Positions 1 through 46,897 of a DNA stretch of 46,897 bases are shown here, piece by piece. Origin of the DNA: Synechococcales cyanobacterium T60_A2020_003. GTDB taxonomy: Bacteria > Cyanobacteriota > Cyanobacteriia > RECH01. The stretch covers positions 1 through 46,897 of the forward strand of contig JACYMB010000040.1 of NCBI GenBank assembly GCA_015272205.1, in the 5' to 3' direction. The notes under the pieces are model-generated. The model did not search any database, had not been told where the DNA came from, and saw only the letters and a list, made by a program, of their open reading frames with translations. The position numbers were made by a program, and so were the translations under genes. How positions within the stretch are numbered: position 1 is the stretch's first letter; each line of letters opens with the position of its first letter.

Positions 1-2
1 GC

Positions 3-176
3 TATCATCGTCGTTCGATTGCTGAAACTACCATGTTCCGCTTTAAGACTATTTTTGGGGGCAATCTCAGTGCACGTCAATTTGACAATCAAGCCGTGGA
101 ATTGTTCATCAAATGTGTTGCGCTCAACCGCATGATTCAGATCGCTAAACCCGATAGCTACAAGGTTGAAGGTTAA
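3..176 (+). pseudogene. IS5-family transposase, C-terminal end (cut by window edge)
   Basis: The reading frame is open from the window edge to TAA at 174-176 and encodes the last 57 residues of a DDE transposase. It begins YHRRSIAETTMFRFK, an exact fit to the Y-(2)-R-(3)-E-(6)-K signature of IS4/IS5-type transposases that carries the catalytic glutamate. It ends in the usual 'ALNRMIQIAKP' style tail. The rest of the gene lies outside the window, so whether the element is complete cannot be told; it is typed as a partial gene for that reason. I could not define a right inverted repeat after the stop codon. Confidence 0.85.
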
Positions 177-547
177 TACCAGGACACTCTCAAGGCGAAC
201 CTGACCGTTTTTCTAATCATGCAACAAAGCCGAAAAAAACTATAGATTTCTGACGTCCACACGAAACTCAAAAGAATACATGGCCTTCCATCAATGTGGA
301 TGATTGAAATCATTGGCACTTTTCCGAATCCTGTTGTACCAATTTCAAAAATTCCGGCTACAGATGAAAGGCTGACATCCCTGATGGTGCAACGCATTCA
401 TAACTCAAAACTGAGCATTTCTCCTGCGGAGACGCTGCGCGAACAAAACTCAGAATTGGTATTAGCCAATATCAAAGGCTCTCTTGAATTGGGGTACCAG
501 AGCCTCTACGCTAACAGCAGGCTTATTATGGATGGGAAACGGTTGTT
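177..547. other. Gap after the transposase, with a small dispersed-repeat-like segment
   Basis: No convincing gene. An open frame at 294-551 (85 codons) has no recognisable domain. Within it, 419-443 reads TCTCCTGCGGAGACGCTGCG and continues CGAAC, which resembles the short dispersed GC-rich repeats of cyanobacterial genomes built around GGAGACGCTRCGCGAAC. That makes a real protein here less likely. The gap also probably contains the outer end of the IS5-type element. Confidence 0.4.
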
Positions 548-2104
548 GTGACGGATTTAAAGACTCAGCGATCGCGCTGGCTACGAACGTTTGTCATTGT
601 TGTGGTAGTCCTTGGCGTCTTCTTTCGGGGGTATAACCTGGATCGCAAGGTGTTTTGGTATGACGAAACCATGACGCTGCTGCGCGTATCGGGCAACACC
701 AATGAAACCATTGTGCAAAATGCCTATGATGCCGATATCACAACGGTGGAAGCCCTCCTGACCACCTACCAGTTTCCCAATGTAGACCACGGTTGGGATG
801 ATACCCTGGCTGCCCTGAAGGAACATCCAGAGCATTCGCCGCTGTATTACCTGATGGTGCGGGGATGGCTGCAACTCTTTGGCCATTCCACTGCTACGAT
901 TCGGGCACTATCTCTGATTTTTGGTCTTTTAGTGTTGCCCTGTGCCTACTGGTTAGGGGTGGAACTGTTTCGAGAGAGGAGGTATGGATGGGCGATCGCC
1001 ACCATCATGGCAATTTCTCCTTTTCATGTCCTATATTCCCAGGAAGCCCGTGAGTATAGTTTATGGACGCTGACGATTTTGCTCTCTAGCGCCACGCTAC
1101 TCTGGGCAGAGCGGCGCAAAACCATTCGCGAATGGGGACTGTACGGAGTGACGATAGCTCTAGGGCTGTATACCCATCCCTTTTCCGGATTTGTCTCCAT
1201 CAGCCACGGCATTTATGTGTTAGCAAGCGATGGATTCCGCTGGACAAAACGACTTACAGCTTACCTCCTAGCATCTGCGTTGGGTATGCTCTTGTTTCTG
1301 CCGTGGCTCTGGATTGTCATCCAGCACTTTTCAAAGTTTGTGAGTAATACCCAATCCGTCGGTTTAGAGCGGGAGGGGGTGATGCCGCTGTTTTGGGCAT
1401 TGAACTTGAGCCGTGTCTTTTTTGACCTGAACCAGGGACCCAGCGCGATTAATCCGCTGCACTACATCCTGGTTGGGCTAGCGATCTATGCGCTGTATTA
1501 CCTGTACCAGCACGGGCCGCGCCATGCCTGGATTTTTGTGATGACGTTGGCGGGTGTTACCGGACTTGCCTTACTGATGCCGGATATTATTTGGGGGGGT
1601 CGTCGCTCTAGCATTACCCGCTACGCGATTCCGTCTTACATTGGCTTACAGATTGCGATCGCCTATCTGTTTGCCCATCACCTGACCACGGATCTAACCG
1701 CACCGAACTGGAAACGCTGGCGGACTGGGGCGATTGCCTTTGTGGCGTTGGGCGTGATTTCGATGGCGGTGAGTTCGCAAATTCCGGTGTGGTGGCACAA
1801 AAGCTACGCCAAGAGTCGCTACAATCCGACAACGGCAGCGATCGTGAATCAGAGTCCGAATCCGCTGGTAGTCACCAATGAACTGCCGGGATCAATCCTG
1901 TCTTTTAGCCATCTGTTGCGTCCGGATGTGCATTTGCAACTGATTACCCGATCGAAAAATATAGCGATTCCAGTGGAGGAGTACGATCCAACTTTTCTAT
2001 ACAAGTCCACCCCCCGCTTCAGGCGGGATCTGGAATCGCAAAACCTAACATTAACGCCCCAGTATGAGGAGGATTGGCTGTGGACGATCGATTCCAAATC
2101 TTAA
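548..2104 (+). CDS. Multi-pass membrane glycosyltransferase, GT39/PMT-ArnT type
   Basis: The 518-residue protein looks like a lipid-linked-sugar glycosyltransferase of the GT-C fold (dolichyl-phosphate-mannose mannosyltransferase / ArnT group). A first membrane helix (about residues 13-30) is followed by a loop with the acidic motif 'FWYDET' (about 37-42), where this family has its catalytic aspartate. A second motif, 'SQEAREYS' (about 163-170), lies after the helices at about 120-160. Many more hydrophobic helices follow, then a soluble tail of about 90 residues. The start is GTG at 548. It would transfer a sugar from a polyprenyl-phosphate donor to a surface or periplasmic acceptor, but the substrate cannot be read from sequence. 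No polysaccharide cluster surrounds it, and an IS fragment and two hairpins flank it, consistent with accessory DNA. Confidence 0.75.
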   Translation: MTDLKTQRSRWLRTFVIVVVVLGVFFRGYNLDRKVFWYDETMTLLRVSGNTNETIVQNAYDADITTVEALLTTYQFPNVDHGWDDTLAALKEHPEHSPLYYLMVRGWLQLFGHSTATIRALSLIFGLLVLPCAYWLGVELFRERRYGWAIATIMAISPFHVLYSQEAREYSLWTLTILLSSATLLWAERRKTIREWGLYGVTIALGLYTHPFSGFVSISHGIYVLASDGFRWTKRLTAYLLASALGMLLFLPWLWIVIQHFSKFVSNTQSVGLEREGVMPLFWALNLSRVFFDLNQGPSAINPLHYILVGLAIYALYYLYQHGPRHAWIFVMTLAGVTGLALLMPDIIWGGRRSSITRYAIPSYIGLQIAIAYLFAHHLTTDLTAPNWKRWRTGAIAFVALGVISMAVSSQIPVWWHKSYAKSRYNPTTAAIVNQSPNPLVVTNELPGSILSFSHLLRPDVHLQLITRSKNIAIPVEEYDPTFLYKSTPRFRRDLESQNLTLTPQYEEDWLWTIDSKS

Positions 2105-2231
2105 TTTGGCAAGCCCTACACCAGTTCATTCAACCAAAATCTGGTCAGTGCTCTAGTTCGCGACTGGAGCAGTGGTTGAAGAGTTACTTATCAGCATCCA
2201 TATTGTGAATCCGTCATTTGTACCCGTCTAA

Positions 2232-2261
2232 ATATCATGCCGGGATAAAAACCCATGATAT
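2232..2261. repeat. Inverted repeat (hairpin 1 of a back-to-back pair)
   Basis: ATATCATG at 2232-2239 is the exact reverse complement of CATGATAT at 2254-2261. Inside it GGG (2242-2244) can pair with CCC (2252-2254). No T-run follows. It abuts the stronger hairpin at 2262-2295, so the two look like one repeat unit. Confidence 0.6.
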
Positions 2262-2295
2262 GTTTTTGGCGCGGCGCTTGCGCCGCGCCAAAAAC
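2262..2295. repeat. Perfect 15-bp GC-rich inverted repeat with 4-nt loop
   Basis: GTTTTTGGCGCGGCG (2262-2276), loop CTTG (2277-2280), then the exact complement CGCCGCGCCAAAAAC (2281-2295). The Ts precede the GC stem and As follow it on both strands, so it lacks the post-stem T-run of an intrinsic terminator. It could act as an mRNA 3' end stabiliser for the upstream glycosyltransferase, or be a palindromic interspersed (REP/MITE-like) repeat. Confidence 0.8.
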
Positions 2296-2386
2296 AGGGT
2301 TGGTTTTCGTGAGCATTTCAGCAGACTTGATATAAAGCAGGAGAACATTAGACCCACGATATGAGGAAACTCGACTTGGCAGATTC

Positions 2387-2728
2387 ATGAGTGGCATTAA
2401 TCGTGAAATTATCTTAGATTCTAGACATACTGCAAAGCATCTACCTGAAACACCACAAGTACAAAAATTACTGCGACGAGGTAGAGCTGCCCACGTGTTC
2501 AATAATGCAGCCACAATAGAAAGAGTGGCTCAAGCAATTATTGAGAGAGGAGAGTTTACAGGGGTCATTCGAGGATATGAGCGTTACGGCTTATATTTTG
2601 CTGAGGCGATTGGTTACCGAATCAATCCTGAGAATGGCTCAAGCACTCCACTATTCTATGGAGAGGTAAAAATTGATGCAGAAAGTCGATACCACATCAT
2701 CCCCCGCACTCGACCCAGCCAAGAATGA
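2387..2728 (+). CDS. Small DUF6972-like protein, possible RNase-type toxin domain
   Basis: The protein has 113 residues, no signal peptide and no membrane segment. Its pattern is HxxxH near the N-terminus (H14, H18), 'LLRRGRAAHVF' (about 28-38), 'TIERVAQAI', 'IRGYERYG' (about 61-68), a GS..PL.YGE strand, and 'YHIIPRTRPS' at the end (H103). This layout resembles cyanobacterial DUF6972 proteins, and more loosely the standalone RNase A-like toxin domains at the end of CdiA-type proteins (early His, TIER-like helix, final Y.I.T..P strand). The toxin reading is my inference from pattern, not an alignment. No Shine-Dalgarno is close to the ATG, and no other start occurs in frame after the stop at 2333-2335. 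The next ORF overlaps its end by about 53 bp, suggesting translational coupling. Confidence 0.6.
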   Translation: MSGINREIILDSRHTAKHLPETPQVQKLLRRGRAAHVFNNAATIERVAQAIIERGEFTGVIRGYERYGLYFAEAIGYRINPENGSSTPLFYGEVKIDAESRYHIIPRTRPSQE

Positions 2729-2942
2729 TTGGAGTTTTGTTGAAGTCTGGATTGATCCAATGCTGTCTCCTCCTTATGTTCTATTGTTGCTAGGTGACCC
2801 AGCAGGCCATTGTCGTGTCCACGATCCGACCGAGAATTATAAAGTGATTTTCAGCAGCGAAACCTATGATGAAGCCCAGACTTGGTTACTGGAAGACGAG
2901 TATGAACCTGTTGAAGGGAGACTTTCGGTAACCGATCTGTAG
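2676..2942 (+). CDS. Small acidic conserved protein, possible partner of the upstream gene
   Basis: The ORF encodes 88 residues from ATG 2676, preceded by GGAGAGG at 2660-2666 at a good distance. A TTG one codon upstream is a weaker choice. The protein is rich in Asp and Glu, with a central strand 'PPYVLLLLGDPAG', a 'YKVIF' strand and a helix 'SYDEAQTWLLEDEYE'-like (the actual residues begin ETYDEAQ). There is no membrane segment or signal peptide. Its start lies inside the preceding gene, so both are probably read from one mRNA. A small acidic protein coupled to a candidate nuclease domain is the usual form of an immunity protein or antitoxin, but I recognise no characterised family and state no function. 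Confidence 0.55.
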   Translation: MQKVDTTSSPALDPAKNDWSFVEVWIDPMLSPPYVLLLLGDPAGHCRVHDPTENYKVIFSSETYDEAQTWLLEDEYEPVEGRLSVTDL

Positions 2943-3141
2943 GTGAGAAAACTAAGGATTGAGAGAACTCATTGAGTTGAGGGAACGAAGGGTTGAGAGC
3001 GTTTTGGTAGCATTACCACAGTTATTTGCCGCCGCTTCTATCAGATGCCAAATGACAAAACAAGCCTCTTGAGATCCCAAGGTTATCTATCATTCGTTCA
3101 TATTTTTACAAAAACTATAGCGGTTCTCGGAGTAATGTGCG

Positions 3142-3507
3142 ATGCCTCACGGAATGGTCACACGAAGTCTAATCACAGGGCTGTTGGGTTTTAGTATCGC
3201 ATCAGGGGCGATCGCCCAACCCCTACTGCTCACCCCTACCGAAATAACCGAACATCTGCAAACCCTACCGAACTGGACGACTGACGGACAAACCCTGCAA
3301 TGCACGTTTCAGTTTGAGAACTTTGTGCAGTCGGTAGATTTTGTAAACCGACTGGTGGAACCTGCGGAAACCATTGGACACCATCCCGATATCGCCATTG
3401 CCCATAACCGAGTGACAGTGAGCTTTACGACCCACGATGCCGGAGGGCTGACGCAGCTTGATTTTGACGGTGCAGGGGCGATCGCTGAACCCTGCCCTGC
3501 CCGCTAA
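3142..3507 (+). CDS. Pterin-4a-carbinolamine dehydratase-like protein with a signal peptide
   Basis: Residues about 30-118 match the PCD/DCoH fold. The family motif is present as 'ETIGHHPDIAI', followed by 'VTVSFTTHDAGGLTQLDF', giving the paired histidines and THD.GG that bind the pterin. Cytosolic members dehydrate 4a-hydroxytetrahydropterin. Here residues 1-26 look like a secretion signal: a short basic start (MPHGMVTR), a hydrophobic core 'LITGLLGFSIASGAIA', and a cleavable AIA-Q site. A second ATG at 3154 would shorten only the n-region. At 121 residues including the signal, the domain is full length. Secretion is odd for this enzyme. Two pterin-related genes (this and folB) lie within 5 kb but not in one operon. 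Confidence 0.75.
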   Translation: MPHGMVTRSLITGLLGFSIASGAIAQPLLLTPTEITEHLQTLPNWTTDGQTLQCTFQFENFVQSVDFVNRLVEPAETIGHHPDIAIAHNRVTVSFTTHDAGGLTQLDFDGAGAIAEPCPAR

Positions 3508-3530
3508 CTTTAACCGCATGCTGATTTTAG

Positions 3531-4565
3531 CTATTCGTCATTCGGTTCCGGCTCATCGAATCCCGTAAACTCCGCCTCAATAATAGGAGACACCTCCGCC
3601 TCAACGGTATCAGCCCCAGATTCCTCTTCTACCAGTTCAAGCTGAGGCTGAGGCTGACGTTCGCGCCAGAGAGCCAGCAACGTACTCGCAATAAAGATAC
3701 TGGAATAGGCTCCAGCGATAAACCCGATAATCAGTGCCAAGGCAAAATACTTGAGGGTTTCGCCACCAAAGAGGAAGATAGCGACCAAACTCAAGATCGT
3801 TGTCAAGGTAGTGTTAATCGAACGAGTCAGAGTTTGATTAACCGCATCGTCCACCACCGTGTCGATGTCCATTCCCGGATTGAGCTTAATCGTTTCCCGG
3901 ACGCGATCGTAGATAACCACGGTGTCATTCACCGAGAAACCCACGATGGTGAGCAGCGCCACGATGAAAAGGCTATCCACCTCGACCTGAAGCACCAGAC
4001 CCAGGATCGCAAAGATACCCATCGTCACCAGCACGTCGTGTAACAGCGCCACCAATGCAAACGCGGCATAGTCCAACTGAAACCGAATGGTGAGATAGGC
4101 CGTAATCCCAGCAAAGGAAATCAACAAGGCCAGCAAGCCGGAGGTAAAAATTTGCCGCCCTACCGTTGGCCCCACCGTATCAATTTGGGTGGATTGGGGA
4201 TCAAATGGCCCAACACCTGAGTTGAGAGCATCCAGCAATGTTGTCCGCTCATCAACGCTCAACACCGAGGTGCGGATCGAAACGGCGGTGCCACCGTCTC
4301 CAACCAACTGAATGCTGCTATTACCCAAACCTTGAGAAGTCAGCACGCTTCGCAGTTCGCCAATATTAATGGGCTGATCGCACAAGCCCGCCTGGGAACA
4401 ATCCAACTGAAGCTGTAGACGGGTGCCGCCCACAAAGTCAATGCTGGGACGAAGGGGTGAGCCGATCTGAGTCCATGAAATGATCATGGCGACGATGCCA
4501 CTCAGAATAACCGCTAGGGAAACGCTCCACCAGAGCGATCGCTGCTTGATAACGTTCAATTTCAT
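3531..4565 (-). CDS. secF: Protein translocase subunit SecF
   Basis: SecF works with SecD in the plasma/thylakoid membrane, using the proton gradient to pull proteins through SecYEG late in export. The start is placed at ATG 4563-4565 (MKLNVIKQ), which overlaps the secD stop as ATGA. The longer open frame from 4616 lies inside secD and is not used. Landmarks are a first helix at about residues 12-32, the 'DFVGGTRL' motif at about 42-49, a periplasmic domain, then five helices with '[15 protein letters not shown]' in the conserved D5-type segment. An acidic tail of about 40 residues ([12 protein letters not shown]...) follows the last helix. The length of 344 aa is normal for cyanobacteria. 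Confidence 0.96.
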
Positions 4566-5992
4566 AGGGTTGTCTTCGGTTCTGTAGAGAGGGCAGAGGT
4601 CTTCAGGTTCGGGCAAAATAGCTCCGGTTTGCGGAGATTAGGGAAGCTGAGGGCAAACAGAAGCAAGGTGCGGCTACAGGTAATCGCGGTGAACATGCTA
4701 ATGCCAACCCCGATCGCCAGAGTGAGGGCAAAGCCCTTCACCAAACCTGTACCGAAGAAGAACAGGGCGGCACAGGCAATCAGCGTCGTCACGTTACTGT
4801 CCAAAATACTGGAGAATGCGCGATAGAACCCAGATTCTACTGAGCGATACAGGGTTTTCCCAGAACGGAGTTCCTCACGAGTCCGCTCAAAAATCAGGAC
4901 GTTTGCATCCACGGCCATGCCGATACTCAGAATAAATCCGGCAATTCCCGGCAAAGTCAGGGTTACGCCGAGCAGACTAAACGTAGCAAAGGTCAGCAGT
5001 GCGTACACCAGCAGCGACAGGTCGGCAATGATTCCTGGCAGTCGATAGTAGGCCACCATGAAGAGTAGCACCAAAACCAAACCACCAGCACCGGCATAGA
5101 GACTGCGCTGAATGCTATCTCGTCCCAGGGTTGCACCCACCGTGCGATTCTCCACGATTTCGACGGGAACGGGCAATGCTCCTCCTCGAAGCTGAATCGC
5201 CAGTTCGTTTGCAGATTCGGCATTGAATCCTCCGGTGATGCTGGCTCGTCCGCCAGTAATCCCCGTTTCGGCAAACTTCACATCTACCGATGGCGCACTA
5301 ATCAACTGATTGTCGAGGAAGATCCCGATAGTGCGACCTGTCCCAGCCACACTCTTCGACAATGCTGCAAACTGGTCACCCCCTTGAGCATCAAACTCTA
5401 GCCCCACTTCCCATGCAGTTTGATTGATGGGCGCAGCATAGGCATTACGGAGGCGTTCTCCCGTTAGTCCGGTTTTGTCAAACAAGGCGGCAATCGATTC
5501 ATCGCTAGAACGAATTTCCTCTTGTTTTTTCGCAATTTCCTCTGGGTCAGTGAGGGAGGATAAATCATTCCGCAACTGGTCGTTTTCCAGCATCAGCACC
5601 TGCAACACTTGCAGCGACGTTCCTTCTTTCTGCGCCCGGAAATCGAGCTGAGCCGTTTCACCCAGAACCCGTTCAGCCTGTTCCGGATCGCTAACCCCTG
5701 GCAACTGCACCAAAAGCTGGTTATTGTTGGGAACCGTTTGCACGACGGCATCAGACACGCCCAATCCATTAATACGTCGGCTGACGACTTCCTGCACCGA
5801 GTCTAATTTCTCTGGCGTAATTTCCGGAACTTCAGGAGTAGGGCTAACTTGTAAGGTAAGCTGAGTCCCCCCTTGGAGATCCAGTCCTAACGGTACAGGC
5901 GACTCGCCATCGCGCAGGGGCATTACAATCAGTAGACTCGCCGCAACGACAAAACTAATAATGACAACCAGAAGGGAACGTTGACGACCCAT
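4562..5992 (-). CDS. secD: Protein translocase subunit SecD
   Basis: The protein has 476 residues. The first helix (about 5-25) is followed by '[15 protein letters not shown]' (about 35-49), the D1 motif of SecD. '[17 protein letters not shown]' marks the P1 domain, then '[17 protein letters not shown]', '[10 protein letters not shown]' and '[14 protein letters not shown]'. The C-terminal membrane half contains '[22 protein letters not shown]', the D5 motif with the conserved Asp needed for proton-driven export. Residues about 130-165 are a polar coiled stretch ([10 protein letters not shown]...[10 protein letters not shown]), an insert seen in cyanobacterial SecD. It is first in a two-gene operon with secF. 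The intergenic region to proA (238 bp, divergent) should hold its promoter. Confidence 0.97.
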
Positions 5993-6230
5993 ATCCTTAA
6001 ATAACGGTGAGGGTGAGCAAGAGACAAGTTGATGGAGTGGCGATCGCCCTTGGCAGGAAAACTCCCTGACCCACGATTACCACAACCGTTATCATAGCGG
6101 GATTTGAAACGGTATCGCCCAGAACAGTTAAGATTTCCAAGCTCAGCCGAATTCTTGCCAGATCCTGGGACTGAATTGGTAATCTGGAGGAATACCGAAT
6201 TCCTCTGAGATGTCTTGATTTAGGATTGCC

Positions 6231-7544
6231 ATGACTGCTTCCCAAGTTGCACCCCGATCGCTGATTGAAACGGCTCAGCAAACGCAACAGGCCGCCCGCC
6301 ATCTGGCGCTTTTCTCTGCTGAGCAGCGCAACCAAGCCCTAGAGGCGATCGCCCAGGCATTGGAGGCCGCTGCCCCCGACATTTTGGCCGCCAATCAAGA
6401 CGATTGTCGGGTTGCCCAGGCGGAAGGCTTAGCGAGTGCCCTCTATGGTCGTTTGAAACTAGACGAAAGCAAGCTGCAAGGCGTCATCGCAGGGGTGCGG
6501 GATGTGCAGAAATTAGCCGATCCCCTCGGGCAAATCCAGATTCATCGGGAATTGGATACCGGACTGGTGCTGCAACGGATCACCTGTCCCCTTGGTGTTT
6601 TGGGGGTCATCTTTGAGGCGCGACCCGACGCCGTGGTGCAAATTGCGTCCTTGGCAGTGAAATCTGGAAATGGCGTGATTTTGAAAGGGGGTAAAGAAGC
6701 GGTTCGCTCTTGCGAGGCATTGGTCAACGCGATTCAATCCGGTTTAGCGAAAACTGCCGTTGATCCAAGCGTCGTTCATTTGCTGACCACTCGTGAGGAA
6801 ACCCTAGAACTGTTGCGGCTCGATCAGTATGTAAATCTAATTATTCCCCGTGGTTCCAATAGCTTTGTGCGGTTCGTGCAGGAAAACACTCGCATTCCGG
6901 TGTTGGGACACGCGGACGGAATTTGTCATCTTTATATTGACGAAGCGGCGGATTTATCAAAGGCTGTCCCCATTACTGTTGATGCGAAAACCCAGTATCC
7001 CTCTGCGTGCAACACGATTGAAACGCTATTGATTCATCAGGCGATCGCCCCTCAAGCGTTGCCGCAGATTGCCGATGCTCTGGAGGCAAAGGGCGTAGAG
7101 TTGCGGGGAGATCAGCGTACTCTAGCGATTTTGGGTGGCGATCGCGTTCAGCCTGCAACGGATGCAGACTGGGCAACGGAATACAGCGATCTGATTTTGG
7201 CGATTAAAGTGGTGGACTCGCTGCATGAGGCGATCGCCCACATCAACACCTATGGTTCTCGCCATACGGACGCGATCGTTACCGAATCCGCAGAGATCGC
7301 AACCGTTTTTCGGGGTCAGGTGGACGCGGCGGGCGTCTTTCACAACTGCTCCACTCGCTTTGCCGATGGCTTTCGCTACGGATTTGGGGCAGAAGTGGGA
7401 ATCAGCACTCAAAAAATGCCCCCCCGTGGCCCTGTAGGTCTAGAAGGATTGGTGACTTACAAATATCATCTTGTGGGCAATGGCCATATTGCCGCAACCT
7501 ACACAGGTGCAGCACCCAAAGCCTTTACCCACCGAGATCTCTAG
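6231..7544 (+). CDS. proA: Gamma-glutamyl phosphate reductase (proline biosynthesis)
   Basis: ProA reduces gamma-glutamyl phosphate with NADPH to glutamate semialdehyde, the second step of proline synthesis. At 437 residues the protein spans the full aldehyde-dehydrogenase-like fold. '[39 protein letters not shown]' gives the NADPH-binding part. The nucleophile is Cys260 in '[12 protein letters not shown]', and '[24 protein letters not shown]' closes the active site. The C-terminal '[14 protein letters not shown]' is typical. The gene proC, the next step of the same pathway, lies at 29722. It is divergent from secD; the next gene starts 33 bp downstream on the same strand. Confidence 0.97.
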
Positions 7545-7577
7545 TCTGTATCTATTTTTAACCGGGGAGATTCAGGG

Positions 7578-8057
7578 ATGGTTCCACCGCACGAACCGCT
7601 ACCGTGGCAATGCAATACCGATACAACGCTTGTTCCGCTGACCTTCGATGGTGAAACCGTTGGCTTTTTGAAACCTGAGTACGCGCTGCGCCTAGTCGAT
7701 TTGCTAAATGACGAAAAGCGCTACCGTCGAGCCTTGAAACTGGCGTGCGAGGAACTGGTGCGCCGCTCCAATGGGCGACTGGGGACAACGGAGATGTTGT
7801 TTAAGGAGTATCTAGAACGTGCCAAGACTCCCAGCATAGGAACGCCTGCGATCGCCCTTCTTCTGCGCCATCGCCAGGAAGAGTTAGGTGTGACGGATAA
7901 GGAGTTTGTCCAGTTCTGCGATTCCTATCGGCTATCGCCTGATAAATTGCAAGCGATTGATGACGGAGATACCCTAATCGAACATACGATGGTTGCCTCG
8001 TTGGCTCGTATCCTGGGCCTTCCCCTCGAAGATGTAATCCAGATTGCAGGCGAATAG
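7578..8057 (+). CDS. Conserved cyanobacterial protein with a C-terminal HTH-like domain
   Basis: I do not recognise a characterised family for this 159-residue soluble protein. The first 45 residues contain short strands (TLVPLTFDGETVGFL). A basic helix follows (RYRRALKLACEELVRRSNG). Residues about 90-155 look like an XRE-type helix-turn-helix bundle: 'LLLRHRQEELGVTDKEFVQFCDSYRLSPDKLQAIDDGDTL' and 'LARILGLPLEDVIQIAG'. It starts 33 bp after proA and ends 2 bp before folB, so it is very likely cotranscribed with folB. A role in DNA binding is only an inference from the helix pattern. Confidence 0.75.
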   Translation: MVPPHEPLPWQCNTDTTLVPLTFDGETVGFLKPEYALRLVDLLNDEKRYRRALKLACEELVRRSNGRLGTTEMLFKEYLERAKTPSIGTPAIALLLRHRQEELGVTDKEFVQFCDSYRLSPDKLQAIDDGDTLIEHTMVASLARILGLPLEDVIQIAGE

Positions 8058-8059
8058 GG

Positions 8060-8440
8060 ATGACGCACGATCGCATTTACCTAACTGGAATTCGCGCCTA
8101 CGGCTATGTCGGCTATATTCCTGAAGAGCAGGTCTTGGGACAGTGGTTTGAGGTCGATGTGACGCTGTGGATTGATCTATCAAAAGCTGGAAAGAGCGAT
8201 CGCATCCACGACACCCATGACTACCGTAAAACGATTGATACGGTCATTTCATTAGTCAAAACTAGTACGTTCGCCTTAATTGAAGCGCTGGCAGAGGCGA
8301 TCGCCCAAGCCATCCTATCCAAGGATGAACGGCTAGACCAAGTTCAGGTGCGGGTGAGTAAACCTGCGGCTCCGATTCCTGACTATGCGGGCAGGATTGC
8401 GGTTGAGGTGTTGAGAGGGCGATCGCCTAATCCTTTATGA
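8060..8440 (+). CDS. folB: Dihydroneopterin aldolase (folate biosynthesis)
   Basis: FolB cleaves dihydroneopterin to 6-hydroxymethyl-dihydropterin and glycolaldehyde. All family landmarks are present in 126 residues: 'GIRAYGYVGYIPEEQ' with the pterin-binding glutamate (E22/E23), 'QWFEVDVTLWIDL', 'DTHDYRKTID' with the conserved Tyr55, 'LIEALAEAIA' with Glu75, and 'VRVSKPAAPIP' with the catalytic Lys101. It is separated from the upstream HTH-like gene by 2 bp, so it relies on that transcript. No terminator-like hairpin is evident after it. Confidence 0.95.
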   Translation: MTHDRIYLTGIRAYGYVGYIPEEQVLGQWFEVDVTLWIDLSKAGKSDRIHDTHDYRKTIDTVISLVKTSTFALIEALAEAIAQAILSKDERLDQVQVRVSKPAAPIPDYAGRIAVEVLRGRSPNPL

Positions 8441-8589
8441 GTCTAACCGTCCCAACATTAGCGTCCCGGTTATGACATGATGTGACAGCAAATTTCTATC
8501 TGTTTACAAATAGGATTTATACGGTCAAAAAGCTATAGAACAGGGATGTATTTGTCCTTTTTCATGCCGCCTAATCTTCTCTGTCAATC

Positions 8590-10203
8590 ATGAATTCAAG
8601 TTCATCGGCTCTCTACCGCGAGTACCTTCAACATCGATGTCTCCATCTATCCCCTGAAGATTTCAGTACTGCCTTTGATTCCGCCCTTAGTCAAATCTCA
8701 ACCTTTGACTGCGCCGAACCTGAAACGGCGGTCGAACTGAATGATTTTGGCGTCATGGCGTTGATTGAAGCGGATCAAGCAGATGATCTATCCATGAAGG
8801 AACTCTATTTCCAGACTGCCCTTGAAGCCTTTCAGTCGGGTGCTAGAGTTGGAGGCTACCCATTGTGCAATGCCCACTTAGCGATTATGGAAAAAATGGT
8901 GGGCGATCGCAGCGCATCAGGGCAAAGTGCCTATACAGGATTAATCCAGTCTTTCTTGCAAAGCAATCCATCTGCACCTCATCCTCCCTTGGGTCTGATC
9001 TATCTACCTCGAAAAACGGGGATAGGTGCGATTGAAACTGGCGAGATTTTACACGCTGTGTATCAAGCTCGAAATGGTCTAGAACAAGCCACATTAATTC
9101 TAGCAGCCACCCTCTGCGATGCTAACCTTGCCTTCTACACGCCGAATGGATTACGAACCCTACATCTACTTGGACACCTTACACTTCAATCCAGCATCCT
9201 AAAGATGCGTTTGGGGATTGCGAGCTTCTATCAAAATCAACTGGAGGGATTACACTATCTGCACCAGGCTCATACTTTAAATCCTAATAATGTCGCTGTT
9301 CTGCAAACCCTATTTCTAGCATGCTTAGATATCGGAAGTCGTGACGTAGCTGAGCGTTGGCTGATGCATACTCAGCAGATGCTTATGCAAACCAACTCCA
9401 ACAGTCCAGAGTGGTACTGGGTAAATCAACAATCTTTAGAGTCATCCTTTACCTACGTACCGTTTGATGGTCTTCAGCTTGCGGTTGAATCTAGTCTCAA
9501 TAGTATTGTCACGTCCGTGGTGTTAGCCCAAGGAGACTGGTTTGAAGATGAATTAACGTTTTGGCGACATCATCTGCAACCGGGCATGGTTGTAATTGAT
9601 GTTGGTGCTAACGTGGGAATCTATACTTTTAGTGCAGCAAAACAAGTCGGAAGCACAGGCAAAGTTTTTGCTGTTGAACCGTTTTCAGCTTGTGTGCATC
9701 GGTTGCAAGAAACACGTCGTGTTAATCAACTGGATTGGGTGCATATCTGCCCAGGTGCAGCTAGTAATCGCTCTGGCAAAGCTCGGCTTGGCTTAGATAA
9801 AGCAAGTGAACTCAATCAAATCATTGCCGATGATGCGAATCCCTCAGTCCAATTTGAAGAAGTCCAGTGCTTTACGCTAGATGAGTTAGTTGAAAAAGAG
9901 CAGTTAACACGCTTAGACTGGCTCAAAATTGATGCTGAAGGACACGAAATTCAGGTTCTAGAGGGTAGCCATTCTTTACTGACCCAGTTTAGACCCAATA
10001 TTCTTTATGAAAATATAGCTGGCGCGATCCATAAGACGAACTTACCAGTGGCAGAGTTTTTGATTAAAAACGAATATGTTCTATACACTTACCAGCCTTA
10101 CTTTGATTATTTAATTCCGCTCGGCTCGCTTGAAAACTTAAAAGGAAAACTTAATATTATTGCAATTCATCAATCTCGCGTAAACGATTTTTCACAACGA
10201 TAA
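8590..10203 (+). CDS. FkbM-family methyltransferase with a helical-repeat N-terminal half
   Basis: The protein has 537 residues. The C-terminal 230 form a Rossmann SAM-dependent O-methyltransferase of the FkbM type: 'VVIDVGANVGIYTFSAAKQVG' (about 333-353) binds SAM, 'VFAVEPFSACVHRLQ' is motif II, then 'CFTLDELVEKEQLTRLDWLKIDAEGHEIQVLEG' and 'RPNILYENI'. The N-terminal ~300 residues are alpha-helical and TPR-like, with pairs of helices and 'YLHQAHTLNPNNVAVLQTLFLACLDIG' close to a canonical TPR. FkbM enzymes often methylate sugars or other small polar molecules; the substrate here is unknown. It stands alone between two gaps, with its own promoter expected in 8441-8589. Confidence 0.85.
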   Translation: MNSSSSALYREYLQHRCLHLSPEDFSTAFDSALSQISTFDCAEPETAVELNDFGVMALIEADQADDLSMKELYFQTALEAFQSGARVGGYPLCNAHLAIMEKMVGDRSASGQSAYTGLIQSFLQSNPSAPHPPLGLIYLPRKTGIGAIETGEILHAVYQARNGLEQATLILAATLCDANLAFYTPNGLRTLHLLGHLTLQSSILKMRLGIASFYQNQLEGLHYLHQAHTLNPNNVAVLQTLFLACLDIGSRDVAERWLMHTQQMLMQTNSNSPEWYWVNQQSLESSFTYVPFDGLQLAVESSLNSIVTSVVLAQGDWFEDELTFWRHHLQPGMVVIDVGANVGIYTFSAAKQVGSTGKVFAVEPFSACVHRLQETRRVNQLDWVHICPGAASNRSGKARLGLDKASELNQIIADDANPSVQFEEVQCFTLDELVEKEQLTRLDWLKIDAEGHEIQVLEGSHSLLTQFRPNILYENIAGAIHKTNLPVAEFLIKNEYVLYTYQPYFDYLIPLGSLENLKGKLNIIAIHQSRVNDFSQR

Positions 10204-10638
10204 GGTGTGAGCATTGGCTTGGAGAAGCTCTCAAGACCAGTAAACGAATTGTTTAAAATGACAACAGCATCCAAACTAATCAACTCTGAACAATTTCCTG
10301 CTATTTTCAATCTTAAATAGAGGTGTGAAAATCCTTTTGAAATAACCTCTGAACTTCGATCAGCGGCGATTTCCATTAACCTCTCAGTTCTTTAGCTTAG
10401 GAAATATCAGCGTCTTTTGTGGATGCTGCTGTGGTTAAACGAGACAGATTTAAGTAAAACAGCTATCTTTACCTCTTTCACCTAGTTAACGTTTGGTTTT
10501 GGCTGTTTAATCTGCCAGTTGAAGCATGTGCTTCATGTATCTAAGATATCGATTTAAACAGCGGGGATCAACTGAATGACATCAAAGTTTAAGCTTCAGA
10601 GTCTTCCACTCTTAGAATGTTTGCGAAGTATTTCAGTT
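10204..10638. other. 435-bp gap between convergent genes
   Basis: AT-rich, with no supported ORF. It contains one clean small hairpin, TGAAGCA (10520-10526) / TGCTTCA (10529-10535), and an imperfect one right after the FkbM stop (CTTGGAGA..TCTCAAG, about 10216-10233). Neither is followed by a T-run. Nothing else recognised. Confidence 0.4.
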
Positions 10639-11391
10639 CTAAAGGTCGAGGGTTTGACGAAGCTTTTCAAGATCATCTAATCTCCCAACAATGCGCTTTA
10701 CAGGCAGTGGCCAAACTCGCATTAGAGTAGGTGTTGCGCTGATTTGATGATATTCGGCTTGTTCTGGATGCCGCTGAACGTCAATGACTTTGAGCGTATA
10801 GGGCTGCTGTAAGTCATGTTTTAAGACTTCATAGAGAGTTTTGAGTGCTTTTTCAGTCGTGGCGCTGTTTCCTGCAACAAAGAGGCGCAGAACGCATCCC
10901 TGGGATTCGACGGATGTAGGAGCGATCGCCAACGGTAAAAGTCGGTGTTGACTGGGCATTGCAGCGTCTACGGGAATAATGAGGTCATGGGTATCCCATA
11001 GTTCTGGAAACTGTTGCCTGTGAGACTGTAAGACACTTAAATCACAAACATCTGGATCATTGGATGCAATGTTCCACACCAAATTCTCCATGCCAAACAC
11101 GGCATTCAGAAGTGATTGATATTGGATAACCCTGGGACAGGCTTCTGCAAAAATGTGGCGAGTCTGGGCGTGGGAGTCGATCACGTAGTCTAGAGTGGCA
11201 GTGTAACAAGAGACTAAAAAGTGAGGAGGCTCTGAAAGCTCCAGCGCCTCTTGAAATGCCACACAAAGTTGAAGATGCCATCGATAGGATTTATGTGGAT
11301 CAATGCAATAGGCCAGATCCCCACCGGGCGTGAATAACGCGATCCCCCTAAAGGATTGGTGAGGATTTGGCACATCAAACCCTGGGGGCAC
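10639..11391 (-). CDS. KaiB-domain protein coupled to pilT
   Basis: The protein has 250 residues. The C-terminal ~80 (about 168-250) match the thioredoxin-like KaiB fold of the circadian clock: 'VLRLFVAGNSATTEKALKTLYEVL', 'YTLKVIDVQRHPEQAEYHQISATPTLMRVWPLPVKRIVG'. The VAGN, KVIDV..PEQAE and ATPTL motifs correspond directly to KaiB and the SasA sensor domain. The N-terminal ~160 residues are not a histidine kinase and are not recognised. The start is GTG at 11389-11391, sharing one base with the pilT stop (TAGTG), so it is translationally coupled to pilT. A link between clock-type signalling and pilus retraction is an inference from this coupling. No other kai gene is in the window. Confidence 0.8.
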   Translation of the reverse strand: MPPGFDVPNPHQSFRGIALFTPGGDLAYCIDPHKSYRWHLQLCVAFQEALELSEPPHFLVSCYTATLDYVIDSHAQTRHIFAEACPRVIQYQSLLNAVFGMENLVWNIASNDPDVCDLSVLQSHRQQFPELWDTHDLIIPVDAAMPSQHRLLPLAIAPTSVESQGCVLRLFVAGNSATTEKALKTLYEVLKHDLQQPYTLKVIDVQRHPEQAEYHQISATPTLMRVWPLPVKRIVGRLDDLEKLRQTLDL

Positions 11392-12773
11392 TACACTCGA
11401 CCCCGCAGGATCTGAGACATTTCGTTGGTTTTGGGTGACATTTCCAATGCCGTTTCTTCCGTAATTCGACCTGCTTCGTACAGCTTATACAGGGACTGGT
11501 TCATGGTCACCATGCCATCGAAGTTACAGTTCGGGATAATCGCATCGATTTCATCCACCTCGCCGCGGCGGATAAAGTCACGAATGGCATCAGTGTTGAT
11601 CATGATTTCGTGGAAGGCTGCCCGCTTGCCGTCGGTCGTACGACACAAGCCCTGGGCAATAACCGCAACTAAGGATTCTGCGATCGCCAGTCGCATTGGC
11701 TCTTGCTCAGCGGGTTCATATAGACCTAAAATCCGCTCAATGGTTTTAACCGCACTGTTGGTGTGCAAGGTTCCAATCACTAAGTGACCTGTTTGAGCAG
11801 CCTTCAGAGCCGTATTGACGGTTTCTCGGTCACGCATTTCACCCACGAGGATGATATCTGGATCTTCCCGCAGGGATGCCTTAAGTGCATTATCAAACTT
11901 GAGGGTATGTAACCCGACTTCGCGCTGCTTAATGAGCGATCGCCGACTTTGGTGAACGAATTCCACCGGATCCTCAATGGTGATGATGTGCTTCGGCATC
12001 TCCTTATTGATGTAGTCAATCATCGCCGCCATTGTGGTGGACTTGCCCGAACCCGTGGGTCCAGTCACCAAAATCAAACCTTTGTGATAGTGGCAAATAT
12101 CCTTGAAGACCGGAGGAAGATTGAGTTCTTCCATCGTCAAAATCTTGAGCGGAATCAGTCGCATCACCATGGCAGGGCCGCGCAAGGTGTCAAAGATATT
12201 AATCCGCACCCGGGCAAAGTCGTACTGGGCGGCACCGTCAAAGTCCAGATGGTCTTTGAAATATTGAATGTCCTTATCGGGCAGCACTTCTTCTAACCAA
12301 CTGAAGAAAGTTGGCTCATCTGTAGCTGGATATTCCGTCGTTTCAATTTCACCCCGGTTGCGGAATCGTGGGATTTCGTTAACGCCCACGTGAATATCGG
12401 AAAACCCTTTATCAAAGGCTTCTTTCACTAACTGGGCTAGGGTCGGTGAACCAGCACTCGGCTTGTTCCGGGTGGCTGTACTGCGGATTGGGGGCGGCGC
12501 GGCAGGGGCACCAACGCGGGGTGGGCCGGAAGGAACACCCGCAGGCGGCGGGGCGGTGGGTGGCCGATTGGCCGCAGGTGGCGCAGTCCGCTGAGCTGCA
12601 GGGGGCCGTGGTGGTGCTGATCCCATCGGAGCAGTGGCACCGGGAGGCATTGGCAGCGTTTGCGGTGATAGCTGCTCAGTGGCATCCGCAGAATTTCCGA
12701 CGGGTGGACGAGCAGGGGGGGGAGGAACGGGGGGCATTCCCATGGGTTTAGGCGGACGTTGTGCTTCTGTCAT
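11391..12773 (-). CDS. pilT: Type IV pilus retraction ATPase PilT, with Pro-rich N-terminal extension
   Basis: The hexameric ATPase depolymerises type IV pili for twitching motility and DNA uptake. Of 460 residues, 1-108 are a low-complexity Pro/Ala-rich extension (repeated PPP, APP) not present in the ~345-residue standard PilT. The core then follows: 'ADIHVG'-like start (SDIHVG, 125-130), Walker A GPTGSGKST (238-246), Asp box (ITIEDPVEF), Walker B 'DPDIILVGEMRD' (304-315), and His box 'GHLVIGTLHTNS' (329-340). The C-terminal 'CRTTDGKRAAFHEIM' is typical of PilT. Cyanobacteria usually have two PilT paralogues. The long N-terminus suggests the PilT2-like one, but I am not sure. The KaiB-domain gene follows with a one-base overlap. 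Confidence 0.93.
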   Translation of the reverse strand: MTEAQRPPKPMGMPPVPPPPARPPVGNSADATEQLSPQTLPMPPGATAPMGSAPPRPPAAQRTAPPAANRPPTAPPPAGVPSGPPRVGAPAAPPPIRSTATRNKPSAGSPTLAQLVKEAFDKGFSDIHVGVNEIPRFRNRGEIETTEYPATDEPTFFSWLEEVLPDKDIQYFKDHLDFDGAAQYDFARVRINIFDTLRGPAMVMRLIPLKILTMEELNLPPVFKDICHYHKGLILVTGPTGSGKSTTMAAMIDYINKEMPKHIITIEDPVEFVHQSRRSLIKQREVGLHTLKFDNALKASLREDPDIILVGEMRDRETVNTALKAAQTGHLVIGTLHTNSAVKTIERILGLYEPAEQEPMRLAIAESLVAVIAQGLCRTTDGKRAAFHEIMINTDAIRDFIRRGEVDEIDAIIPNCNFDGMVTMNQSLYKLYEAGRITEETALEMSPKTNEMSQILRGRV

Positions 12774-13187
12774 AGGACGCTTCAGAATTAATGAAGAGCT
12801 AGAAAATCACAGATGGGCGATCGCTCACCCTGGCCACTATTATTTTGGATACCAAGTCTAGACAATGTGCTAACTGACCACGTTAGGCACGCTAGTTGAG
12901 CTCGAACAGTAACCAATAGTTGCTTGCTGTTGCTCACCATATTAACGGCACCCAGAGGCTTTCCTCTGGAGGAGGGGCTCAACCCCTGTGCCTGAGCTGT
13001 AGTTAGCTTTGGCTGCCAGACAAAACTCCACGCTAGAAAAACTCAGCGCTTTATTCAGGGTTCCCGCAAGTACGCCTTTCACTATCATGAGCGTTTGACA
13101 CGAAATTTTCCGACTCATGGAGCTTAGAGCTATGATAATATAGATTACTCTATTGTGAATTACGGGCTAAAAAAGTAAGTAACGTCC
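12774..13187. other. 414-bp divergent intergenic region between pilT and rpsO
   Basis: No gene. It should hold the promoters of both flanking operons. TATGATAATAT at 13131-13141 is a plausible -10 for rpsO-PAM68, about 57 bp upstream of the ATG. A TTGACA at 13095-13100 sits 30 bp further up, too far to pair with it as a standard -35. A small stem AGGGG/CCCCT (12973-12977 / 12983-12987) is of unknown meaning. Confidence 0.4.
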
Positions 13188-13457
13188 ATGGCTTTGCTGC
13201 AAGAGCGTAAACACGAAATTATTTCCGAATACCAGCGGCACGATACAGACACCGGGTCTGCAGATGTGCAGGTTGCAATGTTAACTGAGCGTATTAATCG
13301 CTTGAGCGAGCATTTGCGAAGCAATAAGAAAGATCACTCGTCTCGTCGAGGATTGCTGAAGATCATTGGTCAGCGCAAACGTTTGCTAAGCTACATTTCT
13401 AAGCAAGATCAGCAGCGCTATCGTGCGTTGATTGAGCGTTTAGGCATTCGCGGCTAA
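13188..13457 (+). CDS. rpsO: 30S ribosomal protein S15
   Basis: S15 binds 16S rRNA and nucleates the platform of the small subunit. The 89 residues contain the hallmark '[23 protein letters not shown]' and '[22 protein letters not shown]', including the rRNA-contacting D/HSRRGL segment. It is the first gene of a two-gene unit with the PAM68 homologue 21 bp downstream, an arrangement known in Synechocystis (sll0933 beside S15). That supports cotranscription of a ribosomal gene with a photosystem assembly factor. Confidence 0.97.
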
Positions 13458-13478
13458 TAGTACTGGTACTCACATTCC

Positions 13479-14006
13479 ATGTCGTCAGAAGAAACGCCGA
13501 AGAAGAAGGCACCAGAGGGTGATTCCGCAAAAAAGGAAGCTCCCTCTGAGCGTATCTTTTTACCGTTTGAGCCAAAGCGCAAAAAAGCAACTCAGGCAGT
13601 CCGGAAAGCGACGGCTCCGACTGCATCCCCTCGCTCTAAGGCTGTGTCCTCCCCATCATCGTCTGTGACCTCTGATATTCCTGAGGTAGTCAATCGAAGG
13701 ATGCTGAAACGCATGGCCACATTTTGTGGTGTGCCAACGTTTTTAGGCATCTCAACATTCTTTGTGAGCTACTTTGTTACCACACGTGAACTCTTTACGC
13801 TCCCCCACACGGCCGTTTTGCTGGTTAGCTTAGGCTTTTTTGGCTTAGGGGTAATTGGCTTGAGTTATGGCGCGCTGTCGGCCTCATGGGATGAGGCTGA
13901 TCCGGGTAGCGTTTTGGGGGTCTCAGAGTTTCAGACGAACCTTGGCCGTCTGCGGGGCGCATGGCAAGAGGCGGGAGACCGAAAGCGACAGAGTAAGGAT
14001 AAGTAA
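13479..14006 (+). CDS. PAM68-family photosystem II assembly protein
   Basis: PAM68 (Sll0933 in Synechocystis) helps early photosystem II assembly in the thylakoid. Of 175 residues, the first ~65 are a Lys/Pro/Ser-rich soluble region. Next comes the family motif 'IPEVVNRRMLKRMATF', then two membrane helices at about 87-106 and 112-133. The signature 'GLSYGALSASWDEADPGSVLGVSEFQTNL' (about 126-154) follows. Position directly downstream of rpsO matches the known cyanobacterial order. The C-terminus is basic and presumably on the same membrane side as the N-terminus. Confidence 0.92.
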   Translation: MSSEETPKKKAPEGDSAKKEAPSERIFLPFEPKRKKATQAVRKATAPTASPRSKAVSSPSSSVTSDIPEVVNRRMLKRMATFCGVPTFLGISTFFVSYFVTTRELFTLPHTAVLLVSLGFFGLGVIGLSYGALSASWDEADPGSVLGVSEFQTNLGRLRGAWQEAGDRKRQSKDK

Positions 14007-14106
14007 TTAGCCAAGAGATTGATTCTGGCAAGCGCACCTGAGGTTGTATAGCAACAGAAGAGATAGCAAGGGACAAGGGGTGGATGAGTGCTCTCGAGTT
14101 CGAGTT

Positions 14107-15483
14107 CTAGGATTCTTCGTCGGTAATGGTTTGTAAATCGTGGAGCTGGTCTGAAATCTGGTCTAATGCTTTTTGGAGGTCGAGGAGTTTATTAATACTT
14201 CCTCGTACAGACTTAGGTTCTACGTTTGCTCGGCTTCGAATTTCCGCGAGTTTCGTATTAAGCTTGTGGGCTAGTATGAGTGCATCATCACCCAAGCGAT
14301 CAATTTGCTTTTGTTCATAGAAACGAAGGGCGGCCCCCCGGAGGACTAGAAGCGTTGCTTCTTCGCCGTGGACGCCGCGCATAAAGCGACATCGCAATAG
14401 AATATGTTCGTTTCCGTAGATGCGCTCGACTTCCGTTTGTTGGGGCGTCTCAATTGGTCGTAGGGGAACGTGAACAAGACGCTTTAACTCGTTGATCAGG
14501 GATTGACAGTAGTCGGGTTTTAATTGATCGACAACGGCTTTTAGAACTCCGTTTTCGCTCCACAAGACTCGTCCCAAACGTTTCTGTTGTTCGATGTAGA
14601 GTCGCCCGATTCCGGTTTCAAGCACACGCACGAGGAGTTCTTGAAGCAAAATACTAGGGCTGAGGCGTTGTCCGATCTCTTCAATAGCTTCGTTGCGGTG
14701 ATGAGCTTGGAGGGATAGTACCGGAACTGAGGATTGAATGAGAGGGGGCATGGCCGCAGGAGTGGTGTATCCCTTTGGCGCGTTGGGATTGATGTGGTGA
14801 GGCGTTGGCTCTGGCGCTGCTCTGTTTGAGAAACGCTGTTTGGGGTCAATCGTTGGCTTGGAGGTTAGAGGCGGAGGCGGGGAACTCAGTTCTGGAACAA
14901 TTGTTTCTGTCTGGGGAGGAGGTGTATCTGGAGAAGAAAGGGGATGAACATCGGCGCTGGGAAAGGACTGAGAATCCTGTAGCCCCTCTTGAAACTGGCG
15001 CAAACTTGTTTCATCCAGAATCAAGGTTTGGCGATCGCCCTGATCGGTGGAGGGCGTTGAATTCGACCAATCGTTAGAACCGGTAGGGGGGGGATGGCCT
15101 TCTGAGCCTGTCAACGGGATCGGCGTCTCTGGCCGTTTGGCACTGACGTAGTTGAGATAGGCTGACAAAGCAGTTTGCAGCGCGGCTGAGGAAATGGGTT
15201 CAACGACTAAGGAATAGTTGACGTAGGAAATCATGCGGCGTACGTAATCGGTGGCCGCAACATCAGTAGCGCTGACCATGCCTAAATGAAGCCGACTTCC
15301 TTCAGCATACAGCGGCAGAACCTGGTGATAGAGACAGGCTTCAAACGGCATTAGCCCATCAATAAGTAAGAACATCTGCTCCACATTTAAGCGCCTGGCT
15401 AGATTTCCCTCAAACTGAGACAGAACGTTCTTATAGATAGGCGTTAAGGCTGGGTTAGGGCGATCGCTGGAAGAAAACGACAT
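14107..15483 (-). CDS. PilB/GspE-like N-domain protein lacking the ATPase core
   Basis: The protein has 458 residues from ATG 15481-15483 (MSFSSSDRP). An upstream GTG at 15565-15567 would add 28 residues with no family look. The N-terminal part, 'LMPFEACLYHQVLPLYAEGSRLHLGMVSATDVAATDYVRRMISYVNYSLVVEPIS', resembles the N1 domain of type II secretion / type IV pilus ATPases (T2SSE_N). A Pro/Ser-rich linker of about 150 residues follows. Then 'ILLQELLVRVLETGIGRLYIEQQKRLGRVLWSENGVLKAV' and 'LLRCRFMRGVHGEEATLLVLRGAAL' resemble the N2 domain that precedes Walker A in PilB. No Walker A or B follows, only a coiled-coil end. It probably has a structural or regulatory role near pili, which is inference. 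pilT is 1.3 kb away on the same strand. Confidence 0.6.
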   Translation of the reverse strand: MSFSSSDRPNPALTPIYKNVLSQFEGNLARRLNVEQMFLLIDGLMPFEACLYHQVLPLYAEGSRLHLGMVSATDVAATDYVRRMISYVNYSLVVEPISSAALQTALSAYLNYVSAKRPETPIPLTGSEGHPPPTGSNDWSNSTPSTDQGDRQTLILDETSLRQFQEGLQDSQSFPSADVHPLSSPDTPPPQTETIVPELSSPPPPLTSKPTIDPKQRFSNRAAPEPTPHHINPNAPKGYTTPAAMPPLIQSSVPVLSLQAHHRNEAIEEIGQRLSPSILLQELLVRVLETGIGRLYIEQQKRLGRVLWSENGVLKAVVDQLKPDYCQSLINELKRLVHVPLRPIETPQQTEVERIYGNEHILLRCRFMRGVHGEEATLLVLRGAALRFYEQKQIDRLGDDALILAHKLNTKLAEIRSRANVEPKSVRGSINKLLDLQKALDQISDQLHDLQTITDEES

Positions 15484-15650
15484 GGTAGGGTCATGATGGA
15501 GGATAGTTTCTGTGAAGCAGAATGCGGTTGATCGGGTGAGTAAAGATGGGCGATCGGCTACGATCACACTATGACTGGGATAGCTCAGTCTAAGCCGATC
15601 CCGGGTTGGATTAAAGGGAAGGGGCGTAGAGAATAGAATCGGCGTGAACG

Positions 15651-16781
15651 CTACGCTCCACTGCGGATACTTTGAGCTGCCAAGTAAAGCTTACTCCATT
15701 CTCCCAAGATGTAGCTTGTCTTAAGGTTTAATTCCTTCGCAATCATGTCAGCGGTGTGCCCGTCCTTAAGACGATTGAGCAGACGTTGCTGTTCAGTCGT
15801 CAGATCATCCCAGAACCTAGTCCATTGCTCAGGGGTGAGACCCAGGTTATGGTCGCGAAGGGAAACACCGAGCCAAGCCGCGACCATGTCTGGCTGCGTC
15901 TTAAGACTGAATACACGGATGGCGTGATAGCTGACCTTCTCCCGGAGACGATAAATTTGTTTGATCGGCACGTCCAGCATCGTGGCGATCGCATCTTGAG
16001 AGTGCCCTTCCAGATAGAGATTTAGCCATTGGGCGGCTAGGGGTTCCACCTCCTTTTCGAGATACTGGGAAAACTCTTTGCGTACCTGTTCCCGCATGAG
16101 CTGCTGTTCTTCCGATGCTTCGCGGTCTTGGTGATCGGCGATCGCCTGATTATCCAGCAAGCTAACCGGATTTTCGGAGTCATCCGGCGTAATTTCTTCG
16201 GACACGAGCCGAATTAAATCCCCAGCGGGTACCTGGGTCATGCCGCCCCGCTGCGATCGTCGGAGATAGTTCACAAAGCGATAAACCAGCAAGGGCTGAT
16301 TGCGAATGGGGCGCAAGCAGTATTCCTCCACGCTGGCTAGCATGAGAATATTCCGGAGGCGTGGATTTTGGGTGCATTCCGCGATCCAGGTCATTTGCTG
16401 GCGCATATAGGTATCACTTTGCATCAGCTCTTGAATCACCTCTTGCAGCACGTCCATGACCGTTTGGCTGCGATCGCGTGATAATGATACCCAGGTGCGA
16501 ATTTTGCTGCGAATCAGGAAAAGGCTACCCAATCGTTGCAGCAGCTTGCGGTAGGCTTGATCGGGATGAGCTCCTAAGTAGCGCTGCAGCAAGATGCGAT
16601 AACGATAATCTATGGCTTGTCGGGCAATGCCAAGCTGTTCTGGCGTCATCTCGTCGTATCGTTCTAGGTCTGAACCCAACAGCCAGGCGATAATACTTTC
16701 CCGATCGGTGCTGGAGTGCGCTGCACAATCCGACTCTAGTCGCGATCGCCAGGTTTCTCTCAGTTCCTCAGCCAATGCCAT
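15651..16781 (-). CDS. Conserved cyanobacterial protein with two sigma-region-4-like HTH segments
   Basis: I do not recognise a named family for this 376-residue soluble protein. The first ~200 residues are helical, with 'YDEMTPEQLGIARQAIDYRYRILLQRYLG' and 'VEEYCLRPIRNQPLLVYRFVNYLRRSQRGGMTQVP'. Two helix-turn-helix-like stretches follow: 'LYLEGHSQDAIATMLDVPIKQIYRLREKVSYHAIRVF' (about 256-292), very like sigma-70 region 4, and 'LLNRLKDGHTADMIAKELNLKTSYILGEWSKLY' (about 333-365). This suggests a DNA-binding regulator, but no region 2 of a sigma factor is visible. It has the same strand as the PilB-like gene, with 167 bp between them. Confidence 0.7.
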   Translation of the reverse strand: MALAEELRETWRSRLESDCAAHSSTDRESIIAWLLGSDLERYDEMTPEQLGIARQAIDYRYRILLQRYLGAHPDQAYRKLLQRLGSLFLIRSKIRTWVSLSRDRSQTVMDVLQEVIQELMQSDTYMRQQMTWIAECTQNPRLRNILMLASVEEYCLRPIRNQPLLVYRFVNYLRRSQRGGMTQVPAGDLIRLVSEEITPDDSENPVSLLDNQAIADHQDREASEEQQLMREQVRKEFSQYLEKEVEPLAAQWLNLYLEGHSQDAIATMLDVPIKQIYRLREKVSYHAIRVFSLKTQPDMVAAWLGVSLRDHNLGLTPEQWTRFWDDLTTEQQRLLNRLKDGHTADMIAKELNLKTSYILGEWSKLYLAAQSIRSGA

Positions 16782-16927
16782 AGCGCTATTTCCCTTGCGT
16801 GCAGATTTCCAAACCTATAAAAGTGTGCATAAATATTAGCGTTTATGATTCACCTTCAATCACGATGGGGTGTGATCCCTCTCAATGTCAGGGGCAACTT
16901 TGCCAAAGAAACGCTGTGCGCTTGTAG

Positions 16928-17197
16928 CTACAACTCGTCTGAATCGTCAATAGTTGCTACCAATCGGCGGAGGGCATCGGTCAGTTGAGCTACGTGTGCC
17001 AGAGCATTGTCTTGGTTCTCGGCGAGGGTTTGCACCGAGTCACTCAAGGCAAAAATTTGATAGCCTTGCTGCTGTACCTGATGCGCGAGTGAGTCAACCC
17101 GAGTTGCTAGGCGCTCAACAGTCTCTGTGGTGGCAATAACCGCCTCGCCAATTTGTCTAACGATTTCTTCCAAGCGTTTCGATTGAACGTCGTCCAC
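16928..17197 (-). CDS. Small coiled-coil protein of unknown function
   Basis: The 89 residues are almost entirely one heptad-rich helix: 'RLEEIVRQIGEAVIATTETVERLATRVDSLAHQVQQQGYQIFALSDSVQTLAENQDNALAHVAQLTDALRRL'. There is no Cys and no membrane segment. The start is GTG at 17195-17197. The gene is separated from the two-HTH gene by 146 bp and divergent from the dipeptide epimerase. No function is proposed beyond coiled-coil oligomerisation. Confidence 0.6.
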   Translation of the reverse strand: MDDVQSKRLEEIVRQIGEAVIATTETVERLATRVDSLAHQVQQQGYQIFALSDSVQTLAENQDNALAHVAQLTDALRRLVATIDDSDEL

Positions 17198-17344
17198 TCC
17201 TGCCTAAATCCTATTGATGTCTAAGAACTGCTAACTACTCTATCGTTTCTCAGCCTATCTAAGCCTACTTTATAGTTATGGTATCCAACAGCCTGGATCT
17301 GGATACTAATAGAAATTTGGATATTAATTTGACTTCGACCATTG

Positions 17345-18397
17345 ATGCAACTCCACATTCATCGTTTTACGGTTCATAAGCGTGTGCCCTTAACCATCAG
17401 TCGCGGCACCTATGCAGAGTCTGAAAATATTTGGGTGCGGGTCTTAGAGGATGGGATTGAAGGCTGGGGTGAGGGGACGGCCTTTTCCACCGGGCACCGC
17501 GCACAAACCATTGAGGATTTGACCCAAGCCCTCGACCACCTCGCCCCGCTCCTAGCGCCCGTGTCGCCCCTAGATCGTCAGCAGATTGATGCGCTGATCC
17601 AGAAAGTGGCGTTACCCTCTGCCGCGCAAGCTGCCCTAGATATGGCGCTCCACGATTGGGTGGGGAAGCGGGCAGGATTACCGCTGTGGCAGTTGTGGGG
17701 GGGCGATCGCCAGCAGATCGTACCGACCTCGGTCACCATTGGCATCAGCACACCCGAAGCTGCTCAACATCGCCTCCGCCTTTGGCGTGACGTGTTTGAA
17801 CCGCAGGCCGTCAAGATTAAGCTGGGCAGTCCGGCGGGAATTGAGGCGGATCAAGCGATGTTTCTAGCCGTGCGTCAAGACACTCCGACCCAGGTCAAAG
17901 TTAGCGTGGATGCCAATGGGGGATGGAGCGTGGAGGATGCGATTCGCATGAGTCACTGGCTTGCCGAGCAGGGGGTGACCTATCTCGAACAACCGCTAGC
18001 GGCAGGGCATGAAGAGGGGTTGCGATCGCTCTACCATCAGTCGCCCCTGCCCATTTTTGTCGATGAAAGCTGTTATACCAGTCGTGATGTGGCGCAGTTG
18101 AGCGATCGCGTTCACGGCATCAATATTAAATTAATGAAGGCGGGCGGACTGTCGGAAGCCCTGCGGATGGTGCATGCGGCTCAAGCGTGGGGATTGCAGA
18201 TTATGTTTGGCTGCTATTCAGACACGTCCCTATCCAATACAGCGGCGGCGCATCTGGCTCCCTTTGCCCACCATCTCGATTTAGATAGTCATCTGAACTT
18301 GACGAACGATCCGTTCCAGGGAGCAACCCTGCACAATGGACGATTAATACCCAACGAACAACCAGGACTGGGAGTCAACCGTGCATCTAACCCCTAA
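17345..18397 (+). CDS. dgcA: Enolase-superfamily dipeptide epimerase / N-acetyl-D-glutamate racemase (DgcA-like)
   Basis: This is a full-length enolase-superfamily enzyme of 350 residues. The catalytic set is readable: KxK at K157/K159 (AVKIKLG), metal ligands Asp189 (SVDAN), Glu215 (YLEQP) and Asp240 (VDES), and the second-face lysine in 'IKLMKAGG' (about 262-265). This is the L-Ala-D/L-Glu epimerase subgroup. The neighbour is a DUF1611 protein, the partner in the described D-glutamate route in which DgcN N-acetylates D-Glu and DgcA racemises N-acetyl-D-Glu to N-acetyl-L-Glu. The pairing favours that role over peptidoglycan dipeptide epimerisation. The ATG at 17345 is chosen over TTG at 17342. 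It overlaps dgcN by 17 bp. Confidence 0.85.
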   Translation: MQLHIHRFTVHKRVPLTISRGTYAESENIWVRVLEDGIEGWGEGTAFSTGHRAQTIEDLTQALDHLAPLLAPVSPLDRQQIDALIQKVALPSAAQAALDMALHDWVGKRAGLPLWQLWGGDRQQIVPTSVTIGISTPEAAQHRLRLWRDVFEPQAVKIKLGSPAGIEADQAMFLAVRQDTPTQVKVSVDANGGWSVEDAIRMSHWLAEQGVTYLEQPLAAGHEEGLRSLYHQSPLPIFVDESCYTSRDVAQLSDRVHGINIKLMKAGGLSEALRMVHAAQAWGLQIMFGCYSDTSLSNTAAAHLAPFAHHLDLDSHLNLTNDPFQGATLHNGRLIPNEQPGLGVNRASNP

Positions 18398-19436
18398 TCA
18401 TCGCATTGCCCTATTACTACACGACGGTTTGCAAAACGCACGCGGCAAAACTGGGATTTCCATGCTGCGCTACAGCGAGATCCCAATCGTAGCGGTGATC
18501 GATGCGGAATCGGTGGGGCAATCCGTTGAAGCCTTGACGGGCATTCCCCGACCAGTTCCGATTGTGGCCTCGGTTGCGGATGCCCTTGCCTACGAACCGA
18601 ACGTTCTCGCTATTGGTATTGCCCCCTCTGGAGGAGCGTTGCCCGATCCCTGGTGGCAAGAGGTGAAAATGGCTGTTGCATCGGGACTTTCGGTGGTGAA
18701 CGGACTGCATACGCCAATGGCGAAGGATCCCGACCTGCGATCGCTCCTCCGAGAGAATCAGTGGATTTGGGATGTGCGCCAAGAACCGAAAGGGTTAGGC
18801 GTCGGTAGCGGTAAGGCGCGAGAATTGCCCTGTTTGCGAGTACTGGCGGTGGGAACCGATATGTCCGTGGGCAAGATGTCTACCGGGCTTGAACTTTACA
18901 GCGCAGCGCAGCGGCGAGGGCTGAAGGCAACGTTCCTAGCCACGGGACAAACCGGACTCATGCTGGGGCATCCGGGTATTCCGCTGGATGCAGTGCGGAT
19001 CGATTTTGCCTCTGGTGCGGTTGAAAAAATTCTGATGGAAAACAGTGAGGGGCAGGACATGGTGTTTGTGGAGGGACAGGGTTCCTTCATGAATCCGGCC
19101 TCGACAGCGACGCTGCCCTTGATGCGGGGGAGTCAGCCGACCCATTTGATCCTGGTGCATCGAGCCGGACAGACCCATATTTACAACTTTGACCATGTGC
19201 CGATCCCGCCGTTGCCTGAGGTGATTCAGGTCTATGAAACTGTAGCTACGGCAGGAGGTTCCTTTGCGCCTGCACCTGTGGCGGGGATCGCTCTGAATAC
19301 CTTTGGATTATCGGAGGCAGCGGCCAAAGAGGCGATCGCCCAAGTCGAAGCTGAAACCGGGCTGCCCTGTACAGATGCCATCCGGTTTGGTGCCGATCCA
19401 TTACTGGATGCAATTCTCAAATCAAAAAATACTTAA
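18381..19436 (+). CDS. dgcN: DUF1611-family D-glutamate N-acetyltransferase-like protein (DgcN-like)
   Basis: The protein has 351 residues starting at GTG 18381, inside the end of the epimerase gene. The N-terminal ~150 residues form a Rossmann-like domain (IPIVAVIDAESVGQ, VLAIGIAPSGGALP). The C-terminal part carries a P-loop-like 'GTDMSVGKMSTGLEL' (158-172), followed by 'ATGQTGLML', 'DFASGAVEKIL' and 'VEGQGSFMNPAS', all hallmarks of DUF1611. The characterised member DgcN acetylates D-glutamate. With the upstream DgcA-like racemase this would feed D-Glu into N-acetyl-L-glutamate, an arginine precursor. The activity is assigned by family and gene pairing; other DUF1611 members may differ. Confidence 0.8.
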   Translation: MHLTPNHRIALLLHDGLQNARGKTGISMLRYSEIPIVAVIDAESVGQSVEALTGIPRPVPIVASVADALAYEPNVLAIGIAPSGGALPDPWWQEVKMAVASGLSVVNGLHTPMAKDPDLRSLLRENQWIWDVRQEPKGLGVGSGKARELPCLRVLAVGTDMSVGKMSTGLELYSAAQRRGLKATFLATGQTGLMLGHPGIPLDAVRIDFASGAVEKILMENSEGQDMVFVEGQGSFMNPASTATLPLMRGSQPTHLILVHRAGQTHIYNFDHVPIPPLPEVIQVYETVATAGGSFAPAPVAGIALNTFGLSEAAAKEAIAQVEAETGLPCTDAIRFGADPLLDAILKSKNT

Positions 19437-19637
19437 TCGAAAAAATTTCCTTCTCCGAATCCAAAGTTATCCTCGACCCGCACAGATAGCGCAGTGCTCC
19501 ACGGCTCCATATCTTGGAGGATCAGGTCAGCAGATGCAAAACCGTCTAGCTCAGATCGAATGGGCGATTATCGCTTCTTGCCTTAATCCTTCAGATATCT
19601 AGCGACTTCACAGGGCAGCACTTTAGAATTCCTGTAA

Positions 19638-19663
19638 ACCCCACTGGAGAACCGGGGTATACT
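19638..19663 (+). promoter_or_regulatory. Candidate promoter and operator upstream of the Rrf2 regulator
   Basis: TATACT at 19658-19663 is a good -10, about 53 bp before the chosen GTG. The interrupted inverted repeat ACCCC (19638-19642) ... GGGGT (19654-19658), with inner GG/CC around AGAA, overlaps the -10. A repressor bound there would block the polymerase. Autoregulation by the Rrf2 protein is an inference. No clear -35 is present. Confidence 0.35.
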
Positions 19664-19715
19664 AAACCTATGGCAACTTTGCCAGCTTACTCACCCCATT
19701 TGATTCCTATTGCTT

Positions 19716-20153
19716 GTGGAACTCTCGTGCAAAACCGAATACGCCCTGTTAGCGCTTCTTGAACTCGCCACCCATCACAGCAGCGGTACACCCCAGCAAA
19801 TTCGTCAGATTGCTGCTGACCAAAATATTCCGGATCGCTATCTGGAGCAATTGCTCGCAACCCTTCGTCGGGCGGGAATTGTGCGCAGTCAGCGTGGCGC
19901 GAAGGGTGGTTATTTGCTGGCTCGCGATCCCTGGAAGATTACCCTCTGGGAGGTGGTTTGCTGTATCGAAGGTCTAGACACCCAAAAACCGAGTTCTAAG
20001 GTGCAGCCCAAGACAGCGGAGAGTCAGGTTATTCACGATGTCTGGCAAGCCTCTCGTCAAGCGGCGGAATCCGTTCTCCATCAACATACGTTACAAGACC
20101 TTGCAGAGAAACGAGATGCGCGCCGTCAGGTGAATATCATGTACTACATTTAA
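19716..20153 (+). CDS. Rrf2-family transcriptional regulator (CymR-like, without Fe-S cysteines)
   Basis: This winged-helix repressor starts as Rrf2 proteins do ('ELSCKTEYALLALLELATH'). GTG 19716 is preferred over TTG 19710 because it gives this standard N-terminus. The recognition region 'IRQIAADQNIPDRYLEQLLATLRRAGIVRSQRGAKGGYLLARDPWKITLWEVVCCIEG' is complete. The three-cysteine cluster of IscR/NsrR is absent: the only later cysteines are the adjacent pair in VVCC. It is therefore more like CymR, which senses cysteine supply together with CysK in Firmicutes. Cysteine synthase starts 96 bp downstream on the same strand, fitting a local cysteine regulator. Confidence 0.85.
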   Translation: MELSCKTEYALLALLELATHHSSGTPQQIRQIAADQNIPDRYLEQLLATLRRAGIVRSQRGAKGGYLLARDPWKITLWEVVCCIEGLDTQKPSSKVQPKTAESQVIHDVWQASRQAAESVLHQHTLQDLAEKRDARRQVNIMYYI

Positions 20154-20249
20154 TAGGAAATTAATGGCGATCGCCCAATCTAGGGCAGTATGCTCGGAAC
20201 ACTACGTCCAAAGACCCGATCACGAATCCTCTAATTAATCACTCCTCCT

Positions 20250-21212
20250 ATGCGAATTGCTCAAAATATTACGAAACTCATTGGTCGGACACCGATGGTT
20301 CAACTCAATCGCATTCCTCAATCGGAGGGGTGCGTTGCCCAGATTGTCGTGAAGCTTGAAGGCATGAATCCCTCCGCATCCGTGAAGGATCGCATTGGGA
20401 TCAGCATGATTGAAACGGCCGAGCGGGACGGACTGATTACGCCGGGTCAGACAGTTTTAGTAGAGCCAACCTCTGGGAATACCGGAATTGCCCTGGCGAT
20501 GGCCTCGGCAGCGAAGGGATATCGCCTAATCCTGACCATGCCAGAAACGATGAGTTCGGAGCGGCGGGCAATGCTGCGAGCCTACGGCGCTGAGCTAGAG
20601 CTAACCCCCGGCGTGGAAGGGATGGCAGGCTGCATTCGTCGCGCCCAGCAAATTGTCGAGTCCCTGCCGGATGCCTACATGCTGCAACAATTTCGAAATC
20701 CGGCCAATCCCAAGATTCATCGAGAAACCACCGCGTTGGAAATTTGGGAGGACACCGCTGGACAGATTGATTTCCTGGTGGCTGGGGTCGGTACAGGCGG
20801 AACCCTTACAGGTGTATCGGAAGTGATCAAGGAACGGAAGCCAACCTTCCAGACGATTGCCGTTGAGCCAGCCAATAGTCCGGTGCTGTCGGGTGGAAAT
20901 CCTGGCCCCCACAAAATTCAGGGAATCGGTGCGGGGTTTGTGCCAGAGGTGCTTCAGGTGGATCTGATTGATGAAGTAATTACGATTGAAGACGATGAGG
21001 CGATCGCCTTTGGCCGGAGATTAGCGCGTGAAGAAGGGCTATTATCAGGGATTTCCAGCGGTGCTGCCCTGGCGGCAGCCATTCGAGTCGGACGCCGTTC
21101 AGAGAATCGCGACAAGCTCATTGTGATGGTGCAGCCCAGTTTTGGGGAACGATACCTCAGTACTCCCCTATTCCAAGATCCAGAACTGATTGCGGTCGCT
21201 GCCATCAATTAG
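20250..21212 (+). CDS. cysK: Cysteine synthase (O-acetylserine sulfhydrylase)
   Basis: This PLP enzyme makes cysteine from O-acetylserine and sulfide. The PLP lysine is Lys46 in 'NPSASVKDR'. The substrate loop is '[10 protein letters not shown]' (about 74-83). The phosphate-binding loop is '[10 protein letters not shown]' (about 177-186). '[14 protein letters not shown]' and '[11 protein letters not shown]' are also in place. The usual final 'PSSGERYL' reads '[13 protein letters not shown]', so the serine that contacts the PLP pyridine-side loop region is replaced by Phe. Length (320 aa) is normal. It follows an Rrf2 regulator and probably shares control with it. Confidence 0.95.
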
Positions 21213-21220
21213 GGCGTGAT

Positions 21221-21487
21221 CTAGCGAGAGACAGGGCCAGGCAACTCTGACGAACTGTTTTGAGCTTTGAGAGCGCTCGTGTATTGTCCATGAACGTTGA
21301 CAATGTAAGGGACGCAGTAGGTAAGCAGTGCCGAAATCCAGCGATCGCGAGTCATGGTTCCGCTGAGCAAGGCATGGCCGTGGTTGAGGGCAAATAGTAG
21401 GGTTCCAACGACACAGGCAACCTTTAATCCTGTGAGCGCAAACTCTGGATTAGTGAGGTTTTGGATAAACAGACAAATCGATTTCAT
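21221..21487 (-). CDS. nrtS: NrtS-type small nitrate/nitrite transporter subunit
   Basis: This is a small membrane protein of 88 residues from ATG 21485-21487; the longer frame to 21583 has no family look. It has two hydrophobic helices, about 18-37 ('LKVACVVGTLLFALNHGHALL') and about 49-67 ('WISALLTYCVPYIVNVHG'). The 'K.A.VVGT.L..NHG.ALL.G.....RW..ALLTY.VPY.V...G' pattern matches the NrtS family, first described in marine Synechococcus as a two-subunit nitrate/nitrite transporter. Only one nrtS gene is visible here. It is convergent with cysK (8 bp between) and divergent from the J-domain gene. Assignment by motif pattern, moderately sure. Confidence 0.75.
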   Translation of the reverse strand: MKSICLFIQNLTNPEFALTGLKVACVVGTLLFALNHGHALLSGTMTRDRWISALLTYCVPYIVNVHGQYTSALKAQNSSSELPGPVSR

Positions 21488-21547
21488 GACGTTGAGGACA
21501 GGCGCTATCGGTATTCCAGCATTCAAAAACATGCCTACAATGTCCCT

Positions 21548-22255
21548 ATGGCACAGAATCATTCTTTCCCAAATCACTACCAAACGCTAGAGGTACCACC
21601 TACGGCGACCCAGGCGGAAATTAAGCAAGCCTATCGTCGCTTGGCCAAGCTCTTTCATCCCGACAGTAATCGCCCGACCGCTAACCATGAGCGGATTACC
21701 AGCATTAACGCGGCCTATGAAGTGTTAGGAGATCCGAAGCGTCGTCAATACTACGATTGTGAGCTTGGGAACTATGTTGCCCATAGGAGCGATCGCACGA
21801 CTCGTGAAGCTGAAGCGCAATGCACGCACCGTCGTCGTTCTAGCGGGCAGGCGACCGATGATGCGATTCAACTCTGGATTCGTTATGTCTATCAACCCGT
21901 GAATCGCAAACTGGGACAGGTGCTCAGCCCCCTCAAAACCCAGATCAATCGGTTAGCGGCGGATCCCTTTGATGATGAACTGATGGAACAGTTTCAGACC
22001 TACTTGGATGAATGTCGCGATCGCCTCACCGAAGCACAGCGCATTTTTCAATCGATGCCAAACCCGGCGAATGTCGCCGGAGCCGCTGCCAACTTGTACT
22101 ATGCTCTGAGTCAACTGATCGATGGCATCGACGAACTAGAGCGCTTCACCGTTAGTTATGCTGAAAACTATCTGCATACAGGCCAGGAACTCTTTCGGAT
22201 TGCGGCTCGGCTACGGTCAGAGGCCCAAGACGCGATCCACACTATTGCTCGGTAA
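21548..22255 (+). CDS. DnaJ-domain protein with a long helical C-terminal region
   Basis: This J-domain co-chaperone has 235 residues from ATG 21548 (MAQNHSF). The in-frame extension back to 21461 runs over the nrtS coding strand and is not used. The J domain covers residues 9-70, with the Hsp70-contacting HPD at 37-39 (LFHPDS) and 'INAAYEVLGDPKRRQYYD'. There is no Gly/Phe region and no zinc fingers. The rest is predicted helical ('LWIRYVYQPVNRKLGQVLSPLKTQINRLAADPFDDELMEQF...') and conserved only in cyanobacteria as far as I recall. The client is unknown. Confidence 0.88.
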   Translation: MAQNHSFPNHYQTLEVPPTATQAEIKQAYRRLAKLFHPDSNRPTANHERITSINAAYEVLGDPKRRQYYDCELGNYVAHRSDRTTREAEAQCTHRRRSSGQATDDAIQLWIRYVYQPVNRKLGQVLSPLKTQINRLAADPFDDELMEQFQTYLDECRDRLTEAQRIFQSMPNPANVAGAAANLYYALSQLIDGIDELERFTVSYAENYLHTGQELFRIAARLRSEAQDAIHTIAR

Positions 22256-22324
22256 AAATGTCTACGTCAGCGATGGTGGGCGTAAAGCACCCAGAAAAAT
22301 CAGCATCAGCCTATCCCGAACTGA

Positions 22325-22433
22325 CGTTACAATGAAGTTTTGCATTCTGTCCTAACGCCATGCTCTTACTCGCCTGAGATGGATCACATCCGGGCGTTAC
22401 AATGAAGTTTTGCATTCTGTTCTAACGCCATGC
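22325..22433 (+). repeat. Two 39-bp direct repeats spanning the der start region
   Basis: Copy 1 is 22325-22363 and copy 2 is 22395-22433. They begin CGTTACAATGAAGTTTTGCA and differ at one base only (C22351 versus T22421). Copy 2 contains the der ATG (22430). Copy 1 carries the same ATG context at 22360, which opens a five-codon ORF (22360-22377, encoding MLLLA) before TGA. This is a duplication of the translation-initiation region with a 31-bp spacer. Confidence 0.9.
22360..22377 (+). promoter_or_regulatory. Possible five-codon upstream ORF in the der leader
   Basis: ATG CTC TTA CTC GCC TGA, created by the first copy of the duplicated der start region. Its initiation context is the same as that of der itself for 35 bases upstream. 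If the transcript begins before 22325, ribosomes may initiate here and terminate 53 bp before the true start. Whether it is translated is not shown by the sequence. Confidence 0.3.
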
Positions 22434-23794
22434 CACTGCCCATTGTTGCCATTATTGGTCGCCCAAACGTGGGCAAATCTACCCTGGTCAATCGCCTAGC
22501 TGGAAGCATGGAAGCTATTGTCCATGACGAACCAGGCGTAACGCGCGATCGCACCTATAAAACCTCGTTTTGGCAAGATCGAGAGTTTCAGATCGTAGAC
22601 ACAGGCGGCATGGTGTTTGACGATGATACCGAGTTTTTACCGCTCATTCGTGAACAGGCGATGGCCGCACTGGCAGAGGCTAAGGCCGCAATTTTTGTGG
22701 TAGATGGACAAGCAGGGCTAACCGCAGGAGATGAGGCGATCGCAGAATGGTTGCGGCAACAGCCTATCCCCACGCTTCTGGCGGTCAACAAGTGTGAATC
22801 CACCGCCCAAGGACTGGCGCAGGCCGCAGAGTTTTGGGTTCTGGGGCTGGGTGAACCGTTCCCGATTTCCAGCATTCACGGCAACGGTACGGGCGAATTG
22901 CTCGATCACCTGATTACCTACCTTCCAGTCACAGAAGAGGAAGAGGAACTCGAAGAAACGCGAGTGGCGATCGTGGGTCGTCCGAATGTCGGTAAGTCCA
23001 GTTTGCTCAATGCCTTTGTGGGGGAACAGCGGGCGATCGTCAGTCCGATTTCGGGCACAACACGTGATGCGATTGATATGGTGGTGGAACGCAACGACAC
23101 GCGCTATCGCCTGATTGACACTGCCGGAATTCGCCGCAAGAAAAACGTGGACTATGGCCCGGAGTTTTTTGGCATCAACCGTTCCTTCAAAGCGATTCGG
23201 CGGGCGGATGTCGTCCTACTCGTGATTGATGTGTTGGATGGCGTTACGGAGCAAGATCAGAAACTAGCGGGCCGCATTGAAGAAGAAGGCCGTGCCTGCG
23301 TGATTGTGGTCAACAAGTGGGATGCCGTTGAGGACAAAGATTCCTACTCGATCTATGAGTACGAAAAGCAGGTTAAAGAGAAGCTGTATTTTCTAGAGTG
23401 GGCCGAGATGATCTTCGTCAGTGCCTTGAACGGCCAGCGGGTGCGCAACATTTTGGACGTTGTGGATCGGGCGGCGGAACAGCACAAGCGACGGGTATCC
23501 ACCTCGGTGGTGAACGAAGTCCTGCAAGATGCCCTCAGTTGGCATACACCGCCGACCACGCGCCAAGGTCGCCAGGGTCGCATCTACTACGGCACTCAAG
23601 TGACATCCCGTCCCCCCACGTTTACTCTCTTTGTGAATGATCCCAAGCTGTTCAACGACAACTATCGCCGCTATATTGAGCGTCAGTTCCGCGAGAGTCT
23701 AGGCTTTACGGGAACCCCGATTCGGATTTCGTGGCGCGGTAAGAAAATGCGGGAACTTGAACGCGGTAGTGCAAACCGAGCAACGCGCGTTTAG
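22430..23794 (+). CDS. der: GTPase Der (EngA), ribosome assembly
   Basis: This double-GTPase is needed to mature the 50S subunit. At 454 residues it is full length. G domain 1 has '[16 protein letters not shown]' (about 8-23), 'DTGGM' and 'NKCE'. G domain 2 has '[14 protein letters not shown]' (about 184-197), 'DTAGIRRK' and 'NKWD'. A KH-like C-terminus ([36 protein letters not shown]) and a basic tail follow. It is first in a tight same-strand run: the EcfT-like gene starts 5 bp after the stop. Its leader has been duplicated (see the repeat at 22325). Confidence 0.97.
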
Positions 23795-23799
23795 ACGGT

Positions 23800-24747
23800 A
23801 TGGATTTACTGCGATCGCTCCCGATTGGGCTGTATCTGGAAAATCCGGTGACCTGGCTGCACCGCATTGATCCCCGCGTGAAGTTGGGGTGGCTACTGGC
23901 CTTTTTGCTGACTCCGATCGCGGCGAATATTGACTGGCGATTGGCGATTGTCGGAATCCTGCTGCTGCTCACGTTCGTAACCCAGATTCCGTTTCGCGTG
24001 TGGCGTAAGCAGATGGGCCTGGTGCTGCTATTTAGCATTCTCCTGTTTGGTGCAACCTTGTTCGCACCGGATGGCATTGATGTCACCCATCAACCCCGCC
24101 TGCCTGCCAATGAATTCGCCATTTTAGAACCTCCCCCCCCGTCTACCTCGGAGGATGCCATCGAACCCGCAGCGCCAACAGCCCCTGACTTACCCCAGCC
24201 GACCGCCTACCGCTATGTATTGCTTGATCAGGGTATTTTTCACATCACGCAGCGATCGCTCGAACTGGCAATTCGGGTGGGAACATTGACCTTCACCTTG
24301 CTGTACAGCACCAATCTGTATTTGCTCACCACTGCCCCCGAAGAAGTGACCGCCGCGATCGAAAATCTAATGCAACCCCTCAACCGTTTCCGGGTTCCGG
24401 TCACGGAAATTGCTTTGACGCTCACCCTATCTCTGCGCTTCATTCCCCTAGTGCTGGAAGAGGTGCAAAACTTGATTCGGGCCGTGCGGACTCGGGCGAT
24501 TAATTGGAAAAAGCTAGGCATTCGCGGCAGTATTCAAGTCTGGCTTACGTTGGCGGAACGGCTATTGGAAAATCTGCTATTGCGGGCGACGCAAATTGCC
24601 AGTGCGATGCAGGTGCGTGGCTTTTTAGGAGCCGATCGCCATCGGGTGCGCTGGCATATCTTTCGCCTCAAAGCGTTGGATTACGGTGTGCTGCTGCTAC
24701 TCGCGGCCTTCATTGGCTGCCGGGTGGTATGGGGAGGATTGGCATGA
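23800..24747 (+). CDS. CbiQ/EcfT-family transmembrane protein
   Basis: This is the energy-coupling-factor T-component type permease, 315 residues. It has membrane helices at about 27-45, 48-65 and 72-90, a polar Pro-rich insert of about 50 residues (103-155, 'EPPPPSTSEDAIEPAAPTAPDLPQ'), then further helices. The two cytoplasmic coupling motifs that touch the ECF ATPases are recognisable: 'AVRTRAINW' and 'ASAMQVRGF'. No ATPase or S-component is adjacent, so its substrate is unknown; such orphans share ATPases encoded elsewhere. It starts 5 bp after der and overlaps the next gene by 4 bp (ATGA). Confidence 0.82.
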   Translation: MDLLRSLPIGLYLENPVTWLHRIDPRVKLGWLLAFLLTPIAANIDWRLAIVGILLLLTFVTQIPFRVWRKQMGLVLLFSILLFGATLFAPDGIDVTHQPRLPANEFAILEPPPPSTSEDAIEPAAPTAPDLPQPTAYRYVLLDQGIFHITQRSLELAIRVGTLTFTLLYSTNLYLLTTAPEEVTAAIENLMQPLNRFRVPVTEIALTLTLSLRFIPLVLEEVQNLIRAVRTRAINWKKLGIRGSIQVWLTLAERLLENLLLRATQIASAMQVRGFLGADRHRVRWHIFRLKALDYGVLLLLAAFIGCRVVWGGLA

Positions 24748-26183
24748 CCCCCGTGCAGCCGTGGGTGTGGCGATCGCTCCCGCTTCAGCAGCGCTCCGGC
24801 TCGGATATCTTTGCCGCTCTAGTATCGAACTCGTCCGAGATTGCAGTACTGCTAGAAAGTCCCAACGAGCCGCCGAGTTCCGTGGTGTCGCCGCGGTCGT
24901 TGCGTCAATATTCCATCTGTGCAGGATCTCCACGGGCGTATCAAGGGCGATCGCAGATTTGGACACCCTCGATGGGGCAAATATTTTCGACGCTTAAGAT
25001 TCTCCACCATCGGCAGCAGGAATCCACCGTTCCTGAATGCGTGCAGCATTTGCCTTTTACGGGAGGATACCTGGGTTGGTTAGGGTACGATGCCGCTTGG
25101 GATATTGAAGTGTTGCCCTACGCCCGGGCTGACCAACTCCCGTTTCCGGTGGCGTTCTGGTACGAGCCGGAGTGGTTTACGGTACTGGATCATCACAATC
25201 AAGTGCTGTGGTTGGCCGCTAGCAGTCCAGCGCAAAGTGACAAGCTGGAACAGCAGTTGGAACAGTCTCCACGGAGCGATCGCCCTTTCATTGCTGAACA
25301 CGGCAGGCGATCGCCCCTCACTCCCCAACTTGCCGCAACTCAACAGGACTACGAAACGGCGGTCATCAAAGCCAAGCAGTACATCCGAGCTGGGGATATC
25401 TTTCAAGCGAACCTCTCGCTGCGATTTAGCACGCAAACTCAAGTCTCCTCTTGGGACGTCTATCGCGCCTTGCAAACCATTAATCCCTCTCCCTTTGCGA
25501 GCTATTGGCAAACCCCGTGGGGATCGGTGATGAGCTGTTCGCCGGAACGGTTGGTGCAGTTGCGCGATCGCCAAGCCGAAACCCGCCCCATTGCCGGAAC
25601 GCGATCGCGGGGGATCACGCCAGAGCAGGATGAACAGCTTGCTGCAGAGCTGTTAGACAACCGCAAAGAAAACGCTGAACACATCATGCTGGTAGACTTA
25701 GAGCGCAATGACTTAGGGCGAGTCTGCGAGTGGGGATCGGTCGAGGTGGATGAATTGCTAACCATTGAGCGCTACAGCCATGTGATGCATTTGGTGAGTA
25801 ACGTCAAAGGGACGCTGCATCCGGACTATGATGCCATCGATCTCATGCGCGCTCTGTTCCCCGGTGGCACGATTACGGGATGCCCCAAGGTGCGCTGCAT
25901 GGAAATTATTGAAGAACTAGAACCCGTGCGCCGGAGCCTGTTCTACGGTTCATGCGGCTATTTAGACCGTCGGGGAAATCTAGATCTGAATATCTTCATT
26001 CGGACGCTGTTGGCTGTTCCCCACCGGGCAGGAATGACTTTATATGGTCAAGTGGGGGCTGGCATCGTGGCGGATAGCGATCCGGCTCAGGAGTGGCAGG
26101 AGTCTTTGCATAAGGCTCAAGCCCAGCTTGCGGCATTGCATCACGCTGAATCGAAAGCATCGTCATTATCTCCTAGGGTATAA
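24744..26183 (+). CDS. Anthranilate / aminodeoxychorismate synthase component I
   Basis: This is a chorismate-using enzyme of the TrpE/PabB family, 479 residues from ATG 24744. That start overlaps the EcfT stop as ATGA; the open frame back to 24504 lies inside EcfT and is not used. Conserved blocks: 'PIAGTRSRGITPEQDEQLAAELL', 'KENAEHIMLVDLERNDLGR', 'SHVMHLVSNVKG', 'FPGGTITGCPKVRCMEIIEELEP', 'YGSCGYL', 'QVGAGIVADSDPAQEWQE'. The 'PIAGT' form, with Ala rather than Lys, is the TrpE-like state. Cyanobacteria have several members, and folate-type PabB cannot be excluded. No glutamine amidotransferase component is in the window. Confidence 0.88.
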   Translation: MTPVQPWVWRSLPLQQRSGSDIFAALVSNSSEIAVLLESPNEPPSSVVSPRSLRQYSICAGSPRAYQGRSQIWTPSMGQIFSTLKILHHRQQESTVPECVQHLPFTGGYLGWLGYDAAWDIEVLPYARADQLPFPVAFWYEPEWFTVLDHHNQVLWLAASSPAQSDKLEQQLEQSPRSDRPFIAEHGRRSPLTPQLAATQQDYETAVIKAKQYIRAGDIFQANLSLRFSTQTQVSSWDVYRALQTINPSPFASYWQTPWGSVMSCSPERLVQLRDRQAETRPIAGTRSRGITPEQDEQLAAELLDNRKENAEHIMLVDLERNDLGRVCEWGSVEVDELLTIERYSHVMHLVSNVKGTLHPDYDAIDLMRALFPGGTITGCPKVRCMEIIEELEPVRRSLFYGSCGYLDRRGNLDLNIFIRTLLAVPHRAGMTLYGQVGAGIVADSDPAQEWQESLHKAQAQLAALHHAESKASSLSPRV

Positions 26184-26430
26184 GCCTTACTCCTTCGTTG
26201 AATTCTATGCCCAAGGAGTTGAAGCTTCGCGATTGGATGGGATGGGATTTTGCTGATACAGTGCCGTTAAACTTAGATTTTTCAAAAAAGCGCGTTTTCG
26301 GGGAGCGAACACGGTAAGATTTGTCGTCAAAGAACTATGACATCTAGACTGTGGCGATCGCCAGTTCATCAGAGAGCAACAACACGCTTGGCAACACATT
26401 GAGTCTCTAACCCTAAATTCACAGAACATC

Positions 26431-26844
26431 TTGGACATTTCAATTGGAACGGACATTGTGTATATTCCCCGTATTCGGAGGGCTGTGGAACGTTTTGGTA
26501 CTCACTTCTTGGCACGGGTGTATACCTCTACTGAACAACAGGGCTACAAAATAGCGCAACAGTCTGCTTCTCCTAAAGATCCGGCGATCGCCTACTTGGC
26601 AGGCCGCTGGGCCGCGAAGGAAGCCGTCGTGAAAGCCCTAGGGACAGGATGGACTGGGTTGAACTATACCGATGTCGAAATTGATCGGCAGCAAAACGGC
26701 GTCCCTCGGATTGTGCTGTACGGAACAGCAGCCACACGTCTCCAAGAACGAGGAGTCCCCCAGTGGAAACTGTCTATCAGCCATGATCAGGATTATGCGA
26801 TCGCCTCTGCCCTTCTCATTGTTCACCCTCATCTCCAGTCGTGA
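26431..26844 (+). CDS. acpS: Holo-[acyl-carrier-protein] synthase
   Basis: AcpS moves 4'-phosphopantetheine from CoA to apo-ACP for fatty-acid synthesis. The start is TTG 26431, giving 'MDISIGTDIVYIPRI', the standard AcpS N-terminus with the metal-binding Asp in GTDIV. No ATG or GTG lies in frame just upstream. The second motif 'LAGRWAAKEAVVKALGTG' holds the catalytic W/F..KEA.KA segment. 'SISHDQDYAIASALL' closes the fold. At 137 residues the length is slightly above the 120-130 norm. It lies 247 bp after the component I gene. Confidence 0.93.
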   Translation: MDISIGTDIVYIPRIRRAVERFGTHFLARVYTSTEQQGYKIAQQSASPKDPAIAYLAGRWAAKEAVVKALGTGWTGLNYTDVEIDRQQNGVPRIVLYGTAATRLQERGVPQWKLSISHDQDYAIASALLIVHPHLQS

Positions 26845-27028
26845 GCAAGCTATGCATCCGCCGATAGTCGATTATTTCTCAGGTTGTGGACATCTTGGAT
26901 CAGAAGCATCATCCTCAGAATCCATCACGAACATCCCCCTGTTATCCCAACATCGCTTCTTTAGTATTCTTTAGAGCACCTAGGGAATCCTTTTCCTCTC
27001 AGCCTTGATTTGTTCAACGGTTACCTAC

Positions 27029-27226
27029 ATGGCCACTGAAACTTACCTTAACCATCCCACCTTTGGGCTTCTCTACCGAGTTTGCCTGCTTGAGGAAAGT
27101 CGTGAACTGTTTACGACCCTATACGCCCAGCGACTGTTCTTTGTGGTGACCACCACAAGCGACGGGCTGCAATTTGATCCCGTTAGCCGTTCTGATGCGC
27201 GCATCCTTGTGGAAAGTCGGATGTGA
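27029..27226 (+). CDS. pipX: PipX, truncated by in-frame stops (Tudor-like domain kept)
   Basis: PipX binds the nitrogen regulator NtcA as coactivator and is sequestered by PII. The ORF from ATG 27029 (MATETYLNHPTFGLLYRVC...) contains the Tudor-like domain intact: 'YLNHPTFGLLYR', 'ELFTTLYAQRLFFVVT', 'FDPVSRSDARILVESRM'. It stops at TGA 27224-27226 after 65 residues, whereas PipX is normally close to 89. The same frame continues past the stop with a recognisable C-terminal helix (next entry). The NtcA/PII-binding part is present, so a shortened protein could still work, but the second C-terminal helix would be missing. pipY follows, the conserved neighbour. The upstream in-frame ATG at 27005 is not favoured. 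Confidence 0.8.
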   Translation: MATETYLNHPTFGLLYRVCLLEESRELFTTLYAQRLFFVVTTTSDGLQFDPVSRSDARILVESRM

Positions 27227-27295
27227 ACCCTGCGTCGAGAAGGGGCTTAGGAGTATGGAAAACTTCAAGATGTCCACCGACAGGCATTTCATTAA
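27227..27295 (+). pseudogene. pipX: Untranslated C-terminal remnant of pipX, same frame
   Basis: Reading on in the pipX frame after TGA 27224 gives TLRREGA, then TAG at 27248-27250, then EYGKLQDVHRQAFH and TAA at 27293-27295. 'LRR.G..(x)EY..L....R..F' has the shape of the last PipX helix. The total from ATG 27029 to TAA 27295 would be 88 codons plus stop, the normal PipX length. So no frameshift is needed: only two nonsense positions separate this from a full gene. Confidence 0.7.
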
Positions 27296-27404
27296 GGCTT
27301 GGAGTAACGGGTTCCATCGAATTCTGGGACGAGCCTCATAGATAATGAAGATAGATTGAGGTGACCTCTGCTTCAATTCTGTTGCTGAACCGATTAACAG
27401 TCTC

Positions 27405-28091
27405 ATGAATTCTTCCTGGCCAACAACGTCTATTGCCGATCGAATCCATCACATTCGTCAAACAATCCCAGTCTCTGTCCGGCTCATCGCAGTCAGCAAA
27501 CAAGTCTCTAGCGCTGCCATTCGCGCAGCCTACGATGCGGGTGTTCGCGACTTTGCCGAAAGTCGTATTCAAGAAGCGATCGCCAAACAAAACGACCTTT
27601 CTGACCTTCAGGATATAACGTGGCATTTTATTGGACATTTACAAACGAACAAAGTGGCGAAAGCGGTTCAGCATTTTCAGTGGATTCATTCCGTCGATAG
27701 CTTGAAACTAGCAGAATATCTTGATAGGTATTGCGATCGCGCTGATGATGCTCCCTATCTCTGCCTTCAAGTGAAAGTCTTGCCTGATCCAAATAAGTAT
27801 GGTTGGTCGGTCGATGAACTGATGGCTGACTTGCCAAAGTTGGATGCATTGAAACATATCAGAGTGCGGGGACTGATGACGATCCTGCCCTATGGGTTAG
27901 AGGAGGCCACCATGCGCCGTGGATTTCAAGACACCCATGCCCTTGCGGAGCGAATTCGCCAACAGTCCTGGAAACGATTACAAATGCAGGAACTCTCGAT
28001 GGGCATGTCGGATGACTACTCGCTGGCGATCGCCGCAGGAGCCACGATGATTCGGTTAGGGCGCACCTTATTTGGCGATCGCACAGCCTAA
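27405..28091 (+). CDS. pipY: YggS-family PLP homeostasis protein PipY
   Basis: This COG0325 protein binds pyridoxal phosphate and buffers vitamin B6; in cyanobacteria it is encoded with pipX and called PipY. At 228 residues it shows 'VRLIAVSKQVSSAAIRAAYDAG', with the Schiff-base lysine in AVSK, then 'ITWHFIGHLQTNKVAKAVQHFQWIHSVDS', 'VRGLMTILPYG' and 'LSMGMSDDYSLAIAAGATMIRLGRTLFG'. These are all standard YggS blocks around a TIM barrel. It starts 109 bp beyond the old pipX end, in the conserved order pipX-pipY-sepF-proC. Confidence 0.93.
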   Translation: MNSSWPTTSIADRIHHIRQTIPVSVRLIAVSKQVSSAAIRAAYDAGVRDFAESRIQEAIAKQNDLSDLQDITWHFIGHLQTNKVAKAVQHFQWIHSVDSLKLAEYLDRYCDRADDAPYLCLQVKVLPDPNKYGWSVDELMADLPKLDALKHIRVRGLMTILPYGLEEATMRRGFQDTHALAERIRQQSWKRLQMQELSMGMSDDYSLAIAAGATMIRLGRTLFGDRTA

Positions 28092-28993
28092 CTCTTAATC
28101 TGAGGCGCAACGGCCTTGGTGCAGAACACGGCTACTTCTCCATAGAGTGCGCTTGATCCTTGACAAGACAATGGCTCTTTGGGGATTATTGTGTGTCGGC
28201 TGTGTGAGTGCCTATGCCACTAAATTGAAAACTAACTAAACGTAGTGGACAATAAATGAGTAAGGCACTACACTTAGCGTAGTTTCCCTGGAAACCATTT
28301 AGGTGTATCTCAGACTGAATCGACGACTCTCAGCGAGAGCAGCGATTGGTCTAGTGTTATGGGGAAAACCCTCGCCCAATTCGCCGTTATGGAGAAAAGT
28401 GAGCCAGGGAAGTTTCCCAACTATAGGTGTGAACGCTATATCAGTTCAAAGCACATTATAAGTGCAGCAGGATTGAAGTTTAACCCTTTATTTAGATGAG
28501 AGTGTTTGCACTAGAGCATGACTGACTTCTGTGAACTAATTTAAATGTTGTTCGTTAGGAATTACTGAATTCACTAATCATTTAATTGATGGCTAGCAAC
28601 ATTGCTTTACGTTTTAAGTTCATAGGCTGTAACAAAAACGGTTCAATCTTAAATGAACCTTAAGTCAATCTTTAGTACAACGTTTCCATTCCAAACTTTT
28701 GGAAATCTTTTGGAAATTTTTGTGCAACCTAAATTGAATATTGAATTTATGGAATTGATGTATACTGTGAGGTCAAATCATCTAAACTCAAATAGGGCAT
28801 TACATCAGGGTGCATGTTTGAGTCTTAGGGACAAGTCTCAAATGTGAGGCTGCGTGGAGTTTTTAGTGTGTCTGCCCTAGATGAGTTTCATTGTGTGTGC
28901 AAGTCCTCTTCGTTCTCACCAGCCATTGTCTAGAAGATGGTGCATCCATTTTCTATGATTGTCTGTCGTATTAAGCGTAATGGAGCGTGAACA
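28092..28993. other. 902-bp non-coding region upstream of sepF
   Basis: No credible gene; a 64-codon frame at 28653-28847 is low-complexity and unlikely. The region is AT-rich. It contains GTTTCC/GGAAAC (28282-28295), whose TTCCCTGG can also pair with CCAGGGAA at 28404-28411, and TTCCAAA/TTTGGAA (28689-28704). TATACT at 28761-28766 could be a -10 for sepF, though the nearest TTGAAT boxes (28734 and 28741) are at poor spacing. It may be a long 5' leader or hold an unannotated small RNA, but I see no known RNA motif. Confidence 0.4.
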
Positions 28994-29590
28994 GTGAGCA
29001 ATATATTCACCAAACTTCGGGATTTTGTAGGGCTGAACGACCCCGTTGAATACGAGTATGAGTATGACGAGGTAGATGGTGAGGACTACCAAAACATCTA
29101 TCAAGAAGAGCAGGTGGCTCCTGTCCTTGATGATGAGCCTCGTCGTCGTCGTATTCGTGAGCGATCCACAATGATGTCTACTGAAATAGGAGCAGGTGCT
29201 GCGATGAGCAATGTGATTGGTATGCCCGGTGCGGCTGGCGGAATGTCCGAAGTGATGGTGATGGAGCCTCGCAGCTTCGAGGAGATGCCCCAAGCCATCC
29301 GTGCATTGCGTGAGCGTAAATCCGTTGTTTTGAACCTGACGATTATGGATCCTGATCAGGCCCAACGGGCTGTCGATTTTGTTGCTGGTGGTACCTATGC
29401 CATCGACGGTCATCAAGAGCGGATCGGCGAGAGTATTTTCCTCTTCACACCGAACTGTGTTCAGGTCAGCACTCAAGTAGGTGGCGTGATGGATCCCGCT
29501 ATGCCTCAACCCGCAGTTCGGACGATGCGTCCGGCTACGGCTCCTGCCCCCTCTTGGGTTGCCGAGCAGCAAGTTCGTATGGCGCAATAG
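28994..29590 (+). CDS. sepF: Cell division protein SepF (Cdv2)
   Basis: SepF bundles and anchors FtsZ at the division site; the cyanobacterial version is Cdv2. The 198 residues start at GTG 28994. The N-terminus '[14 protein letters not shown]' is the membrane-targeting amphipathic helix. A very acidic stretch ([14 protein letters not shown]) follows, then a linker. The SepF domain is at about 92-170: '[68 protein letters not shown]'. It lies between pipY and proC, matching other cyanobacteria. Confidence 0.95.
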
Positions 29591-29721
29591 CAGAGTCTAT
29601 TTAAACCTATTGTTGCTTTGCGATCGCGTTCTAACTCGTTCCAAAAACGATAACGGAGTTCGTTATTCGTTCGCTGCTTTAGACGCTAGTAAAAAAGTCT
29701 TTTTAGGAGACAAACGCTCAA

Positions 29722-30525
29722 TTGGCAACGAAACTTGGAATCATTGGCGGCGGGGTAATGGGCGAAGCCCTGTTATCCCGTCTCCTTTTTAAGGGTACAT
29801 ATGCACCGACGGATGTCTTTGTTAGCGATCCGTCGGCAGATCGTCGTGAAACGCTGGCAAGTCAGTATCAGGTTCATGTGTCCGAACAGAACCAATCCGT
29901 TGTAGATGCAGCCGATGTTTTGTTGCTGGCCATCAAGCCTCAGCTCTTTGACGTAGTTATTCAGGCACTTGTTCGTCAAAACCCTCAGCAGCTTGTGCTT
30001 TCGATTTTGGCTGGCGTTCCCTTGGCGCGGTTGGAAAGCGCATTTCCCAATTATCCCGTTATTCGTGCGATGCCCAATACGCCAGCAACCGTGGGAGCCG
30101 GCATGACAGCGATCGCTGGCGGAACTCACACCCAACCGACTCACCTGGATCTCGCGATGCAGGTGTTTGGCGCAGTCGGAGAGGTGGTGGAAGTGCCAGA
30201 ACGACTGATGGACGCCGTCACAGGACTTTCTGGATCGGGACCTGCCTACGTGGCGCTAATGGTAGAAGCCTTGGCGGATGGAGGAGTCGCGGCGGGTCTG
30301 CCACGGGCGATCGCCCAACAGCTTGCGTTACAAACCGTACTGGGAACGGCGGAGTTATTGAAAGCGTCAAACCTCCATCCCGCAGAACTCAAGGATCGAG
30401 TGACGAGTCCAGGGGGAACAACGATTGCCGGAGTTTCCCACCTGGAACGACAGGGGTTTCGCTCTGCATTGATAGAAGCGGTGAGGGCTGCGGCTATGCG
30501 ATCGCAGGAATTGGGGCGATCGTAA
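29722..30525 (+). CDS. proC: Pyrroline-5-carboxylate reductase
   Basis: ProC performs the last step of proline synthesis (P5C to proline, NAD(P)H). The 267 residues start at TTG 29722, with TTTAGGAGA at 29702-29710 as ribosome-binding site. The N-terminal Rossmann motif 'LGIIGGGVMGEALLSRL' and the C-terminal signature 'GLSGSGPAYVALMVEALADGGVAAGLPRAIAQQLALQTVLG', 'HPAELKDRVTSPGGTTIAG' are complete. The A-SP-GGTT loop holds the P5C-binding Thr. It complements proA in this window. Confidence 0.96.
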   Translation: MATKLGIIGGGVMGEALLSRLLFKGTYAPTDVFVSDPSADRRETLASQYQVHVSEQNQSVVDAADVLLLAIKPQLFDVVIQALVRQNPQQLVLSILAGVPLARLESAFPNYPVIRAMPNTPATVGAGMTAIAGGTHTQPTHLDLAMQVFGAVGEVVEVPERLMDAVTGLSGSGPAYVALMVEALADGGVAAGLPRAIAQQLALQTVLGTAELLKASNLHPAELKDRVTSPGGTTIAGVSHLERQGFRSALIEAVRAAAMRSQELGRS

Positions 30526-30662
30526 CAGAGCATCGAGAGTCTTGGCATGGGCAATGAGTTAATACTTGTTGTCCGCAGATAGTGACGGAGACTTTTCAGC
30601 TCCGCCTGGGTCACTTTATAGTCGTGTTGCTACTCTCTACGTGTATCTGGATCGTTTTTGGT

Positions 30663-30956
30663 ATGGATATTAGCACTCTCCTCGTTCAACTGGCGATCGC
30701 CCTCGTCTGCGCAGGACTGGCAACGGTTTTGCTGCCACGACGCATTCCTGGAAAGTTGGCTGGATTAATTTTGATTGGTCTAGGTGGTGTATGGCTGGGC
30801 AGTTGGGCTGCCGAGCTATTTCGGCAACGCTTTGGTTTAGATCTGCCATTCCTGCATTGGGACTTTCAAGGGGTGCCGATCATTCCTTCTGTCTTGGGAT
30901 CTACGGTGATTCTCTATGTGGTGACAACGCTTTTGAAGTGGGGGCATTACGAGTAG
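30663..30956 (+). CDS. GlsB/YeaQ-like small membrane protein
   Basis: A small hydrophobic protein (97 residues from ATG 30663) with three membrane helices: 'TLLVQLAIALVCAGLATVLLP', 'LAGLILIGLGGVWLGSWAAELF' and 'IPSVLGSTVILYVVTTLLKW'. The P.K..G......GV.G pattern resembles GlsB/YeaQ/YmgE (transglycosylase-associated) proteins, whose role is poorly defined. A longer frame starts at GTG 30582 and adds 27 residues with another hydrophobic run. Neither start has a good Shine-Dalgarno, so the N-terminus is uncertain. Same strand as proC. Confidence 0.65.
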   Translation: MDISTLLVQLAIALVCAGLATVLLPRRIPGKLAGLILIGLGGVWLGSWAAELFRQRFGLDLPFLHWDFQGVPIIPSVLGSTVILYVVTTLLKWGHYE

Positions 30957-31000
30957 GTGACTTTGAGGCTTTGAGTAGTGGAAGGAGAACCGCTCAATGA

Positions 31001-31990
31001 GCAATCCGTAACAAGGGCAGGATGTCTCCAACGCAGGCTGTATCCTGTTTTCGAGAGCTGGCAGATGCGTTCCATACGCTGCACCAGAAAGGCTTAATTC
31101 ATTGCGATGTTCATCCCGGTAACATTATTCTGCGTCCAGATGGCCAACCTATTTTGATTGACTTTGGTTCGGCAAAACTGTTGCAACCGGGGAGGTTTAC
31201 GGTGACTACAACGGTCAATGAGGGTTTTGCCCCCTATGAACTATGAACAGGGAAATCAAGAGGCTGGCCCTCAGCCGACGCTGGATGTTTATGCTCTAGC
31301 GGCGACCCTGTACTACGCGGTGACTGGCCCAAAACCGCAAGCCTCGATGAACCGTAAAATGTTTGGCGATAAGCTTGAACCCCCCAAGCAATTGTGTAGC
31401 GAGATTCCCAACTGGCTAGATCGAGCGATTTGGCAGGGAATGGCCTTAGAGGCCGACGATCGACCTGCTTCGATGCAAGCCTGGGCTGGTTTACTGACGC
31501 CACCGCAGCCAAAGCCCCTGCCTCAACCTGTCTATTCTTCGCCTCAACCACGTCCCCAACCTGCACCGCAGCCATCAACCGTGTCCTCCACTCCTAATGG
31601 CTCTACCCTATCGAGGCAAGAGTTTCTGAGAGGAGTGGCATGGGGAGGGTTTGCCGGTCTTGGCTTGCTCACAGCTTTTGGCATTAGTCAGTTTTTCAAG
31701 AAGGAAACGCATGATCCAATATTGAGTTCAGATAATGCTCCCTCATCCGCAACGTCTACAGAAACAGGTTCACCTCAGTCGTTTCAAGCGGATTATGATC
31801 AGCTAGAGGAACTTTTGCAGGCAGGGCAATGGCAAGAGGCCGATCAAGCAACCTTGGATCTCATGCTGAAAATTGCGAATCGGGAGGAAGAAGGCTGGTT
31901 AGATATCGACAACATTGAGAATTTCCCCTGCGACGCTTTAGGGAAAATTGACCAGCTTTGGGTGAAAGCAAGCAATGGCCAGTCAAGCGA
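31001..31990 (+). pseudogene. Serine/threonine kinase with GUN4 domain, broken
   Basis: This is the remnant of a cyanobacterial STK-GUN4 protein. The N-lobe is missing: homology starts near 31022 with the helix before the catalytic loop 'GLIHCDVHPGNIILR' and 'LIDFGSAKLL'. The frame then breaks at 31240: CTATGAA is present twice in tandem (31234-31240 and 31241-31247). Removing one copy restores 'GFAPYEQGNQEAGP' and joins the frame that continues at 31248. Next come the kinase end, a Pro/Gln-rich linker, one membrane helix (about 'FAGLGLLTAFGISQFF'), and the first half of a GUN4 domain ('LEELLQAGQWQEADQATLDLML...REEEGWLDIDNIENFPCDALGKIDQLWVKASNG'). GUN4 is cut at about 31980, where IS110-like sequence begins. 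Confidence 0.88.
31234..31247 (+). repeat. 7-bp tandem duplication that frameshifts the kinase remnant
   Basis: CTATGAACTATGAA: two exact copies of CTATGAA. One copy restores the reading frame and the kinase consensus 'APYEQ', so the duplication is the lesion itself. Confidence 0.9.
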
Positions 31991-32001
31991 GGAAGACTTG
32001 T

Positions 32002-32247
32002 ATGAAACCCATCGCACAAGCAAGATCATGTACTGGCGAGTCGGTGGATGTCGGCATTGATGTTCACAAACGAACTTATTCGATAGTGGCAAGGGTGAAC
32101 CAACTGGAGGTAAAACGATGGACAACCGCAGCATCGCCTGAGAAGTTAGGACAGCAACTGCGTCAATTTTTTCCAGAGGCTGAGGTTTATAGCGCTTATG
32201 AAGCCGGGTTTTCGGGCTTTGGATTGCACCGAGAATTAGGGGGCTGA
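32002..32247 (+). pseudogene. IS110-family transposase, N-terminal fragment
   Basis: From ATG 32002 the frame reads 'MKPIAQARSC...VDVGIDVHKRTYSIVARVN...' then 'SAYEAGFSGFGLHRELGG' and stops at 32245. 'GIDVHK' with the first catalytic Asp, and 'YEAG..G..LHREL', are characteristic of the N-terminal RuvC-like part of IS110/IS1111-type DEDD transposases. Only about 80 of the usual 320-400 residues remain. The open frame back to 31975 runs over the kinase/GUN4 remnant. The element's left end must lie between about 31980 and 32002. Confidence 0.8.
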
Positions 32248-32362
32248 GTTGTTTGCTCAGATGCACTCTCTGATTGGTACGGCCAAGCGTCAGGGCATTT
32301 CTGCCTTCGATGCCATTTTGCGTGCCCTACCCTCATCTCAGACCGATTGGCTATTCAGTTGA
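32246..32362 (+). pseudogene. Second transposase scrap (C-terminal, IS66-like)
   Basis: In another frame directly after the IS110 fragment: 'ELFAQMHSLIGTAKRQGISAFDAILRAL' followed by a short tail and TGA 32360. The 'SLIGTAK.QG...F.A' tail resembles the C-terminal end of IS66-type transposases. Family assignment is weak because only 38 residues remain. It shows that at least one deletion joined unrelated pieces here. Confidence 0.45.
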
Positions 32363-32478
32363 GCTAATGACGATACAAATGGTAGGGACGATATCTACTA
32401 AACTACTAAACAAGATTTGCCAGTCCAACAGCCTCAAACCTTGACCCTCACAAGGGGGGGCAGTGCAAGTTTACATCC

Positions 32479-33489
32479 ATGACTCGATATATTCTGAAAC
32501 GCCTCCTGAACTTAATTCCAGTTCTCCTTGGGATCACCATGCTCGTGTTCCTATTTTTGCATTTGATCCCCGGTGATCCGGCCACCATCATGCTGGGCGA
32601 TCGCGCCTCGGCAGACCAGGTCGAAACCCTACGCGAACGTATGGGACTCAACGAACCGCTGCCCTTGCAGTATGTAACGTTTTTAGGTAACTTGCTCCGT
32701 CTGGATTTGGGACGCAGTATCTTTACCGGATTCCCGATTATTGAAGAAATCAAAATTCGTTGGCCTGCGACGTTTGAACTGTCCTTAGCGGCCATGCTGC
32801 TGGCGATCGCCCTTGGCATTCCCTTGGGAGTGCTGGCGGCGGTTCGCAAAAACAGTATTTTAGACAACGTCCTGATGACGGGATCGCTGCTCGGCGTATC
32901 CATGCCCGTGTATTGGCTAGGGCTGTTGCTGGTCTATCTCTTTGCGGTCAATCTCCAATGGTTGCCCCCCAGTGGACGCATCAGCATTGAAGGCGGGATG
33001 CAGTTTCAGCCCATCACAGGGTTCTTTGTGCTAGATGCTCTGCTGCAAGGTAATATGCAGGCACTCAAAGACATCTTGGCGCATCTGACCTTACCCGCCC
33101 TTGCCCTCAGCACTATTCCACTTGCGATCCTGGCGCGAATTACCCGCAGTGCGATGTTGGACGTTCTCTCTCAGGACTACATCCGCACTGCACGGGCGAA
33201 GGGATTGCGGGAGTTTTGGGTGATTGGTAAACATGCGCTTAAAAATGCGATGCTCCCGGTGGTCACGGTGATTGGGCTGGAGTTTGGAACGTTGCTAGGG
33301 GGAGCGATTTTAACGGAAACGATTTTTGCATGGCCGGGGATCGGAACGTGGATCTATGACGGCATTCTGGCGCGAGATTATCCGGTTGTCCAGGGCGGAA
33401 TTATCTTTGTGGCGATCGCCTTTGTGCTGATCAATCTGGTGGTGGATCTGTCCTATGCGCTTCTCGATCCACGGGTGCAGTTTAAGTGA
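32479..33489 (+). CDS. ABC transporter permease, DppB/OppB/GsiC type
   Basis: This is an inner-membrane permease of a peptide/nickel/glutathione-type importer, 336 residues. The N-terminus 'MTRYILKRLLNLIPVLLGITMLVFLFLHLIPGDP' is the hallmark of the DppB group. Five more helices follow. The EAA loop that docks to the ATPase is at about 232-260: 'YIRTARAKGLREFWVIGKHALKNAMLPVVTVIG'. Binding protein, second permease and ATPases are not adjacent; cyanobacteria often scatter these. It sits just downstream of decayed transposase DNA, so its upstream neighbours may have been lost, but the gene itself is intact. Confidence 0.9.
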   Translation: MTRYILKRLLNLIPVLLGITMLVFLFLHLIPGDPATIMLGDRASADQVETLRERMGLNEPLPLQYVTFLGNLLRLDLGRSIFTGFPIIEEIKIRWPATFELSLAAMLLAIALGIPLGVLAAVRKNSILDNVLMTGSLLGVSMPVYWLGLLLVYLFAVNLQWLPPSGRISIEGGMQFQPITGFFVLDALLQGNMQALKDILAHLTLPALALSTIPLAILARITRSAMLDVLSQDYIRTARAKGLREFWVIGKHALKNAMLPVVTVIGLEFGTLLGGAILTETIFAWPGIGTWIYDGILARDYPVVQGGIIFVAIAFVLINLVVDLSYALLDPRVQFK

Positions 33490-33563
33490 GTGATTTTCAT
33501 TTAATGACCGAGAACAATACGGTTATACACTGCTAGTGAACTCAGAGGAATGCCAATCGCCAA

Positions 33564-33593
33564 TAGGCATAAGATTATTAGGCATAAGATTAT
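33564..33593 (+). repeat. 15-bp perfect tandem duplication
   Basis: TAGGCATAAGATTAT at 33564-33578 is repeated exactly at 33579-33593 with no spacer. Intergenic. Confidence 0.95.
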
Positions 33594-33771
33594 AAGGTCT
33601 GCCATGGAAGTCGCCCAGCGTGGGGTTAGGATTAGTTCAACGATAGGTCGGTTAGTTTTAGGTGCCATCCCCCGCAGGAGTCATCCTCTAGGAGACATAA
33701 ACACTCTCAATGCCTTGCCTACATGAACACTACACACACTCTGACGCAGAACTCCCGACAACGATAGCAGA

Positions 33772-33808
33772 GATTCACGAATTGATACGTATCGAAACGC
33801 TGTGAATC
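33772..33808. repeat. Nested inverted repeat, operator-like
   Basis: Outer arms GATTCAC (33772-33778) and GTGAATC (33802-33808) enclose the perfect 10-bp palindrome GATACGTATC (33784-33793). It lies about 280 bp after the permease stop, with no gene starting nearby, so a regulatory role is unclear. Confidence 0.5.
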
Positions 33809-34363
33809 AATCCTGTAAACCTTTGATAACTGAAGGGACGATCGCCCCATGAGAATTGAGGGAGAACATCAACCAACCTCCATACTCCATCACTCTCCCT
33901 TTGTGACCTTTACAGTGCTACACCCCACATTCCGCCCTTTAGAGTGTCACATTGAGAATGTAAGCGCATAATTTTCTCAAGGTTGACGCCAAGGGGGTGC
34001 GGTATTAACAGCGATTTGGCGGGGGCTCACGAAACTCCATGATTTAATGGAAGGAGCGCAACTTGCCGCTAAAACCTAGGCTCAGCAAGTGTTTAGCCGA
34101 TCTTTGCGTAAGGGATAGCCCGTTGGGAGAGGTCTAGGGAGAGGGTTGAAAAACGCTTGTGCACAAAAATCATACGTCCGTTCAGCAACGCCGAAAATTG
34201 CACCACTAGGGGGCGACGTGAACAAAAGTTGTACAACAGCTTTGAGTGACACTCTGTCAGGTCAAAATAAGGACGCTTAAAAATACTAGAGAGCCTGATT
34301 CTATTCCGTTTCAAGCTCTCTTTCTTACTTATCTTTGTTGCAAACTTTAATGAATAATCCAGG

Positions 34364-35500
34364 CTAACCTCCTTTCATAGGTTTGCCTGAGTCTGCCGCG
34401 ATTTGTGATCTCTCCGCCAAAATTGCATCAATGATTTGGACATTGGCCTTGGGAAAGGCATACTCCCGCAAATCTGAGGGCTCAACCCAGCGCACTTCGT
34501 CGCATTCGATCGGTTGCGGGTCGCCGCTGAAATGCCGACAGTGATGGACATTTAGCGTCACTCGAAAATGGCTGTAAGCATGATCTACCACGATCAGGCG
34601 ATCGCCCACCTCGATCTCAATCCCCAACTCTTCCTGAATTTCCCGCGCAATGCAGGTTTCAATCGTTTCATCCGGTTCCACCTTGCCCCCCGGAAACTCC
34701 CAGAGGCCGCCCAGCAAACCGTCCTGCTTGCGGCGATCGATCAAAATCTGGCCTTGATCATTCCAAATCACAGCAACGCCAATGATCTTGTGAGGCACGG
34801 GGGCACGGGTTTCAGCCATAGGAATCTCCTGTTGAACGTTCAAATTATACGCCTGACAGGGCGATCGCCAGGGACAGCGATCGCACACCGGAGTTTTCGG
34901 CAAACACACCGTTGCGCCCAAATCCATCAAGGCTTGATTAAAATCGCGGGGATGCTGTGGATCGAGAAGCTGATCGGAATGCTGCCAGAGCAGAGATAGC
35001 GCTTTGTTGGGTGGGCGATCGAGGGCAATGAGTCGCGCCAAAACCCGTTTGACATTGCCATCCAGGATCGAGAGGGCCTGATTGAAGGCCGAACTGAGAA
35101 TGCCGCCTGCGGTCGTGCGTCCAATGCCCGGTAGCGCTAAGATAGCATCAAGATCGGTTGGAAACTGTCCGTTATGCTCTGAAACAATGATTTGTGCGGC
35201 TTTGTGCAGGTTTCGCGCCCGTGCATAATAGCCCAAACCTTCCCAGGCTTTGAGGACGCTTTGCTGATCGGCGGCGGCTAAGGCATTTATGGTCGGAAAA
35301 GTCGCCAACCAGCGCTCGTAATAGGGTAAAACCGTTTTGACCTGGGTTTGTTGCAGCATAATTTCCGAAACCCAGATAGCGTAGGGATTACGGGTTTCTC
35401 GCCAGGGTAGAGTGCGCCCCTCACGGCTATACCAATCAAGGAGCGATCGCCGCAGTTGATCCAAATTCGTCTCGGTCCATCGAGGAAAACGCTCTGTCAC
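34364..35500 (-). CDS. mutY: A/G-specific adenine glycosylase MutY with an intact Nudix domain
   Basis: MutY removes adenine mispaired with 8-oxoguanine. The 378 residues start at GTG 35498-35500. The catalytic domain has 'ETRNPYAIWVSEIMLQQTQV' (Glu46), the helix-hairpin-helix 'LPGIGRTTAGGI' (123-134) and 'ILDGNVKRVLAR' (Asp147). The [4Fe-4S] cluster cysteines are 199, 206, 209 and 215 (C-x6-C-x2-C-x5-C). The C-terminal MutT-like domain keeps a perfect Nudix box (272-294: G-x5-E-x7-REI-Q-EE-L-GI), which is lost in E. coli MutY. It may therefore also hydrolyse 8-oxo-dGTP or a similar nucleotide. The neighbouring DUF760 gene is 118 bp upstream. Confidence 0.95.
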   Translation of the reverse strand: MTERFPRWTETNLDQLRRSLLDWYSREGRTLPWRETRNPYAIWVSEIMLQQTQVKTVLPYYERWLATFPTINALAAADQQSVLKAWEGLGYYARARNLHKAAQIIVSEHNGQFPTDLDAILALPGIGRTTAGGILSSAFNQALSILDGNVKRVLARLIALDRPPNKALSLLWQHSDQLLDPQHPRDFNQALMDLGATVCLPKTPVCDRCPWRSPCQAYNLNVQQEIPMAETRAPVPHKIIGVAVIWNDQGQILIDRRKQDGLLGGLWEFPGGKVEPDETIETCIAREIQEELGIEIEVGDRLIVVDHAYSHFRVTLNVHHCRHFSGDPQPIECDEVRWVEPSDLREYAFPKANVQIIDAILAERSQIAADSGKPMKGG

Positions 35501-35618
35501 GCTTGAGCCATCCGTAATTCACCGCTTTCCATAGTAAAACCCGATGACTCCTTTACTGGAACCATCGGGTCTGCTGAATCATGACAAAACTCAAAACCGT
35601 TACACGTACCGCACTTCC

Positions 35619-35972
35619 TTACTCTGCGTCTGTGCCTTCAGCGCCTGCAGAATCAAACATCTGAAACGTCTTCTCAAACTGCATCCGCTGTTCGACGTTG
35701 CGGAGGAAGTACCCATTCATCATCGCCGACGCGATCAACCGACCAAGCTGTTCGCGGCTGGTTGTGATCGTCACTCCAAAACCTTCAGGAGGCAGGCTTC
35801 CCAACATCCCGATAATGTTGTGCTCCATCACCTGAGCTACTTCAGAAGATTCGGGCTTGGAGAGATGGGCGATCGCCTCTGGACTCATGGACTGTACGTA
35901 CTGCCAAAGAGAGTTCGCGGATTCACCCTCTCGACCAAGAAAACCTAAATTTTGTTTCGATGGGGTATTCAC
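35619..35972 (-). CDS. DUF760 family protein
   Basis: A soluble protein of 117 residues conserved in cyanobacteria and chloroplasts. The core is 'LWQYVQSMSPEAIAHLSKPESSEVAQVMEHNIIGMLGSLPPEGFGVTITTSREQLGRLIASAMMNGYFLRNVEQRMQFEKTF', matching DUF760 (including TTSRE.LG.L.ASAM..GYFLR..EQR). The start is GTG at 35970-35972. No enzymatic motif is present. Plant members have been linked to chloroplast protein turnover and iron responses, but nothing here specifies a role. Confidence 0.88.
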   Translation of the reverse strand: MNTPSKQNLGFLGREGESANSLWQYVQSMSPEAIAHLSKPESSEVAQVMEHNIIGMLGSLPPEGFGVTITTSREQLGRLIASAMMNGYFLRNVEQRMQFEKTFQMFDSAGAEGTDAE

Positions 35973-36139
35973 GTTGGGAACCTCGTTCGAGTGGAAAACT
36001 ACGTTGTTTCTGACTTATCCCTACAGTAACAACTGGGTTCACCAATCCTGAATGGGGCGAACCGAACCCCAATGGAGGGATCGGCACACTTCAAGGATCC
36101 TAGTTTGGAACCGTCGGGCGATCGCGCAGAGCAATATCC

Positions 36140-37444
36140 TCAACAGTCCAGCGTATTTTCCACTTCCCAAGAGGAAATATGGGCACTGTATTCATTCCAA
36201 ACCTGGTGTTTCAACTTCAAATAGGCGTTGGTGAAAGAGTATCCGAGCGCATTAGGTAGAATGTCATTTGCCTCTAAGCATCGCAACGCATCCAAAAGAT
36301 TGGGGGGAAGCTTGCGAACCGTGTCCGGCACTCCGTCTACATAGCTATTCGTGTCGTACCGGGGGCCAGGATCGCGTTTTTGGGTAATTCCGTCGAGTCC
36401 AGCCGCAATTAATGCCGCAGGCAATAGGTAGGGATTCACCGCACTATCGGGTAGCCGAAACTCAAATCGGCCTGGGTCGGGAATGCGAATGGCGTGGGTA
36501 CGGTTGTTGCCGCTGTAGCTGACGCTGCTGGGCGACCAGGTTGCCCCAGAGTAGGTGACGGGGGCGTTGATGCGCTTGTAGGAGTTGATGGTGGGATTGG
36601 TAATGGCGCAGAGGGCTTCGGCAGAATGCAGCACACCACCGATGAAGTGATAGGCCAGGGAGGATAGCCCTAACTCACCATTCGGATCATGAAAGAGATT
36701 CGTTTGGCCGTCGGTGTCCCATACGGAGATGTGGGTGTGGCAACCGTTTCCGGTGAGGTGGGCGAAGGGTTTAGGCATAAAGGTGGCGCGGAGACCGTGC
36801 TTTTCGGCGATCGCCTTCACCATGTACTTAAAGAACGCATGGCGATCGGCAGTCACTAGGGCATCGTCATACATCCAGTTCATTTCAAACTGACCGTTGG
36901 CGTCTTCGTGGTCGTTTTGGTAGGCTCCCCACCCTAGGGTCAGCATCACATCGCAGATCTCGCGGATCACGTCATAGCGACGCATCAACGCTTGCTGGTC
37001 GTAGCAGGGCTTACTCTGGCGATCGCGCCCGTCCGAAATTGTAGAACCATCGGGAGAGATCAGAAAATACTCGCACTCGACTCCGGTTTTGACCCGATAG
37101 CCTAACTCTGCGGCCTGAGCGATCGCCCGTTTCAGTACCAGTCGCGGCGTTTGCTCTAAGGGTTGACCATCAATGCTGTAGAGATCGGCAGGCATCCAGG
37201 CGACATCGGGTTGCCAGGGCAGTTGACAGAGGCATTCTGGATCAGGGATAGCGAGAATGTCTGGATCGGCAGGAGTCATGTCTAACCAGGCGGCAAATCC
37301 GGCAAATCCCGCACCGTTGGCTGCCATAGTGTCAATGCTTTCGGCAGGAACTAGCTTAGAGCGCTGTACCCCAAACAGATCGGTGAAGGAGATTAGAAAA
37401 TAACGGATGCCTTGTTCGCGGGCAATGTCAGAAAGGGTGGTCAT
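36140..37444 (-). CDS. glnT: Type III glutamine synthetase (GlnT-like)
   Basis: An ATP-dependent ligase of the glutamine synthetase fold, 434 residues; named 'type III glutamate-ammonia ligase' in related genomes. Active-site blocks: 'TGVECEYFLISPDG' (metal Glu), 'NDHEDANGQFEMNW' (ammonia/metal site), 'FMPKPFAHLTGNGCHTHISVW' (catalytic His region), 'TINSYKRI', 'NNRTHAIRIPDPGRFEFRLPDSAVNPYL' (ATP/Glu binding). Relatives act on ammonia or on small amines (gamma-glutamylmethylamide-type), so the true acceptor is open. It lies 131 bp downstream of an alpha/beta hydrolase and a desaturase on the same strand. A GTA-N8-TAC NtcA box is 39 bp upstream of its ATG. Confidence 0.9.
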   Translation of the reverse strand: MTTLSDIAREQGIRYFLISFTDLFGVQRSKLVPAESIDTMAANGAGFAGFAAWLDMTPADPDILAIPDPECLCQLPWQPDVAWMPADLYSIDGQPLEQTPRLVLKRAIAQAAELGYRVKTGVECEYFLISPDGSTISDGRDRQSKPCYDQQALMRRYDVIREICDVMLTLGWGAYQNDHEDANGQFEMNWMYDDALVTADRHAFFKYMVKAIAEKHGLRATFMPKPFAHLTGNGCHTHISVWDTDGQTNLFHDPNGELGLSSLAYHFIGGVLHSAEALCAITNPTINSYKRINAPVTYSGATWSPSSVSYSGNNRTHAIRIPDPGRFEFRLPDSAVNPYLLPAALIAAGLDGITQKRDPGPRYDTNSYVDGVPDTVRKLPPNLLDALRCLEANDILPNALGYSFTNAYLKLKHQVWNEYSAHISSWEVENTLDC

Positions 37445-37482
37445 AGGTAATGGGAGAACGAAAACAGTAATGGCGATCGCAA

Positions 37483-37496
37483 GTAAGCATCGCTAC
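37483..37496 (-). promoter_or_regulatory. Candidate NtcA-binding site upstream of glnT
   Basis: Reading toward glnT: GTA GCGATGCT TAC, an exact GTA-N8-TAC. A -10-like TACTGT follows after 13 bp, shorter than the ~22 bp of classical NtcA-activated promoters, so the geometry is not standard. By chance this pattern is expected about eleven times in a window of this size, so position next to a GS gene is the main support. Confidence 0.4.
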
Positions 37497-37575
37497 CTTA
37501 CACATTTGGGGTGTCCCCTTTGGTGGCGTAGGACACTGCTTTGGACATCCCTTCAGTGCTAGTCCGCCATGGAAT

Positions 37576-38589
37576 CTAGCCAACCAGCAAATCTTGAACT
37601 GCTTGTCGGATAAAGGTTTCGTCTTCGGGATTTTGATAAGGATTCCCAGCCCGATGTCCCCAGATTGAGGGAATAACCCGATATTCAGCATGGGGAATCA
37701 GCCTCGCTTCGGCTTGGCAATCGTCGGGGGTGAAGTAGAGATCGGTGGCGGCAGGCATCACCAGGGTTTTGGCTTGGATAGAGGACATCGCCCGCAGGTA
37801 GTCGCCCTGATAGGTGGGATTGTTGCTGACATCGCACCGGAGCCAGATGTCAATCATGGCCAGAAGATTGTGGGGGTCGCGTTTGCGATAGTTAACCTCC
37901 CATCCCCGCAATAGGTAATCCTCCAGCGAGGAAAAGCCAAGGGGACGATAGAGTTCTTCGCGGTAGTAGGCTTGGGATGCCGCCCAACTGGCATAGATTA
38001 GCGCAAAGGCATGGAAGCCCCGATCGGGAACGCCCTCAAAGCGATCGCCCGTCCAGGCTGGATCGGCAGTGAGCGCGGCTCGCAGACTTTTCAGAAAGAT
38101 CCGGTTGTGGTCGGTGGTTTTGGCGGTTCCGCACAGCGCCGCAATCCGGTGTACCCGATCGGGATAGAGTGCGCCCCAGTGATACGCCTGCTGTGCCCCC
38201 ATCGACCAGCCGTAGACAAGCGCTAGTTCCTCAATTCCAAAGACTTCGCGCAGCAGGTGCTCTTGGGCGCGGACGTTATCGAAATGGGTGACGTAGACCC
38301 CCGACTGCGCCAAACAGTAGGCATCGCAGTTACTCGGCGAACTGGATAGACCGTTGCCAAACATATTGGGAATAATGATGAACCACTGGGTGGGGTCGAG
38401 AATTCGGTTCTCCCCAATCAGCCATTCAATATCGGGATGCTGCGCTCCGTAGGAGGTGGGATAGAGGATCACATTGGAGCGATCGCCCTTCAATTCCCCA
38501 TAGGTCTGATACACCAGACGTGCTTCCGGAAAAACAACTCCACACTGAAGCGCAAAATCTCGCAGCACAAAGGGTTGTGGTTCTCTCAT
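37576..38589 (-). CDS. Alpha/beta hydrolase related to homoserine O-acetyltransferase (MetX-like)
   Basis: The protein has 337 residues. The nucleophile elbow is 'GWSMG' (127-131, Ser129), in the position of the MetX serine. 'PNMFGNGLSSSPSN' resembles the MetX oxyanion/NGxSSSP region. The acid is probably in 'PAATDLYFTPDDC' and the histidine in 'IWGHRAGNP'. The general architecture (early Tyr-Gly-Glu 'YQTYGELKGDRSNVILYPTSY') is MetX-like. The MetX 'GGSMGGMQ' is replaced by GWSMGAQQ, so a different acyl substrate or simple hydrolysis is likely. The start overlaps the desaturase stop as ATGA, indicating coupled expression. Confidence 0.8.
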   Translation of the reverse strand: MREPQPFVLRDFALQCGVVFPEARLVYQTYGELKGDRSNVILYPTSYGAQHPDIEWLIGENRILDPTQWFIIIPNMFGNGLSSSPSNCDAYCLAQSGVYVTHFDNVRAQEHLLREVFGIEELALVYGWSMGAQQAYHWGALYPDRVHRIAALCGTAKTTDHNRIFLKSLRAALTADPAWTGDRFEGVPDRGFHAFALIYASWAASQAYYREELYRPLGFSSLEDYLLRGWEVNYRKRDPHNLLAMIDIWLRCDVSNNPTYQGDYLRAMSSIQAKTLVMPAATDLYFTPDDCQAEARLIPHAEYRVIPSIWGHRAGNPYQNPEDETFIRQAVQDLLVG

Positions 38590-39548
38590 TCCGTCTCTGA
38601 TCCAAATGCACTAACAATCGCCTGATTCACCTGAGTATAGCCCTGTCCGATGTGGACGAGATGAGGGGCAAGGGACTGATGGGCGATCGCCAACGCATGG
38701 AACGGAATCGACGGATAGAGGTGGTGTTCCGCATGGTAGGGCATATTCCACATCAGGAACCGGAGCGGAAAGAGCGTATGGGTGGTGCGGGTATTGGTAA
38801 GCGGATTCTCATCCTGGGTACAGCCTGTATGTTCGGCCAGCAGCACAAAGCGCAGAATAGGCTGACCAATGGCTAGGGGTAAGAGCCAGTAGAGAAAAAC
38901 GAATTCTGGATGACCGAAAGCGGTGGACAGGGCGATCGCCCCAGCATAGGTCAGTAACTGGAGGCGGGTAGAGCGAATCACTTCCGCATAGGCACTTTCG
39001 GAAATGAAATAGAACGCCTGAAGTTGGCCTGTCGCGACCTTGAAGTGGGTTTTGATTTTGCCGATCCACCAGGGAATGCCGCTGAGTTGGAATAGATAGT
39101 CGCCCATCGTTTGGGGAAGGGGATCATCCCGTTCGGGATCTTTGCCGGGAATCTGGGTATAGCGATGGTGCCACTTGTGATAGCGACGAAAAAAAGCGCT
39201 GTTGTAGAACGAGAGCAATCCGGCACACCAGCCTACTATTTCGTTCAGCTTCTGATTACGAAAGGCGGTGCGGTGGCTGCACTCATGCATGGGGGCAAAC
39301 ATAGAGGCAAAGCTGAAGCCGTAGACAACTAGGGCTGGCAACGCAATCCACAAGGTCTCTCGCTGAGTCGCCCATAGATAGCCACTCACACCCATGACAA
39401 AGAGATGCCCTGCGAGATGCATGAGCCCTTTTACGTTAGAGCGCTCGTTGAGCTGATTAAGTGTGGCGTTGGAAAAGAGGTGGTGCGGATTGGGCGTCTG
39501 GGTTTGGCTGGTTGGTTGATCTGCTGAATGAATGACATCCCCTAGCAT
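38586..39548 (-). CDS. Membrane fatty-acid desaturase-family protein
   Basis: A di-iron membrane oxygenase/desaturase of 320 residues. The three histidine boxes are complete: HECSH (88-92), HKWHH (124-128) and HAEHH (about 273-277). Hydrophobic helix pairs surround them (about 42-60, 67-86, 190-230). The first ~35 residues are polar. It is not clearly one of the DesA/B/C/D lipid desaturases; related proteins also act as carotenoid or alkane/amine oxygenases, so the substrate is open. It is first in a run with an alpha/beta hydrolase and glnT, with a 16-bp palindrome upstream. Confidence 0.85.
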   Translation of the reverse strand: MLGDVIHSADQPTSQTQTPNPHHLFSNATLNQLNERSNVKGLMHLAGHLFVMGVSGYLWATQRETLWIALPALVVYGFSFASMFAPMHECSHRTAFRNQKLNEIVGWCAGLLSFYNSAFFRRYHKWHHRYTQIPGKDPERDDPLPQTMGDYLFQLSGIPWWIGKIKTHFKVATGQLQAFYFISESAYAEVIRSTRLQLLTYAGAIALSTAFGHPEFVFLYWLLPLAIGQPILRFVLLAEHTGCTQDENPLTNTRTTHTLFPLRFLMWNMPYHAEHHLYPSIPFHALAIAHQSLAPHLVHIGQGYTQVNQAIVSAFGSETE

Positions 39549-39626
39549 GGGAATTCAACTCCTGAATGCTTTTTAGCTGAATTTTAAAGTCTCAGGCGAT
39601 TTCTTGAGTCAAGCGACCTTGACTAC

Positions 39627-39642
39627 ACTTGTTATAACAAGT
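39627..39642. promoter_or_regulatory. Perfect 16-bp palindrome, candidate operator of the desaturase operon
   Basis: ACTTGTTATAACAAGT is its own reverse complement. It lies 79-94 bp upstream of the desaturase ATG on the minus strand, in a 268-bp gap. The central TTATAA could be part of a -10 on either strand. Such a site would suit a dimeric repressor, whose identity is unknown. Confidence 0.5.
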
Positions 39643-39816
39643 CGAGTGGGGCTACTTTGTATGATTCAATACCCAAAACAAAGTCGAGGTTTGAGTTACA
39701 CACCCAAACCTCAAAGCCAGTATTCGCATTACCCCAACAGTCAAGACTTGCTGCTGTTTATTACCGTTATGGCTTCAGGCTTTCGAGTCATCCACACGGA
39801 CAGAGCCTCTTTCTAG

Positions 39817-40365
39817 CTAGTTGGGTTTCACCCGCATCAGCACCTGACCGTATTCTACAGGCTCAGCGTTTTGAACCAAAATCTCGATAATTTCACCTGA
39901 GACTTCCGCTTCAAGTTCGTTCATCAACTTCATCGCTTCAATAATGCAAACTGTCTGCCCTATCTGGATGCGATCGCCCACATTCACGTACGCAGGTTCA
40001 TCCGGGGCCGGGGCGCGGTAAAAAGTGCCCACCATCGGTGAGTGAATCTCTAAGTACTTCGTTTCCGACGATGGTGGAGCTGATGACGGAGCTGTCGAGC
40101 CAGAACTTGCGGCGGGAGGAGGACTGGTTGGGGCGATCGCGTCACTCGGTGCAGCGCTGGGCATGGCAGGATAAGAAGGCGGTGCCGCAGCACTCCCAGG
40201 TTTGCTGATCGGTAGCTGAGCTGGTGTTGACTCCGCAACCCAGGTTCCCTTGCGTAGGGTCAACTCAAAGTCATCACTTTTGAGCGTGAGTTCCGCAACA
40301 TCTGTCTGATTTAAAACCGTAAGCAGTTCGCGAAGTTCTTCAAAATCAAATTTCACAGCTGACAA
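39817..40365 (-). CDS. accB: Biotin carboxyl carrier protein of acetyl-CoA carboxylase
   Basis: BCCP carries the carboxyl group between biotin carboxylase and carboxyltransferase in fatty-acid synthesis. The 182 residues comprise an N-terminal helix region ([34 protein letters not shown]), a long Pro/Ala/Ser linker (about 50-100), and the biotinyl domain with '[15 protein letters not shown]', biotin on Lys146. '[24 protein letters not shown]' is also standard. It lies 75 bp after efp on the same strand, the common efp-accB order. Confidence 0.97.
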
Positions 40366-40440
40366 GCCCGTTAAATCATGGTCATATCACTAGCGGGTTG
40401 GATGTACACAGCCGCACCTCCAACCCGCGATCGCCCAGTC

Positions 40441-40998
40441 TTACTCTCGTCCGAGATAGCTATCGGAGCGAGTATCAATCCGAATTTTTTCGCCAATGGA
40501 AATGAACAAAGGCACCATGACCTGCGCACCTGTTTCTACAATGGCGGGCTTTGTCCCACCCGTTGCGGTGTCACCCTTCACGCCCGGATCCGTCTCAGTC
40601 ACTTCCAGCGTAACGGAGTTCGGCAATTCCACCTCAATGACCTGATCGTTCCAGCGGACGATGTTCACTTCCATCCCCTCTTTCAGGTACTTAACGCCGC
40701 TTCCAATCTGGTTTGCGTTCAACCGTCCTTCCTCGTAGGTTTCCATGTCCATGAAGACATAGTCTTCGCCATCTTTGTAGGTGTGCTGCATCACGCTCTT
40801 TTCAATGACAGCCTGAGGAACCGTTTCACCCGCCCGGAACGTGCGCTCGACCACGCTTCCGGTTTGAGCATTTTTCAGCTTCGTTCGGACAAAGGCTGAT
40901 CCTTTACCAGGCTTTACATGAAGAAACTCCACCACCTTCCAAACAGAGCCATCTAACTCGATGCTGACACCGGGACGAAAGTCATTACTGGAAATCAT
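40441..40998 (-). CDS. efp: Translation elongation factor P
   Basis: EF-P rescues ribosomes stalled at polyproline. The 185 residues contain the KOW-like N-domain '[43 protein letters not shown]', with the tip lysine Lys32 in PGKGSA, and two OB domains ending '[19 protein letters not shown]'. The presence of Lys at the tip leaves open which modification, if any, is used; no EpmA/YmfI-type gene is in the window. Pro-rich targets nearby include the PilT N-terminus. Cotranscribed with accB. Confidence 0.97.
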
Positions 40999-41158
40999 GA
41001 ATCTTGCTGTTGAGGGATAACAATCGGCAATTTATTTTACCCTCAACCGGGGAACTCGCAGCACGAGTTTTCACACCAGCTTAATCAACCGGGGTGTCCA
41101 GCCTGTGGCAAGATTAAACATGGGTTTGCAGATTATTTGTTGAAATTTTTCTTTACTA

Positions 41159-42277
41159 ATGATTGATACTGCGCAACGCCGAAACCGCTTCAGTCTTTTA
41201 TCCCTCCTGGCAATCGCGAGTGCCTTTGTGGTGAGTTGGTTAGGGTGGATGAGTCCTGCTCCTGCGGATGTTCTGATCAGCGGCCTTCCCCCTGGAAATG
41301 CCATTACAGATGGTAAAGCCTTGCTCCGATATGCTCTACCCATCGACAACAAATCCGTTCGCGATTTGCAAGGTACGATTGAGCAAATTTCTGAAGCCTT
41401 GCGTGCCCGACGTCGCCTCAGTGTTGTGAATACAAATTTACTACAAGCCGAACGAATTCTAGACCGAGCAGAAACGTTGCTGTTACCCAGCGTTGTACCC
41501 AGCAAAGTTGACGATGCCAATGCTCTCATCGATCAGATGAAAGCGAAAATTTTGACCATGCGTGAAGCTATTGACGCTCAGGATAAAGAAACCATTTGGC
41601 TTGGGCGTGGTGAATTACTGGATCTGATTGGGCTTCTAGAAGAAGACATGGTGCAAGGCTTCCCCTTTGAGGTGCCTGAGGAGTATAGCAATCTGCCCCA
41701 GCTTAAGGGTCGGGCAACCATTGCTATGGAAACGACCCAAGGGTCAATGGAAATGGTTGTGGATGGCTATAATGCGCCAGTTACGGCGGGCAACTTTGTC
41801 GATCTCGTTCAGCGTAAGTTCTACGATGGCTTGCCGTTTATCCGCACTGAAGATTTCTACGTGGCGCAGGTCGGCGACCCACCGGGGCCAGAGGATGGAT
41901 TTGTTGACCCGAAGACGGGAGAATACCGGGCGATTCCCTTAGAAGTGATGGTTGAGGGGGATTCTGTACCGACTTACGGCATTACCTTAGAGGATGCGGG
42001 ACGTTATCTAGATAAGCCAGTGCTGCCCTTCTCAGCCTACGGTGCGTTGGGGATGGCACGTCCGGGTGATGATCCGAATGGCGGATCTTCCCAGTTCTTC
42101 TTCTTCCTGTTTGAACCAGAGTTGACCCCCGCAGGGCTGAATCTACTGGACGGACGCTACTCTATCTTTGGCTACGTCACGAGCGGTAAAGATACCTTAG
42201 GGAAGATTCACGAGGGCGATCGCATTCTGTCGGCCAAGGTGATCAAAGGCGCAGAGAATCTCGTGCAGCCATCCTAG
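41159..42277 (+). CDS. Lumenal cyclophilin-type protein, CYP38/TLP40 homologue
   Basis: The protein has 372 residues. The N-terminal signal/anchor covers about 12-36 (LLSLLAIASAFVVSWLGWM, APADVLIS), directing it to the thylakoid lumen or periplasm. A helical domain (about 70-165) includes 'LEEDMVQGFPFEVPEEYSNLPQLKGRA', typical of CYP38. The cyclophilin domain (about 178-370) has 'ATIAMETTQGSMEMVVDGYNAPVTAGNFVDLVQRKFYDGLPFIR' and 'NGGSSQFFFFLFE'. Several catalytic residues of true cyclophilins are changed, as in CYP38, which assists photosystem II assembly and repair rather than acting as an isomerase. thiL starts 22 bp downstream. Confidence 0.93.
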   Translation: MIDTAQRRNRFSLLSLLAIASAFVVSWLGWMSPAPADVLISGLPPGNAITDGKALLRYALPIDNKSVRDLQGTIEQISEALRARRRLSVVNTNLLQAERILDRAETLLLPSVVPSKVDDANALIDQMKAKILTMREAIDAQDKETIWLGRGELLDLIGLLEEDMVQGFPFEVPEEYSNLPQLKGRATIAMETTQGSMEMVVDGYNAPVTAGNFVDLVQRKFYDGLPFIRTEDFYVAQVGDPPGPEDGFVDPKTGEYRAIPLEVMVEGDSVPTYGITLEDAGRYLDKPVLPFSAYGALGMARPGDDPNGGSSQFFFFLFEPELTPAGLNLLDGRYSIFGYVTSGKDTLGKIHEGDRILSAKVIKGAENLVQPS

Positions 42278-42299
42278 CCCCCTAGAACTTCAGAATCCT

Positions 42300-43322
42300 A
42301 TGGTGCTTGTTCGGGAGTTGGGTGAGCATGGGCTACTCCAACTCCTGTTTCAATACTGCCCCGCTTCGATCGTGGGGGACGATGCTGCCCTGCTGGCGAT
42401 CGCCCCTTCGCAGTCGTTGGTGGTGACTACCGATCTCCTGGTTGATGGCGTTCACTTCAGTATTGGTCATGCAACCCCCAATCTTTACACCACCTCCCCG
42501 GCAGATGCAGGATGGCGAGCTGCTGCTGCTAATTTATCCGATTTAGCCGCGATGGGTGCGTCGCCCCTGGGAATCACCGTTGGCCTAGGATTGCCGGGTG
42601 ATTTGCCCGTAGACGTGGTCGAGGGATTTTACATCGGAATGTTCAATTGCCTGACCCTCTACGGCACACCCATTGTAGGAGGGGATGTCTGCCGCTCACC
42701 CACGCTGACCGTAGCGATTAGCGCCTTGGGTCAGGTGGAGCCAGTCTATGCCATCCGGCGATCGCACGCCCAACCTGGCGATGTGATTGTGGCGACGGGT
42801 GTTCATGGTGCATCGCGGGCAGGACTGGAGCTATTAATGAATCCCGAACGTCAGGGCGATCTTATCGCTTCAGAGGTTCAGACGTTAGTTCAGGCTCACC
42901 AACGACCCCGTCCGCGTCTGGATGTGATTCCCGATCTGCACCGGGCGATCGCCCAAACTGGCGCAGACTTTCGAGTAGCAGGCATGGATAGTAGTGACGG
43001 ATTGGCGGATGCCGTCTTACAGATCTGTCAGGCTAGCCAAGTGGGAGCCATCCTCGATCGCGATCGCCTCCCGATGCCCGATTGTTTTTCGGATTGGCTA
43101 TCCACGGAACAAGCCCTAGACTGGACGCTTTACGGTGGGGAAGATTTTGAGTTGGTGCTTTGTGTACCGGAATCCGTGGCGATCGCTCTTTGTGCGGAGC
43201 AGCCTGATCTTTTTCCCATTGGGCACATCACAGCAGAGCGGGAGATCATCGTGCGCGATCGCGCCCAGGTCAATCCGGATATCTACCTTTCCGAGAAAAA
43301 GCGATTCCAGCATTTTAGCTAG
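42300..43322 (+). CDS. thiL: Thiamine-monophosphate kinase
   Basis: ThiL phosphorylates thiamine phosphate to the cofactor thiamine diphosphate. The 340 residues have the PurM-like fold with 'GDDAALL' (about 26-32), 'TTDLLVDGVHFSI', 'AAANLSDLAAMGASPLGITVGLGLP', 'GGDVCRSPTLTVAISALGQV', 'MDSSDGLADAVLQI' and 'LYGGEDFELVLCVP'. All are ThiL metal and ATP contacts. The N-terminus 'VRELGEHGLLQLL' is standard. It is cotranscribed with the CYP38 gene and converges with the next gene, overlapping it by 8 bp. Confidence 0.96.
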   Translation: MVLVRELGEHGLLQLLFQYCPASIVGDDAALLAIAPSQSLVVTTDLLVDGVHFSIGHATPNLYTTSPADAGWRAAAANLSDLAAMGASPLGITVGLGLPGDLPVDVVEGFYIGMFNCLTLYGTPIVGGDVCRSPTLTVAISALGQVEPVYAIRRSHAQPGDVIVATGVHGASRAGLELLMNPERQGDLIASEVQTLVQAHQRPRPRLDVIPDLHRAIAQTGADFRVAGMDSSDGLADAVLQICQASQVGAILDRDRLPMPDCFSDWLSTEQALDWTLYGGEDFELVLCVPESVAIALCAEQPDLFPIGHITAEREIIVRDRAQVNPDIYLSEKKRFQHFS

Positions 43323-43659
43323 AGCCAGTACCGTCAACGGATGGAGCGATCGCCTCTGGATTAACCACCCCTGTTTGTGCTAGAAGCTCAAGCACCTGTT
43401 CTGCGGAAATCAAACGCTTCAACATCACCTGACCAATAGAGGTTTGTCGGTTTGCGGCGGCAACCGGATCGGGTCTGACCTCTAGCATCAGCACCACATC
43501 TTCCACCCGATGCAGCCAAAGGCGCTCGCTATTTTCGGTGATGCAGATGTTCATCCGATAGATTTCAGGACTCCGCCGCCACGCAGCATCATCCCATAAA
43601 CCATTGGTTCCCCAGACCCGTCCTATCGTCCAGTCTTCGGTCAAGAAAAAGTACTTCAC
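43315..43659 (-). CDS. Conserved cyanobacterial hypothetical protein
   Basis: 114 residues, family not recognised. 'MKYFFLTEDWTIGRVWGTNGLWDDAAWRRSPEIYRMNICITENSERLWLHRVEDVVLMLEVRP' is rich in Trp, Tyr and Arg and looks like a beta-sheet domain. A helix 'QVMLKRLISAEQVLELLAQ' follows. No signal peptide, membrane helix or catalytic motif. The coding frame is supported by length and composition and by its convergent overlap with thiL by only 8 bp. Confidence 0.7.
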   Translation of the reverse strand: MKYFFLTEDWTIGRVWGTNGLWDDAAWRRSPEIYRMNICITENSERLWLHRVEDVVLMLEVRPDPVAAANRQTSIGQVMLKRLISAEQVLELLAQTGVVNPEAIAPSVDGTGSS

Positions 43660-43748
43660 AGTCGTTCCAAGCGTGATAACAACTCTGTAACTTATTTACG
43701 CACGAGTATCGCCGAAACCGAGCCGCTTTCTAAAATTATGAGCCAGAA

Positions 43749-44477
43749 TCAAGGCTGTTCAAAGCTAGGTGGCGAAAATAACGCGTCCATATCCTGCTCA
43801 AGATCCAAGGGATCTTCGGCTTCCGATGGACGTAAGGGGCGATCGCCCAAGTAAATTTCGCGAATATCATCCGGCAAAAGCTGCTGAAGCTGTTGATAGC
43901 CCTCTGCAAGATGGTGCTTAATTTCTGAGATTGATAACTGTTCCCCTTCCGCTTGAAGATAGGCGGCAATTCGAGTCTCACTCCAGTGAAAGGTGTAGGA
44001 CATCAGTACCACCAACCGCTGAGTCGGATCTAGCTGCTCCAATGCCTGTTCCACATAGCACCAGAGCGGCGGCGATGCATGCTGCAGCGAATAATGGATT
44101 GACTCAACCGGAGGCAACTCAGAGCGATTGATGCACAATGCTGTGATGTTAATGATCCAGCTTTGAAGGGTCATTTTGCGGGTTGAGGCATTGGGATCAG
44201 AAACGGCCTGTTGAGCCACGGCCCGCAAATCTAGTCCACCCAGCTCGTGATACATGTGTCGCCACGTGGTCGCAAAGAGATATTCGGCCTGGACGGGCGA
44301 TCGCACCGAATGCTGAATCAGACTGTACACCAACGCACTATAACGACAAAAAATGGCTGTAAAGTACTGACCAGACTCCGGTTGCCGTTGAAACAGCGTC
44401 AGTAAGTCCTGATCACTGTAGTGAAACAGCGACGTGATCAGCGGATGGCTACATTCAGGAAAATTCGGGACTTGCAC
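43749..44477 (-). CDS. ECF-like sigma-70 family factor
   Basis: The protein has 242 residues. The N-terminal part, 'HYSDQDLLTLFQRQPESGQYFTAIFCRYSALVYSLIQHSV' and 'AEYLFATTWRHMYHELGG', has the layout of sigma region 2 (DQDLL.LF...YF..IF.RY). The C-terminal part, 'VEQALEQLDPTQRLVVLMSYTFHWSETRIAAYLQAEGEQLSISEIKHHLAEGYQQLQQLLP', looks like region 4 with its helix-turn-helix. An acidic tail follows. No anti-sigma gene is adjacent. Similar cyanobacterial proteins are annotated as sigma-70 family; promoter specificity is unknown. Confidence 0.7.
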   Translation of the reverse strand: MQVPNFPECSHPLITSLFHYSDQDLLTLFQRQPESGQYFTAIFCRYSALVYSLIQHSVRSPVQAEYLFATTWRHMYHELGGLDLRAVAQQAVSDPNASTRKMTLQSWIINITALCINRSELPPVESIHYSLQHASPPLWCYVEQALEQLDPTQRLVVLMSYTFHWSETRIAAYLQAEGEQLSISEIKHHLAEGYQQLQQLLPDDIREIYLGDRPLRPSEAEDPLDLEQDMDALFSPPSFEQP

Positions 44478-45021
44478 AGGATTTAGCCAGACGTTAGCGG
44501 GGCAATGGTTGAACTAGAGAAGTCGTAGTGGATGTAGTACACCCTGACGATTCTACACGCCGAAATCAGGAAACCTAGAAAATTTACATCAAGATTACAA
44601 CAGTTCACCAGATCTGACGCATCCACCAGTGAGCATGAGCCTCGATATCGAATGCGCAATGCCTGGACGCCGATAACCTCCGCTGATGGTTGGCATAGAC
44701 TCTAGGTGATACTAATCCCGCCTAACGTCAAATGGCACGGACTAAAGGCCCTAAATTGAGCCAATGTTTAGTGAATCTTATCGGAACTCCCAGAACTTCT
44801 TTCGTTAGCGATCGAGAATTGTCAATCCATGCAGCGATATACTGAGACAGTGCACAGGTGAAAATTCTTAACACTTAGAGCTATTGGATTTGAAAAGAGC
44901 TATTGGATTTGAAAACAGTAGTTTTTAGATAATCAGGCTCATCGGGTTTCACCTCTTCTTTCAGTTCAGCCCTGCACAGCAGGTTGAATGTCATGCCCTA
45001 TCTAGTCCTCGTCAAACGGTT
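44478..45021. other. 544-bp divergent region upstream of ndhA
   Basis: No gene. Contains a perfect 19-bp tandem duplication (44877-44914) and, just after it, GATAAT (44928-44933), a plausible -10 for ndhA. TTGGAT occurs once in each repeat copy (44884-44889 and 44903-44908); the nearer one is 19 bp from the -10. Otherwise nothing recognised. The citrate synthase gene often found before ndhA is absent. Confidence 0.45.
44877..44914 (+). repeat. 19-bp perfect tandem duplication before ndhA
   Basis: AGAGCTATTGGATTTGAAA at 44877-44895 is repeated exactly at 44896-44914 with no spacer, about 110 bp upstream of the ndhA ATG. Confidence 0.95.
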
Positions 45022-46140
45022 ATGAACTCAGGGATAGACTTACAACAAAGCTTTATTGAATTGCTGATGCAGCTTGGGCTTCCCGCTGGAGTCGCAAAGC
45101 TCATCTGGATTCCCTTCCCCTTACTTCTGATGCTGATTGGAGCCACGGTTGGTGTATTGGTGACCACCTGGCTTGAACGAAAGATTTCAGCAGCAGCACA
45201 GCAGCGAATCGGTCCTGAGTATGCTGGTCCCCTAGGGTTCCTCATTCCGGTTGCTGATGGACTGAAGCTCCTCGTTAAGGAAGACATCGTACCCGCGAAA
45301 TCCGATCGATGGTTGTTTACCTTGGGGCCTGTAATTGTGGTGGTTCCGGTGTTTTTGTCCTACATTGTGGTGCCTTTTGGACAAAATATCCTGATCACAG
45401 ATCTGAATGTTGGCATTTTTCTATGGATTGCCCTATCTAGCATCGCGCCTATTGGTCTACTGATGTCGGGCTATGCGTCTAATAACAAGTACTCTCTTCT
45501 GGGAGGCTTACGGGCTGCGGCTCAGTCCATCAGTTATGAAATTCCGTTAGCTTTGTCTGTCTTGGCGATTGTGCTCATGTCTAATTCATTGAACACCGTT
45601 GATATCGTTGATCAGCAGTCTGGATATGGAATTTTGGGCTGGAATATCTGGCGACAGCCTGTGGGTTTCATTATTTTCTGGATTGCAGCGTTGGCAGAAT
45701 GTGAGCGTTTGCCCTTTGACTTGCCCGAAGCTGAGGAAGAACTTGTGGCAGGTTACCAAACGGAGTACGCGGGGATGAAGTTTGCCCTGTTCTACTTGGG
45801 TTCCTATGTTAACCTGGTTTTATCGTCCCTCTTGTTTGCCGTGCTGTATTTGGGGGGCTGGGAGTTTCCCATTCCGGTGGAGTTCATTTCCAATAGTCTG
45901 GGTCTAAGTGAAGCAACGCCTGGGTTGCAGGTCATCACTGGAGCCCTTGGTATTGTGATGACGATTCTCAAAGCTTATTTGCTGGTCTTCCTGGCGATTC
46001 TGCTGCGCTGGACTGTACCCCGGGTTCGGATTGACCAGTTATTGAACTTGGGATGGAAGTTCTTGCTGCCTGTATCTCTGGTTAACTTATTGGTAACTGC
46101 AGCGTTGAAACTCACATTCCCCGTTGCCTTTGGTGGATAG
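45022..46140 (+). CDS. ndhA: NDH-1 subunit A (NADPH/ferredoxin-plastoquinone oxidoreductase)
   Basis: NdhA (equivalent of NuoH/ND1) forms the quinone-entry part of the thylakoid NDH-1 complex used in respiration and cyclic electron flow. The 372 residues have about eight helices. Conserved loops: '[44 protein letters not shown]' (about 50-94), '[10 protein letters not shown]' and '[39 protein letters not shown]' (about 226-264), the acidic quinone-chamber loops. It is the first gene of the usual ndhA-ndhI-ndhG-ndhE order. Confidence 0.97.
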
Positions 46141-46264
46141 GGTGAATGCGTGTTGAACCGTAGTTCAGCAAACTGGGCGATCGCCCCACCTGTTTAAGTG
46201 ATCTAAATTAAGCCAATTAACCGATTCTCGATTCCCCATTAATGTTCTGAGGAGAACCGAAAAT

Positions 46265-46864
46265 ATGTTGAAGTTCCTCAAGCAAGTGAGCGACTACACC
46301 AAAGAAGCTGTCCAAGCTGCAAAGTACATTGGTCAGGGACTTTCCGTCACCTTCGACCACATGCAGCGTCGTCCCATCACGGTGCATTACCCCTACGAAA
46401 AGCTGATTCCGTCAGAGCGCTATCGTGGCCGTATTCACTTCGAGTTTGATAAGTGTATCTCCTGCGAAGTTTGTGTGCGCGTGTGCCCCATTAACTTGCC
46501 CGTCGTAGACTGGGAATTCAACAAGGAAACGAAGAAGAAGAAGCTGAACCACTACAGCATCGACTTCGGAGTCTGTATCTTTTGTGGGAACTGTGTGGAG
46601 TACTGCCCAACCAACTGCCTCTCTATGACGGAAGAGTACGAACTGGCTGCTTTCGATCGCCACGAGTTGAATTACGACAACGTTGCCCTAGGACGCTTGC
46701 CCTACAAGGTCACGCAAGATCCAATGGTGACTCCACTGCGAGAACTGGCCTATCTGCCGAAAGGTGTGATGGATCCCCATGATCTGCCTGCCGGATCTCA
46801 GCGTGCTGGGAAGACTCCAGAGGAAATCCTGGAAGCAATGGAAAGCAGCGCTACTAAATCATAG
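46265..46864 (+). CDS. ndhI: NDH-1 subunit I (2[4Fe-4S] protein)
   Basis: NdhI passes electrons through two [4Fe-4S] clusters toward the quinone site. The 199 residues contain two CxxCxxCxxxCP motifs, cysteines 64/67/70/74 ([12 protein letters not shown]) and 104/107/110/114 ([12 protein letters not shown]). The N-terminal amphipathic part '[40 protein letters not shown]' is typical of NdhI. AGGAG at 46250-46254 is the ribosome-binding site. It lies 124 bp after ndhA; ndhG and ndhE are expected just beyond the window. Confidence 0.97.
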
Positions 46865-46897
46865 GGACGCATTTTAGCAAGTCGCGCAAAGGGCTAC

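Follow-up and report, generated by a model that had tools for sequence, protein, structure and literature searches.

Two in-frame stop codons in the single pipX gene of a fragmented cyanobacterial genome

The only pipX gene detected in the assembly of a Synechococcales cyanobacterium is interrupted by two in-frame stop codons, and it was probably inactivated or truncated recently by ordinary nonsense changes, a reading held here with somewhat better than even confidence. The gene lies on the window, i.e. the whole stretch of 46,897 nucleotides that was analysed (contig JACYMB010000040.1). The lesions were missing from relatives and no intact second copy was found, as is typical of a recent pseudogene. 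At 4.02 Mb in 403 contigs and 95.6% completeness, the assembly is fragmented and probably metagenome-derived, and the stops are known from its one consensus sequence; a local consensus error is the main rival to inactivation.

The interrupted frame and its neighbourhood

The pipX frame counts 88 codons followed by TAA and, unlike the uninterrupted frame of about 89 codons typical of the family, contains two in-frame stops. The TGA and the TAG that interrupt it are 24 bp apart, both in the last quarter of the gene, and the frame continues without frameshift to its terminal TAA (Table 1). The sequence directly 3' of the first stop reads T-LRREGA. A first-pass annotation had placed the two stops and the terminal codon in a single unshifted frame, and all of them were recovered at those positions. 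Its naming of the gene was likewise confirmed by family models. With X at both stops, the read-through frame of 88 residues matched Pfam PipX (PF12058) over positions 1-86 of 86 with 131.2 bits and passed, with 134.7 bits, the cut-off of 125 of the NCBIfam PipX equivalog (NF045912). Residues 1-65 alone scored 111.7 bits against the former and 113.8 bits against the latter, in this case below the cut-off.

Table 1. Position of pipX, its parts and its conserved neighbours in the window
Feature	Position	Strand	Evidence
pipX frame, 88 codons plus TAA, two in-frame stops	27029..27295	+	Pfam PF12058 and NCBIfam NF045912 over full family length
pipX residues 1-65, spanning the Tudor-like domain and the greater part of helix A; longest product to be expected if no stop is read through	27029..27223	+	Pfam 111.7 bits alone; aligned to PipX of PDB 2xg8 and 3n5b; at most 80% identity to relatives
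First premature pipX stop, TGA	27224..27226	+	Column is Arg in 93/94 relatives
pipX between the first stop and TAA: last part of helix A, inter-helix loop shorter by one codon, helix B	27227..27292	+	L-R-R, G, E-Y, L-Q, H, Q, F kept; adds 19.5 bits to Pfam match
Second premature pipX stop, TAG	27248..27250	+	Variable column adjoining a one-codon gap
Terminal pipX stop, TAA	27293..27295	+	
pipY, intact (228 aa), codes for a PLP-binding protein (COG0325); normally follows pipX as its partner	27405..28091	+	Pfam Ala_racemase_N 77.5 bits; beside pipX in relatives
sepF, intact, conserved neighbour	28994..29590	+	Pfam SepF; synteny
proC, intact, conserved neighbour	29722..30525	+	Pfam P5CR_dimer; synteny

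The gene was found in the usual context of its family, with pipY downstream in the same orientation, and the order pipX-pipY-sepF-proC is the one known from relatives (PMC5504682). Genes pipY, sepF, proC, acpS and engA were all uninterrupted. A search of the 95.6% complete assembly for a second intact pipX, as had been proposed earlier, returned a single match, which was the interrupted gene itself. Both protein partners of PipX were intact in the assembly, namely NtcA (223 aa) and PII (glnB, 112 aa). Four GntR-domain proteins were stop-free in their matched part, none of them being pinned down as PlmA.

Comparison with PipX of other cyanobacteria

The window pipX was aligned with 94 relatives (95 sequences); the relatives with solved structures are the S. 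elongatus and Anabaena PipX proteins. The modal length was 89 residues (78 of the 95 sequences), and four sequences had 88. The first-pass annotation had taken 88 codons for the usual PipX size; the frame does extend over 88 codons to the family end, but it is one codon short of the mode, with the gap located in the loop that joins the two C-terminal helices. Residue 65, the last before the first stop, aligns with L65 of S. elongatus PipX.

The comparison with relatives revealed no stop at either column in any of the 94 aligned sequences. At the first stop, the relatives displayed arginine in all cases except one histidine, encoded by CGC (33), CGA (21), CGG (20), AGA (12) and CGT (7). At the second stop, the column was variable (Q in 33, K in 17, E in 8, A in 8, and others) and lies beside the one-codon gap. 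The earlier suggestion that both stops derive from C-to-T changes is consequently plausible for the first one, whose column includes CGA, and so is only half supported.

Past the first stop, the positions listed in Table 1 were retained, and the sole conserved tail position that was altered, a T to A change near the end, carries the same change in a few relatives. In leave-one-out profile scoring, the tail ranked above 21 of the 94 relatives, i.e. in their lower quarter and within their range. The part preceding the first stop scored above 94 of 94, a biased figure since the relatives had been found via this very part. Judging from the alignment and from the rise of the Pfam score from 111.7 to 131.2 bits, the stretch beyond residue 65 is genuine PipX sequence, and the possibility raised earlier that similarity might cease there can be set aside. 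This tail is without visible decay, so the lesions are either recent or not real.

Of 390 cyanobacterial genomes that were at least 90% complete, 384 had PipX, so that its loss is unusual. Among the matches listed, the window genome alone had internal pipX stops. An earlier set of 59 genomes included two PipX matches with one stop each (TGA in G018, TAG in G036), which are probably natural gene ends. A pipX pseudogene was not encountered in the limited literature searched.

It is worth noting that the three sampled species of one genus, g43 (G061, G171 and G220, 95-99% complete), all lacked a significant PipX match at both protein and profile level, while NtcA was above cut-off in two of them. 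This genus is a possible natural PipX-less lineage. A PipX match was also absent from G012 and G281, and G207 had weak matches only.

Origin and expected consequences of the stop codons

Several observations point to a recent loss, one of the readings offered in the first-pass annotation and now the leading one, given the absence of visible decay in the tail. The lesions look recent because the score of the tail falls within the range of relatives, and a second stop so near the first is consistent with a gene that selection has ceased to maintain. The intact state of NtcA and PII is a counterpoint to pipX loss, and the little decay apparent in the tail sequence would argue against an old pseudogene.

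Alternatively, the real gene could be intact and the stops could be consensus errors arising from low coverage at this locus, a mixture of strains or mis-assembly, the genome being fragmented and of metagenome type. We consider this possible, though on balance rather unlikely. An assembly of 403 contigs that is 95.6% complete is compatible with such errors, as are the near universality of pipX, the lack of clear decay in its tail, and the existence of other broken frames, among them frameshifts of single-base type and a lesion close to the end of a contig. However, more than 30 other genes on the same contig were uninterrupted. Moreover, it is improbable that random errors struck twice, independently, only 24 bp from each other: about 43,700 codons covered by homology contained 2 other nonsense sites, from which a rough probability of the order of 0.001 can be estimated for a stretch of such size, and of 0.1 for the whole genome. 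A single bad stretch with clustered errors would nevertheless account for both stops and escape this independence argument.

The remaining explanations accept both stops and retain a working PipX. Selection for a short PipX had been put forward earlier, and no positive evidence for it emerged. A functional 65-residue protein, in which the Tudor-like domain would swap between PII and NtcA while the PlmA branch, dependent on helix B, is cut, is an unlikely outcome. The sequence of this domain is very family-typical, albeit in a comparison set chosen by similarity to the same part; PII and NtcA are intact, and PipX 2-70 retains PII binding in yeast (PMC5083789). Yet no relative was seen to have a stop at the same place, a truncation does not need the second stop, and the conserved positions of the tail were kept, so that the truncation, if selected, would be recent. 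The product would also end at residue 65, while the homologous L65Q and the helix B substitution L80Q both lower PipX levels (PMC10609283). By analogy with S. elongatus, a short PipX maintained by selection is less probable than loss of function, because PipX 2-70 loses PlmA binding and helix mutants have lower PipX levels. We give little credence to a naturally truncated PipX that would keep its PII- and NtcA-binding Tudor-like domain and lose its PlmA-binding helix, one branch of the nitrogen network being cut while the other persists. Stop-codon readthrough or recoding, which would yield the full PipX of 88 residues, is highly improbable. Preservation of the frame across both stops to the family end would be in line with it, but two different stops would both need to be read. 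Recoding was rejected because TGA and TAG are ordinary stops here, closing 7 and 17, respectively, of the 35 intact window genes checked, and because no aligned relative (0/94) shares a stop at either column. A search with Rfam found no known RNA element in the window.

If pipX was indeed inactivated or truncated by nonsense changes, its translation would end after residue 65, and the product would comprise the Tudor-like domain and the larger part of helix A but lack helix B. The Tudor-like domain of S. elongatus PipX makes the contacts with PII and NtcA (PMC6243067), and PipX 2-70 kept PII binding in two-hybrid assays whereas PlmA binding was abolished in three-hybrid assays (PMC5083789). 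By comparison with these data, the fragment could still touch PII and would lose PlmA binding. It would probably accumulate poorly, and hence be scarce, because PipX levels fall when helix A or helix B is disturbed; flexed helices have been proposed to stabilise the protein (PMC10609283). With the fragment scarce and helix B lost, both the co-activation of NtcA and the influence of pipX in cis on pipY would be weakened. Expression of pipY may also suffer, since a pipX-null strain of S. elongatus accumulates very little PipY (PMC5504682). Loss of pipX is tolerable in principle, because this null strain grows and a few cyanobacterial genomes are without detectable pipX.

With respect to known systems, the window gene resembles PipX (PF12058/NF045912; PDB 2XG8, 2XKO and 3N5B) by its full-length read-through match, its Tudor-like domain, the arginine patch of helix A, the residues of helix B and the gene order. 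It differs from PipX by its two in-frame stops, an inter-helix loop one codon shorter, and an expected product devoid of helix B and of the end of helix A. The engineered S. elongatus PipX 2-70 (PMC5083789) likewise keeps the Tudor-like domain and lacks helix B; unlike the natural fragment, it was made for yeast assays and has residues 66-70. Spontaneous pipX suppressors of glnB-inactivated S. elongatus (R54C, L65Q, promoter) are comparable as natural-type losses or reductions of PipX activity via the C-terminal part, but they arose with PII removed, whereas glnB is intact in the window genome. A natural loss or truncation of pipX in the presence of intact PII and NtcA would test the dependence of the PII-NtcA-PlmA network on PipX, as this protein is nearly universal in cyanobacteria. 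The event itself would be an ordinary one, namely nonsense inactivation in one fragmented genome.

Disrupted genes elsewhere in the genome

A survey of about 806 kb of the genome, taken as stretches, covered 131 kb with homology to reference frames of relatives. Five broken genes were counted in these 131 kb versus no lesions in about 92 kb covered in two related genomes, a small excess in a comparison that is not rigorous. Disrupted genes included a GGDEF gene (L160), a histidine kinase gene (L243) and, close to the end of its contig, a CRP-type gene (L170). Lesion candidates on L137 and L229 appeared from their sequence to be antisense frames and were left uncounted. Two additional genes, both outside the reference set of the survey, are broken by tandem duplications of 14 and 7 bp. 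Lesions of this type resemble genuine mutations more than errors of base calling, which suggests that genuine gene decay occurs in this genome and thereby favours real decay of pipX.

Concerning individual loci, an Omp85-like outer-membrane gene (named by eye) on L161 (G000:C24, around 9040-9111) has a TGA where a relative has arginine, and a frameshift about 70 bp beyond it. The 14-bp tandem duplication, on L117 (G000:C61, 470-560), shifts the frame of the bicarbonate transporter gene sbtA; the adjacent sbtB is truncated by the end of the contig. In the window, a 90-residue frame at 31975-32247 resembles by eye the start of an IS110-type transposase (GIDVHKRTYSIV), with no Pfam match. The 7-bp tandem duplication, near 31235, splits a serine/threonine kinase-GUN4 type gene (31022-32060) whose kinase N-terminal part is missing, and which represents a pseudogene on the same contig as pipX.
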